Shown piece by piece: positions 1-64,000 of a DNA stretch of 64,000 nucleotides (positions are counted from its first letter, which is position 1; every line of letters starts with the position of its first letter). Made by a program: the position numbers and the translations under genes. The notes below the pieces were generated by a model. It had not been told where the DNA came from and searched no databases. It worked only from the letters and a program-made list of their open reading frames with translations. The stretch spans positions 62,001-126,000 of the forward strand of contig PKEX01000011.1 in NCBI GenBank assembly GCA_002919235.1, given 5' to 3'. The stretch is from Clostridia bacterium. GTDB lineage: Bacteria; Bacillota; Limnochordia; DTU080; RSA5.

Positions 1-1
1 G

Positions 2-250
2 GAGGAGAACCAGATGAAGGCGCTGGGCATGGAAGTGCACGGCGTCGGCCTGAACAACCCCAGCTTCGACCGGCTTGCGGAAAGCTGCGGCGTCAAAGGG
101 TTTCGGGTGGAACGGCAGCGGGAGCTGGACCACGTCCTGGGACAGGCCTTCGCCGTGGACGGGCCGGTCCTGGTGGACGTCGTCACCTCGGCGGCCGCGG
201 TCCCGGCGCCCAAGCCCCGGGTGCCTCACGAGGAGCCGGTCTTGGTGTAA
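2..250 (+). CDS. Thiamine-diphosphate enzyme, C-terminal end (partial)
   Basis: Only the last 82 codons lie in the window; the frame is open to the left edge. The fragment NNPSFDRLAESCG followed about 35 residues later by DGPVLVDVV is the usual end of the C-terminal TPP-binding domain in the acetolactate synthase / pyruvate oxidase superfamily: a glutamine/asparagine-rich turn, a helix ending in an 'A/CGxKGFRV' strand, then the last beta strand with VLVDV. The proline-rich tail (PAPKPRVPHEEP) is not conserved. Which member of the family it is (biosynthetic, oxidase, decarboxylase) cannot be decided from this piece. It converges on the SprT-like gene, with only about 10 bases between the stops. 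Confidence 0.7.
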   Translation, partial: EENQMKALGMEVHGVGLNNPSFDRLAESCGVKGFRVERQRELDHVLGQAFAVDGPVLVDVVTSAAAVPAPKPRVPHEEPVLV

Positions 251-259
251 CCGGCGCGG

Positions 260-769
260 CTACGGCTCCAGCCTGCGCTCGACCAGCCGGCCTGACACCG
301 GCCCGCAGTGCGTGCAGTAGTGCCGGCGGCCGCCGTAGGCCAGGCGGCGGGAGTAGGCATAGCTCCTGCGGCACGAAAGGCAGGTGTAGGACCACACCGC
401 CCGCTTGGGGAGCGCCCGCTCACGGGCGTAGCGCTGCACCCGGCCCCCCAGCGCCCGGATCCGCTCCATCCACCGATAAAACTCGGGGCCGTGCCCGGGG
501 ACGATCAGGTGGATCATTTCGTGCAGGAGAGTGGCTTCCACGTCCTGGGGAAAGCGGGCGTGATAGTGGGTAGAGAGCCGGATGATCCGCTGTTGGGGAT
601 AGCACAGCCCCGCCGAGGCCGTGGCCCGGTCCGACCACTCGACCCGCACCGCCTCCGGCGGCGGCAGGAGCGGTTCACCCGCCGGCCCCCGGAAGTACTT
701 GAGGCGAAGGGCCGCGTAGAGGTCCCGGAGCGCCTGCTCGGAGCAGGGCAGGTCAGTGCGCTTTGTCAA
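260..769 (-). CDS. SprT-like zinc metalloprotease family protein
   Basis: 169 residues. The zinc-protease signature HEMIH is at about residues 83-87 with a third histidine about six residues later in GHGPEF, the SprT/Spartan arrangement. A C-terminal zinc ribbon follows, with CLSC near residue 130 and CTHC near 152, as in bacterial SprT proteins. In eukaryotes the family cleaves DNA-protein crosslinks; the role of bacterial SprT homologues is poorly defined, so no substrate is assigned. The start is a TTG overlapping the last 17 bases of nagA, which suggests translational coupling. No better in-frame start is visible. Sure of the family, not of the function. Confidence 0.85.
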   Translation of the reverse strand: MTKRTDLPCSEQALRDLYAALRLKYFRGPAGEPLLPPPEAVRVEWSDRATASAGLCYPQQRIIRLSTHYHARFPQDVEATLLHEMIHLIVPGHGPEFYRWMERIRALGGRVQRYARERALPKRAVWSYTCLSCRRSYAYSRRLAYGGRRHYCTHCGPVSGRLVERRLEP

Positions 770-2015
770 AGACGGCCCGCCCCTTTACAAACGTCGCCAC
801 GCATTGAAAGTCGTGATCCAAGATCGCGACGTCGGCGTCCTTTCCGACCCGGAGCGACCCCTTGCGGCCGGCCAGCCCCACGGCGCGGGCCGGCGTCAAG
901 GCGGCCATCGCCGCCGCTTCGTGCACCGGAACCCCCACTTCCCGCACCACGTACGCCACCGCCCGGTCCATGGTGAGGGCACTGCCCGCCAGCGTGCCGT
1001 CGGCAAGGCGGCACGCCCCGCCTTTGAGCGTCACCTTGCGGCCGCCCAGCTCGTACTCGCCTTCGGGCATCCCGGCGGCCGCCACCGCGTCGGTGACCAG
1101 GCAGATCCCCCCCGCTCCTTTGAGCCGCCAGAGAGCGTGGATCACCCGGGGGTGGACGTGAACGCCGTCGGCGATCACCTCGCAGGTGACCTCGGGGCCC
1201 GAAAGCAGCGCCGCCCCGGCAGCGCCCGGCTCCCGGTGGTGCAGCGGGCTCATGGCGTTGAACGTATGGGTGACGTGCCTGACGCCCTTTTCCATCGCGG
1301 CCAGGGCTTGCTCGAAGCGGGCGTCGGTGTGGCCCATGGCTACGGTCACGCCGCGGCGGGTCAGGAAGTCGATGGCCTCTTCCGCTCCCGGCAGCTCCGG
1401 AGCGAGGGTCGCGAGGAGAAAACCGTCCCCTGCTGCGCCCGCGATCTCCGCCAGCTCCTCCAGGTCCGGCGGGCGCAGGTGGGCCCGGTCCTGGGCCCCG
1501 GCCCGGGCCGGGTTGACGTACGGGCCTTCCAGGTGCACACCGGCGATGCGGGCCCCCTGCCACGCCTCGCCCCGGGAGAGCGCCATCGCGTCCCGCACCG
1601 CCCGGACGGCGGCCAGCACCCGCCGGTGCTCCTGGCTGGTGGTGGTGGCCACGAGATGGGCGGTCCCGTGGGCCGCGTGCACCTCTGCGATGCGCTGGAG
1701 CGCGGCCGCCGTCCCGTGCATGGTGTCCGCCCCGCCGCCCCCGTGGACGTGCAGGTCAAAGAAGCCGGGAAAGACCCAGTGCCCGCGGGCGTCGTACCTG
1801 CGGCACTGGCGCGCGGCCAGGGTGGGCCCGCCGGGAAGGGTGAGGTACGGGGGAACCAGGTCCGCCGGCCCGGCGTACGCGATGCGGCCGCCCGCCAGCA
1901 GCAGGGCGCCGTCTTCCAGCGTCCCGTCCTCGAGCACCAGCGTTCCCCCTTCGATCAGCACCGGGGGATGCGCCGGGGGCTCTCGCTCGCCTCTTCCTCC
2001 GGTCACCGGCATCAT
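753..2015 (-). CDS. nagA: N-acetylglucosamine-6-phosphate deacetylase
   Basis: About 420 residues, normal for NagA. It removes acetate from GlcNAc-6-phosphate, giving glucosamine-6-phosphate in amino-sugar and cell-wall recycling. Amidohydrolase landmarks are in order: the metal motif DLHVHG near residue 87, HLEGPYVNP near 161, GHTDA near 230, THTFNAMSP near 245, and the catalytic-aspartate segment LVTDAV near 305. Two adjacent ATGs occur at the start, and a GAGGTGG ribosome-binding site favours the second. The gene is downstream of aroE with a 38-base gap and overlaps the SprT-like gene. No nagB or PTS gene is nearby, so amino-sugar use is not organised as a local operon here. Confidence 0.93.
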   Translation of the reverse strand: MMPVTGGRGEREPPAHPPVLIEGGTLVLEDGTLEDGALLLAGGRIAYAGPADLVPPYLTLPGGPTLAARQCRRYDARGHWVFPGFFDLHVHGGGGADTMHGTAAALQRIAEVHAAHGTAHLVATTTSQEHRRVLAAVRAVRDAMALSRGEAWQGARIAGVHLEGPYVNPARAGAQDRAHLRPPDLEELAEIAGAAGDGFLLATLAPELPGAEEAIDFLTRRGVTVAMGHTDARFEQALAAMEKGVRHVTHTFNAMSPLHHREPGAAGAALLSGPEVTCEVIADGVHVHPRVIHALWRLKGAGGICLVTDAVAAAGMPEGEYELGGRKVTLKGGACRLADGTLAGSALTMDRAVAYVVREVGVPVHEAAAMAALTPARAVGLAGRKGSLRVGKDADVAILDHDFQCVATFVKGRAVFDKAH

Positions 2016-2053
2016 CCCACCTCGATCCGGGCCGCACGCAAAGACCCGTGCCT

Positions 2054-2932
2054 TCAGCCGCCGGCGGCCAGGCGCTCCCGGAGCACCGCCAGCATCAGCT
2101 CCTCCGGCGCCGCGCGGCCGGTGAAGAGTTCAAACGCGATCGCGCCCTGGTAGGCCAGCATCCCCTCGCCGGTGAGCACCCGAAGGCCCCGGGCTTTCGC
2201 CGCCCTCAGCAGCGCCGTCTCACGGGGCCGGTAGACGATGTCGCACACCAGGGCGCCGTCCCTCAAGCGCTCCACGGGGATCAGCGGCTCCTCCTGGTGG
2301 CGGGGGTACATCCCCACCGTCGTCGTGTGGACGACGATCTCGGCCCCGGCCAGCGCCTCCTCAAAACGAGGGTCGCCGGGCGCGAGCGGCACCGCCCGGG
2401 CGGGCGCCCGCTCCCGCACCCTGGCGGCCAGGGCTTCCGCCTTGCTCACCGTCCGGTTGGCGATGGTGATGGCCCCGGCCCCGTGCAGCGCGAGGCTGCA
2501 GGCGATGGCCTGGGCTGCGCCGCCCGCCCCGAGGATCAGGACCCGGGCGCCCTTGGGATCCACCTGCGCCTCCCGCGCCAAGCTCCGGAGAAAGCCGCGG
2601 CCGTCGGTGTTGTAGCCCACCAGGCGCCCGTCCCGGTGGACCACCGTGTTGACGGCCCCGATGAGCCGGGCCTCTTCGTCCACGGCGTCCAGGTGTTCCA
2701 TGACTGCCACCTTGTGGGGCACGGTCACGTTCACCCCGGCAAGGCCCAGGGCTCGCACGGCCCGGACGGCCTCGCCCAGCTGCTCCGGCTTCACGTGAAA
2801 GGGGACGTACACCCAGTCCATGCCCAGGCGGCGAAAGGCAGCGTTGTGCATGGCGGGCGAGAGCGAGTGCTCGACGGGATCGCCGAACACCCCGGCCACC
2901 TTGGTCTTTCCGGTGATTTCCACGGCGTTCAT
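2054..2932 (-). CDS. aroE: Shikimate dehydrogenase
   Basis: Reduces 3-dehydroshikimate to shikimate with NADPH in aromatic amino acid synthesis. Visible landmarks are the substrate loop SLSPAMHN near the N-terminus, NVTVPHK with the catalytic lysine, GAVNTV, the conserved aspartate in GYNTDGRGF, and the nucleotide-binding loop GAGGAAQA. The ATG at 2932 is chosen because GGAG lies five bases upstream; an in-frame TTG nine codons earlier has no ribosome-binding site. It lies immediately downstream of rplI with a 43-base gap. In Bacillus the replicative helicase gene follows rplI, so this is a local rearrangement. Confidence 0.93.
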   Translation of the reverse strand: MNAVEITGKTKVAGVFGDPVEHSLSPAMHNAAFRRLGMDWVYVPFHVKPEQLGEAVRAVRALGLAGVNVTVPHKVAVMEHLDAVDEEARLIGAVNTVVHRDGRLVGYNTDGRGFLRSLAREAQVDPKGARVLILGAGGAAQAIACSLALHGAGAITIANRTVSKAEALAARVRERAPARAVPLAPGDPRFEEALAGAEIVVHTTTVGMYPRHQEEPLIPVERLRDGALVCDIVYRPRETALLRAAKARGLRVLTGEGMLAYQGAIAFELFTGRAAPEELMLAVLRERLAAGG

Positions 2933-2975
2933 CCGGTCTCCATCCGCCTTGCCCGTCAAGGCGCCCTCCGCAGGC

Positions 2976-3437
2976 TCAAGCTCCTGCGTCGCCGGCTTCG
3001 ACCACCTGGACCGTGAGGACGGCTTCCACCTGCGGGTGGACCCGCACCGGCACCCGGTAGGTGCCCAGCGCCTTGATGGGCTCGTCCAGCTGGATCTTGC
3101 GCTTGTCCAGCTGCACCCCGGTCTTGGCCTTCACCGCGGCGGCGATGTCCTGTGCGGTCACCGAGCCGAAGAGGCGGCCGGCGCCGCCGGTCTTGCCCGC
3201 GACGGCGATGGGGGCCTTCTCCAGCTCGGCCGCGACTCTCTTGGCCTCCTCCAGCTCCCGCTGGGCCTTCGCGGCGGCCTGGGACTGCTCGGCTCTCAGG
3301 GCCCTCAGGTTCGACTCGTTCGCCACCTTGGCCAGGCCCCGGGGAATCAGGAAATTGCGCGCGTACCCTTCCGCGACCTCGACGAGATCCCCCTTCTTGC
3401 CCAGCGCCTTGACGTCGGCCTGCAAGATGACTTTCAC
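2976..3437 (-). CDS. rplI: 50S ribosomal protein L9
   Basis: 153 residues, close to the usual 148-150. The N-terminal domain MKVILQADVKALGKKGD and the following GYARNFLIPRGLA are the L9 signature that binds 23S rRNA. A long Ala/Glu/Arg helix (about residues 45-75) joins it to the C-terminal domain containing GRLFGSVT. The start is a GTG preceded by a G-rich ribosome-binding site. It follows the yybS-like gene by 24 bases, in the order MazG-like, yybS, rplI. Confidence 0.97.
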   Translation of the reverse strand: MKVILQADVKALGKKGDLVEVAEGYARNFLIPRGLAKVANESNLRALRAEQSQAAAKAQRELEEAKRVAAELEKAPIAVAGKTGGAGRLFGSVTAQDIAAAVKAKTGVQLDKRKIQLDEPIKALGTYRVPVRVHPQVEAVLTVQVVEAGDAGA

Positions 3438-3461
3438 GTCAAGCCCCCCTTAACAGCAGGT

Positions 3462-4397
3462 TCACGCGACCTCCCGCAGCTTCCGCATGTCGATCCACGC
3501 GTCGAGAACTCCTATGCCGATAAAGAAGATCATCGCGACGGGCCGCAGCAGCGGGTGGAGGTAGATGACGGCCAGCAGCAGCAGCCGCAGGGCTTTCGTC
3601 AGCCGGAGCCGCTCGAGGAAGTGCCACGCGACCGCGACGCCTTGGACGGCGACGAACACTCCCAGCACCAGGGTGACGTTGATGATCGCGGTCCCCAAGC
3701 TCCCGGCGAGCCGGTCCCCGAGGAAGAGCTCCAGCACGAACCCGGCGGCGAAAACGGCCGCCGCGGCCCGGGGAAAGCGCCAGCGGGCGAACGGGGGCAG
3801 CGGCGGCACCGCGTCCTGCCCGCCGGGCAGCTTCTGCACCAGCCAGCGGGCGAGGGCGTAGTCCAGCACCGCGAGGCCCGCGGAACTCACCACCACGCTG
3901 GCCGGGAGCGTCGCCCGCATGGCGGCGATCAGCCACTCCAGCGCCGCCTCCTGGGCGGCTGCGTCGCCCCCCGCGGCGCTCTTCACCATCTCCCGCCAGA
4001 ACTCGCCCATGGCGTCGACCAGGCTCATCCCGGTCACTCGCTGGAAGTAGTAGAGCAGCAGCGCGGTGGTGACCATGACCACCGCCGCACCCACCGCCAG
4101 CGTCCGCTTGACGCCGAAGGACTCCCGCAGCGCCTCCCCCAAGGCGACGCCCAGGGCCAGCGTCAGGAGGACTTGCGCCGCGAGCAGCGGGCTGCGCCCG
4201 ATGAAGGTGACCAAAGCACCGGCGAGGACGGCGGTGAGGATGCCCCCGGCGATCCCGTGGCGCAGGACCAGCGCGGCCAGGGGAGCCGGGGCGAAGAGGA
4301 GCCCTCCGGGAAAGAGCGACAAGAGCACTGTCGCGCCGCCCAGGATGGCCTGTTCTCCGGGCATCCGTTCCCCCGTCCCGGCGGGCTTTTCCATCAT
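3462..4397 (-). CDS. YybS-family (DUF2232) integral membrane protein
   Basis: 311 residues, mostly hydrophobic, with about eight likely membrane segments; the longest hydrophilic stretch (about residues 125-165) separates two halves. Position just upstream of rplI and the general pattern match the YybS/DUF2232 family of Bacillota, whose function is unknown. In Bacillus gdpP (yybT) lies between yybS and rplI; here it is absent and the two genes are 24 bases apart. It starts nine bases after the MazG-like stop, so the two are probably cotranscribed. Confidence 0.8.
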   Translation of the reverse strand: MMEKPAGTGERMPGEQAILGGATVLLSLFPGGLLFAPAPLAALVLRHGIAGGILTAVLAGALVTFIGRSPLLAAQVLLTLALGVALGEALRESFGVKRTLAVGAAVVMVTTALLLYYFQRVTGMSLVDAMGEFWREMVKSAAGGDAAAQEAALEWLIAAMRATLPASVVVSSAGLAVLDYALARWLVQKLPGGQDAVPPLPPFARWRFPRAAAAVFAAGFVLELFLGDRLAGSLGTAIINVTLVLGVFVAVQGVAVAWHFLERLRLTKALRLLLLAVIYLHPLLRPVAMIFFIGIGVLDAWIDMRKLREVA

Positions 4398-4406
4398 TTC
4401 AGCGCC

Positions 4407-4721
4407 TCACCCCTCGCGGGATTTCAAGTGCCTTGCCAGCGCGGAGAAATCGCCGTACCACTCTTCGAAGTCGTGGGGCTGTTCGGCGTTGGTCCGCACG
4501 ATGTGCCGCACTTTCATCTCGAGCCTGGCAAAGTCTATGCCCAAGCGCCGGCCCAGGATGTAGGCGGCCACGATGATGTTGGCCAGCTGGTCTTGGACCG
4601 CTTCGTCCCGGCCCTCCCGCATGGCCCGGTAGAGGCCGGCGACGCCGCCCAAGAGCTCCGTCTTGAGCCACTCGACACTCTTGAGATCACGGGCGATATC
4701 CACTTCGGCGCGGGGTTTCAT
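4407..4721 (-). CDS. MazG-like family protein
   Basis: 104 residues, almost all predicted helix. The segment VEWLKTELLGGVAGLYRAM followed by QDQLANIIVAAYILGRRLGI resembles small MazG-like proteins found in this position in Bacillota ribosomal clusters. The canonical EExxE and D metal-binding set of active MazG pyrophosphatases is not clearly present, so enzymatic activity is doubtful. The ATG at 4721 is chosen because AGGAGG is eight bases upstream; the open frame continues further 5' without a better start. Upstream lies a perfect 16-bp inverted repeat (4748-4812) that may control it and the genes behind it. Confidence 0.7.
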   Translation of the reverse strand: MKPRAEVDIARDLKSVEWLKTELLGGVAGLYRAMREGRDEAVQDQLANIIVAAYILGRRLGIDFARLEMKVRHIVRTNAEQPHDFEEWYGDFSALARHLKSREG

Positions 4722-4747
4722 GGCCAACCTCCTATGCGAAAAGAGAT

Positions 4748-4812
4748 GAGGGGGTCCTTTTGGAAGCTCGCCGCCCCGCGCCCACGAAACCGCCTGCCAA
4801 AAGGACCCCCTC
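4748..4812 (-). promoter_or_regulatory. Perfect 16-bp inverted repeat in the leader of the MazG-like/yybS/rplI genes
   Basis: The arms 4748-4763 and 4797-4812 are perfectly complementary over 16 bases and are separated by 33 bases. On the minus strand the hairpin ends 27 bases before the MazG-like ATG and is followed within a few bases by CTCTTTT. It could be a terminator for the GH4 gene read through by design, or an attenuator in the leader of the downstream genes. The flanking 4813-4943 contains several shorter hairpins, so a structured leader RNA is plausible. No known riboswitch consensus was recognised. Confidence 0.55.
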
Positions 4813-4943
4813 CGGCTGAAGCCGCCCAAAGCGCGGCACTACGTTCGCCGGACCGGAAACCTTATCCTTCCCTCCGCCCGGACTCGACCCCGGCCCCGCC
4901 GCCGGGAGCCGGCATCCCCGCCGGCAGCGGGAACCCGCAGCCG

Positions 4944-6329
4944 TCAAAAGCCGGGCAAGAGATCCTTCTGGGCGTCGATCAGCTCATTGGTCATCTGCCG
5001 GATCTCCTCGGGAGAGCAGACGGCAGCGGTGAGCGGGTCGAGCATCAAGGCGTGCGCCGCCGCCTCGCGGCTCTTCTCCAGCGCGGCGATCACCGCGAGC
5101 TCGATCATGGCCATGTTGCTGCGGCAGATGGCCGCCATCTGCGGCGGGAGCGGGCCGAACCGGCAGGGGTTGAACCCGTTGCGGTCCACCATCACCGCCA
5201 CCTCGACGCACTGCCCCTGGGGCAGGTTGTCGATGAGGCCGTGGTTGATCACGTTGCCGTGCAGCACGAAGGGCTTGCCCGTCTGATGCGCCTCGATGAT
5301 CCAGCTCGCGTACTCCCAGCTGCGGGTGGTACGGATCTCCCGCTCGCCGGAGATGGCCTGCTTGCGCTCTTCATCGCGCGCCTTGCGCCACTTCGGCCAG
5401 TTGTTGGCGTAAAACCCGCTCTCTCCCCGGTAGCCGCTGCGGGTGTACTTCTCCAGGAGGTCTTTGCGCTTGCGGTAGTACGGCAGGTACTCGGACAGAT
5501 GGCCGCTGGACTCGGTGACAAACGCGCCGAAGTGAAGCATCACGTCGCAGCGGACCGGATCACCCTGGTAGAATTCGCTGTTGGGATCCCTGGCCTTCTC
5601 GAAAAGGATGGGATAGAGGTCCCGGCCCTCGTGGGTCAACTCCGTGAACCAGGCCAGGTGGTTGATGCCCGCGCACTTCCACTGCATTTCGGAGTACGGC
5701 ACTTCGGCGTGCTTGGCCAGCAGGTGGCTGGTGGCCTGGACGCTGTGGCACAGGCCGATGACCTGCATCGAGCTGGTGAGCGACGCCGCAAGGCACATCA
5801 TCCCCATGGGATTCGTGTAGTTGAGGACCAGAGCTTTGGGGCAGAGCTCCTCGGCGTCTTTCAGCACGTCGACCCAAACGGGGATGGTCCGCAAGCCTTT
5901 CATCAGCCCGCCGGGACCGACGGTGTCGCCGATGCACTGGTCCACCCCGTACTTCAAGGGGATTTCGTAGTCGTACCGCACCGCTTCGATCCCCGACACC
6001 TCGATGCAGTTCACGATGTAGTCGGCGCCGGGAAGAGCTTGCCGGCGGTCGGTGGTCGCGGTGACGGTCCACGACCCTCGTTTCCCCATGATGTCGACGA
6101 TCTTTTCAATCAGCTGGTGAGCCAGTTCCAGCCGCTCGGTGTCGATGTCGACGAGAGCAAGCTCCCCCCCGTCCAAGGCGGGGATGTTGAGGATGTCCGT
6201 CATCAAAGGTTCCGTGAAGCCGCTGCCCGCTCCGAGCATCACCACCTTGATGCGGCGTCCCTTCTGCGCCCCTTGAAGAAGCGCGGCTTCCTTGGTGTGC
6301 GCGTAGTGGCCCTGCGTTGCTTCAGACAC
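4944..6329 (-). CDS. Glycoside hydrolase family 4, probable alpha-galactosidase
   Basis: 461 residues. GH4 enzymes hydrolyse glycosides by an NAD+- and Mn2+-dependent redox mechanism. The Rossmann loop GAGSGFTEPL is near residue 33, NYTNPM near 172, and the metal-binding tetrad CHSV near 196 with INHLAWF about 25 residues later. In GH4, CHSV is the subgroup signature reported for alpha-galactosidases such as MelA, while CHEV and CHGx mark glucosidases and glucuronidases; the substrate call rests on that motif only. The GTG start has GAGGAGG in front. The gene sits between rpsR and the MazG-like gene, an unusual place for a sugar hydrolase. Confidence 0.88.
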   Translation of the reverse strand: MSEATQGHYAHTKEAALLQGAQKGRRIKVVMLGAGSGFTEPLMTDILNIPALDGGELALVDIDTERLELAHQLIEKIVDIMGKRGSWTVTATTDRRQALPGADYIVNCIEVSGIEAVRYDYEIPLKYGVDQCIGDTVGPGGLMKGLRTIPVWVDVLKDAEELCPKALVLNYTNPMGMMCLAASLTSSMQVIGLCHSVQATSHLLAKHAEVPYSEMQWKCAGINHLAWFTELTHEGRDLYPILFEKARDPNSEFYQGDPVRCDVMLHFGAFVTESSGHLSEYLPYYRKRKDLLEKYTRSGYRGESGFYANNWPKWRKARDEERKQAISGEREIRTTRSWEYASWIIEAHQTGKPFVLHGNVINHGLIDNLPQGQCVEVAVMVDRNGFNPCRFGPLPPQMAAICRSNMAMIELAVIAALEKSREAAAHALMLDPLTAAVCSPEEIRQMTNELIDAQKDLLPGF

Positions 6330-6431
6330 GTTGCCGCCTCCTCACAACCGTCAGCTGCCGCTGCGTGGCGTCTTGGGATCGCGTCTCTACTTCTCCCGGC
6401 GGAGGCGATTCCCTCTCCCGCAGGTCAACCC

Positions 6432-6476
6432 GGGCAAACGAAAAGGCGGCCCGCCGCGGAAAGCGACCGGCCGCCT
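6432..6476 (-). terminator. Rho-independent terminator after rpsR
   Basis: On the minus strand AGGCGGCC (6476-6469) pairs perfectly with GGCCGCCT (6451-6444) around a 17-base loop and is followed by TTTTCGTTT. It lies 25 bases downstream of the rpsR stop and separates the rpsF-ssb-rpsR unit from the GH4 gene. Confidence 0.7.
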
Positions 6477-6500
6477 CGGGGACTCCGAACCAGACGGGAG

Positions 6501-6725
6501 TCAGTCTTGCGTGTACGGGAGCAGGGCCATCTGCCGCGCCCGCTTGATGGCGCGGGTGAGCTGCCGCTGGTGCCGGGCGCAGTTGCCCGAGATGCGGCGG
6601 GGGATGATCTTGGCCCGCTCCGTCAGGTAACGGCGAAGGCGCGCGACGTCCTTGTAGTCGACGTACTCGATCTTGTCGACGCAGAACGAGCAGACTTTGC
6701 GCCTTTTGCGCCGATCTCTCGCCAC
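6501..6725 (-). CDS. rpsR: 30S ribosomal protein S18
   Basis: 74 residues, the normal size. The N-terminal basic stretch is followed by CSFC (residues 12-15) and, later, [10 protein letters not shown]. The cysteines make this the zinc-binding (C+) form of S18. The body [14 protein letters not shown] and KIIPRRISG is the family core that pairs with S6 in the 30S platform. Third gene of rpsF-ssb-rpsR, 15 bases after ssb; a strong terminator follows. Confidence 0.97.
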
Positions 6726-6740
6726 TTCGGTGATACCTCC

Positions 6741-7166
6741 TTAGAAGGGGACGTCGTCCGGATTGAAATCGTCAAGCGGCGGCTCGTCGAACGGCCCCGC
6801 GGCGTCGTATCCCGCCGCGGCGCCCGCCGGGCCGGGACCGCTCCCCTCCCGGGGCCGGTCCAGGAACTGGACGTTGTCGGCGACGACCTCCGCCTGGCGC
6901 CGGCGCTGGCCTTCGTACTCGTACTCGCGAACCTGGAGCCTTCCCTCAACGCCCACCAGGCGGCCCTTGGTCAGGTTGTTGGCGCACACCTCGGCCAAGC
7001 GCCGCCAGGTGACGATGTCGATGAAGTCCGTCTCGCGCTCGCCCTGCTGGTTGGTGAAGGGCCTGTCCACGGCGATCCGGAAGTTCGCGACGGCCGTGCC
7101 GTTTTGCGTGTACCGCAGCTGCGGATCGGCCACCAGACGACCGATAAGGATAATCCGGTTGAGCAT
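6741..7166 (-). CDS. ssb: Single-stranded DNA-binding protein
   Basis: 141 residues. The OB fold begins MLNRIILIGRLVADPQLRYT and contains FRIAVDRPFTNQQGE and WRRLAEVCANNLTKG. A short Gly/Pro-rich linker leads to the acidic tip DDFNPDDVPF, the conserved peptide through which SSB recruits replication and repair proteins. Binds ssDNA as a tetramer. Between rpsF and rpsR as in Bacillus, where the three are one transcription unit. Confidence 0.97.
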   Translation of the reverse strand: MLNRIILIGRLVADPQLRYTQNGTAVANFRIAVDRPFTNQQGERETDFIDIVTWRRLAEVCANNLTKGRLVGVEGRLQVREYEYEGQRRRQAEVVADNVQFLDRPREGSGPGPAGAAAGYDAAGPFDEPPLDDFNPDDVPF

Positions 7167-7205
7167 TTGCCCATGCTCCTCTCTCTCGCGAGGATGACGG
7201 GGCCC

Positions 7206-7673
7206 TTACGTCGTCGTCTCCGCTGCCTCAGCCGCTTCCGCTGCCACTGCTTCTCCGGACTCTGCGGCGCCTTCTTGCGCGGCGGGCTCCCCGGAGGGCG
7301 CCTCCTGGGCCTGCTCGGCCGCGTCGGACGACGCGGCCGGCGCTTCCGCCGCCGCTTCAGGCTGCGCCGCGCCCGCCTTCACGAACTCGTCCCGGCGGAC
7401 GACGATGTGGCGGATCAAGTGGTCGGTGATGCGCATGACGCGGTTCAACTCGGCGACCGCTTCGCGGCTGGCCTGAAACGTCATCACCACGTAGTAGCCT
7501 TCCGTGCGCCCTTTGATCTCGTAGGCAAAGCGCCGCTTGCCCCACTTGTCGACCCCGGTCACCTGGCCGCCGTGCTCCGCCAGCAAGGCGGTGAACCGCT
7601 GGATGTAGCTGTCCACGGCATCGTCGGCCACTGCGACGGGGTCGAGGATGAACATCACCTCATACGGCCTCAC
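7206..7673 (-). CDS. rpsF: 30S ribosomal protein S6 with a long acidic C-terminal tail
   Basis: 155 residues against the usual 95-100. The first 100 are a normal S6: MRPYEVMFILDP, then DKWGKRRFAYEIKGRTEGYY, then IRHIVVRRDE. The remaining roughly 50 residues are a low-complexity tail made almost only of Ala, Glu, Gln, Pro, Ser and Gly. S6 tails vary between phyla, and some bacteria add glutamates to the S6 tail, but this length is notable. The ATG follows GGAGGAGGTGAGCC, a very strong ribosome-binding site. Upstream lie a TATAAT promoter and a hairpin leader that may bind the S6:S18 complex. Confidence 0.95.
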   Translation of the reverse strand: MRPYEVMFILDPVAVADDAVDSYIQRFTALLAEHGGQVTGVDKWGKRRFAYEIKGRTEGYYVVMTFQASREAVAELNRVMRITDHLIRHIVVRRDEFVKAGAAQPEAAAEAPAASSDAAEQAQEAPSGEPAAQEGAAESGEAVAAEAAEAAETTT

Positions 7674-7754
7674 TTCAGGCTCACCTCCTCCCTATGGACA
7701 TGACGGCCCCAGGCGCCACCCTGGGGCAGGGATGGACATACGCAAGACATTATA
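7674..7754 (-). promoter_or_regulatory. rpsF promoter and candidate S6:S18-binding leader
   Basis: On the minus strand a perfect TATAAT (7754-7749) lies about 75 bases before the rpsF ATG; the -35 is poor (TTGTTC at 18 bp). The leader contains a hairpin with arms 7727-7720 and 7713-7706 (GCCCCAGG/CCTGGGGC, six-base loop). The trinucleotide CCG (7706-7704) lies at the 3' foot of the stem. A CCG bulge beside a stem is the hallmark of the published S6:S18 autoregulatory mRNA motif; assigning that role here is inference. Confidence 0.5.
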
Positions 7755-7801
7755 CCACTTTCAGGACACCGCGAACAAGGCAAACCGCACCCCGGCGCCC
7801 G

Positions 7802-8893
7802 TCACACGTTGAAGCGGAACAGCACCACGTCCCCGTCCTGGATGACGTACTCTTTCCCCTCCGACCGGAGGGCCCCTTGTTCCCGGGCGTTGGCCCACGA
7901 GCCCAGGCGGACGAAGCTTTCCCAGTCGATCACTTCCGCCCGGATAAAGCCCCGCTGCATGTCCTTGTGGATCTTGCCCGCCGCTTCGGGGGCGCGCGTC
8001 CCCCGCGGAACCGCCCAAGCCCGGGTCTCGGGCCCCTTCACCGTATAGAACGTGACCATGTCCAGCTGCTGGTACGCCAGGCGGATCAGCCGGTGAAGCC
8101 CGGGCTCGTCCACGCCCATCTCCTGCAGAAAGGCGCGCGCCTCCTCGGGCTCCAGCTCCGCGAGCTCGCTCTCCATGGCCGCACAGATCACCAGCACGCC
8201 GGCGCCCGACTCCGCGGCCCGGGCCTTCACCGCCGCCACCCGCGAGCTTTCGCCCGCGAGGTCGTCCTCCGACACGTTCGCCGCGTAAATCACGGGCTTG
8301 GCGGAGAGCAGCGAGAGCTCCGCGATGAGCGCCTTTTCCTCCTCGTTCCACGACTCCAGGCGCAGGCTCTCGCCCCGCTCGAGCCGTTCTTTCAACCGGA
8401 GGAGGCAGTCCATCTCCACCCGGTAGCGCTTTTCGCCGGTCTTGAGCAGCCGCTCCGTCTTTTCGATTCGCTTCTCCACGGTCTCGAGGTCTTTGAGGAT
8501 CAGCTCCGTCTCTACGACCCCGATGTCGCGCGCCGGGTCGACGCTGCCGTCCACGTGGGTGATGTCCGGGTCGTCGAAGCAGCGGACCACGTGGACCACC
8601 ACGTCCACTTCGCGGATGTGGCTCAAGAACTGGTTGCCCAGCCCCTCTCCGCGGTGGGCGCCCTTGACCAGGCCGGCTACGTCGATGAACTCCAGCGTCG
8701 CCGGGGTGAGCCGCTCCGGCCGGGTCACCTCCGCGATGCGTTGAAGGCGCGGGTCAGGCACGGCGACCACGCCCACGTTGGGATCGATGGTGCAGAAGGG
8801 ATAGTTGGCCACCTGGGCCTTCCCCCGGGTGAGGGCGTTAAACAGGGTCGATTTGCCCACGTTAGGAAGGCCGACGAGACCTACCCGGTACAC
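7802..8893 (-). CDS. ychF: Redox-regulated ATPase YchF (Obg family)
   Basis: 363 residues, the normal size. The P-loop [14 protein letters not shown] is at residues 8-21, followed by [11 protein letters not shown] and [14 protein letters not shown]. The specificity motif is xAANVSEDD rather than NKxD, which explains why YchF prefers ATP over GTP. The C-terminal TGS-like domain has [21 protein letters not shown] and ends [17 protein letters not shown]. Binds 50S/70S ribosomes. It starts at a GTG five bases after the DUF951 stop; yyzM-ychF is the same pair seen in Bacillus (yyaF region). Confidence 0.96.
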
Positions 8894-8897
8894 GGCT

Positions 8898-9104
8898 TCA
8901 CTCCTCTTCTTCGTCGACGCCCCGCTTCAGGATTTCCTTGACGCCCCGTTCGAACTTGCGCCGGGGCAGCATCACGACGCGGCCGCAGCCCAGGCACTTC
9001 ATGCGGAAGTCCATGCCGGTGCGCATCACTTCCCAGCGGTCATCGCCGCACGGATGGGGCTTTCTCATGCGCACGATGTCGCCCAGGTAGAACTTCTGGG
9101 GCAC
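8898..9104 (-). CDS. DUF951 family small protein (YyzM-like)
   Basis: 68 residues. The family core is visible: FYLGDIVRMRKPHPCG near the N-terminus, then WEVMRTGMDFRMKCLGCGR, then VMLPRRKFE. The two cysteines in CLGC plus the upstream HPCG look like a zinc site. The start is a GTG with GGGAGG about eight bases upstream. This gene directly precedes ychF in many Bacillota; function is unknown. The acidic tail (VDEEEE) overlaps the ychF ribosome-binding site, which suggests translational coupling. Confidence 0.85.
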   Translation of the reverse strand: MPQKFYLGDIVRMRKPHPCGDDRWEVMRTGMDFRMKCLGCGRVVMLPRRKFERGVKEILKRGVDEEEE

Positions 9105-9317
9105 GCCGACGACCTCCCTTCCAAAGTGATGCCACCGGCACCGCTTCGCCCTGGACAGGCCGCCTCCTGCCGCGCGGCGCGCCGCGACCGGCCAGCGTTT
9201 GGAACCGCTGGCGCTTTTCGAACGCGGTGACGGCGCTTCCCTAAAGGGGAGCGCGCCCCGGTCCCGAAGAGGGGAGGAAGGAGCTACACCAAACTGCTTC
9301 GGGAATGAGGGATATCC

Positions 9318-10253
9318 GTGTCCAAGCCCGTGGTGCTGAACGACCGGCGCAGCCTCATCTTCACGGCGTGCGCTTTCCTTCTGGGCGGGCTCATCGCCCT
9401 GGCGGCCATGTCGCTGGCTGCCGCGTCCCAAGAGGACGAAGTGGTGGCGCGGGTGAACGGCGAGCCCATCAGCCGGGGGGAGTTCTTCGAAAGGCTGCAG
9501 GAGGTGGCCGGCGAGCAGATCCTGGACCAGATCATCCTGGAGAAGCTCATCGCCCAGGCCGGCCGGCGCCCGGAGGCGGCGGTCAGCGACGAAGAGGTGC
9601 AGGCCGAGCTGGAGGCCATCAAGGAGAGCTTCGGCTCGGAGGAAGCCTTTGAGGCCGAGCTCAACCGGTACCAGCTGACGCTGGAGCGGCTGCTCTACGA
9701 GATCCGGCTCAACATGATCCTGACCAAGCTGAGCCGGGAGGGCGTCACCGTCACCGACCAGGAGATCGCCGAGTTCTTCGAGGCCAACAAGGAGCAGCTG
9801 GGCACGCCCGAGCAGCTCAAGGTCCGCCATATCCTGGTGGAGACCCGGGAAGTGGCCGAGGAGATCCTGGACGCGCTGAAGGCGGGCGCCGACTTCGCCG
9901 AGCTCGCGAGGGCCCGCTCCCTCGACACCGCCAGCGGCCTCCAGGGCGGCGAAATCGGCTACATCCGCCGGGACTCGCCGATCGTCGACGAGTTTAAGGA
10001 GGCGGCGTTCCGCCTCGGCGCGGGTGACCTCAGCGAACCGGTGCAGTCCCCGTTCGGCTGGCACATCATCCGGGTCGACGAGCGCATCGAGGCGGAGGAG
10101 GCCACGCTGGAAACGGCAGGGAAGTGGATCCGGGAGTACCTGGCCGACCAGAAAGCCAAACCCGTCGAACAGGTCTTCCAGGAGCTTCGCTCCGGGGCGG
10201 AGATCGAGGTGATGTGGCCCCGCTACCGCTCTCTCGGCACGAGCTCCCAGTAG
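9318..10253 (+). CDS. Membrane-anchored parvulin-type peptidyl-prolyl isomerase (SurA/PrsA-like)
   Basis: 311 residues. One hydrophobic segment at about residues 13-35 anchors the protein or acts as a signal peptide; no lipobox cysteine follows, unlike Bacillus PrsA. A SurA-N-like helical domain begins VVARVNGEPISRGEFFERL. The parvulin domain spans about 165-260 with LKVRHILVETRE, GADFAELAR, GGEIGYI and PFGWHIIRVDE. The expected role is folding of secreted proteins outside the cytoplasmic membrane. The GTG start is preceded by GAGGGATATCC. Transcribed away from the DUF951-ychF pair; the 213-base gap upstream holds no other gene. Confidence 0.88.
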   Translation: MSKPVVLNDRRSLIFTACAFLLGGLIALAAMSLAAASQEDEVVARVNGEPISRGEFFERLQEVAGEQILDQIILEKLIAQAGRRPEAAVSDEEVQAELEAIKESFGSEEAFEAELNRYQLTLERLLYEIRLNMILTKLSREGVTVTDQEIAEFFEANKEQLGTPEQLKVRHILVETREVAEEILDALKAGADFAELARARSLDTASGLQGGEIGYIRRDSPIVDEFKEAAFRLGAGDLSEPVQSPFGWHIIRVDERIEAEEATLETAGKWIREYLADQKAKPVEQVFQELRSGAEIEVMWPRYRSLGTSSQ

Positions 10254-10361
10254 CCCTGCCCTGTGCGTGCCAAAGAGGGATTGGCGGCGCGGGCGGGGAA
10301 TCGTGAGCCATCGCCCGATGGGCCCGGCGGGCGCGACGACGCCGGGCGGGAGTGATCGATC

Positions 10362-10811
10362 ATGGACGAGGTGAAGACGGCCCTCTGGACGGAAGGTGCG
10401 GACGGCGAGCGCCACATCGTCTCCAAATGCGGGCTGTACTGTGACACGTGCCCCGCGTTCCAGCACGGGCTCTGCCCCGGATGCCCCCGGCTCGAACTGG
10501 GCGACTGCGTGGTCCGGGAGTGTGCGCATCTCAAAGAAGTGGGCACCTGCTACGATTGCGAGCTGGACTCGTGCTACCACTTTGAGGCGTACGCGGCCCG
10601 CCGCCGGCTCATGCGGGAGCGGACCCGAAGCCTCCTGGCGAAGCTGGGCCGCCTGGCTCCGGCCAAGGCCACCGGCGCCGGCTGCGGGGGCGGCTGCGGC
10701 GGCTGCGCCGCCGGGGGCGGCGCGGGAGGCTGCGCGGGATGCAGCGCGGCCGGAGGCTGCAGCGCCGTCCGCCTGCTGGAGGCCCTCGAACAACTGGAAG
10801 CAGTGCAGTGA
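10362..10811 (+). CDS. DUF3795-like cysteine-rich protein with a Gly/Cys tail
   Basis: 149 residues with more than 20 cysteines. The first 90 residues carry KCGLYCDTCPAF, LCPGCPRL, VVRECAH and GTCYDCELDSCYHF, the pattern of DUF3795-type small zinc-binding proteins. After a basic helix (residues 85-105), about residues 107-132 are almost pure Gly/Ala/Cys with repeated CGG, GGC and GCAGC units, followed by a short helix. The tail is unlike the conserved part and could bind metal; next to a metal repressor and metal ATPase this is attractive but unproven. A strong terminator follows, so it is not in the cadC-cadA transcript. Function not known. Confidence 0.65.
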   Translation: MDEVKTALWTEGADGERHIVSKCGLYCDTCPAFQHGLCPGCPRLELGDCVVRECAHLKEVGTCYDCELDSCYHFEAYAARRRLMRERTRSLLAKLGRLAPAKATGAGCGGGCGGCAAGGGAGGCAGCSAAGGCSAVRLLEALEQLEAVQ

Positions 10812-10825
10812 CGTTCATAGAAGAG

Positions 10826-10865
10826 AAGCCCCTGCCGGGCACGGCCGCGGCAGGGGCTTTCTTGT
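10826..10865 (+). terminator. Rho-independent terminator
   Basis: A perfect 12-bp stem, AAGCCCCTGCCG (10826-10837) with CGGCAGGGGCTT (10848-10859), has a 10-base loop and is followed by TCTT. It lies 14 bases downstream of the DUF3795-like gene and isolates it from the cadC promoter. Confidence 0.8.
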
Positions 10866-10927
10866 GCGCCGGCCGCGCCGGCTGCCGCGCTCGCTGGCCG
10901 CGTGACGGGGCGGGCATGAACGCCGTC

Positions 10928-10977
10928 TTGACACGGCGCCGGGAACAGGATAGCATTCAATTAAACACTTGTTTAAT
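10928..10977 (+). promoter_or_regulatory. Promoter and palindromic operator of the cadC-cadA operon
   Basis: TTGACA (10928-10933), 17 bases, TAGCAT (10951-10956): a near-consensus housekeeping promoter. The operator ATTAAACA-CT-TGTTTAAT (10960-10977) is a perfect 8+8 inverted repeat placed on the expected transcription start. It is AT-rich in a GC-rich background, the form and place expected of an ArsR/SmtB-family operator. Metal-free repressor would block initiation; metal would release it. That mechanism is inferred from the family. Confidence 0.85.
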
Positions 10978-10994
10978 GGTTTTGAGGTGGCGGT

Positions 10995-11366
10995 ATGACC
11001 CTGGTGAATGCCAAGGTGACGCAGGACTGCTGCGACGTCTATGACCCTTCCGCCCGGGAGAGCAAGGAAGCCCTGCGCGCCCGCCTGCTGGAGGTAGCCG
11101 GGCTCTCCGAACTCTTCAAAGCGCTGGGCGACGAAACCCGCACGCGAATCCTCTACCTCTTGTCCCTGAGAGAACTGTGCGTCTGTGACATCGCCGAGAT
11201 CATGGAGATGAGCCTGCCGGCGGTCTCGCACCACCTGCGGCTGCTCAAGGCGCTCCGCATCGTCAAGTACCGTCGCGAGGGCAAGCAGGTGTTCTACTCC
11301 CTCGACGACGAGCACGTGGTGGGGCTGATCCGCCTGGCCCAGGAGCACTTCGCGGAGGAAAGATAG
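10995..11366 (+). CDS. cadC: ArsR/SmtB-family metal-responsive repressor, CadC type
   Basis: 123 residues with a winged helix-turn-helix. Both metal sites known from CadC can be read. The alpha3N-type site has CC at residues 12-13 plus CVC in ELCVCDIAE. The alpha5-type site has DxH in LDDEH and a later HxxxE pair in QEHFAEE. The recognition helix is SLPAVSHHLRLLKAL. This set predicts sensing of Cd/Pb/Zn-type soft ions. First gene of a two-gene operon, directly upstream of the P-type ATPase, with its own promoter and operator in front. Which metal is the inducer is inferred from family knowledge. Confidence 0.92.
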   Translation: MTLVNAKVTQDCCDVYDPSARESKEALRARLLEVAGLSELFKALGDETRTRILYLLSLRELCVCDIAEIMEMSLPAVSHHLRLLKALRIVKYRREGKQVFYSLDDEHVVGLIRLAQEHFAEER

Positions 11367-11375
11367 GTGGAACGC

Positions 11376-13622
<2,247 letters not shown>

Positions 13623-13629
13623 GGCCGGA

Positions 13630-13658
13630 TTGAGCGGGCGGAAAGGCGGTGGTATAAT
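13630..13658 (+). promoter_or_regulatory. Promoter of the RCK_C membrane protein; implies a leaderless mRNA
   Basis: TTGAGC (13630-13635), 17 bases, TATAAT (13653-13658). The only plausible ATG (13665) is seven bases after the -10, where transcription should start. No ribosome-binding site precedes that ATG. The mRNA may therefore begin at or next to its start codon. Confidence 0.65.
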
Positions 13659-13664
13659 CCAAGC

Positions 13665-14600
13665 ATGATTCGCGGGCGGCGTGAAACGTACGAGAGAGCG
13701 TGGCTCCTTTTGGCCCGGGCCATCACGGTGGGAAGCGCCTACGTCTCCACCCAGTACATCCCCGGGCTTACCAGCTCTTTTGTGGCCATTTTCACCTCGC
13801 TCTTGTCCTTCGACCTCTTCGTGGCGCTGGCCAGGCCGCCGCTGCGCCTGGCCGACTGGGAGCAGTTCTTCGCCGCTCTTCGCCCCCGCATCCTCTCCAC
13901 TGCCATCACCCTGGGAAAAGGGGTGCTGGTCGGCGCGGTGGTGGGCATCGGGGCGCTGGCCGGGCTGCCCCAGTGGGCCGGCGCGGTGCTCACGTCGGGC
14001 CTGGCCTACGTCTGGGCGGCCGGGACGCGGCACGCGATTTCCACGTTTGTCTCCATCATCGCCGGGCTTTCCTTGTACGAGCGGCTCCTCCAGCTGAGGG
14101 GGGGCGAGACGCTCTCCATCGTCCGGGAGACCCTGGCCGTCATCGGCCTCTCGGCGGGAGGCACCTTCACCGCCTTGATCACGGGCTGGGCCATCGGCCT
14201 GGTCACCGGCGGGGTGACGCGGCTTTTCCTCTCCCGGCCCTACCGTTCGCTCCAGAGCGCCGCCTACGACTTGCCGCTGGAGATGCGCCCGTTCAACCAG
14301 GTGCTCCACGTCGGCGAAAGGAGCATGGTGGTCTCGGCCACCGTGGAAGAGGGCGCGCCCCTGGCCGGGCGCCGGCTGGCCGAGAGCGGCCTGAAGGAAC
14401 AGTGGGGCACCACGGTCCTCTCCATCAAGCGGGGCGGCGCCGAGACGGTGATGCCCAAAGGCGACGCAGTCCTCCTTCCCGGCGACCAGCTGCTGCTCCT
14501 CACGGAGCGGGAGCTCTCCCACGCCATGCTGAGGCAGCTGAAAGCGCCGTCCCCCGGACCCGCGCCGGCGGAAAGCGCGCCGCAGACCGGCGAGAATTAA
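13665..14600 (+). CDS. Membrane protein with a C-terminal TrkA-C/RCK_C domain, function unknown
   Basis: 311 residues. About residues 12-200 are hydrophobic, with five or so membrane segments and no pore signature that I recognise (no TVGYG-type filter). Residues about 225-300 form a TrkA-C/RCK_C-type domain: MVVSATVEEGAPLAGRRL, then KRGGAETVMPKGDAVLLPGD. RCK_C domains bind small ligands (cyclic di-AMP in some potassium transporters) and often regulate ion transport. That is family knowledge; the ion, if any, is not shown. The protein follows cadA by 42 bases but has its own promoter and probably a leaderless message. Confidence 0.7.
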   Translation: MIRGRRETYERAWLLLARAITVGSAYVSTQYIPGLTSSFVAIFTSLLSFDLFVALARPPLRLADWEQFFAALRPRILSTAITLGKGVLVGAVVGIGALAGLPQWAGAVLTSGLAYVWAAGTRHAISTFVSIIAGLSLYERLLQLRGGETLSIVRETLAVIGLSAGGTFTALITGWAIGLVTGGVTRLFLSRPYRSLQSAAYDLPLEMRPFNQVLHVGERSMVVSATVEEGAPLAGRRLAESGLKEQWGTTVLSIKRGGAETVMPKGDAVLLPGDQLLLLTERELSHAMLRQLKAPSPGPAPAESAPQTGEN

Positions 14601-14653
14601 AGAAGCCGGCGACAGCGGGTCCGGACGGACCGCCGGCGCCGGCTAAGCCGCGC

Positions 14654-14677
14654 CCCGGGCGGCCCGTGCCGCCCGGG
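14654..14677. terminator. GC-rich hairpin between convergent genes
   Basis: CCCGGGCGGC pairs perfectly with GCCGCCCGGG around a four-base loop, between the stop of the RCK_C gene and the end of yceI. Neither side carries a T-run, so it may be a weak or Rho-assisted terminator rather than a classical one. Confidence 0.4.
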
Positions 14678-14698
14678 CCATTGAGGCATGTGACACGC

Positions 14699-15229
14699 TT
14701 AGGCCTGCAGGACGGCCTCCACGTTGATCTCCAGCTTCACCTCGTCGCTCACCAGCACGCCGCCGGTCTCCAGCGCGGCGTTCCAGGTCAGGCCGAAGTC
14801 CTTGCGGTTGATCGCGCCCTTGGCCGTCAGCGCGATGCGCTCGCCGCCCCACGGATCCTTCCCGCGCCCTTCGAACGTGGTGTCCAGCGTGACCGGCCGG
14901 GTGACGCCCCGGATGGTGAGATCCCCCGTCACCTTGTACTGGTTCTCGCCGACCTTCTCCACCGACGTGCTCTTGAAGGTGATCTTGGGATGGTTCTCCA
15001 CGTCGAAGAAGTCGGCCGAGCGAAGGTGATTGTCCCGGTCCTCCTGGCGCGTGTCGATGCTCTTGGTGTTGATGGTCGCCTCGAAACGGGCGGTGGTGAG
15101 GTCGCTGGGATCGCCCTCGATGACCCCCTCCACCTCGCTGAAGCGTCCCCTCACCGTCGCGATCATCATGTGCTTCACCGAAAACTCCACGTTGGTGTGC
15201 GTCGGATCCACGACCCACTTTTGCGCCAC
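14699..15229 (-). CDS. YceI family lipocalin-like protein
   Basis: 176 residues, the typical length. The family pattern is clear: KWVVDPTHTNVEFSVKHMM, GRFSEVEGVIEGD, IDTRQEDRDNHLRSADFFDV, HPKITFKST and LTIRGVTRPV. YceI proteins form a beta barrel that binds polyisoprenoid-like lipids. Most Proteobacterial members are secreted; this one has no signal peptide, so it is probably cytoplasmic. It lies 33 bases downstream of a MarR-type regulator on the same strand, and the two are likely one operon. Confidence 0.93.
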   Translation of the reverse strand: MAQKWVVDPTHTNVEFSVKHMMIATVRGRFSEVEGVIEGDPSDLTTARFEATINTKSIDTRQEDRDNHLRSADFFDVENHPKITFKSTSVEKVGENQYKVTGDLTIRGVTRPVTLDTTFEGRGKDPWGGERIALTAKGAINRKDFGLTWNAALETGGVLVSDEVKLEINVEAVLQA

Positions 15230-15262
15230 TGTCGTTCCCTCCAGATGGTGATGTACCGCCCT

Positions 15263-15757
15263 TTAGCGGCGGGCGCTGCCGTTTTCCGGATTCAAGTCCC
15301 CCGCAGCCGACAGGCCGAGCCGTTTCATCAGGCTCTTGAGCAGTTCCTGCTCTTCCGCGGTGAGCGGCGCCATCAGCCGCCGGATGGTCTCGGCGTGCCC
15401 GGGAAACTCCCGCGCCACCAGCTCCCGCCCTTTCTCCGTCAAGGCGGCGTAAATCATCCGCCGGTCGCTGGTGCATGGAATCCGCTGGATCAGGCCGCGC
15501 GTCTCGAGCTTGTCGATGACGTAGGTGACGCTACCGCTGGTGATCAAGACTTCCCGGCCCACCTGGGCCAGAGGCTGGGTGCCCTTGTGGTACAAGTACT
15601 CCAGAACGCCCCACTCGGTCGGGTTGAAGCCCCGCGACCGGATGTCGGCCGCCGCCGCCTTCTGGAGCGCGGCAAAGGCGCGATGGATCACGACCCAGAG
15701 CGACAGGGCCCGGTCCGCCTCCACACCGTAGCTGATGCCCTCACCACCTGCTGCCAC
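15263..15757 (-). CDS. MarR-family transcriptional regulator
   Basis: 164 residues from the GTG at 15757. The winged helix is FNPTEWGVLEYLYHKG, LAQVGREVLITSGSVTYVIDKLE and the wing with SDRRMIYAALTEKG, standard for MarR/OhrR-like proteins. The start is set by the promoter: TTGACA and TAGAAT put transcription near 15794, so the longer frame reaching 15811 would begin upstream of the message. GAGAGGA lies nine bases before this GTG. The regulator heads an operon with yceI and has a dyad over its own start, so autoregulation is likely. The ligand is unknown. Confidence 0.88.
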   Translation of the reverse strand: MAAGGEGISYGVEADRALSLWVVIHRAFAALQKAAAADIRSRGFNPTEWGVLEYLYHKGTQPLAQVGREVLITSGSVTYVIDKLETRGLIQRIPCTSDRRMIYAALTEKGRELVAREFPGHAETIRRLMAPLTAEEQELLKSLMKRLGLSAAGDLNPENGSARR

Positions 15758-15782
15758 ACCGGTCAATCCTCTCGGCTTAGAG

Positions 15783-15830
15783 TATCTTGAATCCAAACTA
15801 ATTCTAGTCACGACATCTCCCCGGTGTCAA
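15783..15830 (-). promoter_or_regulatory. marR-yceI promoter with overlapping dyad
   Basis: On the minus strand TTGACA (15830-15825), 18 bases, TAGAAT (15806-15801). Immediately downstream, 15783-15800 is an imperfect dyad TAnnTTGnATnCAAnnTA (12 of 18 positions symmetric) over the predicted transcription start. MarR-family operators are usually such dyads, so this is the likely autoregulatory site. Confidence 0.7.
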
Positions 15831-15886
15831 CCCCCGGAGGGGATCCGCACCCGGATCGAGAGCAGGCGCACGGAACCGCCGCAGGA

Positions 15887-16747
15887 TCAGCTGCCGTTGT
15901 TCGCCCGGTGGTAGTCGACGCGAGGGTAGGCGCCCAGCACCTTGAAAAAGGCACACTCTCTCCGGGTCTCGGCCAGCGCGGCGCGCACCGGCTCGTCCTC
16001 TAAGTGTCCCTCCATGTCGACGAAAAAAATGTAATCTCCCAGGCTGCGTTTGGCGGGGCGGGACTCCAGTTTGATCAGGTTGACGCCCCGCTCGGCGAAG
16101 GGCATCAGCGAGCGGCAGAGAATGCCTGGCCGGTCCACGCCGAAGGCGAAGACCACCGACGTCTTGTCGCGCCCCGTGGGAGGGGGGATCTCCCGGCCGA
16201 CGGCCACGAAGCGGGTCGCGTTTCCCTCCAGGTCCTGCAGGTCCGACACGATCACTTCCAGGCCGTTGAGGGCGGCGGCCAGCCGGTTGCCCAGGGCCGC
16301 CAGGGGCCGGTCCGCCCTGGCCACCTGCGCCGCGGCCTCCGCGGTGCTGGTGGCCGCGGACTGCGGCACACCCGGCAGCACCCGGTCCAGGCTCTTGCGG
16401 CACTGGGCCAGGGCGTGCGGATGCGAGACGACGCCTTCGATTTCCTCCAGCTTGACGCCGGGCTTCACCATGAGGTGATGGCGGATGGGAAGGACCACCT
16501 CGGCGGTGATGTACACCTCCACCTCGTGCACCAGGGCGTCCAAGGTGACCGCCACCGAGCCTTCAATGGAGTTCTCGATGGGCACCACCCCCCGGTCGAG
16601 GCGCCCCGCCTCCACGTCGGCCAGCACCTCCGGGATGGTCCGGTAAGGGATCAGCGCCGCGGGTTCCGGCGGTTCCTGCGGGAACAGGCGAGCCGCCGCT
16701 TCCTCGGTGAACGTGCCGCGCGGGCCCAAGTATCCGACGTTCATCAT
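15887..16747 (-). CDS. pheA: Prephenate dehydratase
   Basis: 286 residues. It converts prephenate to phenylpyruvate in phenylalanine synthesis. The catalytic domain starts VGYLGPRGTFTEEAA and contains VVPIENSIEGSV, VVSHPHALAQC and the NATRF motif. The C-terminal ACT domain (about residues 200-280) has TSVVFAFGVDRPGIL and KLESRP, the phenylalanine feedback site. Monofunctional: no chorismate mutase part. It follows the LipM-type gene by 51 bases on the same strand, so it may share the gcv transcript, although the two pathways are not obviously linked. Confidence 0.95.
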   Translation of the reverse strand: MMNVGYLGPRGTFTEEAAARLFPQEPPEPAALIPYRTIPEVLADVEAGRLDRGVVPIENSIEGSVAVTLDALVHEVEVYITAEVVLPIRHHLMVKPGVKLEEIEGVVSHPHALAQCRKSLDRVLPGVPQSAATSTAEAAAQVARADRPLAALGNRLAAALNGLEVIVSDLQDLEGNATRFVAVGREIPPPTGRDKTSVVFAFGVDRPGILCRSLMPFAERGVNLIKLESRPAKRSLGDYIFFVDMEGHLEDEPVRAALAETRRECAFFKVLGAYPRVDYHRANNGS

Positions 16748-16798
16748 GCACGCCTTGCCTCCGTAGCCTCGCTGGGCGTGAGCGCCGCTGGCCCCGGC

Positions 16799-17671
16799 TC
16801 ACGCCGGATAGGTCCTGCCGCTTCGCCGGTGCCAGTCGAGGCGGGCATACTTCTCCCGGGCCAGCTCCTCCGCGGTCTTCTCTTCCCGCTCGGTGAGCGC
16901 GCCCTCGCGGAACTCGACGCCCAGCTCCTCCCCAATTCCCCCCGCCACCGCCGCGGCCACCTCGTGAAACGGGACCTCGCGCCCCAGCGCCTCCCAAAGC
17001 GAGGTGGCCTTGGCGGCAAAGGCCGCCTTGGCCCGGGCCCGCGCCGCCTCGTCCGGAAACTTGAGACAGGCGAAAAGGGCACCGGCATCCAGGGCCAGGG
17101 GGATGGATCCGTGCTGAAGCAAGACCCCGAAACGCCGCACTTGGGCGCTGCCCACCAGCTTCTTGCCGCCGGCGGTGAGCTCGTACCACGACGGCGCGTC
17201 GAAGCACGCCGCCGAAAGGCCACGGCGGCCCGGGGCGTCCGTCCGCTGCCGACCCTCGGCCAGCCTTGTCTCAAGGCCCAGCGAGGCGAGACCGCGCGCC
17301 AGGCCCCGACTGATGGCGCGGTACGACTCCGTGATGCCTTGCGGGACGATCCCGCTGGCTTCGGGCAGGACCAATGAGTAGGTCACTTCGACGCCGTGCA
17401 GGACTGCCCTGCCTCCGGTGGGCCGGCGGACGACGTCGACGCCCAGGCGGCGGCAGGCGTCCAAGTCCACCTCGGCTGCGTCTTGAAAGCAGCCCAGCGA
17501 GAGGGCGTGGGGGTTCCAGCCGTAAAAGCGCAGGGTGGGCGGGCCCCCGGAGGCCACCGAATGCAGGATAGCCTCGTCGATCCCCATGTTGAGCGCGCCG
17601 GGGTGCGCGCCGGTGTAAAGCAGCCTCCATTCCACGGCAGGCCTTCCCCCCACAGGGGCCCGAGAGGTCAT
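16799..17671 (-). CDS. lipM: Lipoate/octanoate transferase of the LipM type
   Basis: 290 residues of the BPL_LplA_LipB fold. [11 protein letters not shown] near residue 80 followed by EVTYSLVLP, then [18 protein letters not shown] with a cysteine in the position of the LipM nucleophile, then [19 protein letters not shown]. These fit the Bacillota octanoyl-ACP:GcvH octanoyltransferase LipM better than an ATP-dependent lipoate ligase. The ATG overlaps the gcvPB stop in ATGA, so translation is coupled. Its expected acceptor, GcvH, is encoded three genes upstream in the same operon. A lipoate ligase cannot be excluded without an alignment. Confidence 0.82.
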
Positions 17672-19152
17672 ACGCTGGCCGGCCCGCCGTCCCCCGGCGG
17701 CCGCCAGCGCAGGACGGGATGGCGCGCCGCCCGGGTCTCGTCCAGCCGGCCTACAGGCGTGGTGTGCGGGGCGGTCCTCACGGTCTCGGGATCCTCCTCC
17801 GCCTCTTTCGCGATGGCGATCAACGCGTCCGCCAAGGCGTCCAGCGCTTCGAGGGGCTCCGTCTCCGTGGGCTCGATCATGATGGCTTCGTCCACGATGA
17901 GAGGGAAATAGATGGTGGGCGCGTGGATCCCGTAGTCCAAGAGGCGTTTCGCGACGTCCACCGTGCGGACGCCCCGTTCTTTCTGGCGGCGTCCGGAGAG
18001 GACGAACTCGTGCATGCACCGGCGCGGGTACGGCAGGTCGAAGTACGGCGAAAGCCGGGCCAAGAGGTAGTTGGCGTGCAGCACGGCGTGTTCGCTCACC
18101 CTGCGGAGGCCGTCGGGGCCCAGGGCGCGGATGTAGGCGTACGCCCGGACCAAGACGCCGAAGTTGCCGTAGAACGAGCGGATCCGGCCCACCGCCTCCG
18201 GCCGGTGGCGTTCCAGGTAGAACGTGCCGTCCGGCCGGCGCTCCACCGTAGGTACCGGCAGGAAGCGGGCTAGCTCCTGCGTGACCGCGACGGGTCCCGC
18301 CCCCGGACCGCCTCCGCCGTGGGGCGTAGAAAAGGTCTTGTGCAGGTTGAAGTGGACGATGTCAAACCCCATGTCCCCGGGGCGGGAGATGCCCAAGATG
18401 GCATTGGCGTTGGCTCCGTCGTAGTAGAGAAGGCCTCCGGCGTCGTGGACCACCTGGGCGATGGCCGCGATGTTCTCGTCGAAGAGGCCGAGGGTGTTGG
18501 GATTGGTGAGCATCAAGCCGGCGGTGTTGGGGCCCGCCTTCCGCTTGACCTCCTCGAGGTCCATCCCGCCCCGGGCGTCCGACGGGATCTCCACCACCCG
18601 GTAGCCGCACATGGCGGCGCTGGCCGGGTTGGTGCCGTGCGCCGAATCGGGAATGAGAATCTCGCTGCGGTGTCCCTCTCCCCTGGATTCGTGGTAGGCG
18701 CGAATGAGCATCAGGCCCAGCAGCTCGCCGTGCGCGCCGGCCGCGGGCGTGAGCGTCGCCCGGTGCAGCCCTGCGATCTCGCACAGGAAGCGCTCCAGGT
18801 GGTACATGAGCTCCAGGGCGCCCTGGACGCTCTCTTCGGGCTGGTACGGGTGGAGCCGCCGGAAGCCGGGCAGGCTCGCGGCCTCCTCTCCCGCCTTGGG
18901 ATTGTACTTCATGGTGCACGAGCCCAGAGGATAGATCCCCACGTCCACGGCGTAGTTCCGCCGGGAGAGGCGGACGTAGTGGCGGATCACTTCCACCTCG
19001 GACAGCTCGGGCAGGGGCGCCGGCTCCCGGCGCAGGCTCTCAGGAGGGAGGGCCTCCTCCAAGGGGATCTCCGGCACGTCGCACGGGGCGAAGCGGAACC
19101 CTCTCCGCCCCGGAGCCCCGGATTCGAAAAGCAGCGGGACCGTCTCTCGCAT
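17668..19152 (-). CDS. gcvPB: Glycine dehydrogenase (decarboxylating) subunit 2
   Basis: 494 residues. It is the PLP-bearing half of the split P-protein. The lysine that binds PLP is in [17 protein letters not shown] near residue 270; [10 protein letters not shown] near 78, DSAHGTNPA near 165 and [10 protein letters not shown] near 205 are family landmarks. Decarboxylates glycine and passes the aminomethyl group to lipoylated GcvH. ATG 19152 has GGAGGG in front. The gene is 16 bases after gcvPA. The split P-protein is the form used by Bacillota and Thermotoga-like bacteria. Confidence 0.96.
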
Positions 19153-19168
19153 CGGTTGGGGCCCTCCT

Positions 19169-20524
19169 TCACTCCTCCAGGCTCTCGGCCAGCGCCTCGA
19201 CGAACCGGTCGATCTCCTCGCGGCTTCTGGCCTCCGTCGCGCAGACCAGCAGCGCGCCCTGGGGCTCCAGGCCCACCTGCGAAAAGGCGGGTCCTGCCAC
19301 AAAGCCCCGGTCCAGGAGCCGCCGCTGCAGCTCCCGGGCGGCGAGATCCGTTTCGATCACAAACTCCTTGAAAAACGGCTGGTTCCAGCGGCGGCGCAGG
19401 CCCCGCCCGCCGGCGCGCGCCTTCAGCCGGGCCTCCAGGTAATGGGCCTTTTGGAACGAAAGGTAGGCCGCCTCCCGCAGCCCTTCCTTGCCGACCAGCG
19501 CCAGGTAGACGCTGGCTGCCAGGGCGTTGAGGGCTTGGTTGGTGCAGATGTTGGACGTGGCCCGGTGGCGGCGGATGTGCTGCTCCCGGGCCTGGAGCGT
19601 CAAGACGTAGCCCCGCCGGCCCTCGCTGTCCACCGTCTCGCCCACGATGCGCCCGGGGATGCGGCGCACCAGCTCCTGCTTGGCCGCGAGGAAGCCCAGA
19701 TAGGGACCGCCGAAGGAGAGGCTGTTGCCCAGCGCCTGCCCCTCGCCCACCGCGATGTCGGCGCCGTAGGCGCCCGGCGGCTCGAGGAGTCCCAGCGAGA
19801 TGGGGTCCACCGCCGCCACCAGCAGCCCGCCGGCGGCGTGCACCGCGTCCGCCGCCTCCTGCATGGGTTCGAGGTGGCCGTAGAAGTTGGGGTGCTGCAT
19901 GAGCAGGCCGGCCACGTCGCTCCCCAGCCGCTCGTCCAGGGCCGCCAGGTCGACGGCGCCTTCCGGGGCCGGCACCGTGTCCACGGCGATGCCCTGGTGC
20001 CGCAGATAGGTCTCGACCACCGCCCGGTATTCGGGATGGACGCTCTCGGGCACCAGAACCCGCTCCCGTCCCGTCTGCGAGCAGGCCATGATCAGCCCCT
20101 CGGCCGCGGCGGAAGCCCCGTCGTACATGGAGGCGTTGGCGATGTCGAGCCCGGTGAGCTGGCAGATGAGGGTCTGAAACTCAAAGATGGACTGGAGCAC
20201 GCCTTGGGTGATCTCCGCTTGGTAGGGAGTGTACGAGGTGTAAAACTCCGAACGCGAGATGACCGTCCCGACCGCGCTGGGAATCACGTGGTCGTAGGCG
20301 CCGCCCCCGGCAAAGCAGACCAGCTCGTCCACGTGGCGGTTCTTGCCGGCCAGTTCCCGCATGTGAGCCAGCAGCTGGTACTCGGAAAGGCCCTCCGGCA
20401 GGGCAAGGCGCCCTTGAAAGCGCAGCGCCTCCGGGATGTCCGCGAAGAGCTCGTCCACCGAGCTCACGCCGATGGCTCGCAGCATGTGCGCCTTCTGTTC
20501 GTCAGTGGTGGGGATGAAGTCCAA
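19169..20524 (-). CDS. gcvPA: Glycine dehydrogenase (decarboxylating) subunit 1
   Basis: About 451 residues, the partner of gcvPB in the split P-protein. The family N-terminus [14 protein letters not shown] and later [40 protein letters not shown] and [16 protein letters not shown] are all present. TTG 20524 is preferred because the protein then begins where relatives do; a TTG seven codons earlier (20545) is possible and would overlap the gcvH stop by 14 bases. Both starts lie inside or just after gcvH, so coupling is likely. Confidence 0.94.
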
Positions 20525-20531
20525 CGAGGAG

Positions 20532-20915
20532 TCACGCCTCTCCAATGTGGGCCTTGTATTCGGCGGCCGTCAGCAGCCCGTCCGCCTGGCCGGGATCGTC
20601 CATCTCGATGACGGCGATCCAGCCTCTCCCGTAGGGATCTTCGTTGATCAGCTCAGGCTGGTCTTCCAGGGCGCTGTTCACTTCGACGATCCGGCCGCTG
20701 ACCGGCGCGTAGATGTCCGACACCGACTTGACCGACTCCACCACGGCGATGCTCTGGCCCGCGCTCACGGCGTCGCCCGCGGCGGGAAGCTCCACGAAGA
20801 CCACGTCCCCCAGCTGGTGCTGGGCGTAGTGCGTGACGCCGACCCGGGCCAGCCGCCCGTCTTCCAGCCGGAGCCACTCGTGTTCCTTGGTGTACTTCAG
20901 TTCCTCGGGATACAA
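20532..20915 (-). CDS. gcvH: Glycine cleavage system H protein
   Basis: 127 residues. KYTKEHEWLRLEDG near the N-terminus and the lipoyl-lysine motif VESVKSVSDIYAPVSG near residue 65 identify it; the lysine carries the lipoyl arm. GDVVFVELPAAGD and ALEDQPELINEDPYG are also typical. Shuttles the aminomethyl group between P, T and L proteins. The start is TTG with AGGAGGG six bases upstream. Second gene of the gcvT-H-PA-PB-lipM run. No dihydrolipoamide dehydrogenase (L protein) gene is in the window. Confidence 0.96.
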   Translation of the reverse strand: MYPEELKYTKEHEWLRLEDGRLARVGVTHYAQHQLGDVVFVELPAAGDAVSAGQSIAVVESVKSVSDIYAPVSGRIVEVNSALEDQPELINEDPYGRGWIAVIEMDDPGQADGLLTAAEYKAHIGEA

Positions 20916-20938
20916 CGCAAGCCCTCCTTACGGTGGGT

Positions 20939-22045
20939 TTACGGGCGCGGGAGGAAGCGGCCCTCGACCACCCGGGCGCGCCGGAGCCTCCCGCGGATGT
21001 CCACCGAGATCTCGGCGCCCGCCTCCAGGGCCAGGGCCGCCGGTACGTATCCCATGCCGATCTCCTTCTCCAGCGTCGGGGAGAACGAGCCGCTGGTCAC
21101 CCAGCCCACTTCACGGCCCTGGTGCACGATGGGATAGCCGTGCCGCGGCACGCCCCGCTCCAGCATCTCAAAGCCGATGAGCCGCCGCGCGGCTCCCCGC
21201 TCCTGCTGGGCCAGCAGGGCCTCCCTGCCGACAAAATCGCCCTTATCAAATTTTACGGCGAACCCGAGACCCGCTTCCAAGGGAGAGATCTCTTCGGTGA
21301 GCTCGTTGCCGTACAACGGAAGGCGCGCCTCGAGCCGGAGGGTGTCCCGGGCTCCGAGCCCGGCGGGGACCAGGCCGTCTGCCTGCCCTACCTGGAGCAG
21401 GCGGTCCCAAAGGTTCGCTGCGGCCTCCGCATCCAGATAGAGCTCAAACCCGTCCTCTCCCGTGTACCCGGTGCGGGAGACCAGGATGGCTGCCCCGTGC
21501 GCATGGACGGTCCGGGCCCAAAACGAGGGCAAGTCCGAAAAATCCTGCTCCAGAGCGCGCCCGACGATGGTTTGGCTGCGGGGCCCCTGTACGGCGATGA
21601 GGGCCGTCTCGCTGCTCTCGTCCCGCAGCGTCACCCGGCCCCGGAGCCGGGCGCGGGCCCACTCCCGCACCTTGTCGGTGTTGGCCGCGTTGACCACCAG
21701 GAGGTAATCCCGGGGCCCCAGCCGGTAGAGGAGGCAGTCGTCGACGACGCCGCCCCGTTCGTTGCAGAGGAGCGTGTACTGCCCCTTCCCCGGCTCCAGG
21801 CGGAAGACGTCGTTGGTGGTGAGCTGCTGCAGGTTTTCGGCGGCATCGGGGCCTTCAAAGCGCAGCTCGCCCATGTGGCAAAGGTCAAAGAGGCCCGCGG
21901 CCGTCCTCACGGCCCGGTGCTCGGCGAGGACGCCCGAGTACTGGACGGGCATCCAAAAGCCGGCGAACTCGATCATCCGGGCCCCCAGCTCAAGGTGCCG
22001 GCCGGCCAGGGGAGTGCGCTTGGGCTCTTCGGCGCTGGCCGTCAT
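20939..22045 (-). CDS. gcvT: Aminomethyltransferase (glycine cleavage T protein)
   Basis: 368 residues. It transfers the methylene group from GcvH to tetrahydrofolate, releasing ammonia. Landmarks: MIEFAGFWMPVQYSG near residue 28, FDLCHMGELRFEG, GGVVDDCLLYRLG, SRTGYTGEDGFELYL, GLGARDTLRLEA and GFAVKFDKGDF. First gene of the glycine-cleavage operon. I looked in the 190 bases upstream for a tandem glycine riboswitch, which is common here in Bacillota, and found none that I can recognise. Confidence 0.95.
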   Translation of the reverse strand: MTASAEEPKRTPLAGRHLELGARMIEFAGFWMPVQYSGVLAEHRAVRTAAGLFDLCHMGELRFEGPDAAENLQQLTTNDVFRLEPGKGQYTLLCNERGGVVDDCLLYRLGPRDYLLVVNAANTDKVREWARARLRGRVTLRDESSETALIAVQGPRSQTIVGRALEQDFSDLPSFWARTVHAHGAAILVSRTGYTGEDGFELYLDAEAAANLWDRLLQVGQADGLVPAGLGARDTLRLEARLPLYGNELTEEISPLEAGLGFAVKFDKGDFVGREALLAQQERGAARRLIGFEMLERGVPRHGYPIVHQGREVGWVTSGSFSPTLEKEIGMGYVPAALALEAGAEISVDIRGRLRRARVVEGRFLPRP

Positions 22046-22156
22046 GCCCGCCGCCCCCTTTTGTGTGAGGTGGTCGCTCCATACCTTTGGCAGCCGCCGG
22101 CGATTCCCTGCGGGCGTCCCGGCTCATCGCGGGGCCGCCGGGCCGCCGCCCCGGGT

Positions 22157-22186
22157 GTCACAGCCCGGCGGGCTGTGCTGTATAAT
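22157..22186 (+). promoter_or_regulatory. Candidate promoter of the 27-residue small ORF
   Basis: A perfect TATAAT (22181-22186) with GTCACA at 18 bp spacing (22157-22162, four of six to consensus) lies 52 bases before the small ORF. A short hairpin (AGCCCGGCGGGCT) occupies the spacer. It faces away from gcvT. Confidence 0.5.
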
Positions 22187-22238
22187 GCATCGCTCAGAAA
22201 TCCCGTCGATCTCTTGCCCGACGAGGGGGCGTCGCGTG

Positions 22239-22322
22239 ATGTTGCTTAGGCTGCTGGGCGCTGTGATCAACCCCATTCTCAAATGGCGCGGCAAGACCGT
22301 GCTCATCATCAAGAGGCGCTAG
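22239..22322 (+). CDS. Small hydrophobic-basic peptide (27 aa), unrecognised
   Basis: ATG-initiated 27-codon frame encoding a hydrophobic start (MLLRLLGAVINPIL) and a basic end (KWRGKTVLIIKRR). It has GAGGGGG seven to nine bases upstream (a GTG one codon earlier is also in phase) and a TATAAT promoter 50 bases before that. It lies alone between the divergent gcvT and the convergent sucD genes, where nothing else explains the promoter. The composition fits a membrane-associated small protein. I do not recognise a family. It could be chance, but promoter, ribosome-binding site and stop form a consistent unit. Confidence 0.5.
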   Translation: MLLRLLGAVINPILKWRGKTVLIIKRR

Positions 22323-22357
22323 GCACAGGATACTCCGCCGTCGCGATCTTATGTGCG

Positions 22358-22411
22358 CTTCGCCCGGGAAAGGCGAAGAGCGCCGGCCGCTCAGCGCGGC
22401 AGGCGCTCTTC
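22358..22411. repeat. Overlapping, mutually exclusive inverted repeats at the sucD end
   Basis: CTTCGCC (22358-22364) pairs with GGCGAAG (22372-22378) around seven bases. A second perfect 10-bp pair, GAAGAGCGCC (22375-22384) and GGCGCTCTTC (22402-22411), shares bases with it and covers the sucD stop. Neither is followed by a T-run. They lie where the small ORF and sucD converge and could end or stabilise either transcript. Confidence 0.4.
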
Positions 22412-23260
22412 GATCAAGTCGGCGATCTGGTTGATGGTGTCGGCCACGGGTACGCCCGCGCCGGCCAGGGCTTCAATCTTGCTCTCCGCCGTCCCGGTCT
22501 TTCCGGAGATGATGGCGCCTGCATGACCCATCCGCTTGCCGGGCGGGGCGGTGCGGCCCGAGATGAAGCCCACCACCGGTTTGGTCATGCTCTTGATGTA
22601 CTCCGCCGCCTCTTCCTCGTCGGAGCCCCCGATCTCGCCGATCATCACCACGGCCTCGGTTTCGGGGTCCGCCTCAAACAGCTTGAGCACGTCGATGAAC
22701 CGCGTGCCGATGATGGGGTCGCCCCCGATGCCAACGCAGGTGGACTGCCCGATGCCCCGGGTCGAGAGCTCGTTCACCACCTCGTAGGTGAGGGTGCCGC
22801 TGCGGGAGACGATTCCCACGGGACCCGGCCGGAAAATGGACCCGGGGAGGATGCCCACCAGCGACTTCCCCGGCGAGATGAGGCCGGGGCAGTTGGGCCC
22901 CACCAGCCGCGTCCCCTTGGCCCGGGCGTACGCCGTCACTTGCAGCATTTCGTGGATGGGGATCCACTCCGTGATGCACACCACCAGGCGAATGCCGGCG
23001 TCAATCGCCTCGATCACGGCGTCCGCGGCGAAGCGGGGCGGCACGAAGACGATGCTGGTGTTGACGCCCTCTTTCTCCACCGCCTCCCGCACCGTGTTGT
23101 AAACGGGCACGCCTTCCACCCGCTCCCCGCCCTTGCCGGGCGTCACGCCCGCGACCACCTTGGTGCCGTAGACCAGCATCTGTTTGGTGTGAAAGGCGCC
23201 TTCGCGGCCGGTGATTCCCTGCACCAACACGCGCGTCTCGGTATCGATCAATATGCTCAA
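22391..23260 (-). CDS. sucD: Succinate-CoA ligase subunit alpha
   Basis: 289 residues. Makes succinate, CoA and NTP from succinyl-CoA in the TCA cycle. The N-terminal CoA-binding domain has [37 protein letters not shown] and GIGGDPIIG follow. The phosphorylated histidine is in [12 protein letters not shown]. Downstream of sucC with a 43-base gap, and the two form the heterodimer. Ends beside a pair of overlapping inverted repeats. Confidence 0.96.
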
Positions 23261-23303
23261 GGTGTGTGAGACCTCCTCGAAAAAGCTTTCCCGGGCCTGC
23301 GGC

Positions 23304-24449
23304 TCACCCTCTGGCGAGCTCGACCGCTTTTCTCGCCGCCTCTTGGAAGCTCTCCGCCGTCTCCAGCCTTACGCCTCCCAAGTCGGCGGCGGCCAAGAGT
23401 TCGCGCCCCTCCTTGGCCCGGGTGCCCGCCAGCCGCACCACGATGGGCACCTTGACCTCCATCTCTTGAATCACCGAAAGGAGCCCCTTGGCCACCTCGT
23501 CGCAGCGGGTGATACCGCCGAAGACGTTGATCAGAATGGACTTCACGGCCGGGTCGGAGAGGATCAAGCTGAGGCCGTTGCGCACCACTTCCGCCTGGGC
23601 GCCGCCGCCGATGTCCAAGAAGTTGGCGGCCCTGCCGCCGCTGCGCTGGATCATGTCCAGCGTGGTCATGACCAGGCCTGCGCCGTTGCCGACGATGCCC
23701 ACTTCGCCGTCGAGCTTCACGTAGGAGAGCCCGAGCTCTTTGGCCTTCTGTTCCAGTGGGTGCTCCGCCTGTTCGTCGACGCCCTTGGCGTCAGGATGGC
23801 GGAAGCTCGCGTTGTCGTCGGTCTCCATCTTGCCGTCCAGAGCGACCAGTTGGCCGCTGCCCACGAGGGCCAGCGGGTTGATCTCTACCAGGATGGCGTC
23901 CTGCTCTTTGAAGACGCGGAACACCTTTTCAATGAGGGCTGACATGGGTTTGACCAGCTCGGCGGGGACCTGCGCCCGGTAGCACGCTTCGCGCACTTGG
24001 TAAGGGAGAAGGCCCAGCAGCGGATCGAGCCATACCTTGGCCACCTTTTCCGGCTGGGTTTCGGCCACTTCTTCAATGTCCATCCCGCCCGCCGAGGAGA
24101 CGATGAGCACCGGCGCCTGCCTGGCCCGGTCGACGGTGATGCCCAGGTAAAACTCGGCCTGGATATCGGCAGCCGGCTCCACCAGCACCTCGTGGACGGG
24201 ATAGCCCCGGATCTCCATGGAGAGGATCCGGGCCGCCTCCTTTTCCGCCTGGCCGGCATCGGCCACCACGGCCACCCCGCCGGCCTTGCCCCGGCCGCCG
24301 ATGGGCACCTGGGCTTTCACCACCGCCTTGCCACCCAGCTCTTCGGCGATGGCCCGCGCCTCTCCGGGGCTTTTCGCCACCTTGCCCCGGGGGGTGGGGA
24401 TGCCCGCCGCGGCGAAGATCTCCTTGGCCTGGTATTCAAGGAATTTCAC
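23304..24449 (-). CDS. sucC: Succinate-CoA ligase subunit beta
   Basis: 381 residues with an ATP-grasp domain. It begins [20 protein letters not shown], and has [37 protein letters not shown] and [13 protein letters not shown]. The GTG at 24449 is chosen because GGAGGTC is seven bases upstream and the protein then starts like its relatives; a longer frame adds eight residues. Upstream, a hairpin separates it from ilvE, so sucCD may have its own promoter although the genes are on the same strand. Confidence 0.96.
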
Positions 24450-24488
24450 TGGCCTGACCTCCACTTCTCGCAAGTGTCCACACGTGAA

Positions 24489-24510
24489 GGCCCCGGCGAC
24501 CGCCGGGGCC
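24489..24510 (-). terminator. Hairpin between ilvE and sucC
   Basis: GGCCCCGGC (24489-24497) pairs perfectly with GCCGGGGCC (24502-24510) around GACC. On the minus strand it is 75 bases after the ilvE stop and is followed by TTCACG, so the T-tract is poor. Likely a partial terminator. Confidence 0.45.
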
Positions 24511-24584
24511 GTCTGGCGCCTGATCCCGGTCCGGTGCCCCGCGCCCCCTCTTACGTGCCGGAGGGGCCGCTGCCGGCCGGCCGG

Positions 24585-25511
24585 TCATAGGCTGGCCTTG
24601 TAGACCGGCTGGCACCAGTGGCGGTACTTGGGTACCTTCCCTTTGACCACGTCGAAATAGAGCTGCTGGATCTTGCGGCTGATGGGGCCGATGCCGCCGT
24701 TTCCGATCACCCGGCGGTCGATCTCGGCGATGGGGCTCACCTGCGCCCCCGTGCCGACGAAGAAGGCTTCATCGGCGATGTAAAGCTCCGTCCGGTCGAT
24801 CGGCCGTTCGATCACTTCGAGGCCGAGCTCCCGCGTCGCCAGCTCAATGATGGTGGCCCGGGTGATCCCTTCCAGGATGTCGTCGGTGACCGGCGGGGTG
24901 ATCAACTTCCCTTTCCGCACGATGAAGAGGTTTTCGGCACTTCCCTCCGAGACGTGCCCGTCGGCCGTCAAGAAGATGCTCTCGTCGTAGCCGTCCAGCA
25001 CGGCGTCAGACTTGGCCAGCGCCGCGTTGACGTACGCCCCGTTCACCTTGGCCCGCATGGGAATGGCGTTGTCGTCGATATGCCGCCACGAAGTCACCTT
25101 GACCCGCAGCCCCTTCTCGAGATCGAGGTAGGGGCCCATCGGCACCGCGAAGACCAGGAAGTCGTCTTCGAGGCCCGCGAGCTGAACGCCGATGCCCAGC
25201 TGGCTCTTATAGTAGATCGGGCGGATGTACATGTCCTCCCGGTCGTTGTTTTTCGCGAGGAGCTCCACGGTGATGCGGCAGAGATCGTCCACGGAGTAGG
25301 CGGGCGTGATCTGCAGGATCTTGCAGGACTGGAGGAGCCGCTCGTAGTGCTCCCTCATCCGGAAGATCAAGAGGTCCTGCTCCTCTTCCGACCAGTAGGC
25401 GCGGATGCCTTCAAAGACCGCGGTGCCGTACAGAAAGGCGTGGGTCTGCACGCTGATCTTGGCCTCTTCCAGCGGGACGAAGGCTCCCTCAAAGAAGGCG
25501 TACCTGGCCAT
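24585..25511 (-). CDS. ilvE: Branched-chain amino acid aminotransferase
   Basis: 308 residues, fold-type IV PLP enzyme. FEGAFVPLEEAKISVQTHAF, YGTAVFEGIRAYW, the PLP lysine in MRAKVNGAYVNAALAKSDA, GHVSEGSAENLF and GITRATIIELA identify it. Last step in Val, Leu and Ile synthesis. The ATG follows a ribosome-binding site (TAGGAGG). The VanW-like gene is 108 bases upstream on the same strand. Confidence 0.95.
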   Translation of the reverse strand: MARYAFFEGAFVPLEEAKISVQTHAFLYGTAVFEGIRAYWSEEEQDLLIFRMREHYERLLQSCKILQITPAYSVDDLCRITVELLAKNNDREDMYIRPIYYKSQLGIGVQLAGLEDDFLVFAVPMGPYLDLEKGLRVKVTSWRHIDDNAIPMRAKVNGAYVNAALAKSDAVLDGYDESIFLTADGHVSEGSAENLFIVRKGKLITPPVTDDILEGITRATIIELATRELGLEVIERPIDRTELYIADEAFFVGTGAQVSPIAEIDRRVIGNGGIGPISRKIQQLYFDVVKGKVPKYRHWCQPVYKASL

Positions 25512-25619
25512 GTCGATCCTCCTACCAGTTGATCCCTGTGTTTTTCGTGGCCCGCTCCGCTGAACCCTTTCCCTGGTCCGCGGCTTCGGCGGTACCTGCT
25601 TTCGCCAGGATGAGATCCG

Positions 25620-27017
25620 TTACACTTCGCCCGCGCCCACCCAGACGACCCGGTCCCGAGAAGGATACGTGGAGCGGGAGACCAGCTCCCGCACGACGCG
25701 GCCGTCGGGAAGCTGGGCGACCCGCCATACATTGACTTTATACCCGTCCCGGCCCTGTTTGACCACCCGCTGCGCGCCCTTGGGAAGGTCGGTCCGGGCC
25801 ACCTCGATCACCCGGGCCGGCGCCACTTCCACCAGCTCCGTCTCGAGGCGCACGCCCCGGTACTTGGCCCGCGTCCCGTAGAGCGCGATCGTGAGCTGGT
25901 TCCCTTCGACGGAGGCCTTGATCAGCACGGGCCCCGGGGTGTCGTTGCGGAAGATGAAGTCCGTCACCCCGTAGACCACCGCGGCGTCGAGCCCCATAGG
26001 CACGTAGCCCACGGGGATCGAGTGAGGCGCCCGGGACATGACCTCAAGGCCGGCCAGCAGCACCGCCCCGTAGAGGGTAGTGGAGACCTGGCACACCCCG
26101 CCGCCGATGTCCGGCACCAGCTCGCCGTCGATGATCACCGGCGCCTCTTTGAAGCCCGCTGCCTCGACCCGGGGCCCGACGTGCCGGTTGAACGAGAACA
26201 CCTCGCCGGGGGCGAGCAAATGGCCGTCCAGCGCCTGCGCCGCGATGTGGATGTTGGCGGTCCGGTTGGCGTCCGACGGGTCAAAGCGGGTGGTATAGAC
26301 GGCCAGCCGCTCCCGGACACCCAGGGCCAGGGCGTCCTCGGTGCGAAAGGCGGCCGGCACGGCGCTCACCTCAAGGCGGACCGCGCGGGCGTAGGGCTCT
26401 GCCATAGCCTGGGCCAGCCTTCCCGGGAGCTCGTCGCTTTCCACCAGCCGCAGTCCCGCCCGGGACGGGACCACCACCACCTGGCCGCGCTCGTCCACGT
26501 CCAGCCGGGCATCGCGGGGCGGCCGCTCCACCCGGCTCGCGAGCCGCTGGAGCCAGGCGCGGTACGCGGCGTCGTCCACCCGCGGCCGGAGCGGCACTTC
26601 GTAGCCCCACCGCAGCGCGGTCCACCGCTGGAGGAGCTGCTCGAGCCGGGAGCCGGTACGGCCTACGGCGTAGGCCGCGGCCACCGTCGCGTCCAGGTCC
26701 GGCTGCACGCCGGTCTGCGCGGGCAGCTCGATCCAGGATTCGCCGTGGACGTACAGCTGAAGCGGCTGCTCCGCCAGGCCCTCGAGGCGCTGCTGCAGCC
26801 GCTGCCGGGCGGCTTCGGGCGCGAGGCCGCCCACGTCGAGGCCGGCCACTTTCACGCCGGGAACGATGACGCCGGGGGTGGCGGCCAGGAAGCTGCCGGC
26901 CGCGCCCACCGCCGCGGCGGCCGCCGCCAGGAGGACGGCAAAGAAGGCCGCTCTCCTGCTCTGCGAGCGGCCGGGAACATCCAAGCTGGCGCTGAGGGGA
27001 CGGGCGAGCGACGCCAA
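25620..27017 (-). CDS. VanW family protein with G5 domain (YoaR-like)
   Basis: 465 residues. A hydrophobic segment at about residues 23-50 is a signal or anchor. PG-binding-4 type repeats (VKVAGLDVGGLAPEAAR) fill about 50-250. The VanW domain follows, with ANIHIAAQALDGHLLAPGEVFSFN, DIGGGVCQVSTTLYGAVLLAG and HSIPVGYVPMGLDAAV. The C-terminal 75 residues, with TDLPKGAQRVVKQGRDGYKV, are a G5 domain. Proteins of this build act on or bind the cell wall and are common in spore-forming Bacillota; the biochemical role is unknown. Confidence 0.88.
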   Translation of the reverse strand: MASLARPLSASLDVPGRSQSRRAAFFAVLLAAAAAAVGAAGSFLAATPGVIVPGVKVAGLDVGGLAPEAARQRLQQRLEGLAEQPLQLYVHGESWIELPAQTGVQPDLDATVAAAYAVGRTGSRLEQLLQRWTALRWGYEVPLRPRVDDAAYRAWLQRLASRVERPPRDARLDVDERGQVVVVPSRAGLRLVESDELPGRLAQAMAEPYARAVRLEVSAVPAAFRTEDALALGVRERLAVYTTRFDPSDANRTANIHIAAQALDGHLLAPGEVFSFNRHVGPRVEAAGFKEAPVIIDGELVPDIGGGVCQVSTTLYGAVLLAGLEVMSRAPHSIPVGYVPMGLDAAVVYGVTDFIFRNDTPGPVLIKASVEGNQLTIALYGTRAKYRGVRLETELVEVAPARVIEVARTDLPKGAQRVVKQGRDGYKVNVWRVAQLPDGRVVRELVSRSTYPSRDRVVWVGAGEV

Positions 27018-27292
27018 GGCGACGAACCTCCCTGTTCACCACCGACGGCGCGTGGCGCCTCCACACGGTGTTTTCCCGCAAGCCTCGCCGCGAGAGGTAG
27101 GAGCAGAGTTCCACGGGCCCGGGCGGCCTTCCTGCCGGAGCGCCCGGCGCCGGCCGGGCGCGAGACGCCGGTTTCTGAATAGACCGCCGTCTTGGGGACG
27201 TATACTGTCCGCGCGACGTCAACGCGCGGAAAGGTCACCGGTCCGTGCCAGGGCGACCCCGCCCCGCGCCGGACGCTCTCGAGGTGAGCCCC

Positions 27293-27946
27293 ATGTGGAC
27301 GCTGCGTTCCCCGCTTCGGCCGCCGGCCTCGACGGGATCGCTTCCCGAGGCCGGGGCTTTCGAACCTACGGAGACCCGGGTGCACGTAGACGACCCGGCC
27401 GGCCGGGAGATCCTGGGCAAAGCCATCGCGGCGCACCTCGCGTCCTTCGCGCCCTCGCCGGAGCCCGTCACCCTGGTATGCGTCGGCAGCGACCGTTCCA
27501 CCGGCGACGCGCTCGGCCCGCTGGTGGGGACGCGCCTTTCCCGGATGGCGCCGCCGGGGCTCACCGTGTACGGCACCCTGGAGCGCCCCGTCCACGCGGC
27601 CAACCTGGCGGAGCGCCTGGCTGATCTCCGCCGCCAGGGCAAGGACCGGCTGGTGGTGGCCGTCGACGCCTGCCTCGGCCGGGCGGAGAACGTGGGGACC
27701 GTGTGCGTCAAGTCGGGCCCCTTGAAGCCGGGAAGCGGAGTGAACAAGGCGCTGCCTCCCGTCGGGCGGTTTCACATCGTGGGCGTGGTGAACGTCGGCG
27801 GCTTCATGGAGTACTTCGTCCTGCAAAATACCCGCCTGAGCCTGGTGATGCGCCTGGCGGAACTGATCGCCGACAGCCTCGTCGATTCCGTCACCCGGCA
27901 CTGGCCCAAAGCCGCGGCCCAGGCAGCAGCCGCCCGGGAGCCCTGA
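27293..27946 (+). CDS. yyaC: Spore protease YyaC (DUF1256)
   Basis: 217 residues. LVCVGSDRSTGDALGPLVG (about residues 62-80), YGTLERPVHAANL, VAVDACLGRAENVGTV, VKSGPLKPGSGVNKALPPVG and VVNVGGFMEYFVLQNT are the DUF1256 landmarks. The family is related to the germination protease GPR and found mainly in spore-formers, in Bacillus at this same place near soj-spo0J. ATG 27293 has GAGGTGAG five bases upstream. The gene is divergent from the VanW-like gene and ends four bases from the RidA stop. Confidence 0.9.
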   Translation: MWTLRSPLRPPASTGSLPEAGAFEPTETRVHVDDPAGREILGKAIAAHLASFAPSPEPVTLVCVGSDRSTGDALGPLVGTRLSRMAPPGLTVYGTLERPVHAANLAERLADLRRQGKDRLVVAVDACLGRAENVGTVCVKSGPLKPGSGVNKALPPVGRFHIVGVVNVGGFMEYFVLQNTRLSLVMRLAELIADSLVDSVTRHWPKAAAQAAAAREP

Positions 27947-27950
27947 GGGC

Positions 27951-28424
27951 TCACTGCACTTGAGCGATGAGCTCGATTTCCACCGCGAAGTTCAGCGGCA
28001 GCGTGTGGGCCGCCACGGCCGAGCGGGCGTGGCGCCCTCGTTCGCCGAACACCTCTTCCAAGAGCTCCGACGCCCCGTTGATCACCTGCGGCTGCTGGTA
28101 GAAGCCGGCCGCGCTGTTCACCCACCCCACCAGCTTCACCATGCGGACCACCCGGTCCAAGGAGCCCACTTCTTGCTTCAGAGCCGCAAGGGCGTTGATG
28201 ACGGCGAGCCGCGCCGCCTCTCGCCCTTCCTCGACCGACAGGTCGGCGCCCACTTGTCCCGCCCAGACCACCTGCCCGTCTTTCAGCGGCCCCTGCCCCG
28301 AGATGAAGACCAGATCGCCCGCGCGCACCGCCGGCACATAGGCCGCGAGGGGCTTAGGGGCGGCGGGAAGCTCGATGCCCAGCTCCCTTAGCCGCTCCTC
28401 AGGATTTGGCTGTGCGCTCGTCAT
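27951..28424 (-). CDS. RidA family protein (YjgF/UK114-like)
   Basis: 157 residues, longer than the usual 125-130 because of an N-terminal extension (PEERLRELGIELPAAPKP) seen in the RidA-like subgroup whose members begin with this helix. Core: YVPAVRAGDLVFISGQGPLKDG, VINALAALKQEVGSLDRVVR, RHARSAVAAHTLPLNFAVEIEL. RidA proper removes reactive enamine/imine intermediates; the arginine that does this (in the R-S/T-x-V segment) is present as RHARSAV. Third gene downstream of the FAH-family gene. Confidence 0.9.
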   Translation of the reverse strand: MTSAQPNPEERLRELGIELPAAPKPLAAYVPAVRAGDLVFISGQGPLKDGQVVWAGQVGADLSVEEGREAARLAVINALAALKQEVGSLDRVVRMVKLVGWVNSAAGFYQQPQVINGASELLEEVFGERGRHARSAVAAHTLPLNFAVEIELIAQVQ

Positions 28425-28522
28425 CGCGCTCTCTTCCCTCCCGTGTATGGTGAACGCCCGGCTTCCCGGGGATGCGGCCGCTCCGCCGGCCGCCGCGAGG
28501 CGCCGGTCCCGGCGGCCGGGGC

Positions 28523-28891
28523 TTAGGCTCCGGCCGCGAACGCTGCGATGAGCAGCGCCAAAGTGACCAAGGCGGCGAACACCAAGGCGTCCCGCCAGAC
28601 CCGCTTCGCCTGGCGGCGCATGGCCTCGAGCGCCTCCGGGTCGGTCACCGGCTGGACTCCGCTTCCCAGATCGCAGACGCCCCTGGCGGCGTAGTGGACG
28701 CAGGTGCGGCGGCGGGCCTGAAAGAAGCCGAGCCCGGCCGCAGTGAACACCGGAAGCAGCAAGAGCATTGCCCACGGCGTCGCGCTGCGTTGCAGGAGCC
28801 ACCCCGCCAGCGCCGCCCCCAACAGCAGCGCTGCTGCACCCATGGTGCGGCGTGCCGACGCACCCCGGGCATCGATGTTGGGCCGGAGCAT
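28523..28891 (-). CDS. Small membrane protein, unrecognised
   Basis: 122 residues with two hydrophobic segments near the N-terminus (about 17-32 and 38-56) and one at the C-terminus (about 103-120). A short conserved-looking cysteine segment, RTCVHYAARGVCDLG, lies between. AGGAGGTGAAAAG stands directly in front of the ATG, the strongest ribosome-binding site in this part of the window, so translation is very likely. I do not recognise the family. It lies between the FAH-family and RidA genes on the same strand. Confidence 0.65.
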   Translation of the reverse strand: MLRPNIDARGASARRTMGAAALLLGAALAGWLLQRSATPWAMLLLLPVFTAAGLGFFQARRRTCVHYAARGVCDLGSGVQPVTDPEALEAMRRQAKRVWRDALVFAALVTLALLIAAFAAGA

Positions 28892-28930
28892 CTTTTCACC
28901 TCCTGTCGAAGGGGACCTTCGCCGTCGCGC

Positions 28931-29806
28931 CTACACGATGTACGTGGCCAGGCTGCCGATGCCGCTCACGCGGACCTCCACCACGTCGCCCGGCTGCAAG
29001 TACCGGCCCGATGCGTCGCCGACCCCGGCCGGCGTCCCCGTGGCCAAGATGTCGCCGGGTTCCAGGGTCATGCCGTCCGAGAGGACCGAGATCAGCGTCG
29101 CGACGTCAAAGAGCATCTGGGAGACGGCGGCGGACTGGCGCAGCTCGCCGTTGACCCGGGTTTCGATTTCTAGCGATGAAAGCTCCGCCAGCTCGTCCGC
29201 GGTGACGATCACGGGCCCCATGGGGCACGACCCGTCCAGGCTCTTCCCTTTGAAGTACTGCCGGTGTCGTTCTTGAAGGTCTCGTGCGGTGAGGTCGTTC
29301 ACGATGGTGTAGCCGAAGACGTGCTCGTAAGCCCGAGAGGCTGGGATGTCCTTGCCCTTTCGCCCGATGATGACGGCCAGCTCCCCCTCGTAGTCAAACC
29401 GCGTCGTCTGCGGCGGCACGGGAACCCGGGCGCCGGGACCCACCACCGCGGTGGGCACCTTCGTGAAGAAGATAGGATGACGGGGAGGCTCGGAACCTCG
29501 TTCCGCCGCGTGGTCGGCGTAGTTCTTACCCACGCAGAAGATGTTCTTCCGAGGCCGCGGGATCGGAGCGAGGAGCGCCGCTTCCGGGTACGCCTCCGCC
29601 GGGAGGCCAGCCGCCCGGAAGAGGGAGATGATATCCCGGGCCCGGTCCAGCGCCGGAGCGCCCCCTTCGATCAGGGAATGAATCTCGTCCAGGCCGCGGG
29701 CGTCTCTCCGGACCGCGGCGGCGGCGTCGCGGAACGTGTAAAAGCCGCCTTCACATTCAAAGGCAAGCTGGGGACCGCGAGCGGTCCTCACTGTCGCGAG
29801 GCGCAT
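28931..29806 (-). CDS. Fumarylacetoacetate hydrolase family protein
   Basis: 291 residues. An N-terminal 60-residue cap is followed by the catalytic domain: FCVGKNYADHAAERG, FFTKVPTAVVG, FDYEGELAVIIG (metal-binding Glu residues), FGYTIVNDLTARDLQ, GKSLDGSCPMGPVI and GDILATGTPAGVGDA. The family hydrolyses or decarboxylates beta-keto acids with Mg2+ or Mn2+; members include FAH, oxaloacetate decarboxylase and acylpyruvases. The exact substrate cannot be read from the sequence. SD-like GAGGTGAAG precedes the ATG. Confidence 0.9.
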   Translation of the reverse strand: MRLATVRTARGPQLAFECEGGFYTFRDAAAAVRRDARGLDEIHSLIEGGAPALDRARDIISLFRAAGLPAEAYPEAALLAPIPRPRKNIFCVGKNYADHAAERGSEPPRHPIFFTKVPTAVVGPGARVPVPPQTTRFDYEGELAVIIGRKGKDIPASRAYEHVFGYTIVNDLTARDLQERHRQYFKGKSLDGSCPMGPVIVTADELAELSSLEIETRVNGELRQSAAVSQMLFDVATLISVLSDGMTLEPGDILATGTPAGVGDASGRYLQPGDVVEVRVSGIGSLATYIV

Positions 29807-30020
29807 CGGCCGGCTTCACCTCTTTTTCACCCGCCGTGTTCCTGCCGGCGGCCCGGTCCTCCGGGCGGCCTTCGTTTTTCAGCGCCACGGAGCCGCCTTC
29901 CTCCCCGGCGGTGACGGATGCCTGGCCTCGGCGGCTCTGCTTTCCCTCGGGAGGTGAGAAGGGACGCCCGCCGGCCGCGGCATGGCAGTGCGGGCAGGGG
30001 CACGGCACAGAGTCGTCGAA

Positions 30021-30050
30021 GGCCGGCCACCCCCGTGAGGGCTGCCGGCC
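30021..30050 (-). terminator. Hairpin downstream of the bactofilin gene
   Basis: GGCCGGC and GCCGGCC pair perfectly (30050-30044 with 30027-30021 on the minus strand) with further partial pairing inside. It lies 39 bases after the bactofilin stop. TTCGAC follows, not a T-run. Confidence 0.35.
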
Positions 30051-30088
30051 TCTTGCGTCTCGTCGCTGCAGCAGATGCGCCGTTCTAC

Positions 30089-30556
30089 TCAACTGCCGGC
30101 GCCCTGCTGCGCCTGGGCGCCGCGGCGGGTTTCGCCGCCGTCGCCGCTGTCCACCTTGCGGAGGATCCGCACCGGCTCCTCGCCCGGCCGGCGCACCTCC
30201 ATCTCGCACTGCCCCTTAAAAACAGCGCCTTCTTCGACGATGAGGACGCCTACCTTGACGTCGCCAAACAGAGCGCCCCCGGCCAAGATGTGAAGCCTAC
30301 CGGTGACGGTGACGTTGCCGTGCAGCTGCCCGGCGATGACCACGTTTTTCGCCGAAACTTCCGCATGGACCACACCGTCCTGGCCGACGACGACGTCGCC
30401 CTCGGACGCGATCTTCCCGTCCACCCGGCCGTCCACCCGCAGCACACCCTGGGCCTGGACCGTGCCCTGGACGGTGACTCCTTTGGCGATGAGCGTATCG
30501 TGTCCCTGGCCCGCCACGGCGGGGGCCTCCTTCCCTTTGCGTGAACTGCTGAGCAA
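30089..30556 (-). CDS. Bactofilin (polymer-forming cytoskeletal protein)
   Basis: 155 residues. A short disordered N-terminus precedes a right-handed beta-helix of six-residue rungs, with repeats such as TLIAKGVTVQGTVQAQG, LRVDGRVDGKI and NVVIAGQLHGNVTVTG, typical of the DUF583/bactofilin family. Bactofilins polymerise without nucleotide at the membrane. The start is a TTG with AGGTGG eight bases upstream. It follows an M23 peptidase gene by 24 bases; bactofilin with M23 peptidase is a recurrent pair in which the filament positions the wall hydrolase. That link is inferred for this genome. Confidence 0.93.
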   Translation of the reverse strand: MLSSSRKGKEAPAVAGQGHDTLIAKGVTVQGTVQAQGVLRVDGRVDGKIASEGDVVVGQDGVVHAEVSAKNVVIAGQLHGNVTVTGRLHILAGGALFGDVKVGVLIVEEGAVFKGQCEMEVRRPGEEPVRILRKVDSGDGGETRRGAQAQQGAGS

Positions 30557-30580
30557 CGGTCACACCACCTTCCCAACTGG

Positions 30581-31645
30581 TCACGGCAGGAACGCTCGGG
30601 GGTTGACCGGCTTGCCGTCCACGTGCACTTCGTAGTGCACGTGCGGCCCTGTGCTCACCCCGGTGCTCCCCGCCAAGGCGATCACGTCGCCGCGCTCGAC
30701 AGTGTCGCCTGCTTTCACCAGGACCCGGGAGTTGTGGGCGTAGAGGGTGCGCCAGCCGTAGCCGTGGTCAATCACCACAGTGAGCCCGTAGCCGCCGTCA
30801 GGGCCGGCGTGGACCACTTTGCCGGCGGCCGTGGCCTTGACGGGCGTGCCGGTAGGGACGGCGATGTCGATGCCCGCATGCAGGTGGTTCCGCCCGGTGA
30901 TGGGGTGCCGCCGGTTGCCGTACTCGGAGGTGATCCTTCCCTCCACCGGCCAGATGCTGGGCGTGTGGCGCAGCTTGTGTTCGTAGCTTTCCGCTGACCA
31001 CTTGAGCTGGAGGAAGAGGCGGTCATGGTGCTCCACCGCCGCCCTCAGGCTGCCGAGATACCCTTGCAGCCAGGCGTTGATCTCTTCGGTGGAGATTTCC
31101 CCGCCGCCCATCCCGGTGAGTTCCATCGAGGAGACATCGTCCAGGACCCCGGCCTCATCGGCGGGTGGAAGCCCTGCCGCGGCGGCAACGGCGACGGCGT
31201 CCCGGGAGTCCGCTCCGGCGGAGACGCCCAGGACGGCTCCCGGCACCGCCCGTTCGCTGGCCGCCAGAATATCGTCAGGGACGATTTCCATGATTTGCTG
31301 CGCCAGCTCTTCCAGCTGGGCAATGCGCTCGGCGAGCTGCGTCGCCTCCTCCGCCATCGCGAGGAGCCGGGCCTCCTGTTCACTGGTGACCTCTTCGAGG
31401 TGCCGCTTCTCCTGGGCCAGCGCCTTGATGTCGGCTCGCTGCTTGGCGATGAGGAGGGCAGCGCTCCCGGCCCAGCTGTACGCGAAGACCGCGGCGAGGA
31501 GCAGGGCAACGGCCAGCCCGGCCACGGAGTACACTCGCAAGAGCGGCACTCTCCACGAGCGTGTCCGGCGCGACGCATCGGGAATCATCAGAAAGGTGAC
31601 GGTAACGCCCCGGCGCTCCTCGATAAAGCGTCGGAGTCGGCTCAT
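30581..31645 (-). CDS. M23 family metallopeptidase with coiled-coil
   Basis: 354 residues. Membrane anchor at about residues 32-60, heptad-rich coiled coil at about 70-120, a linker, then the M23 domain: ITSEYGNRRHPITGRNHLHAGIDIAVPTG supplies the first zinc ligands (H and D in HAGID), and TGPHVHYEV the last (H-x-H). Both zinc-ligand sets are intact, so an active endopeptidase on peptidoglycan is predicted. First gene of a pair with bactofilin. Confidence 0.92.
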   Translation of the reverse strand: MSRLRRFIEERRGVTVTFLMIPDASRRTRSWRVPLLRVYSVAGLAVALLLAAVFAYSWAGSAALLIAKQRADIKALAQEKRHLEEVTSEQEARLLAMAEEATQLAERIAQLEELAQQIMEIVPDDILAASERAVPGAVLGVSAGADSRDAVAVAAAAGLPPADEAGVLDDVSSMELTGMGGGEISTEEINAWLQGYLGSLRAAVEHHDRLFLQLKWSAESYEHKLRHTPSIWPVEGRITSEYGNRRHPITGRNHLHAGIDIAVPTGTPVKATAAGKVVHAGPDGGYGLTVVIDHGYGWRTLYAHNSRVLVKAGDTVERGDVIALAGSTGVSTGPHVHYEVHVDGKPVNPRAFLP

Positions 31646-31976
31646 CAGGAACTACCCCCCGGCTTGGCCGTCCCTCGAAAAGGGTGAGCGGCAGGCCGCT
31701 CCTCTCCCGTCCCGCTGGGCGGTGCGACGACGGCGGAGTATTTCCCGGGAAATGCCCGTCGCGCTCCAGCGGCCGGGATCTCCCCAGGGGAGCATCCCGG
31801 CCTCTCGGAACCCGCTAGCAGACCTATTTTCGTCCGTCGGTGCTCAATCCTTTATGCCTTGCTCTCAAATAGGATTTTTGAACTACAAACGTATGTTCCC
31901 GGAAAGGGCCTCGAAGGACGCAGTCTGCCCACGTCGAAGGGGCGGTGTATGCCGTAGTTGAGGAGGCGCTGAGACG
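31646..31976. other. Intergenic region between divergent M23 and PLP genes
   Basis: 330 bases with no convincing gene. It carries one perfect match to the Noc-binding palindrome (31740-31753) and an AT-rich stretch (31850-31895) that may hold the two divergent promoters, although no clear -35/-10 pair was found. Confidence 0.6.
31740..31753. promoter_or_regulatory. Perfect Noc-binding sequence (NBS)
   Basis: ATTTCCCGGGAAAT is identical to the published 14-bp consensus for the Bacillus subtilis nucleoid-occlusion protein Noc. In a 64-kb window a given 14-mer is expected by chance far less than once. A noc gene lies about 5 kb away and contains a second perfect copy. Confidence 0.8.
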
Positions 31977-33110
31977 ATGGAGCAGACACTGTCAGTCTCG
32001 GAGATCAAACCGGAGTCCTGGATCGTTTCGGCGGGGCGCTGGCCTGACCCCGGCGCGCCCTTGAACGTGCCGCCCTTCCTTGCGTCCAACTACGTGCTGG
32101 GCGGCGATCGGATCTACGCGCGCTCCGCCGGAACGCCGACCTGGGAGGCGCTAGAGACCATCGTAGGAGGGCTCGAAGGAGGCAGGGCGGTCGCTTTCGC
32201 CTCCGGCATGGCGGCGGCAGCGGCGGTATTTGGCCAGCTTCCGGCGGGATCCGTGGTGGCGATCCCCGATGACTGCTACCAGGGGGTGGCCCGCCTGGCG
32301 GAGAGAGGAGCTCGACAGGGCCGCTGGGAGGTGCACCGGGTCGCGGTGGATGACACCGCGGCGTGGGTGCGCATGTGCGCCGTCGCCGACCTGATCTGGA
32401 TTGAGTCACCCTCGAATCCGCTGCTCTTGGTGGCCGACCTGGACGCTATCGGCAGGGCACCGCGCAAGCCGGGGACGATTCTCGCAGTGGACAATACCTT
32501 CGCCACCCCGCTGGGCCAGCGCCCGCTGGATTTCGGCGCGACCGTCTCCGTCCACTCGGCGACGAAGTTTATCGGGGGCCACTCCGACCTCCTGGCGGGG
32601 GTCGTGGTCACGCGGGACGAGGGACTCTGGCAGTCACTGCGCACGTCAAGAGAGATTGCGGGCGCCGTGCCCGGTGCCCTGGAATCCTTTCTGGCGGTCC
32701 GGGGTGCCCGGACCCTAGCCCTCCGGCTGGCCCAAAGCCAGGAGACGGCGATGCTCCTGGCCCAGCGGCTCGCCCGGCATCCTGTCGTGGCCCGTGTCCG
32801 GTATCCCGGGCTTCCTTCGCATCCTACGCACGCGGTGGCGAGGAAGGTATTGAAGGGATTCGGGGCCGTCATCTCGTTTGAGCTAAGGGGCGGGGGAGAG
32901 CTGGCGGATCGGGTGTGCAGGGAGGTGAGGTTGATCCGCCACGCTACCAGCCTGGGAGGCGTGGAGTCGACGATGGAGCGGCGGGCAGTCCTCCCCGGAC
33001 AGGAACATTTGCCGCCGTCTCTCATCCGGCTCAGCGTGGGAATCGAGGACCCCGAAGATCTTTGGAATGATCTCGACCGGGCCCTCCGGGTGGCTGCGGA
33101 GGCGGTCTAA
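31977..33110 (+). CDS. Cys/Met-metabolism PLP-dependent enzyme (cystathionine gamma-synthase/lyase family)
   Basis: 377 residues. YARSAGTPTWEALETIVGGLEGG, AFASGMAAAAAV, WIESPSNPLL, AVDNTFATP and the PLP lysine in SATKFIGGHSDLLAG are the trans-sulfuration signature. C-terminal LIRHATSLGGVESTMERR and LIRLSVGIEDPEDLWNDL close the family pattern. Whether it is a synthase, a beta-lyase or a gamma-lyase cannot be decided here. GAGGAGG is ten bases before the ATG. It ends at the start of the parS-containing gene-free stretch. Confidence 0.9.
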   Translation: MEQTLSVSEIKPESWIVSAGRWPDPGAPLNVPPFLASNYVLGGDRIYARSAGTPTWEALETIVGGLEGGRAVAFASGMAAAAAVFGQLPAGSVVAIPDDCYQGVARLAERGARQGRWEVHRVAVDDTAAWVRMCAVADLIWIESPSNPLLLVADLDAIGRAPRKPGTILAVDNTFATPLGQRPLDFGATVSVHSATKFIGGHSDLLAGVVVTRDEGLWQSLRTSREIAGAVPGALESFLAVRGARTLALRLAQSQETAMLLAQRLARHPVVARVRYPGLPSHPTHAVARKVLKGFGAVISFELRGGGELADRVCREVRLIRHATSLGGVESTMERRAVLPGQEHLPPSLIRLSVGIEDPEDLWNDLDRALRVAAEAV

Positions 33111-33276
33111 GCGGCGGCTGCACGGCACCCGGCCGCCGCGATCCCTCCTCGGCCGCGGTAGGGCCGCTGTAGGAGAGGGAAAAGGGGCTGAAGGGCAGAG
33201 GGCTGAGCCGGGCACAGCCGGACGCATCCGCACCGGGACTCCGCGGCGAGAGTCCGGCGCCAGCCCTCCTCTGCAG

Positions 33277-33292
33277 TGTTCCACGTGGAACA
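33277..33292. promoter_or_regulatory. parS centromere site 1
   Basis: TGTTCCACGTGGAACA is a perfect 16-bp palindrome and a full match to the bacterial chromosomal parS family (Spo0J/ParB site). The next bases repeat the inverted half, giving GTGGAACACGTTCCAC (33285-33300), so an overlapping second weak site is possible. Confidence 0.93.
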
Positions 33293-34132
33293 CGTTCCAC
33301 CACCGGCCCGCTCCGCGCCCAACAGCCCCGTCACCGGTGCCAGTCATCGTACCATCCCGGCACTCGCGTGGTCGAGATTCTCGGCCTCTTCCGCCTCCGG
33401 CGCCTGTGCCCGGGGCCACGACGCCCATCGCTCGTCCGGAGCTTCCGGGGAAGCGACCCGCACTGAGCAGGCCGCTTGTCCTGTCCGGACGGTTTCCTTG
33501 TCGTGTCGCGCCTCCTTGATCGCCCGCGTCTATCACGCCCGGTGTTAGCGGGCTGCTTCCGCTCCCCATCATCCCCTCGTTGAGCCCCGCGGGCGCGCAA
33601 GCCTAGCTCGCCTGGCCTGAACTGGACCTGACCCGCTTTCCGGTCCATGACTTGCCTAGCGAGTAGTCTCGCTTATACCGCATCACTCTTCTCACACCGA
33701 GGCGGCCTGCTCTTTCCTCCAAGGCCGCCTCACGCGTCGAACCCTGTCGTCCATCGGCCTATTGCATTCCAAACAACGGGTCGGTACGAGCTGAACCGTG
33801 GGGGGACGGTCTGGTCCGGTGCTTCTTCTGCACAACGCCCTGCCGCTCCATCCACAGGCCGGGGACTCTGCTGCGGGCTCCTGCCGTTCCTTCTCGTCCC
33901 CGGCAGGCAGGAACGGGGGGTGGAACCACACGCAGCGCGCCGCGAGACAGCGCGGCTCCGGTGGCGCGTCGACCAGTCACTCAAGCCCGGCGGTGCGTGC
34001 GCTTGCACCCGTACTTCGAGAGCCCCATTCGACCCTGCGAGACGCCAAGACCCTCGCTCACTTGGGTGCCAGTCCTGATGCCTGCTCCATTCGGATGCCC
34101 GTGCGAGATTGCCGCCTTCACTCATGCGGCGT

Positions 34133-34148
34133 TGTTCCACGTGGAACA
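34133..34148. promoter_or_regulatory. parS centromere site 2
   Basis: TGTTCCACGTGGAACA, identical to site 1, about 0.85 kb away and 133 bases from the end of the fused MinD-like gene. Two perfect sites in one short stretch near parAB fit a ParB loading platform. Confidence 0.93.
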
Positions 34149-34280
34149 TTCCAGGAAGATGAACAAGAGGGAAAGAGAGACGGCAGGGAAGGGAAGGTGA
34201 AGGACTAGAGGAGACCCAGAAATTCCTGTGCGCGCTGGCCCGCATCGCAAGCGGGCTCCCTCCCCTTGCGGGCGAGCGCC

Positions 34281-35420
34281 TCAGGCCCGGCTTTCCAGTC
34301 CGGGGATAAGCCTCCGCAGCCGGCGGAAGAAGCCCTGGGTCCCGGACTCCCGTACCGGTTCTTCCACGCGCCCGGCCAGCTTTTCGGCCAGCGAAGCGAT
34401 CTGGAGTGCCGCTCGGGACCTCGGCGCATACACCATCAGCGGTTCCTGCTGGCGAATGGAACGGGCTACCGCGGGATCCTCGTCGATGTGCCCCAGCACA
34501 TCCAGCTCCTTGTGAAGAAAACGACGGCTGGCAAAGGTCATCTTGCGGCTGATATCCCGGGCCTCGGCCTCGCCGCCCACCCGGTTCACCACCAGCCGCA
34601 GCAAGCCCGAGTGATCTTTCGTCGCCAGCACCTTGATCAGCGCGTAGCAGTCCGTGATCGCATGCGGTTCCGGCGTCGTGATGAGCACGGATTCCGTCGC
34701 CGCCATCAGGAAATTTGTCACGCTGGGGGAGAGGCCGCTGCCGGTGTCGATGAGGATGATATCCGCATACTCCTCGAGCTCGCGGAACTGGGCAAGCATC
34801 GCGGCGAAGCGCTGCTCGTCCAGGGTGGTAAGCTCCTGCAGCCCGGAGCCGCCCGGGAGGACGATCAGTCCCTCCGGGCCCTCCACCACCACTTCCAGCA
34901 TGTGCCGCTCGCCCCGGGCCACATGAGCCAGGTTGTACCGGCTGGACACGTTGATGAGCACGTCGATGTTGGCCGTGCCCAGGTCGCCGTCGATGACGCA
35001 GACCCGCATTCCCAAGCGGCAGAGCGCGATGCCCAGATTCACCACCAGCATCGTCTTGCCCACGCCGCCCTTGCCGCTGCTCACCGCGACGACCGGCACG
35101 TTTCTTGCAGGCTTCTCTTCCTCCGGCGGCGGGGGAGGGCAGAGCAGCAGCGAGCGGTTCCGGCCGCCCGTTCGATCGACAATCTGCGTCTCAAAGGAAA
35201 GGCGCTCTCCGGACGCGTCGACTGTGACGGTCACCTGGGTTCCTACCGGAAGGAGCACTAGTTTCCCGTTGTCCATCGGTGCGGCGATCCGCAGGCCGGT
35301 CGCCAGCACCTCCAGGATGCGGCTGTGGTACGGGCCCTTGAAAATCACCGACCCCGTCTCTAAGGTCACCTCTTGTCCCGGCTCCAGGATGCTCAGGATC
35401 TCTTCGAATGACCTCTCCAT
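34281..35420 (-). CDS. Fused protein: YcgR-like N-terminal domain plus MinD/FlhG-type ATPase
   Basis: 379 residues from the ATG at 35420. Residues 1-95, starting MERSFEEILSILEPGQEVTL and including GPYHSRILEVLATGLRIAAP and LLPVGTQVTVTVD, resemble the PilZN/YcgR_2 domain that precedes PilZ in flagellar-brake proteins. Residues about 105-370 are a MinD-like ATPase: deviant Walker A SSGKGGVGKTMLVVNLG, switch VIDGDLGTANID, LIDTGSGLSPSVTNF, closest in pattern to FlhG. No C-terminal PilZ domain is present, so cyclic-di-GMP binding is not expected directly. It lies downstream of parB, not in a flagellar operon. Confidence 0.8.
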   Translation of the reverse strand: MERSFEEILSILEPGQEVTLETGSVIFKGPYHSRILEVLATGLRIAAPMDNGKLVLLPVGTQVTVTVDASGERLSFETQIVDRTGGRNRSLLLCPPPPPEEEKPARNVPVVAVSSGKGGVGKTMLVVNLGIALCRLGMRVCVIDGDLGTANIDVLINVSSRYNLAHVARGERHMLEVVVEGPEGLIVLPGGSGLQELTTLDEQRFAAMLAQFRELEEYADIILIDTGSGLSPSVTNFLMAATESVLITTPEPHAITDCYALIKVLATKDHSGLLRLVVNRVGGEAEARDISRKMTFASRRFLHKELDVLGHIDEDPAVARSIRQQEPLMVYAPRSRAALQIASLAEKLAGRVEEPVRESGTQGFFRRLRRLIPGLESRA

Positions 35421-35575
35421 GCCCTGCCCGCCTCCGTCTCGCCGAGCGGCGCCGCGAAGCGACCCGTCCTTCGCTCGGGCCTTTCTCGTACGGCTCCCGG
35501 CTCCGCCGGCCACTCCTCACACCCTCACCAGGCACGGGCCCTGCCCTGGCGCGCCCGGCCGCGCCGCGGGCCTTC

Positions 35576-36430
35576 TCAGTTCACCGATCCGGTGATGATC
35601 TCCAAGATCCGTTCGATGTCGTCCTGGCTGTAGTAGTCGATCTCGATACGCCCACGCTGGCCGTGCCGGATCACCCGCACTTTCGTGCCCAGCGAGCGCT
35701 GCAGCCGCTCCTCGATGTCCTGTACGAAGGGGTCCTTGGCCGGCGGCGCCGCCGCCCGGCGCTGCGGCGCCCGCTTTTTCGCGCCCTGGCGCACGTACTC
35801 CTCGATCGCCCGCACCGACCAGCCTTCTTCAATGACTCGCTGGGCCACCTTCAACCGCTCGGCGGACGACTCAATTGACAGCAACGCCTTCGCGTGCCCT
35901 GCCGAAAGCCGCCCCGCTGCGATCTCCGCCCGGAGTTCCGGCTCGATCTCCAAGAGCCGCAGCCGGTTCGCCACCGTCGACCGCTTCTTCCCGACCCGGT
36001 CGGCCACTTGCTCCTGGGTGAGCTGAAACTCCTCCATCAGCCGCCGGTATGCCTCGGCCTCCTCGATGGGGTTCAAATCCTCCCGCTGCAGGTTTTCGAC
36101 CAGCGCCATCTCCATGGCTTCCCGGTCGGAGAGCGGCCGGACCACCGCCGGAATGGTTCTCAAGCCCGCAAGCTGCGCCGCCCGCCAGCGGCGTTCGCCC
36201 ACCACCAGCTCATAGCGGCCTTCTACGGGACGCACGATAATGGGCTCCAGCACCCCGTGGGAGAGGATCGACTCTTTCAGCTCCTCCAGCTGATCCTCGC
36301 CGAACCACTTGCGGGGCTGCTCCGGATTCCGGTCGATCTGGTCGATGGGGATCTCCCTGATCGGCGTCTCCAGCCCGTCGGCCTCCGGAATCAGCGCCCG
36401 CAAGCCCCTCCCCAACGCTTTCCGGCTCAC
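35576..36430 (-). CDS. parB: Chromosome partitioning protein ParB (Spo0J)
   Basis: 284 residues. Begins with the short basic tail [11 protein letters not shown] that stimulates ParA ATPase. The CTP-binding region has [20 protein letters not shown] and GERRWRAAQ, then [16 protein letters not shown]. The helix-turn-helix that binds parS is [26 protein letters not shown]-terminal dimerisation segment last. Spreads as a CTP-dependent clamp from parS. Starts inside the parA stop (4-base overlap). Two perfect parS sites are 1.4-2.3 kb downstream. Confidence 0.96.
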
Positions 36431-37191
36431 CTGGACAACACCTCCTCCGCCAAGGCCCGGTACGCCTCGGCCCCTTTGGAACGGTCGTCGTACAAGACGA
36501 TGGGTTTGCCAAAGCTCGGCGCCTCGCTCAAGCGCACGTTCCGGGGGATCACGGTATCGTACACCTTGACCCGGTCGCTGAAGAACGCCTTGACGTCCTC
36601 TAGCACGGCCTGCGACAGGTTGGTCCGGGGGTCAAACATGGTGACCACCACACCGTCGATCTGCAGCCCGGGATTGAGATGCCGCTGCACCATTTCAATG
36701 GTGTTCATCAGCTGGCTCAACCCCTCCAGCGCGTAGTACTCGCTCTGGATGGGGATCAACACGGCGTGGGCCGCCGTCAACGCGTTGATGGTGAGCAGCC
36801 CCAGCGACGGGGGAGAGTCGATCAGAATGAAGTCGAACTGGTCCACCGCCGGCTCCAGGGCCCGCTTCAGCCGGTACTCCCGCGACATCTGCGGCACGAG
36901 CTCGACTTCGGCTCCCGCCAGCGCGATGGTGGCCGGCGCCGCAAAAAGCCCTTCCACTTCCGTAGGCCGGATCACGTCCTCGATCCGCATTCCGCCGATG
37001 AGGACCGAGTAGATGCAGTGCTCCACCTCCGGCTTCTCAATGCCCAACCCGCTGGTGGCGTTTCCCTGCGGGTCCAGGTCGACCACCAGCACCTTCCGGC
37101 CGGCGCAGGCCAGATACGCACCGAGGTTGACCGCCGTCGTGCTCTTGCCGACGCCACCCTTCTGGTTCACGATGGCTATGACGCGTCCCAA
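36427..37191 (-). CDS. parA: Chromosome partitioning ATPase ParA (Soj)
   Basis: 254 residues. The deviant Walker A box is [17 protein letters not shown] at residues 8-24, followed by [15 protein letters not shown] and [16 protein letters not shown]. Binds DNA as an ATP dimer and is released by ParB; in Bacillus it also tunes DnaA. It follows noc by three bases and overlaps parB by four, so noc-parA-parB is one transcription unit. Confidence 0.97.
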
Positions 37192-37194
37192 GCC

Positions 37195-38136
37195 TCAGCG
37201 GCCTCCTTTGTCCCGGTGGTGAATACGAATTCGTATTTCGACGAAAGTTCCTTCATCAACTTCCTCGAACTCCACCTTTGCGCCGTTCGCGCTCATCTGG
37301 TCCACCAGCTTCTTCACGCTGTTTCGCAGGAGCCGGTAGTCCTTGAACACGCCCTTCATCGACTGCCGGCGCCGCTTTCCGTCGCCGCCCAGCCTCTCCT
37401 GGATCATCCGCTCGATCAAAAGCTCGGTTTCCCGCACGTTAAGCCGGCGCCGGCTGACCGTCTCCACAACCTTGAGCTGCGCTTCCGTCGACTCGAGCCG
37501 GAGGAGGGCGCGCGCGTGGCGCTCGGAGAGCATTTCCCGGGAAATAAGCTCCCGCACCGGCTCCTCAAGCCGCAGCAGCCGCAGCTTGTTCGCGATGGCT
37601 GACTGGCTTTTCCCGAGAAACTTGGCCAGTTCTTCCTGGGTGAGGCCAAACTCCTCCAACAGCCGCCTGTACCCTTCGGCCTCCTCGAAGAAGCTCAGAT
37701 CCGCCCGCTGAAGGTTCTCGATCAGCGCGAGCGCCGCCACCTCCGAGTCGGGCAAATCCCGCACCACGGCAGGAATCCGCTCCCATCCCAACAGGCGGCA
37801 GGCCCGGTACCGCCGTTCCCCCACTACCAGCTCATATCCCTCATCCTTAGGCCGCACCACCACGGGGTGAAGGATGCCGTGCTCGCGGATGGAGGCCGCG
37901 AGTTCCTCAAGCTGCTCCTCGGAGAACTCCCGGCGCGGCTGGTACGGATTGGGCCAGATCCGGTCCACGGGAAGGGAAAGCACTTCCTCACGCCAGGCAG
38001 CCATCTCGCCGCCGGCCGCGTTCTCTTGCGGCCGGGCGCTACCGCTCTTGCCCTTCGCGCGCAGAAGATCCCCTAGACGCACCCACTGCACCCCATTTCG
38101 GACTGTGGACGATGCCTGGTTTCGAGAAACCCACAT
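37195..38136 (-). CDS. noc: Nucleoid occlusion protein Noc
   Basis: 313 residues. A ParB paralogue: NPYQPRREFSEEQLEELA, HGILHPVVVRP, GERRYRACRLLG, ENLQRADLSFFEEAEGYRRL, and helix-turn-helix LTQEELAKFLGKSQSAIANKLRLLRL. Position between rsmG and parA is that of Noc in Bacillus. The identity is supported by a perfect Noc-binding palindrome inside this very gene and another about 5 kb away. The N-terminal 35 residues are variable; in Noc this segment binds membrane. AGAGGAAAGG stands before the ATG. Prevents division over the nucleoid. Confidence 0.93.
   Translation of the reverse strand: MWVSRNQASSTVRNGVQWVRLGDLLRAKGKSGSARPQENAAGGEMAAWREEVLSLPVDRIWPNPYQPRREFSEEQLEELAASIREHGILHPVVVRPKDEGYELVVGERRYRACRLLGWERIPAVVRDLPDSEVAALALIENLQRADLSFFEEAEGYRRLLEEFGLTQEELAKFLGKSQSAIANKLRLLRLEEPVRELISREMLSERHARALLRLESTEAQLKVVETVSRRRLNVRETELLIERMIQERLGGDGKRRRQSMKGVFKDYRLLRNSVKKLVDQMSANGAKVEFEEVDEGTFVEIRIRIHHRDKGGR
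37532..37545. promoter_or_regulatory. Perfect Noc-binding sequence inside noc
   Basis: ATTTCCCGGGAAAT, the full 14-bp Noc consensus, lies within the C-terminal half of the noc reading frame (codons for SREML and neighbours). Codon usage alone would not require this palindrome. Confidence 0.85.
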
Positions 38137-38199
38137 CCTTTCCTCTTTCTGGGGGATCCAGGGGGGACGGGCACGCCGGCGCGCCGGCGCTTTCCGGCT

Positions 38200-38233
38200 G
38201 TCGAGGCAGGATCGGGGTCGAGGCAGGACCGGG
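38200..38233. repeat. Tandem 17-bp repeat between rsmG and noc
   Basis: GTCGAGGCAGGATCGGG followed directly by GTCGAGGCAGGACCGGG, one mismatch. It lies between the rsmG stop and the noc start, upstream of the noc ribosome-binding site on the minus strand. No function is evident. Confidence 0.6.
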
Positions 38234-38234
38234 A

Positions 38235-39047
38235 TCAGACCAGCGGCCGGCGGGAGGGGATGCCGGGTCGCCGGGGATACGAAGCAGGGGTGGGCCGCTC
38301 TTTTTCCACCGCGATCAGCGCCCGCCGCCCGGCGTCCAGCGGCAGCCGGATCTCGCGCACGTGATCGACGCGGCCCCCGAGGATCTCCAGCGCCTTGCGG
38401 GATGCCGCCAGTTCGTCCTGGTAATCGGGGCCTTTCATGGCGATGAACCAACCGCCCACCCGGCAGAGGGGCAAGGCGTACTCCAGCAGCACGGCGAGGG
38501 GCGCGACCGCCCGGGCCACCACCACGTCGTGCTCCTCGCGCCATCCGGGCTCCTTTCCCAGCTCTTCCGCCCGGCCGTGCCGGACGCTGGCGCCCACCCC
38601 CAGCTTCTCCACCACGGAAGCCAGGAAAGCCACCTTCTTGCCGGCGGCGTCCACCAGGCGCACCCTCAAGTCGGGGCGGGCCAACGCCACCACCATTCCG
38701 GGAAAGCCGCCCCCGCTCCCGAGGTCGCAAACGGCGCCGCCCCGAGGCCACTGGCCGGCCAGAAGGCAGGTGAGGGAATCGCACACGTGTTTGACGGCGG
38801 CCTCCCGGGCCCCGGTGATGGCCGTCAAGTTGAGGCGCTGGTTGGCTTGCACCACCTCGACGACGAACCGTGCGATGCGCTCCTTGACGTCCGGCGCGAG
38901 AAGGGAGGCCAGGGGAGAAAAGACAGGATCCGCCAGCGCCTGGTCGAGCCAGCGGCTGAACTCCGCGGCGTACGACGGCGGGTCAAACCCGCTGCCGCAC
39001 CCAGGGGAAGACGCGTGGTGCTCGCGCCCTTCAGCCACGGGTCGCAA
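38235..39047 (-). CDS. rsmG: 16S rRNA (guanine527-N7)-methyltransferase
   Basis: 270 residues. VCDLGSGGGFPGMVVALARPDLRVRLVD holds the SAM-binding loop and acidic residue, followed by KKVAFL and RAEELG; FIAMKG is the later conserved motif. N7-methylates G527 of 16S rRNA. The start is taken as the TTG at 39047, overlapping mnmG by 17 bases; a GTG at 39038 is possible. It stands between mnmG and noc, as in Bacillus. Confidence 0.94.
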   Translation of the reverse strand: MRPVAEGREHHASSPGCGSGFDPPSYAAEFSRWLDQALADPVFSPLASLLAPDVKERIARFVVEVVQANQRLNLTAITGAREAAVKHVCDSLTCLLAGQWPRGGAVCDLGSGGGFPGMVVALARPDLRVRLVDAAGKKVAFLASVVEKLGVGASVRHGRAEELGKEPGWREEHDVVVARAVAPLAVLLEYALPLCRVGGWFIAMKGPDYQDELAASRKALEILGGRVDHVREIRLPLDAGRRALIAVEKERPTPASYPRRPGIPSRRPLV

Positions 39048-40932
39048 CCGCCTTTGCCTGGGGCCTGCCGCCCCGGGCGTGGAGGTAGACCAACAGGACC
39101 GAGATGTCCGCGGGCGACACCCCGGAGATGCGGGCCGCCTGGCCGATGGACCGGGGGCGGATCATGGACAGCTTCTCGCACGCCTCCCGGGAGAGGCCGG
39201 GGATCGCAAAGTAGTCGAGCCCGTCCGGGATGGCTTTCGCCTCCAGGCGGCGGAAGCGTTCCACCTGTTCCTCCTGCTTGGCGATGTACCCTTCGTACTT
39301 CACTTCGATCTCCACCTGGCGGCTGATGGCTTCATCCACGTCCGCCAAGCCCGGGTCTACCTCCACCAGCTTCGCCCACGTGATCTCGGGCCGCTTCAAG
39401 AGCTCGGCCAGCGTCAGCGCCTGCCCTGGCCGCAGCGGCTGCGTGCCCAGGCGCCTCAGCACCTCCTGGACCGCTTCCGTGCAGCCGACGCGAGATGCGC
39501 CCAGCCGCTCCCGCACGGCCTCCACGGCCGACCAGCGTTCCTCGAAGACGCGGTAGCGCTCGTCGGTGACCAGGCCGATCTGCCGGCCGATGGGGGTCAG
39601 GCGCTTGTCGGCGTTGTCGTGACGCAGCAGCAGCCGGTACTCCGCCCGGCTGGTCAGCATCCGGTACGGCTCGTTGGTCCCCTTGGTCACCAGGTCGTCG
39701 ATGAGCACCCCGATGTAGGCCTGCGAACGGTCGAGGATGAGGGGCTCCTCGCCCCGAACGAACCGGGCCGCGTTGATGCCGGCCACGATCCCTTGCGCCG
39801 CGGCCTCCTCGTAACCCGTCGTCCCGTTGACCTGGCCTGCGGTGAACAACCCCACCACGCTCTTGGTCATCAGCGAGGCGTCGATCTGAGTCGGCACCAG
39901 GGCATCGTATTCGATCGCGTACCCGTACCGCAGGATTTCCACGTTCTCGAGGCCAGGGATGGTCCGGAGAAACTGGTCCTGCACCTCCCTGGGCAGGCTG
40001 GTGGACACCCCGGCCAGGTACATCTCCTCCGAATCCCATCCCTCGGGTTCGATGAACACCTGGTGCCGCTCCTTATCCGGAAACATCTTGAGCTTGGCCT
40101 CGATGGACGGGCAGTAACGGGGGCCGGGGCCCGTGATGGCACCGCTGTACATGGCTGCCCGGTGCATGTTGGCGTGGATGATCTCGTGGGTCCGGCTGTT
40201 GGTGTACGTGATCCAGCAGAGCGCCTGCGGCCGCCGGATTTTGCCCGTCATGAACGAAAAGCCTTCCGGATCGGGGTCGCCGGCCAGCGGCTCCAACTTT
40301 TCGTAGGCGATGCTGTCCCGCCTTACCCGCGCCGGCGTTCCCGTCTTGAAGCGGACCAGCTCAAACCCGTGGTCCCGCAAGGACGCCGAAAGCCGGTTGG
40401 TCGTCTTCTCCCCCCGGGGCCCGGACTCGAAGTTCACCTCGCCGATGTGCACGCGCGCGTTCATGTAGGTGCCGGTGGTCAAGATCACCGCCGGGGCGAA
40501 ATAACGCTGGCCTTCCTTGGTCGCCACTCCCAGGACGCGCCCCCGCTCCACCAGGAGCTCCGAGACGGTTCCCTGCCGGAGCTCAAGGCGGGGCTGGCGC
40601 TCCAACACCCGCCGCATCCGTTCGCTGTAGGCGAAGCGGTCGGCCTGCGCCCTGAGGGTCTGCACCGCCGGGCCCTTGCTGGTGTTGAGGGTCCGGAGCT
40701 GCATGCACGTGGCGTCGATGTTCAAGGCCATCTCGCCGCCCAAGGCGTCGATCTCCCGCACCAGCTGGCCCTTGGCGGGGCCGCCGATGGACGGGTTGCA
40801 CGGCATGCTGGCGACCCCGCGCAGGCTGAGGGTCAGCGCCAGCGTGCGCATGCCCAGCCGGGCCGCGGCCAGTGCCGCCTCGGCTCCTGCGTGGCCCGCG
40901 CCCACCACGATCACGTCAAATCGCTCCGACAT
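39031..40932 (-). CDS. mnmG: tRNA uridine-5-carboxymethylaminomethyl synthesis enzyme MnmG
   Basis: About 633 residues, normal length. The FAD site is VVVGAGHAGAEAAL at the start, then PCNPSIGGPAKG, GTYMNARVHIGE and GQVNGTTGYEEAAAQG. With MnmE it modifies U34 of tRNAs reading split codon boxes. ATG 40932 is preferred, nine bases after GGAGGTG; an ATG three codons earlier is possible. It follows mnmE with a 111-base gap. Confidence 0.96.
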   Translation of the reverse strand: MSERFDVIVVGAGHAGAEAALAAARLGMRTLALTLSLRGVASMPCNPSIGGPAKGQLVREIDALGGEMALNIDATCMQLRTLNTSKGPAVQTLRAQADRFAYSERMRRVLERQPRLELRQGTVSELLVERGRVLGVATKEGQRYFAPAVILTTGTYMNARVHIGEVNFESGPRGEKTTNRLSASLRDHGFELVRFKTGTPARVRRDSIAYEKLEPLAGDPDPEGFSFMTGKIRRPQALCWITYTNSRTHEIIHANMHRAAMYSGAITGPGPRYCPSIEAKLKMFPDKERHQVFIEPEGWDSEEMYLAGVSTSLPREVQDQFLRTIPGLENVEILRYGYAIEYDALVPTQIDASLMTKSVVGLFTAGQVNGTTGYEEAAAQGIVAGINAARFVRGEEPLILDRSQAYIGVLIDDLVTKGTNEPYRMLTSRAEYRLLLRHDNADKRLTPIGRQIGLVTDERYRVFEERWSAVEAVRERLGASRVGCTEAVQEVLRRLGTQPLRPGQALTLAELLKRPEITWAKLVEVDPGLADVDEAISRQVEIEVKYEGYIAKQEEQVERFRRLEAKAIPDGLDYFAIPGLSREACEKLSMIRPRSIGQAARISGVSPADISVLLVYLHARGGRPQAKAVATRG

Positions 40933-41042
40933 CCTCATCACCTCCCGGCCCGCGCGGGGGCCCTCCGGCGCCCCGGACTCTGGGGAGCGCCCTACCGCGC
41001 TTCACCGCGCTAATGTACACGAGAGACCGCCCTTTGACAACC

Positions 41043-42437
41043 TCACTTCCCTACGCAAAACTGGGCGAAAATGCGCGCGACCACCTCTTCGGACACGCTC
41101 TCTCCGGTCACCTGTCCGAGCGCTTCCAGCGCCTCCTGCAGGTCGACGCTGACCAGGTCCAGCGGGAGCCCCCGGGCGATGGTCTCGCCCGCGTCCTCCA
41201 GCGCCCGCCGGGCCGCTGCCAGCGCTCCCCGGTGGCGCGCCCGGGTGACGAGGATCGCAGAGGGCGCGCCGCCTTGGCCCAGAACCTGGGCGGCCGCCGT
41301 TTCTTCCAGCCGCGCCAGGCCTTCGCCGGTCACGGCGCTCACCCAGACGACGGGCCAGGGGCCCGCGAGCCGCTCCACCGCGGCCTGCTCCAGCACCCGG
41401 GGAAGGTCGCACTTGTTCACGGCCACCAGCACCCGGGCGCCTGCCCCCGCCTGCCTCACCAGCTCCGCCACCTCCAGGTCCTCCGGCGCCAGCGCCTCCG
41501 AGCCGTCGAGCACGATCAAGACCAGGTCTGCGCCGGCCACGGCCTGCCTCGTCCGCTCGACCCCGATGGCCTCCACGGGGTCGTCCGTCGCCCGGACTCC
41601 GGCGGTGTCCGCCAAGGTAAACGGGATCCCGCCCAAGAGGGCCCGCTCTTCGATGACGTCCCGGGTGGTCCCCGCGATGGGCGTGACGATGGCCCGCTCT
41701 TCGCCCAAGAGTGCGTTGAGCAGGCTCGACTTGCCCACGTTGGGGCGGCCGACGATGGCCAGCCGGATGCCGTCCCGGTAGATCCGGCCCGCGTCCGCCC
41801 CCGCCAGGAGCTGGTCGATCTCATCCACCAGGCGCTCGAGGCGCCTTTTCATCTCGCCCGGATCGACGTCCACCAGCCCCTCTTCGGGATAATCGATCAC
41901 CGCCTGCAGGTGGGCCAGGAGATCCAAGATCTCTTCCCTCTGGGCCGAGACCCGGGCCGACAGCCTCCCTTCCAGCTGCATCGCCGCGATCTGCGCCCCT
42001 TTGGGACTCTTCGCCCGCACCAGGTCAATGACGGCCTCCGCCTGGGCCAAATCCAGTTTGCCGTTGAGAAAAGCCCTCTTGGTGAACTCCCCGGGTTCGG
42101 CGGGCCTGGCCCCTTCCTGCAAGAGACGGGCCAGCACCTGCTGGAGGACCACCGGGCTCCCGTGGCAGTGGATCTCGACCACGTCCTCCCCCGTGTAGGT
42201 GCGGGGGGCTCGCATCACCGCCACCAAGGCCTCGTCCAGGACCCGGCCGCCTTCGTCCACCACCTTCCCGTGGACCAGCGAGTGGCTGGGCACTTGGGAC
42301 AGCCGCCGTGTCGACTGGACAACCCGCTCCGCGATGGCCACGGCCCCGGGCCCGCTCATGCGGACGATCCCGATGGCCCCTTCGCCGGGCGGCGTCGCAA
42401 TGGCGGCGATGGTGTCCTGCACCGTGCCGGCACGCAC
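41043..42437 (-). CDS. mnmE: tRNA uridine-5-carboxymethylaminomethyl synthesis GTPase MnmE
   Basis: 464 residues. N-terminal TrmE domain with DTIAAIATPPGEGAIGIVRMSG. The G domain has GRPNVGKSSLLNALLG, DTAGVR and NKCD. The protein ends FCVGK, the conserved C-terminal cysteine motif (CxGK). Works as a complex with MnmG. Starts with GTG. Upstream a strong terminator ends the yidC-jag transcript. Confidence 0.96.
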   Translation of the reverse strand: MRAGTVQDTIAAIATPPGEGAIGIVRMSGPGAVAIAERVVQSTRRLSQVPSHSLVHGKVVDEGGRVLDEALVAVMRAPRTYTGEDVVEIHCHGSPVVLQQVLARLLQEGARPAEPGEFTKRAFLNGKLDLAQAEAVIDLVRAKSPKGAQIAAMQLEGRLSARVSAQREEILDLLAHLQAVIDYPEEGLVDVDPGEMKRRLERLVDEIDQLLAGADAGRIYRDGIRLAIVGRPNVGKSSLLNALLGEERAIVTPIAGTTRDVIEERALLGGIPFTLADTAGVRATDDPVEAIGVERTRQAVAGADLVLIVLDGSEALAPEDLEVAELVRQAGAGARVLVAVNKCDLPRVLEQAAVERLAGPWPVVWVSAVTGEGLARLEETAAAQVLGQGGAPSAILVTRARHRGALAAARRALEDAGETIARGLPLDLVSVDLQEALEALGQVTGESVSEEVVARIFAQFCVGK

Positions 42438-42451
42438 GCGCCGTCACCCCC

Positions 42452-42489
42452 GAACAAACAGGCCCCCTCCCCGGAACGGGAAGGAGGCC
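42452..42489 (-). terminator. Terminator after jag
   Basis: A 13-bp stem with two G-T pairs (42489-42477 with 42473-42461) has a three-base loop and is followed by TGTTTGTTC on the minus strand. It lies between the jag stop and the mnmE start. Confidence 0.8.
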
Positions 42490-42526
42490 GGACTCAAGCT
42501 GCGTTCCAGCTCGCCGATGACGCGCC

Positions 42527-43162
42527 CTACCGCCGCTTCGGCACGATCACGACCCGGCGGTACGGCTCTTCCCCTTCGCTCCTGGTCTCCACCTCGTCGT
42601 CGTCGGCCAGGGCCAGGTGGACGATGCGCCGTTCGAGAGCGCTCATGGGCTCCAAAACCGTCTTCCGCCGCTCAGTCTTGGCCTTCTTCGCCAGCCGCGC
42701 GGCCAGGTTCCGCAAGGTCTCGGCCCTCTTTTCCCGGTACCCCTCCGCGTCCAGGACGATGCGCGCCCTGGGACCCGGCTTCTTGTTGGCCACGACGTTG
42801 ACCAGGTATTGGATGGCATCCAGCGTCTGCCCCCGCCGGCCGATGACCACGCCCATGCGGCGACCGGTGAGGCGGATGTACACCAGCCGGTCCTCGCCTT
42901 CCTCCACGGAGATCTCGGCCTGCACGCCCATGCGCTCCAGCAGCCCGGCCAGGAAAGCCTTCGCCGCTTCGATCTTTTCGTCCAGCGAGTTCCTCAGGGT
43001 GACCCGGACCCGGGCCGGCCGGGCGCCCACAAGACCCAGAAATCCCTTGGAGCCGATATCCAGCACTTCGATGTCGACGTCTTCTCTCTCCGCCCCCAGC
43101 GCTTCCAGCGCCAGGGCGATGGCCTCGTCTACGGTCTTGCCCGTCTTTTCCACGGAATTCAC
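42527..43162 (-). CDS. jag: RNA-binding protein Jag/KhpB (SpoIIIJ-associated)
   Basis: 211 residues. The Jag-N domain at about 1-55 (VDEAIALALEALGAEREDVD, SKGFLGLVGARPARV), a KH domain with MGVVIGRRGQTLDAIQYLVN, and an R3H domain with PMSALERRIVHLALADDD. RNA-binding protein linked to cell-wall elongation in Gram-positives. The gene overlaps the yidC stop by four bases. Confidence 0.95.
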   Translation of the reverse strand: MNSVEKTGKTVDEAIALALEALGAEREDVDIEVLDIGSKGFLGLVGARPARVRVTLRNSLDEKIEAAKAFLAGLLERMGVQAEISVEEGEDRLVYIRLTGRRMGVVIGRRGQTLDAIQYLVNVVANKKPGPRARIVLDAEGYREKRAETLRNLAARLAKKAKTERRKTVLEPMSALERRIVHLALADDDEVETRSEGEEPYRRVVIVPKRR

Positions 43163-43815
43163 TTGGCTTTGGCCCCCCCTTCAACAGCGGGCGCCATGGT
43201 CTTGCTCAACACGTACTGCTGGGCGATGGAGAAGATATTGTTCACCACCCAGTACAAGACCAGGCCCGACGGGAACTGGATGGAAATCCACGCGAGGAAC
43301 ACCGGCATGATGTACAGCATCATCTTTTGCGACGGATCGCCCGTCGACGTCATCGCGGACATGAAATAGGTCGTCACGCCGGACAGGATCGGCAGGAGGT
43401 ACGTGGGATCGGGATCGGTCAGCGTCCAGATGAGGAATCCCGCGCCCACGCCTTCAAACGTGTACGTCCGCAGCACGGTGAACAGCGCATACAAAACGGG
43501 CAGCTGGATCAGCACCGGAAGGCAGCCGCCGAACGGGTTGACCCCTTTCTCCCGGTACAGCTCGAGGACTCTCCGGTTGTACTCCTCCGGTTTATCCTTG
43601 TATTTCTTCTGGATTTCGAGGAGCTTGGGCTGGAGTTCCTTCATGGCCAGCATCGACTGGGTCTGCTTGCGCGTCAGGGGAAAGAGGAGAAGCCGAACCA
43701 GCACGGTGAGAAGGATGATCGCGACGCCGGCGTTTCCGGTGGTCTGGGCCAGCCACACCAAGACCGCCTGGATTCCCGCCGGCAGCCATCCGAAAAACGA
43801 GTCAAAGAAGCCCAA
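43159..43815 (-). CDS. yidC: Membrane protein insertase YidC/Oxa1
   Basis: 218 residues. Short Gram-positive YidC without the large periplasmic domain. Five membrane segments. LTVLVRLLLFPLTRKQTQSM holds the positively charged groove arginine. KYKDKPEEYNRRVLELYREKGVNPFGGCLPVLIQLPVLYALF is the cytoplasmic loop and next segment. No lipobox cysteine at the N-terminus, so not a lipoprotein. Downstream of rnpA-yidD. Confidence 0.95.
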   Translation of the reverse strand: MGFFDSFFGWLPAGIQAVLVWLAQTTGNAGVAIILLTVLVRLLLFPLTRKQTQSMLAMKELQPKLLEIQKKYKDKPEEYNRRVLELYREKGVNPFGGCLPVLIQLPVLYALFTVLRTYTFEGVGAGFLIWTLTDPDPTYLLPILSGVTTYFMSAMTSTGDPSQKMMLYIMPVFLAWISIQFPSGLVLYWVVNNIFSIAQQYVLSKTMAPAVEGGAKAK

Positions 43816-43833
43816 TCAGCCCGCCTCCATTTC

Positions 43834-44100
43834 CTACCGGACCGGGTCGTAGCCGCCGGGGTGCCATGGGTGGCAGCGCAGGAGGCGGCGCACACCCATG
43901 TACCCCCCTTTCAGCAGCCCGTAGCGCAGCAGGGCCTGGCGCGTGTACTCGGAGCACGAGGGATAAAAGCGGCATCTCCTTGGAAACAGAGGCGAAATCG
44001 CCTTCTGGTATACCCGGATCGCGCCGGCCAGCAGGCGGCGCGGCCAAAGGAGGGGGGAGCTGGAATGGATCGATGAACTCGCAAACCGTCTTCCCATCAA
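43834..44100 (-). CDS. yidD: Membrane protein insertion efficiency factor YidD
   Basis: 88 residues. [28 protein letters not shown] with its cysteine triplet, and [19 protein letters not shown], are diagnostic. Helps YidC-dependent insertion. Its ATG overlaps the rnpA stop by four bases, and yidC follows by 18 bases. Confidence 0.94.
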
Positions 44101-44459
44101 CTCAGGTCCGCTTCTTTCGGTAAGAACTCGCCCTGCTCAAGGAGTTGGTACACGCCGTGCCTGAGAGGCCAATACCCTTCAAACTTTGCCCGGGTGCGCG
44201 CCGAAAACACGAAATCGTATCCGGGAGGAAGCTGCGAGGCGATGGGCAGCACGATGGCCCGCAGCCACCGTTTGACGCGATTTCGCTCCACCGCTTTGCC
44301 CACCTTCTTGCTGACTGCGAAACCCACCCTCGCCGGCTCGCTGTCGCCGCGGTGATAGGCATGAAGGACGGCCACCCGGTTCTTGTACGCTTGGCCCTGC
44401 CGGTAGCAGCGTTGAAATTCGTCCGGCCTCTTGAGAATCACCTTGCGCGCCGATGACAT
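44097..44459 (-). CDS. rnpA: Ribonuclease P protein component
   Basis: 120 residues. The RNR motif is [15 protein letters not shown] in the middle, with [13 protein letters not shown] just before; VFSARTRAK is the later conserved region. Protein cofactor of the tRNA-processing ribozyme. Follows rpmH by 63 bases. Confidence 0.95.
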
Positions 44460-44522
44460 GTTCCACTGGCCTGCGGCCGAAAAAGAGCAGGCCCCGACAG
44501 GTCACGCCCCGAGGCCTCGCCC

Positions 44523-44657
44523 TCACGCGGTGAGACGCTTGCGGCCCTTGGCGCGCCGCCTCTTGAGGACGCGACGGCCCCCTTTGGTGCTCATGCGTAC
44601 GCGAAACCCATGGGTGCGTTTCCGGTACAGCTTCTTCGGCTGATACGTCCGTTTCAT
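44523..44657 (-). CDS. rpmH: 50S ribosomal protein L34
   Basis: 44 residues, the family size. [21 protein letters not shown], then [18 protein letters not shown]. First gene of the rpmH-rnpA-yidD-yidC-jag unit. GGAGGTG lies ten bases before the ATG and a consensus promoter 34 bases before that. Confidence 0.97.
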
Positions 44658-44690
44658 TCCCGAGCACACCTCCGCAAGGACACTATTCTC

Positions 44691-44720
44691 ATTATATCGT
44701 TGCCCTTTCAAACCGGTCAA
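44691..44720 (-). promoter_or_regulatory. rpmH promoter
   Basis: On the minus strand TTGACC (44720-44715), 18 bases, TATAAT (44696-44691), 34 bases upstream of rpmH. It drives rpmH leftwards away from the origin. Confidence 0.85.
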
Positions 44721-44838
44721 GTAATTCCCCTTCACGCCTCGGAAAGCCCTCACGGCCTCCGGCGGCGCTCTCGGACGCGCCCGCCCGGCAAGGCCCTCCT
44801 CAGGCGCAAGCCCGGCGTGCCAAACGGTTGTTCCTTCC

Positions 44839-44867
44839 TTGCGCGCCCCGCCAGCTTCTGGTACAAT
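44839..44867 (+). promoter_or_regulatory. Candidate dnaA promoter
   Basis: TTGCGC (44839-44844), 17 bases, TACAAT (44862-44867). The -10 is good, the -35 weak. The expected start is 44874, just before a strong palindrome, and about 490 bases before dnaA. Confidence 0.5.
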
Positions 44868-44875
44868 GGGAGCCG

Positions 44876-44905
44876 CCGAAAACGTCGATGCCATCGACGT
44901 TTCGG
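44876..44905. repeat. Near-perfect palindrome at the dnaA promoter start
   Basis: CCGAAAACGTCGATG, one base, CATCGACGTTTCGG: 14 paired positions with one bulged A, including a perfect ACGTCGATG-C-CATCGACGT core. It could be a protein operator or a hairpin at the extreme 5' end of the dnaA message. Confidence 0.65.
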
Positions 44906-44926
44906 CAATTTTGTTCTTCAGGGCTT

Positions 44927-45230
44927 TGTGGACAGGTCTGGGGATCCCCTGTGGACGGCCTGTGGATAACCGCCGGCAGGTGGATCACAGATTTCCACAA
45001 CCCGCACAGCGGGACGAAGGGGGTGATCGTCCCGGCGGCTCGGGGCTTACCGGTGTCGGATCGCGGGGAAAACAGCCGCGCCGCGCAGGCACGCTCCGGC
45101 GAAAAACCCTTCTTAGCTGGCCTTTTCCTCGCGCGGCGGGCTGTGGAAAAGCCGCGGTCCCAGGATGCCCATGGACGGGTGCTTTGACCCATCTCGCCCA
45201 GGTCAGAGCCTGTGGAAAACGTGTGGATTG
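44927..45230. other. oriC, left DnaA-box cluster
   Basis: One perfect DnaA box, TGTGGATAA (44961-44969). Near-matches: TGTGGACAG (44927), TGTGGACGG (44950), TTTCCACAA (44992, opposite strand), TGTGGAAAA (45142 and 45211) and TGTGGATTG (45222). The cluster lies between rpmH and dnaA in the place of the Bacillus incA/incB boxes. This and the right cluster make a bipartite origin. Confidence 0.85.
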
Positions 45231-45367
45231 TGTGAATACCCCACCCTTCCGGGGGGAGGGTGAGGAGACGAGGACGTGGAATCAAGACACGGTCCTCGCC
45301 CGAGACAAAGTCCGGCAAAGAGGAGGCGCTTTCCCTGCAGGGGCGGCAGGGGGGCGAATGGTCGATC

Positions 45368-46759
45368 ATGCAACTGCAACTGCAAGACCTGTGGAAGCAC
45401 GTCGTCGAACGGGCGCGGCGTGATTTCGGCAGCACCACCTTGGACATGCTGCTGGAGAATGCCGAGCCTGTGAAGTTGGAATCCGGAACCCTCACGCTCC
45501 GCTTCCTCACCAACTGGGAGAGGGACTGGGTAGAGGCACGGCACCTCGACGATCTCAGGACCATGTGCCGGGAGCTGGTTCCGGGCATCGTCGACATCGA
45601 GCTGATCACCGCTTCCGACAACGGGAGCGCCGTCGCGTCGCCTCCTCCGTCCAGCACCGGCGCCGGCGGCGACGCTTCGCCTTCTCGCCCGGCGCCCGGA
45701 TTGCTGCGCTCGCGCGCACCGGCGCGTGTGTCGGGGGGCACGCTGAACCCGCGCTATACCTTTGATTCGTTTGTCGTCGGCCCGAGCAACCGGTTCGCGC
45801 AGGCCGCGGCCCTGGCCGTCGCCGAGGATCCGGCCGGTGCGTACAACCCCCTCTTCCTTTACGGCGGCGTGGGGCTGGGAAAAACTCACTTGATGCAGGC
45901 CATTGCCCACTACGTCCGCGAGCATCACCGCCGCATGCTCGTGGTCTACGTGTCTTCGGAGACGTTTACGAACGAGCTGATCAACGCGCTGGCCAAGCGC
46001 TCGATGGCCGAATTCCGCCAGAAGTACCGCAACGTCGACGTGCTCTTGATCGACGACATCCAGTTTGTCGCGGGCAAGGAACAGACCCAGGAAGAGTTTT
46101 TCCACACCTTCAACGCACTGTACGAAGCGGAGAAGCAGATCGTCATCTCCAGCGACCGGCCGCCCAAGGAGATCCCCACCCTGGAAGAGCGGCTCCGCTC
46201 GCGCTTTGAGTGGGGACTCACCACCGACATCCAGCCTCCCGACCTGGAAACGCGGGTGGCCATCTTGCGCAAGAAGGCGGCAGACGAGGGGATCACGCTG
46301 CCGAACGACACCTATCTTTATATCGCCAACGTCATCCAGTCCAACATCCGGGAGCTGGAAGGGGCGCTCATCCGGGTGGTGGCCTACGCGTCGCTGCAAA
46401 ACCTGCCGCTCACGCCGGAAGTGGCTGAAGAGGCGCTCAAGGACATCGTTTCGGCGTCGAAGAACCGCGTGATCACCGTCGACCTGATCCAGTCGGTGGT
46501 CGCCTCGCACTTCGGCGTGAACGTGGCCGACATGAAAGCGAAGAAGCGCACCCGGGCCCTGGCCTTTCCCCGGCAGATCGCCATGTACCTCACGCGCGAG
46601 CTCACCGACTCGTCGCTTCCGGAGATCGGGGAGGCCTTCGGAGGCCGGGATCACTCCACGGTCATCCACGCGTGCGAGAAGATCAAGCAGGAAGCTGCGA
46701 ACAACCCTTCGCTGTCGCAGACCTTGCGGGAGCTGACGCAAAAGATCCAGGCAGGATGA
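45368..46759 (+). CDS. dnaA: Chromosomal replication initiator DnaA
   Basis: 463 residues from the ATG at 45368. Domain I starts [19 protein letters not shown]; domain II is a Ser/Pro/Gly/Ala linker (about 85-125); domain III begins [22 protein letters not shown] and has [15 protein letters not shown] (Walker A) and [12 protein letters not shown] (Walker B). Domain IV ends with the DNA-binding helices [28 protein letters not shown]. Binds the DnaA boxes on both sides and opens oriC. The ribosome-binding site is rather distant. Confidence 0.97.
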
Positions 46760-46793
46760 TGGGGACGAGCGTGGGGATGCGGGCCGGGTCCGC

Positions 46794-47056
46794 TGTGGAC
46801 AAGGTGTGGGCCTCCCCGTGGAGAGGTGTGGACGGGATGTCGATGAACCGGCGGTCAGGCGGGCGGCTCTCCGCCGGGCGTGGATGATGTGGAGAGCCGC
46901 GCGCCGGCCGTCCACGGGAAAGCCCACACCCGAAGCGGCGTGCGGCACGGGGCTTCAGCGAGGTTTCCACAGCGTGCACACGGCCTACTACGACGACGGC
47001 GGACATCTAGAAAAAGATCGATCTCTATGGGATATTATGGGTCGTCATGTGGACAC
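46794..47056. other. oriC, right DnaA-box cluster with AT-rich unwinding element
   Basis: Box-like sites TGTGGACAA (46794), TGTGGACGG (46827), TGTGGAGAG (46888), TTTCCACAG (46964, opposite strand) and TGTGGACAC (47048). After the 46964 box and a GC-rich spacer comes CTACTACGACGACG (46985-46998), which has the three-base step of the DnaA-trio. A clearly AT-rich stretch, 47004-47043 (TCTAGAAAAAG, GGATATTATG), follows and is the probable unwinding element. Layout equals Bacillus incC between dnaA and dnaN. Confidence 0.8.
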
Positions 47057-47085
47057 AGGCATGACGCCCGCGGGAGGATAGGCCT

Positions 47086-48192
47086 GTGGATTTTGTCTGC
47101 CAGCGGGACGATTTCGCGCGGGGGATCACGACAGTCGAACGGGCGGTATCCACCAAGGACAACATGCCCATCCTCGAGGGGATCTACATCCGGGCCCACC
47201 AGGATGGCCTGCAGCTCATCGCGACGGATCTCGAGATGAGCATCGAGTGCTCCGTGCCGGCCCGGGTCGAGCGGGAAGGGGCGGCCGTCCTCAGCGGCAA
47301 GGTGCTGGGCCAGATTGTCCGGAAGTTCGCCGGCAGTGAAGTGACCTACCGGACCGCCGAGAACGGGGTGGCGGAGCTCGCTTCCGGCCGCTCCCGCTTT
47401 TCCGTGCACACCATGCCCGAGGACGAGTTCCCGGCGCTGCCCGAAGTGGACGACGAGGAGATGTGGCGGATCCCCCAAGGCGCCCTCCGGCGCATGATCC
47501 GGCACACCGCGTTCGCCGCGGCGGCCGACGAGTCCCGGCCGTTTCTCACCGGGGTTCTCATCGAGGTGGACGGGGACGAACTGCGCCTGGTGGCCACCGA
47601 CTCCAACCGGTTGGCGTTCCACAAGGGAAAGCTCAGCCAGGGCGCCGTGCAGCCCCGGTCGGGGATCGTTCCCGTGCGGGCCCTGGTCGAGCTCATGCGG
47701 ATCCTCGACGCGGATGAAGACTCGGAGGTCGAGTTCGTCGTCTCCCACAGCCAGGCGGTGTTCCGCGCCCCGGGAGTGCAGATGATCTCCCGGGTGATCG
47801 AAGGGCAGTTTCCCGACTACCGCCGGGTCTTTCCCGGGCAGCAGCCGACCCGCCTCCGGGTGGATCGCGCCGAGCTCCTGGCGGCGGTGGAGCGGGTATC
47901 GCTCATCGCCCGGCGCAGCACGCCGGTGGTCCGGCTTTCGGTGAGCGGCAACAACCTGTCGCTGACCTCGCGGGAGGCCGAGGTGGGGCATGCCCTGGAA
48001 GAGCTCGCGGTGGTGAAAGAAGGAGACGACCAAGAGGCGGCGTACCAGTCCCGGTATTTGGCGGAGGCGCTGCGCGCGATGGACAGCGACGAAGTGGAAG
48101 TGGGCCTTGGACACGGTCTGAGGCAGGGAAGCATCGCGCCCGTCGGAGACGAAAACTATCTCTACATCGTGATGCCAGTGAGGGTGGGGTAA
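47086..48192 (+). CDS. dnaN: DNA polymerase III beta sliding clamp
   Basis: 368 residues. Three-domain clamp: begins VDFVCQRDDFARGITTVERAVSTK, then NMPILEGIYIRAHQDGLQLIATDLEMSIE. Middle: FAAAADESRPFLTGVLIEVDGDELRLVATDSNRLA. C-terminus ends YIVMPVRVG. GTG start with GGAGG eight bases upstream. A DnaA-like TGTGGATTT overlaps the start codon. Confidence 0.96.
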   Translation: MDFVCQRDDFARGITTVERAVSTKDNMPILEGIYIRAHQDGLQLIATDLEMSIECSVPARVEREGAAVLSGKVLGQIVRKFAGSEVTYRTAENGVAELASGRSRFSVHTMPEDEFPALPEVDDEEMWRIPQGALRRMIRHTAFAAAADESRPFLTGVLIEVDGDELRLVATDSNRLAFHKGKLSQGAVQPRSGIVPVRALVELMRILDADEDSEVEFVVSHSQAVFRAPGVQMISRVIEGQFPDYRRVFPGQQPTRLRVDRAELLAAVERVSLIARRSTPVVRLSVSGNNLSLTSREAEVGHALEELAVVKEGDDQEAAYQSRYLAEALRAMDSDEVEVGLGHGLRQGSIAPVGDENYLYIVMPVRVG

Positions 48193-48195
48193 AAC

Positions 48196-48450
48196 GTGAA
48201 CGCCAAAACTCGGGAAGCCCCGCAGGACGTGGTGATCCAGGGCACCGAGATCGAGCTGAACCAGTTTCTCAAGCTGACGCGAGCGGTGAGCACGGGCGGT
48301 GAAGGCAAGGCCCTGATCCAGCAGGGCGCGGTGAGGGTCAACGGGGAGATCGAGACCCGCCGGGGCCGCACGCTGCGGTCGGGCGACGTGGTGCGCCTGG
48401 CCGGCCGGGGCGTCTACCGGGTGAGAGGCGCCGATCAGGAGCCTTCGTGA
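48196..48450 (+). CDS. S4-domain RNA-binding protein (YaaA-type)
   Basis: 84 residues. IELNQFLKLTRAVSTGGEGKAL followed by GAVRVNGEIETRRGRTLRSGDVV is an S4 domain. In Bacillus the same gene (yaaA) sits between dnaN and recF. It probably binds RNA, perhaps 23S rRNA; the target is not shown. GTG start, three bases after the dnaN stop. Confidence 0.93.
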   Translation: MNAKTREAPQDVVIQGTEIELNQFLKLTRAVSTGGEGKALIQQGAVRVNGEIETRRGRTLRSGDVVRLAGRGVYRVRGADQEPS

Positions 48451-48451
48451 G

Positions 48452-49591
48452 GTGCTTTTGCAGCGGATCCAGCTCCAGCATTTCCGCAACTACCAAGAGC
48501 TCTCTCTGGAGTTTACCGCGAGCCTCAACCTCTTCGTCGGGGAGAACGCGCAAGGGAAGAGCAACCTCCTCGAGGGGATTTACCTCGCGGCGCTGGGACG
48601 CTCGTACCGGACCACCAATGACCAGGACCTGATCCAGTGGGGCGCTCCGTTCGCCAGGGTGCGGGCGGAGGCCGAGGGAGAAGCGGCCGGCTGCCGCATC
48701 GAGATTCTCCTCCCGCGGGAGGGGGCGAAGGAGATCCGGGTGGGAGGCCAGCCGCTGCGCCGCCACTCCGACCTCCTGGGCACGATGAACGCCGTGATCT
48801 TTTCCCCCGATGACCTGCAGCTGGTCAAGGGGGCGCCGGCGCTGCGGCGGCGGTTTCTCGACATCGAGCTGGCCCAGGTGAGCCCGGCGTACCGGCACCA
48901 TTTTGCTCGCTACCACCGGGTGCTGCGCCAGCGCAACAACCTTCTCAAGGCTGTGAACATCGGCAGCGCGGGGCGGGACGCCCTCGTTGAGTGGGACGAG
49001 CAGCTGATCGCCGACGGATCCCGCATCATCGCCAAGCGGGCGCGGGCGGTGCGCCGCCTCGCCGGCTGGAGCCGGGAGATGCAGCGGCGCATCAGCGGCG
49101 GCAGGGAAGAGCTGGACCTGGTCTACCGCCCGTTCTTCGCTAGGCCCGGCGAGGCGCCCGGGAGCGAGTGGGAGGACCCGGAGGCGGTGGCCCAGCGGTT
49201 CCGGGAGGCGCTGGCGGCCGTGCGCCGGGAAGAGGTGGTGCGAGCCACCACGCTGGTCGGCCCGCAGCGGGACGACATCGCCTTCATGGTGGGCGAGATC
49301 GACCTGCGCTACTTCGGCTCCCAAGGCCAGCAGCGGACCGCCGTCCTCGCCACCAAGCTGGCCGAGCTGGAGTTCGTCCGGGAAGAGACCGGGGAATACC
49401 CGGTCCTGCTGCTGGACGACGTCATGTCCGAGCTGGACGACGAGCGGAAAGCGCGCTTTCTCGAAACCGTCACGGGCCGGATCAACACCTTTATCACCAC
49501 CACCGGCCTGGAGAGCTTTACCCGGGAGATCCTGGAGCAGGCGGCGGTGTACCGGATCCGCGCCGGAACGGTCGTTCCGGAAAAAGTCTGA
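48452..49591 (+). CDS. recF: DNA replication and repair protein RecF
   Basis: 379 residues. QRIQLQHFRNYQELSLEF, Walker A GENAQGKSNLLEGIYLAALG, VIFSPDDLQLVKGAPALRR, GSQGQQRTAVLATKLAELE (signature) and LLLDDVMSELDDERKARFL (Walker B) are all intact. Loads RecA at ssDNA gaps. GTG start two bases after the S4 gene; together they form dnaN-yaaA-recF. Confidence 0.96.
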   Translation: MLLQRIQLQHFRNYQELSLEFTASLNLFVGENAQGKSNLLEGIYLAALGRSYRTTNDQDLIQWGAPFARVRAEAEGEAAGCRIEILLPREGAKEIRVGGQPLRRHSDLLGTMNAVIFSPDDLQLVKGAPALRRRFLDIELAQVSPAYRHHFARYHRVLRQRNNLLKAVNIGSAGRDALVEWDEQLIADGSRIIAKRARAVRRLAGWSREMQRRISGGREELDLVYRPFFARPGEAPGSEWEDPEAVAQRFREALAAVRREEVVRATTLVGPQRDDIAFMVGEIDLRYFGSQGQQRTAVLATKLAELEFVREETGEYPVLLLDDVMSELDDERKARFLETVTGRINTFITTTGLESFTREILEQAAVYRIRAGTVVPEKV

Positions 49592-49621
49592 TTTTAGGCG
49601 CGGTTGCGCCCCGGCGCGGGT

Positions 49622-49651
49622 TTGACAGTGCCAGCTAGAAAAGAATATTAT
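49622..49651 (+). promoter_or_regulatory. gyrB promoter
   Basis: TTGACA (49622-49627), 18 bases, TATTAT (49646-49651), then about 115 bases to the gyrB ATG. It gives gyrBA a promoter separate from recF. Confidence 0.85.
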
Positions 49652-49689
49652 AGAGATGTTGGGGTGGCCCGCACATCGTGTCACCCTGA

Positions 49690-51687
<1,998 letters not shown>

Positions 51688-51765
51688 CGCGACCTGCCGC
51701 CGGGGCCCGGCCGCCGGCGCGGGCCCGGTCCGTCCATCAGCTCTAGGGTGAAGGTGTGAGCGACA

Positions 51766-54216
<2,451 letters not shown>

Positions 54217-54237
54217 GGGGCAGGCAGGGAACGCCCC

Positions 54238-54266
54238 TGGTCAATCCGTTCTTTCTCGGATATAAT
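54238..54266 (+). promoter_or_regulatory. tRNA-Ala promoter
   Basis: TGGTCA (54238-54243), 17 bases, TATAAT (54261-54266). It sits between gyrA and the tRNA. Confidence 0.75.
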
Positions 54267-54355
54267 ATGTGGGTGCCCGGTTCGCGACGGCCTTTCGGCC
54301 GCGGCACGGCGCGCGGTCTTGAGGACCGCCGGCCGGCGCCGGAAGGGCACTGGAC

Positions 54356-54431
<76 letters not shown>

Positions 54432-54440
54432 TGAAGACAC

Positions 54441-54473
54441 GGCCCTCGGGATCCGTTTCCCGAGGGCCTTTTT
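54441..54473 (+). terminator. Terminator after tRNA-Ala
   Basis: GGCCCTCGGG (54441-54450) pairs perfectly with CCCGAGGGCC (54459-54468) around eight bases, followed by five T. A textbook intrinsic terminator. Confidence 0.95.
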
Positions 54474-54573
54474 CGCTCTTTCCCCTTGTTCCGTTTCCCC
54501 TGCCCGACGGGGCACGCCTGGTCTCTTGGAGGACTTTTCCGGGCCGGGCTGTCGTCGCCTTCAACGAGCGGGC

Positions 54574-56187
54574 TCAACGCGCCCGCCCTTCGACCACCTG
54601 GTCGGCGATGTTGGCGGCGTGATCGGCGATGCGCTCCAGGTTGCTGGCGAGGTCCAAGAAGACGACGCCCGAAGTCGGGTGGCATTCGCCCCGGTTGAGA
54701 CGCTCGATGTGGCTGGCCCGCATCGAACGTTCCATCGCGTCGACCTGTTTCTCCAGCTCGAAGACTTCCTTGGCCTTGGCGGGATCCGCCTCTCGCCAGG
54801 CCTCCAACGCCAAATCGTAGGCGCGCAGGGTGGTCTCGGCCAGCTGCCTCAGCTCTTGCTTGGCGGTATCGCTGAACGGGAGCTGCTCCTCTTGGCTCAC
54901 CTGCACTAGCTCGGCGATGTTCTCGCCGTGGTCGCCCACCCGCTCGATGTTGGCGGCGTTGCTAATCAAGACGGCGACCATCTCTGACTGTTCGTTTGAC
55001 AGCCGTTCCGCCGCCAGCTTCGACAGGTACTCGGTGATCGACAGGTTGAGCTGGTTCACTTTCTGTTCCACGGCCAGTGCTCTCTCGACGTCCTCCGGGC
55101 CGCCGTTCTCCAAGAGGGCCGAAAGGGGCAGAGACACCGTCTCGCGCGCCAGGGCCGCCATTTCAAAGATCTCGTCTCTCGAGACGTTGATGGCCACCGA
55201 AGGCGTCTCCAGCAGCCGCACGTCCAAGTGCCGCGGCGCTTCCAGGAGCTCGAGACGGGTCCGGTCCGGCACCAGCCGGACCACCAGCCAGACGATGGCG
55301 CCGGCGAACGGCAGCTGGATGATGGTGTTGGCGATGTTGAAAATGGCGTGGGCGTTGGCGATCTGCCGCACGATGTCGGAGGACGTCGCGGCGATGACGG
55401 GCGTCATCAAAGGCATTGCCAACAGGAACAGGACCGTGCCGATGACGTTGAAGACCACGTGCACCGCTGCGGCCCGCTTGGCCGTGACCGAAGCCCCGAT
55501 CGCGGAGAGGACCGCGGTGATGGTGGTGCCGATGTTGTCGCCGAAGAGGATGGGGAGCGCAGAGCGGAGAGGGATCAGGCCTTCCGCCGCCATCGATTGC
55601 AAGAGGCCGATGGAGGCGCTGCTGCTTTGAAGGACAGCCGTGATCCCGACCCCAAACACCACGCCGAGAAGGGGATTGTCGCCCAGCGACAGCAGGATTT
55701 CCCGGATCGCCGCGGATTCCCGCAGCGGCCGCAGCCCGCTGGTCATCACTTCAAGGCCTAGGAACAGCATGCCGAAGCCCATCAGGACCTGACCGACGAA
55801 CTTCACCCGCTCCCGCTTGGCAAACATGAGCAAGGCGACGCCTACCCCGATGGCAGGGAGGGCGTAGTCGTCCAGGCGGAAGGCGATGAGCTGGGCGGTG
55901 ACCGTGGTGCCGATGTTGGCGCCCATGATGACGCCCACGGCTTGCTGCAGCGTCATGAGCCGGGCGTTGACGAAGCCCACCGTCATCACCGTGACGGTGC
56001 TGCTGCTTTGGAGCAAGGCGGTGACGGCCGCTCCCACCAGCACGCCCGTGACCCGGTTGGTGGTCAGCACTTCCAGGAGGCGCTTGAGGCGGTGCCCGGC
56101 GGTCTTTTGAAGGCCGTCCGCCATATTGTGCATGCCGAACAGAAACAGCCCAAGTCCACCTACGAGCCCAAAGAGAATCTCCACCAA
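54574..56187 (-). CDS. Na/Pi cotransporter family protein with PhoU-like domain
   Basis: 537 residues. Two inverted repeats of the NptA fold with QSSSTVTVMTVGF and GANIGTTVTAQ, then QSSSASIGLL and GDNIGTTITAV. About eight to nine membrane segments up to residue 310. The C-terminal 200 residues are PhoU-like helices (NIERVGDHGENIAEL, NLERIADHAANIADQ). Sodium-dependent phosphate transport is the family role. The gene converges on the tRNA-Ala terminator. Confidence 0.9.
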   Translation of the reverse strand: MVEILFGLVGGLGLFLFGMHNMADGLQKTAGHRLKRLLEVLTTNRVTGVLVGAAVTALLQSSSTVTVMTVGFVNARLMTLQQAVGVIMGANIGTTVTAQLIAFRLDDYALPAIGVGVALLMFAKRERVKFVGQVLMGFGMLFLGLEVMTSGLRPLRESAAIREILLSLGDNPLLGVVFGVGITAVLQSSSASIGLLQSMAAEGLIPLRSALPILFGDNIGTTITAVLSAIGASVTAKRAAAVHVVFNVIGTVLFLLAMPLMTPVIAATSSDIVRQIANAHAIFNIANTIIQLPFAGAIVWLVVRLVPDRTRLELLEAPRHLDVRLLETPSVAINVSRDEIFEMAALARETVSLPLSALLENGGPEDVERALAVEQKVNQLNLSITEYLSKLAAERLSNEQSEMVAVLISNAANIERVGDHGENIAELVQVSQEEQLPFSDTAKQELRQLAETTLRAYDLALEAWREADPAKAKEVFELEKQVDAMERSMRASHIERLNRGECHPTSGVVFLDLASNLERIADHAANIADQVVEGRAR

Positions 56188-57104
56188 GCATCCTCCCAGG
56201 TGCAGCCGCCGGTCTGTGCCGCCGCCGGCGCTGCCGCGGGTGCCTCGCTAGCGCGAAGGTTGCCGTCTCACGTGTGCAAGGTCGCGGTTGCTCAAAGGTA
56301 GAAGTCTTTGCCCGAACATAGGAGATTATCCGCACGTACGGCGAAGCCCTTTCAGAGGAACCCAAGAAGTAGGACGGAAAAGCCTCTCGCGTAGCCCTAG
56401 CTGCGGGCGCTCTTCACCGTTGCCCCGGCGGCAAGGCTGGTAATCCCCACAGGCCAGGAGCACATTCCTCTAGGAGCTTGTCCCTCCAGGAATCTCTCCC
56501 TTAAGAGCCTCAAGAGCCTCTCGCCTGAATGTCCCTCGTTACGCGACGGGTCATCGCTCCTTCACGGGGGACCATCGAGCGAGGCGAGCATCAAATCAAA
56601 GGAAAAATCCAACGCTGGATTGTGAAAGTCCTCCCATTCACCGCAGGGCCCAAGAATGAGCGCATTCAGCCGTCCTGGTGCCCACGAATGAGCAGCGGAC
56701 TGCCGCGGGTCGCCCAGTTCTGAGGCGGTCGTCCACGAGGAGATCCAAGAGCGAGCGCATCAGCCACTCGATGCGCTGCCCGCTCACCCGTGAGTCGCTC
56801 AACAGGGAATGAAAAACCACGCACGCCTTTCCCCCGGCCGTGGCCGGCGGGCGGGCTGCGGTGGCGCCGCGCGCCCGGAAGCGCCGCGGCAGGGGCCGTT
56901 TGCAGGAAACTATAGGATTTCCCCCGGCCTCCGCCGAAGGTGTCCGGCGGAGGCTTCCGTGCTGCGGCCGCCGGGAAAGCCGGGAGCGGGACGGTGCCAC
57001 ACGGGAGCGAAGCCGCCCGGCGGCGGGGGGACTGGCGGTGGGAGCACGGGTTGAGGCCCGTTCGGAAGCGAGACGCTGGAACCAAACCACGAGGTGATGC
57101 CCGG
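56188..57104. other. 0.9-kb stretch without a recognisable gene
   Basis: No reading frame has a ribosome-binding site and protein-like composition. The part 56400-56760 is less GC-rich and has short repeats of GAGCCTCAAGAGCCTCT; minus-strand frames there give disconnected fragments, so a decayed gene or mobile-element remnant is possible but not demonstrable. Promoters for the flanking genes should be here, but no clean -35/-10 pair was found. Confidence 0.4.
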
Positions 57105-57959
57105 ATGAAGAAGGTCCGTTTGGGTACCACGGACGAATTTGTCCCGGCCATCGGCCAGGGTACATGGAAAATGGGCCAGGATCCGGCGAAGCGTTCGCAA
57201 GAAGTGCAGGCCCTGCGGGACGGCATCGCGCACGGCGCCACGCTGATCGACACGGCGGAGATGTATTCGGAGGGCGAGGCGGAGCGGATCGTCGCCGATG
57301 CCGTCCACGACGTGCGGGATCAGATCTTTCTCGTCACCAAGGTGTGGCCCACCAACGCCTCCTACGATGGCGTCCTGAGAGCGGCGGCCGGGAGTCTCCG
57401 GCGGCTGCGGACCGACCGGATCGACCTCTACCTCCTCCACTGGCCCAGCGCCGAGCACCCCATTTCCGAAACGATGCGGGCCATGAGAAAGCTGGCCGAG
57501 GACGGCTCTGTCCGCTACATCGGCGTCAGCAACTTTTCGGACGAGCTCTTGGCGGAGGCGCAGGACGCCCTGGGAGACCGGCTGATCGTCTGCAACCAGG
57601 TGGTCTACAACCTGCAGAACCGGATCATCGAAAAGCGGGTCAAGCCCTACTGCGACCAGCACGGCATCACGGTGATGGCGTACTCGCCGCTGGGCGACGG
57701 CAGGTTCCCCGAGCCCGGGACCGAAGGGCGGGCGGTCCTGGACAAGATCGCCGCGAAGTACGGGAAAACCCCGTACCAGGTGGCGCTCAACTGGCTGATC
57801 GCCCAGGGGAACGTCATCGCGATCCCGAAGGCGTCCAATCCCCGCCACGCAGTGGAAAACGCGCAGGCCGCCGGCTTTGAGCTGGCCGGCGAGGACCTGG
57901 CCGAGATCGCGCAGGCATTCCCGCTGCCGGCGGGCGATTTTGTCGTCCGGAGGCTGTAG
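57105..57959 (+). CDS. Aldo/keto reductase
   Basis: 284 residues. IGQGTWKMGQD near the N-terminus, TLIDTAEMYSEGEAE (catalytic Asp/Tyr), LVTKVWPTNA (Lys), LYLLHWPSAEHP (His), YIGVSNFSDELL, CNQVVYNLQNR and AIPKASNPRH give the full AKR tetrad and NADPH site. The substrate is unknown. ATG 57105 has GAGGTGATG nine bases upstream. It converges on the TolC-like gene. Confidence 0.92.
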   Translation: MKKVRLGTTDEFVPAIGQGTWKMGQDPAKRSQEVQALRDGIAHGATLIDTAEMYSEGEAERIVADAVHDVRDQIFLVTKVWPTNASYDGVLRAAAGSLRRLRTDRIDLYLLHWPSAEHPISETMRAMRKLAEDGSVRYIGVSNFSDELLAEAQDALGDRLIVCNQVVYNLQNRIIEKRVKPYCDQHGITVMAYSPLGDGRFPEPGTEGRAVLDKIAAKYGKTPYQVALNWLIAQGNVIAIPKASNPRHAVENAQAAGFELAGEDLAEIAQAFPLPAGDFVVRRL

Positions 57960-58011
57960 GCGGGCGGGGATTGAAAGCGACGGCGGCGGGCGGCACCCGG
58001 AGGAGCCGCCC

Positions 58012-59289
58012 TTACGGCCGCTCGAGCGGAGCGGCCTCGCCGGTGAGCCGCAGGAAGCGAGCCTTCTTGAGGTTGTAGTCCCACAGGGCGGAAGCGGCGT
58101 TGAGCCGGGCCTCCATGGCCCGGCCTTCTTCTGCGAAGAGCTCCACCAGCGGCAACGTGCCGGCGTCGTGGCGGGTCCTCGCGATGTCAAGGCGCTGGAG
58201 CGCCAGCGCCAGCGCCTGCTCTTCCAGGCTGACATTCTGAGCCGCGGCGAGCAGGGCATCGTAGGCGAGGCGCACTTCCCGGCGGATAGCCGCCTCGGCC
58301 TCGGCCAGCCGGATGGCTGCCCGCTCCACCTCCATCTCGGCCCGCCGGACGTCGACGGCCGGGAAATCGGACAGCCTGGCCAGTTCGAGCCGGCGCTCCG
58401 CGGCCCGCAGCGCGAAGCGGGCCGCCGTCACGTCGCTGCTGGCCCTCACTGCCTTGTCCATCGCGCCGGCCAGGCTCACCTCGACCGGCGCAAACGCCAA
58501 GGCGTCACGAGACCACTGCAAAGGCGGCAAGGGATCGATGCCCGTGAGCTCGGAAAGGGCCCGGCGCGCCGCTTCGAGGCTCCTTTCGGCATCGTGCTGC
58601 GCGGCCGCCGCGCGGGCGTGGGAGAGCTCCACTTCCAGGAGGTCGACCTGGGAAAGCATCCCCGCTTCATGGCGCGCCCGGGCGACGGCCGCCCGGGCAG
58701 CGGCCTGCTCCGCCGCCCGCTGCCGGAGCTCTAGCAGTTCCTGGGCCCGCAGGACGTTGTAAAACGCCTCCTCCGCTTGCACGGCCGCGTCGGCCACGGC
58801 GCCTTCCAGTGCCGTGCGGGCCTGTTCCAGGGCGTGCTGGGCCTCGAGGTACGCTTCCAAGTCCCCTTCGGACTTCTTCACTTCGGCCGCGAGCAAGGCC
58901 AGTTCCGCCTCGGCTACCTGCAGCTCGGCCAGCCGCACGTGCGGCGAGACCCGCAGCGCCGCCCGGATGGCGCCGGCGAGATCCAGCCCGTCCTGCCGCC
59001 CTTCCGGCGCCGCATCGGCCTCTGCCGGACCCTGCGAGCTTTCCGTTCCGCCGGGGCCGGCGTGAGCCTGCCGGGCCGCAGTAAAGTCGAAGGCAAGGAC
59101 AGGGGCGCAGGCTGCGGCCACGAGAAGCGCCGCGAGCAGTCCGGCCGCGAGCAGTCCGCCTGCGTGCGCCCCAGCGGTACGGCCCCCGGGCTCGGGCCGC
59201 CTCCCGGCTGTCGTGACGAGACCTTCGATCCCCGCCTTCACCGGTGACTTCCCGGATGCCTTCCCGGATACCCTACCGGATGCCCTCAA
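58012..59289 (-). CDS. TolC-family protein apparently lacking beta-barrel strands
   Basis: 425 residues. Hydrophobic signal at about residues 45-66 ending APVLA. Two TolC/OEP repeats follow: repeat 1 from LDLAGAIRAALRVSPHV to the helix AGMLSQVDLLEVELSHA, repeat 2 from VSLAGAMDKAVRASSDV to AGTLPLVELFAEEG. In ordinary TolC each repeat has two beta strands between the first helix and the next; here those 50-60-residue parts are missing (KKSEGD runs straight into LEAYLEAQHAL, and FPAVDV into RRAEMEVERA), leaving helices. Start TTG overlaps the ATPase stop; a GTG at 59241 is possible. Last gene of the export operon. Confidence 0.8.
   Translation of the reverse strand: MRASGRVSGKASGKSPVKAGIEGLVTTAGRRPEPGGRTAGAHAGGLLAAGLLAALLVAAACAPVLAFDFTAARQAHAGPGGTESSQGPAEADAAPEGRQDGLDLAGAIRAALRVSPHVRLAELQVAEAELALLAAEVKKSEGDLEAYLEAQHALEQARTALEGAVADAAVQAEEAFYNVLRAQELLELRQRAAEQAAARAAVARARHEAGMLSQVDLLEVELSHARAAAAQHDAERSLEAARRALSELTGIDPLPPLQWSRDALAFAPVEVSLAGAMDKAVRASSDVTAARFALRAAERRLELARLSDFPAVDVRRAEMEVERAAIRLAEAEAAIRREVRLAYDALLAAAQNVSLEEQALALALQRLDIARTRHDAGTLPLVELFAEEGRAMEARLNAASALWDYNLKKARFLRLTGEAAPLERP
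59249..59284. repeat. Three tandem 12-bp repeats at the TolC-like start
   Basis: TTCCCGGATGCC, TTCCCGGATACC and CTACCGGATGCC in a row. They encode the Ser/Gly/Lys-rich beginning of the longest TolC-like frame and may indicate that translation really begins downstream (59241). Confidence 0.6.
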
Positions 59290-60074
59290 GGCTCCACATC
59301 CTCTGCAAACAGCGCGGCCTGGGTCTTGAGCAGCTGGCTCTGGGCGGTGGGCTCATCCGAGACGATCCGCCCGTCGCGAATGGTGAGCAGCCGCTGGCTC
59401 CACAGGGCGATGCCCGGGTCGTGGGTGACCACCAGCACGGTCATGCCCTGCTCGTTCAGCTCTTTGAGCGCCTGCATCACTTGGCGGCCCTGCTCCGTCG
59501 GGAGGTTTCCCGTGGGCTCGTCCGCAAAGAGCACCGTCGGCGCGTTGGCCAGCGCCCGGGCGATGGCGGTCCGCTGCTGCTCGCCGCCGGACATCTCGGC
59601 CGGCCGGTGGTTGAGGCGGTGGCCCAGCCCCACCTGTTCCAGCAGCTCCTTCGCCCGGCGGCGGCGATCCCGGGCGGGGACTCCCGCGTAGATCATCGGG
59701 ACCTCCACGTTTTCGACGGCGGTCAGCTCGGGGAAGAGGTTGTAATGCTGGAAGATGAAGCCGAAGTGGTCCCGGCGGATGCGGGCCAGTTCCTTGTCCT
59801 TGAGACCGGTCACGTCCACGCCTTCCAGGAGATACGACCCGCTCGTGGGCCGGTCGAGCAGCCCCATGATGGAAAGGAGCGTCGACTTGCCCGACCCCGA
59901 AGGCCCCATGATGGCCACGAACTCCCGGCGCCTCACCACCAAGTCGACGTCGCTCAGGGCGACCACCGGTTCCTTGGACTTGCCGTAGACTTTCGAGATG
60001 CCCTGGAGGCGGATCAGCGCCTCGGCGCTTCCTTCCTGCACTGCCTCGGGCACGGCATGGGTCTGTTCACTCAA
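59286..60074 (-). CDS. ABC transporter ATP-binding protein (MacB/LolD type)
   Basis: 262 residues. Walker A GPSGSGKSTLLSIMG, Q-loop FIFQHYNLFPELTAVENV, signature MSGGEQQRTAIARAL, Walker B VLFADEPTGNL, H-loop VVTHDPGIAL. This subfamily pairs with FtsX/MacB-type permeases. It overlaps the adaptor gene upstream by eight bases and the TolC-like gene by four, so translation is tightly coupled. Confidence 0.94.
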   Translation of the reverse strand: MSEQTHAVPEAVQEGSAEALIRLQGISKVYGKSKEPVVALSDVDLVVRRREFVAIMGPSGSGKSTLLSIMGLLDRPTSGSYLLEGVDVTGLKDKELARIRRDHFGFIFQHYNLFPELTAVENVEVPMIYAGVPARDRRRRAKELLEQVGLGHRLNHRPAEMSGGEQQRTAIARALANAPTVLFADEPTGNLPTEQGRQVMQALKELNEQGMTVLVVTHDPGIALWSQRLLTIRDGRIVSDEPTAQSQLLKTQAALFAEDVEP

Positions 60075-61434
60075 CCGGCCTACCTCCTTCCGGGATGACG
60101 CGGATGGTCCGGTACGCGCGGAACGCCAGGTACGAGCTGTAGATCACTTGGTCTCCGGGCTCGAGGCCGGAGACGATCTCCACGTACGGGCCGTCGATGG
60201 CGCCAAAGCGCACGTCCCGCCTCTCGGCTTGGGTGTGGTCCGGGCTCAGCACGTACACGAAGCTCGCGTTGCCGCTGCTGAAGAAGGGCCCGCGTTCGAG
60301 ATACGGGCGGTCCTTGAGCTCTCCCAGCTCGATCTCGACGGTGACCGGGGCGTAGGGCAAGAACAAGGCGGAGACCTCCGGGTCCACCGAAAGCCGCACA
60401 GGCACCTGGGCCCCCGACTGCGCCGTCTGCGCCGCGGGCGCCACTTGCTCGACGCGGGCAGGATACTGCCCGCGGCCGGTGCGGATCAACGCCGGTGCGC
60501 CCGCCCTCAGGTCCCGGGCCTGTTCCGGCGTGACCGACGTCTCAACGTACTGGCTCCGCACGTCGGCCAGGCGGAACAAGACGGTCCCCTGCTTCACCTG
60601 CTCCCCCGGGGAGACGAGGCTTTCCAGCACCCGGGCGCTCACCGGCGCGGCCACTTCGAGCTTGGCCACCAGCTGTTCGAGCTCGGACGCTCTCGTCCGG
60701 GCCGAAGCCACTCCCTGTTCCGCCTTCTTGACCGCCAGCTCCGCGTGGCGCTGGGCCGCGGCCAGGCGCTCTTCCGCCCGGGCCAGGTTGGAGCGGGCGG
60801 TGCGCGCGGCGTTCTCGGCTTCGTCCAGCTCGGCGCGGGAAATGCCGCCCAGCCGGTAGAGCTCCTCCATCACGGGGATCTGCGCCTCGGCCCTTTCCAG
60901 GGCTTCCCGTGCCGAAGCCACATCCTCCCGCGCCTTGGCCACCTCCTGCTCCTGCTGGAGCTTGGCCTGGTCCAATTCGATCAGGGCGATCTCCAGCTGG
61001 AGCCGGGCGAGGGCCAGCTCCGAGCGGAGTCCTTCGGAATCCAGAACGGCGAGAAGCGCTCCCGCCTCGACGTCGTCTCCTTCCGAGTAGTTTACGGAGA
61101 CGACCTCCGCGTCGCCCGGAGCGGTCAGGACCACCACTTCGCTGGGCACAAAGCGCCCGGAGGATTGGACGACGCTCCGGAAATCCCGCACCCCGACGGT
61201 GGCGTACTGGTACGTGTCGAGCGTGTACACCTCTTCCCCGGGCCGGAGCGCGTAGACGGCCACGGCGGCCATGGCCGCCAGGACCACGACGAGAAAGAGA
61301 AAGAGCTTCACATTGAGGCTGATCCGCCGCGGCGGCGCGGGTAGCGCAGGCTTGCGGCCGGCCCCTTTGGGAAGCGGCGTCTTCCCGCCGAAAATCGGGC
61401 GGTCGTACACGTTGGGTCGATCGTGAGTGGACAT
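60067..61434 (-). CDS. HlyD/MacA-type membrane-fusion (adaptor) protein
   Basis: 455 residues. A 40-residue basic cytoplasmic start, one membrane segment (about residues 41-62), a lipoyl/barrel-sandwich half (GDAEVVSVNYSEGDDVEAGALLAVLD), a long alpha hairpin of about 140 residues rich in Ala/Glu/Leu, the second lipoyl half (APVSARVLESLVSPGEQVKQGTVLF) and a beta-barrel. The adaptor that in MacAB joins permease to TolC. It lies 27 bases after the second permease gene. Confidence 0.92.
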   Translation of the reverse strand: MSTHDRPNVYDRPIFGGKTPLPKGAGRKPALPAPPRRISLNVKLFLFLVVVLAAMAAVAVYALRPGEEVYTLDTYQYATVGVRDFRSVVQSSGRFVPSEVVVLTAPGDAEVVSVNYSEGDDVEAGALLAVLDSEGLRSELALARLQLEIALIELDQAKLQQEQEVAKAREDVASAREALERAEAQIPVMEELYRLGGISRAELDEAENAARTARSNLARAEERLAAAQRHAELAVKKAEQGVASARTRASELEQLVAKLEVAAPVSARVLESLVSPGEQVKQGTVLFRLADVRSQYVETSVTPEQARDLRAGAPALIRTGRGQYPARVEQVAPAAQTAQSGAQVPVRLSVDPEVSALFLPYAPVTVEIELGELKDRPYLERGPFFSSGNASFVYVLSPDHTQAERRDVRFGAIDGPYVEIVSGLEPGDQVIYSSYLAFRAYRTIRVIPEGGRPVE

Positions 61435-61461
61435 GGGTTCTCTCCCTAAGAACGCCGTGCG

Positions 61462-62841
61462 TCAGCTCTCGTGAAAGGCTTCGGCGGGCATCATGCGCGC
61501 CACGGTCCAGCCCGGATAGAGGGCGGCCAGCGCCCCGATGGCCACCGCGACCAGGACGGCGCCGGCCATGGTGATGACCACGTCCACCACGCCGGGCAGC
61601 TCCACGCGGAGCAGGAGCCCTCGGAGGAGGAAGAAGCGCACCGGAAACGCCAGCGCCACCCCGATCAGCCCTCCGATGCCCGCGAGGACCGCGGCCTCGC
61701 CCACGACCTCCCGCAAGACCCGAAAGCGGGTGGCTCCCAGCGCCCGCGACAGCCCGATGGAGCGAACGCGTTCGGCGACATTGGCAAGGAACGTGGTAAA
61801 GATGGAAAAGCCCGACACGATCAACGCCACGCTTCCCAGCGCGGCCAGGATGAGGCTGGTGGCCGCCTGCGCCACCCGCATGGTGTCGGCGCCCGAAAAC
61901 GCCGGCGTAACGGACAGCTGCTCCCCATCAGGCTCCCCGTCCCCGGCGGAGACGCCCCTGCGGGCTTCAACCCGCGCCGTGAGAAGCGCTTCCAGCTCGG
62001 CGACGGCCTGCTGGCCTGTTCCCGGTGCGACCCTCACGTACAGCTGTGCATACTCCCGGCCGGAGGGGATGGCCGCACCCGCGGGCAGCCCATCTTGATT
62101 CTCGCCGTCATCCGCGATGGCCAGCGGAAGGCCTGCCAAGGCCCGGAAATACTGGCCCGTGGCCGGGAGCAGGATTTCCAGCCGGACGCTCTCGGCGAAA
62201 AAGCCCATGAGCGGGTGCCCGCCTTCAGGGTAGGCGAAGACGCCGATCACCCGCACGTCGAGGCCGGGCGCCCCCTCGGTGGATACGAGCCGCGGTCCCC
62301 CCCAGCCCAGAATCTGCCTGAGCTCGTCGTCAGGGCGGATGTTGATCACTTGGCCGACGGCTTCTCCGCCGGGAAACAGCGTCTCCGCCAGCTCCCGGGA
62401 GATGACCGCCACCGCGGGCTCGCCTCCCTGGACGTCGGCGTCGTCGAAAAACCGGCCGGCCACCAGGCGCATGTCCGCCACGTCCTCAAATCCCGGGCTC
62501 ACCCAGGCGTAGCCCCGCACGAGAAAAAGGTCGCCGTTCGCTCGTACCAGGGCAAAGCTGTTGTCCTCGTACACCGACGCCGCGACGACGGTCTCCGCTT
62601 GGGATTCCAGAAACTCGACGTCGTCCAGCGTCCAGATGCTCGACATGGTGCGGGAGAACGGCTGGATCTCCCCGTAGATGACCGAAAAGACTTCCGTCTC
62701 GAGGCTTTCCACCCCCGAGCGCATCACCGGGACCACGTCGACGAAGACGGCCGCCACCACGGCAACGCCGATGGCCACCTGCAGGGCCGCGATCAGGTGG
62801 CGCACCCAGTGCTCGCTCAAGCGGGCCAACACGCGGCGCAT
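61462..62841 (-). CDS. MacB/FtsX-type ABC transporter permease
   Basis: 459 residues. N-terminal membrane segment, a roughly 250-residue extracytoplasmic MacB-PCD-like domain (VVPVMRSGVESLETEVFSV, FPGGEAVGQVINI), then three membrane segments of the FtsX domain with RVRSIGLSRALGATRFRVLREVVGEAAVLAG. No ATPase domain, unlike MacB itself. Second of two permeases in the operon; the pair could form a heterodimer. Confidence 0.92.
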   Translation of the reverse strand: MRRVLARLSEHWVRHLIAALQVAIGVAVVAAVFVDVVPVMRSGVESLETEVFSVIYGEIQPFSRTMSSIWTLDDVEFLESQAETVVAASVYEDNSFALVRANGDLFLVRGYAWVSPGFEDVADMRLVAGRFFDDADVQGGEPAVAVISRELAETLFPGGEAVGQVINIRPDDELRQILGWGGPRLVSTEGAPGLDVRVIGVFAYPEGGHPLMGFFAESVRLEILLPATGQYFRALAGLPLAIADDGENQDGLPAGAAIPSGREYAQLYVRVAPGTGQQAVAELEALLTARVEARRGVSAGDGEPDGEQLSVTPAFSGADTMRVAQAATSLILAALGSVALIVSGFSIFTTFLANVAERVRSIGLSRALGATRFRVLREVVGEAAVLAGIGGLIGVALAFPVRFFLLRGLLLRVELPGVVDVVITMAGAVLVAVAIGALAALYPGWTVARMMPAEAFHES

Positions 62842-62851
62842 CGCTCTGGGT

Positions 62852-64000
62852 TCACTCCCCCTTCAGCCCTTCGGCCGCGTCGAACGACGCGCCGAGAAAC
62901 GCAGGGTAAAGCCCAAACGCGAGGCTGACGCCGGCGCCGGCGGCCAGGCCCAGCAGGACATCGGGCCAGCCGAGGCCCAGCGCGCCGAAAAGCTCTTCAA
63001 AACCCGGCCCCAAGGAGGCCGCCTGGCTCAGGAGCAGCATCCGCAGGATCGCGACGATGCCCCGGGCGAGCAAGAGGCCCACCAGGCTGCCGGCGACGCC
63101 CAAAAGCAGCGATTCCGTGAGAGTAAGGCGGAAGAGGAGCCGCCGGTCGGCGCCCAGGGCCACGCTCATCGACATCAAGCGGCGCCGCCGGATGACCCGG
63201 GCGGTGAAGAGGTTGAGGATGTTGATGGCGGCCACCAGCAGGGCCATGGCCGCAATGCCCATGAGCGAGAGCACGGTGGTGCGCTGGCTGCGGCTCAGCT
63301 CCTGCAACTGTTCCAGGGGGTTCGTCACCGAGACCCGCTCAGGGCCGTGGCGCTGGGCGAAGAACACCTCTACATCGCTGACCAGCTGTTCCGTACTGAC
63401 ACCCTCCGCGGGCGTCACGCTGATCTGGGTCAGGGTGACGGGCTCGCCGGCGCTCGCCGTGTGCGGCACGTAGGCCACGATGTCCGCTGAAACGCCGGGC
63501 CCCATCGCAGCCAGGATGGGGTTCAGCTCCTCCTTCGCGACGACGCCGACCACCTGCCATTGGCCGGGCTGCCCGCCTCCGTAGCCGGTGGCAACGAAAG
63601 TCTGTCCCACCGCCTCCGCCGGCGAGGCGCCGGGAAAGAGCGCCTCGACGCTCTCTTCTTCCAGGACGGCGACGTAGCGGCCCTCGGCATACTCCTCCCA
63701 GGAAAACATCCGGCCGGCCAGCAGCGCACGGCCGCGGAACGCCATCTCGTCGGGCGTCGCCTGCCGCAGGCTCACCTCCAGAGGCCGGGAAGCGCCGTCG
63801 TCCGCCACCGCCGGGCGGCCGCCGGCCTCCACGATCCTCTGGTACGTGATGATGGACGACGGCGCAACGACGTACCTCCCGCTCTCCAGCTCACCCTTTA
63901 TTGCCAGGAGGTCTTCCGTGGTGAGCTCCAGCGGTTCGATGACGTCGGGCGTGAGCCGCACCGCAGCAGGCGCGTCGCCCGTCCAAAGCTGGCTGGTGTC
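62852..64000 (-). CDS. MacB/FtsX-type ABC transporter permease (N-terminus outside window)
   Basis: The frame is open to the right edge, so the N-terminal membrane segment is missing here. The visible part has the MacB-type extracytoplasmic domain (FSWEEYAEGRYVAVLEE, ASPAEAVGQTFVATGYGGG) and the FtsX domain with RRRRLMSMSVALGADRRLLFRLTLTESLLLG. It ends ten bases before the second permease. Most upstream gene of the export operon visible here. Confidence 0.9.
   Translation of the reverse strand, partial: DTSQLWTGDAPAAVRLTPDVIEPLELTTEDLLAIKGELESGRYVVAPSSIITYQRIVEAGGRPAVADDGASRPLEVSLRQATPDEMAFRGRALLAGRMFSWEEYAEGRYVAVLEEESVEALFPGASPAEAVGQTFVATGYGGGQPGQWQVVGVVAKEELNPILAAMGPGVSADIVAYVPHTASAGEPVTLTQISVTPAEGVSTEQLVSDVEVFFAQRHGPERVSVTNPLEQLQELSRSQRTTVLSLMGIAAMALLVAAINILNLFTARVIRRRRLMSMSVALGADRRLLFRLTLTESLLLGVAGSLVGLLLARGIVAILRMLLLSQAASLGPGFEELFGALGLGWPDVLLGLAAGAGVSLAFGLYPAFLGASFDAAEGLKGE

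What the first reader, a model, noticed from the sequence alone, without database searches (positions are those of the whole stretch)
58012..59289. TolC-family protein that seems to have lost its beta-barrel, in a MacAB-like operon
Both TolC repeats are recognisable by their helices (AGMLSQVDLLEVE, AGTLPLVELFAEE), but the segments that make the outer-membrane strands appear to be cut out of each repeat, so the mature protein would be almost all helix. Genes for a MacB-type ATPase, two permeases and a MacA-type adaptor are directly upstream and overlapping. In a Bacillota cell this could be an export duct without an outer membrane, perhaps spanning the wall or capping the adaptor: a tripartite pump re-worked for a monoderm. 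This is inference from pattern, not from a structure.
Basis: partly seen in the sequence, partly recalled or inferred. Interest (0 to 1): 0.78.

Follow-up and report, generated by a model that had tools for sequence, protein, structure and literature searches.

The report
Barrel-less TolC partner in diderm pumps
This gene encodes a TolC-type efflux tube from which exactly the outer-membrane barrel is missing, but the bacterium does have an outer membrane, and in its relatives (and in Deinococcus and Thermus) the gene almost always sits next to a gene for an ordinary barrel-bearing TolC, which points to an overlooked fourth, periplasmic segment of efflux pumps.

Summary
The 425-residue protein has the TolC fold with both strand segments missing: 39 and 52 residues shorter than E. 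coli TolC between the same helices. AlphaFold2 gives an all-helix model (pLDDT 90.9). A full-length TolC relative from the same genome gives helices plus strands in both repeats under the same protocol.

The monoderm interpretation fails. The genome encodes BamA/Omp85, LpxC and an LptD_N domain, and its class matches Limnochordia, which are diderm.

The barrel-less protein is a family, not a decayed copy. All 63 examined copies from Omp85-positive Bacillota keep nearly the same spacing. In 61 of 63 a full-length TolC lies in the same gene cluster, directly downstream in 52, with RND or MacB-type transporters. The exceptions are the window and its nearest relative. In 20 Omp85-lacking genomes there is no full-length partner. 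Deinococcus and Thermus plasmids carry the same pair, geometry and NDYTP loop.

I propose a four-part pump in which the barrel-less trimer is a duct segment between adaptor and outer-membrane TolC. The pairing is shown; the stacking is inferred. Barrel-deficient TolC was already noted in monoderm Firmicutes (Stubenrauch 2022), so this is a new variant of a known kind.

The parts
58012..59289 (-). barrel-less OEP (TolC-fold) protein, 425 aa, Sec-type signal region then about 359 aa mature
58861..58872 (-). loop that replaces the strands of repeat 1 (residues 140-143, SEGD, between modelled helices)
   Evidence: AF2 secondary structure; spacing 53 vs 92 in TolC
58360..58371 (-). loop that replaces the strands of repeat 2 (residues 307-310, SDFP; NDYTP-like in many relatives)
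   Evidence: spacing 52 vs 104 in TolC; motif
58639..58665 (-). adaptor-facing tip of repeat 1 (AGMLSQVDL)
   Evidence: sequence; conserved G/[TS]/D in relatives
58138..58164 (-). adaptor-facing tip of repeat 2 (AGTLPLVEL)
   Evidence: sequence; conserved in relatives
59286..60074 (-). MacB/LolD-type ATPase, 262 aa, overlaps the OEP gene by 4 nt
60067..61434 (-). MacA/HlyD-type periplasmic adaptor, 455 aa
61462..62841 (-). MacB-core/FtsX permease A (ADOP-like), 459 aa
62852..64000 (-). MacB-core/FtsX permease B; runs past the window edge (471-aa ORF in contig C5)

Best explanation
The gene encodes a barrel-less TolC-fold protein that acts as a fourth, periplasmic component of efflux pumps in diderm bacteria. 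Most likely three copies form the usual 12-helix tube, about 10 nm long. Its lower tips, unchanged from TolC, dock on the hexameric adaptor. Its upper end, six short helix-loop-helix turns where the strands used to be, docks on the lower tips of a barrel-bearing TolC in the outer membrane and lengthens the duct. In this genome the partner is not next to the gene, so the window's pump would have to share one of the two full-length OEPs encoded elsewhere. Shown: fold, absence of the barrel, diderm genome, conserved geometry, near-universal co-location with a full-length OEP in relatives. Inferred: trimer, docking order, lengthening of the duct, sharing of a partner.
For: Same TolC helix framework with only the strands removed. 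In 63 copies from Omp85-positive genomes the helix spacings are almost fixed (50-54 and 50-52 residues) while the full-length OEPs where it could be measured mostly have 73-130 in repeat 2. A full-length OEP lies in the same cluster in 61 of 63, immediately downstream in 52, with RND or MacB-type transporters (nine non-adjacent cases read). In 20 Omp85-lacking loci there is none. Distances among barrel-less proteins track those among their partners (Mantel r=0.75, 0 of 5000 permutations as high). The same pair with adaptor and RND pump occurs in Deinococcus and Thermus with spacings 52/51 and the loop DNDYTPA. Both ends look constrained: tips (mean information 1.65 and 1.82) and the repeat-2 loop (1.74) against 1.28 overall. 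Diderm markers in the genome.
Against: No complex was modelled or observed. The window operon and its nearest relative lack an adjacent full-length OEP. The repeat-1 loop is no more conserved than average (1.21), and the window's own repeat-2 loop (SDFP) departs from NDYTP. Correlated divergence also follows from co-inheritance in one operon and does not prove contact. Some Omp85-positive genomes show only weak matches to the barrel-less profile, so diderms of this phylum may not all need it.
Confidence: 0.5

Rival explanations
1. Monoderm export duct: the pump lost its barrel because the cell has no outer membrane, and the tube crosses or caps the cell wall or S-layer.
For: Barrel-less relatives without a full-length partner occur in genomes without Omp85. 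Stubenrauch et al. 2022 describe TolC-like proteins with an omission in the barrel in monoderm Firmicutes and propose S-layer docking (PMC8809574).
Against: This genome has Omp85, LpxC and LptD_N and full-length OEPs; the class is described as diderm (PMC11456536, if the class is indeed Limnochordia).
Confidence: 0.05
2. The window's pump does not cross the outer membrane: the barrel-less tube is its only exit duct and delivers substrate into the periplasm or wall layer.
For: No full-length OEP next to it in the window or in its nearest relative L048.
Against: Closest operon relatives L051, L082, L063 (partner adjacent) and L057, L058 (partner in the operon) all have a full-length OEP; a shared OEP elsewhere in the genome is possible, as E. 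coli shares TolC among pumps (general knowledge).
Confidence: 0.2
3. Mixed trimers or assembly factor: the barrel-less protein joins or chaperones full-length OEP subunits instead of forming its own ring.
For: Tandem genes, often overlapping, and correlated divergence.
Against: Replacing a protomer would remove a third of the strands of the 12-strand barrel. The adaptor-facing tips are conserved, which a pure chaperone would not need, and in Omp85-lacking genomes the protein persists with no full-length partner in the same gene cluster.
Confidence: 0.15
4. Decaying or truncated OEP copy without function.
For: None beyond its shortness.
Against: Intact ORFs, near-constant geometry in 63 divergent copies and presence in 57 of 61 relatives.
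Confidence: 0.02

Closest known systems
TolC / OprM / CusC outer membrane factors (Pfam OEP PF02321; TIGR01844)
   Same: Two-repeat fold, long helices, equatorial spacing, adaptor-facing tips; found by sequence and by fold.
   Different: No strands in either repeat, so no outer-membrane barrel; scores below the TIGR01844 cut-off (58 vs 225 bits).
TolC-like proteins of monoderm Firmicutes (Stubenrauch et al. 2022, PMC8809574)
   Same: TolC-like protein with an omission in the barrel domain, encoded in operons with the other pump parts; my Omp85-lacking relatives probably correspond to these (not matched by accession).
   Different: There it is the only TolC and is placed in the S-layer; here the cell is diderm and relatives encode it beside a full-length TolC. 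Repeat-1 spacing is 64-72 in 19 such relatives and 50-54 in the diderm ones.
MacAB-TolC and AcrAB-TolC tripartite pumps
   Same: Transporter, adaptor and TolC-fold component encoded together.
   Different: An additional barrel-less TolC-fold gene makes four kinds of parts.
YbjP, a lipoprotein partner of E. coli TolC (PMC13082787)
   Same: Shows that extra parts can attach to tripartite pumps.
   Different: Different fold (DUF3828), binds beside TolC, not required for efflux under standard laboratory conditions.

Membership tests
TolC-type outer membrane factor (OEP) | Two homologous OEP repeats with long helices and equatorial insertion | tested here: met
TolC-type outer membrane factor (OEP) | Strands in each repeat that build the 12-strand trimeric outer-membrane barrel | tested here: not met
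   39 and 52 residues missing against TolC; no strands in the AF2 model; positive control has them
TolC-type outer membrane factor (OEP) | Trimeric 12-helix tube | not testable with these tools
   only monomers could be predicted; helix lengths (65) close to those of the full-length control (67)
TolC-type outer membrane factor (OEP) | Adaptor-binding tip motifs | tested here: met
   conserved G.[TS]..[DE]-like pattern at both tips
Monoderm barrel-less TolC-like protein (Stubenrauch 2022) | Host has a single membrane | tested here: not met
   Omp85, LpxC, LptD_N in the genome
Monoderm barrel-less TolC-like protein (Stubenrauch 2022) | Barrel omitted | tested here: met
MacAB-type pump operon | MacB-like ATPase and permease with MacA-like adaptor in one operon | tested here: met
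   PF00005, PF12704/PF02687, HlyD_3/RND_mfp; ATPase and permeases are separate proteins, unlike fused MacB
Four-part pump proposed here | Barrel-less OEP encoded with a full-length OEP | tested here: not met
   true for 61 of 63 loci but not for the window operon itself; full-length OEPs are elsewhere in the genome

The most novel reading that the evidence does not exclude
The barrel-less protein has a TolC-like lower end and an upper end of six helix-loop-helix turns that imitates an adaptor hexamer, so rings could stack on a barrel-bearing TolC, and even on each other, giving a pump duct of adjustable length for diderms with a very wide periplasm. The barrel-less TolCs of monoderm Firmicutes would then descend from this spacer, already present before the outer membrane was lost, and not from a TolC that lost its barrel afterwards.
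Probability: 0.2. Interest if true: 0.9.

Novelty: new variant of a known kind. Interest (0 to 1): 0.7.

Why it matters
The genes in the annotated records I saw are named only 'TolC family protein', 'transporter' or hypothetical, so the architecture is hidden. If the barrel-less protein is a duct segment, efflux pumps in at least two diderm phyla have four kinds of parts, which bears on how pumps cross wide envelopes (D. radiodurans: reported periplasm 121 nm, PMC9388160). It also makes the origin of barrel-less TolC in monoderm Firmicutes testable: did it exist in diderm ancestors as a partner before the outer membrane was lost?

Tried and rejected
Monoderm pump: rejected for this genome. Degenerate copy: rejected. 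LptD by PF04453: no match, uninformative because that model rings in only 2 of 14 control genomes. A Bacteroidota hit (L015) looked like a distant relative, but its ORF carries strand-like segments between the helices, so I read it as full-length. Tree tests: all barrel-less proteins as one clade is not rejected (p-AU 0.935 on 140 rows; 0.0997 on 79 rows). Diderm copies alone as one clade appears in 0% of 200 bootstrap trees, but the AU test does not reject it (p 0.144). So nesting of the Omp85-lacking copies among diderm ones is favoured, not established. The literature searches found no report of tandem full-length and barrel-less TolC (open-licence PMC only).

Full report
1. Observation. 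The ORF at 58012-59289 (-) encodes 425 residues with a hydrophobic N-terminal signal region. Pfam finds OEP (PF02321) twice; the best stretch covers only profile positions 84-187, and in the genome search the two stretches start at 84 and 85. I measured the distance between equivalent helix anchors. E. coli TolC has 92 (repeat 1) and 104 (repeat 2), the window protein 53 and 52. AlphaFold2 of the mature protein with 43 sequences in the alignment gave pLDDT 90.9 and helices only. The nearest solved structures by fold are TolC and other OEPs, and the profile search of the PDB gave TolC-family chains first. As a control, the full-length OEP P0003 from the same genome, modelled the same way, has strands in both repeats.

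2. The cell is diderm. The genome (2.24 Mb, completeness 99.45%) contains Omp85, LpxC and a weak but above-cut-off LptD_N domain. A same-family genome in the set has a contig of the same length as one of MAG RSA8. Limnochordia are described as diderm (PMC11456536). The monoderm reading is therefore rejected here.

3. A family, with a partner. The same genome has two more barrel-less OEPs, each directly upstream of a full-length OEP: adaptor, AcrB-type RND, short OEP, full OEP (L009), and a second short-full pair near a contig end (L010). In 61 genomes of the same lineage 57 have a match to the barrel-less profile. In a sample of 398 genomes of the phylum 255 match (some of these matches are partial and may be full-length OEPs), and 102 of the same 398 have Omp85. 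I fetched 43 loci from the class, 20 from other Omp85-positive families and 20 from Omp85-lacking genomes, chosen by their barrel-less hit and not by their neighbours. One Omp85-lacking locus (L143) has a longer repeat 1 (90) and was left out of the counts of 19. All 63 barrel-less copies from Omp85-positive genomes have H2-to-H3 spacings of 50-54 (repeat 1) and 50-52 (repeat 2), although those of the class are mostly only 19-37% identical to the window protein. A full-length OEP lies on the same strand in the same cluster in 61; in 52 of them it begins directly after the barrel-less gene. Nine partners are not directly downstream; the script's automatic partner was wrong for L061 and L125 (it picked adaptors) and I used the OEP listed. 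The two exceptions are the window and its family relative L048. None of the 20 Omp85-lacking loci has one. Omp85 absence is my only criterion for 'monoderm'.

4. Another phylum. A tblastn search of plasmids with P0002 found Thermus oshimai and Deinococcus plasmids. In the four I opened, two neighbouring TolC-type genes precede an adaptor and an RND transporter (in D. grandis two of these genes are annotated as hypothetical). The second has spacings 52 and 51 and the loop DNDYTPA, as in the barrel-less proteins of RND operons in the window's class (DNDYTPE in P0002); the first is longer, with two OEP stretches by Pfam where tested.

5. Constraint at both ends. Mean information per column is 1.28 overall, 1.65 and 1.82 at the adaptor-facing tips, and 1.74 at the repeat-2 loop where strands used to be. 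The repeat-1 loop is average (1.21). Barrel-less and full-length partners diverge in step (Mantel r 0.75, 57 pairs); shared operon history would also give this.

6. Phylogeny. Omp85-lacking copies form one group (98/94) placed among diderm lineages. Tests neither establish nor exclude a single origin of all barrel-less proteins or monophyly of the diderm ones.

7. Mechanism. Established knowledge: TolC trimers dock on six adaptor hairpins through their lower tips. A barrel-less trimer would keep this lower end and would present six short helix turns at the other end, the same number as an adaptor hexamer. The simplest reading is a duct segment between adaptor and outer-membrane TolC. This is inference; no complex was modelled. 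The window operon lacks its own partner, so it must share one, or end in the periplasm.

8. Known or new. Stubenrauch et al. 2022 already reported TolC-like proteins with an omission in the barrel in monoderm Firmicutes. What I did not find described is the pairing with full-length TolC in diderm Bacillota and Deinococcota. The literature searched is limited to open-licence PMC papers.

Noticed in passing
L112:7370-9517 (-), genome G091: One ORF (716 aa, running off the contig end) joins the C-terminal part of an AcrB-type RND transporter to a full OEP with both repeats, directly upstream of a barrel-less OEP; either a real fusion or a lost stop codon.
   Followed up: partly
L128:1266-2768 (+), genome G169 (no Omp85): A second OEP in an Omp85-lacking genome, 501 aa, with a barrel-less spacing in repeat 2 (52); it may carry an extra domain.
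   Followed up: no
Omp85-lacking loci L126-L142, L144-L145: Barrel-less OEPs in genomes without Omp85 consistently carry about 10-18 extra residues in repeat 1 (spacing 64-72) but not in repeat 2; most are in RND operons.
   Followed up: partly
window 60067-61434: The MacA-type adaptor itself scores above the Pfam OEP cut-off (26.5 bits, residues 122-195), reflecting its helical hairpin.
   Followed up: no
window 47086-54216: An ORF resembling dnaN, then recF-, gyrB- and gyrA-like ORFs on the + strand, suggesting that the window lies near the replication origin (from reading; not searched).
   Followed up: no
G000:C23:3882-10313: LptD_N-type domain and LpxC lie within about 6 kb of each other, probably an outer-membrane gene cluster.
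   Followed up: no
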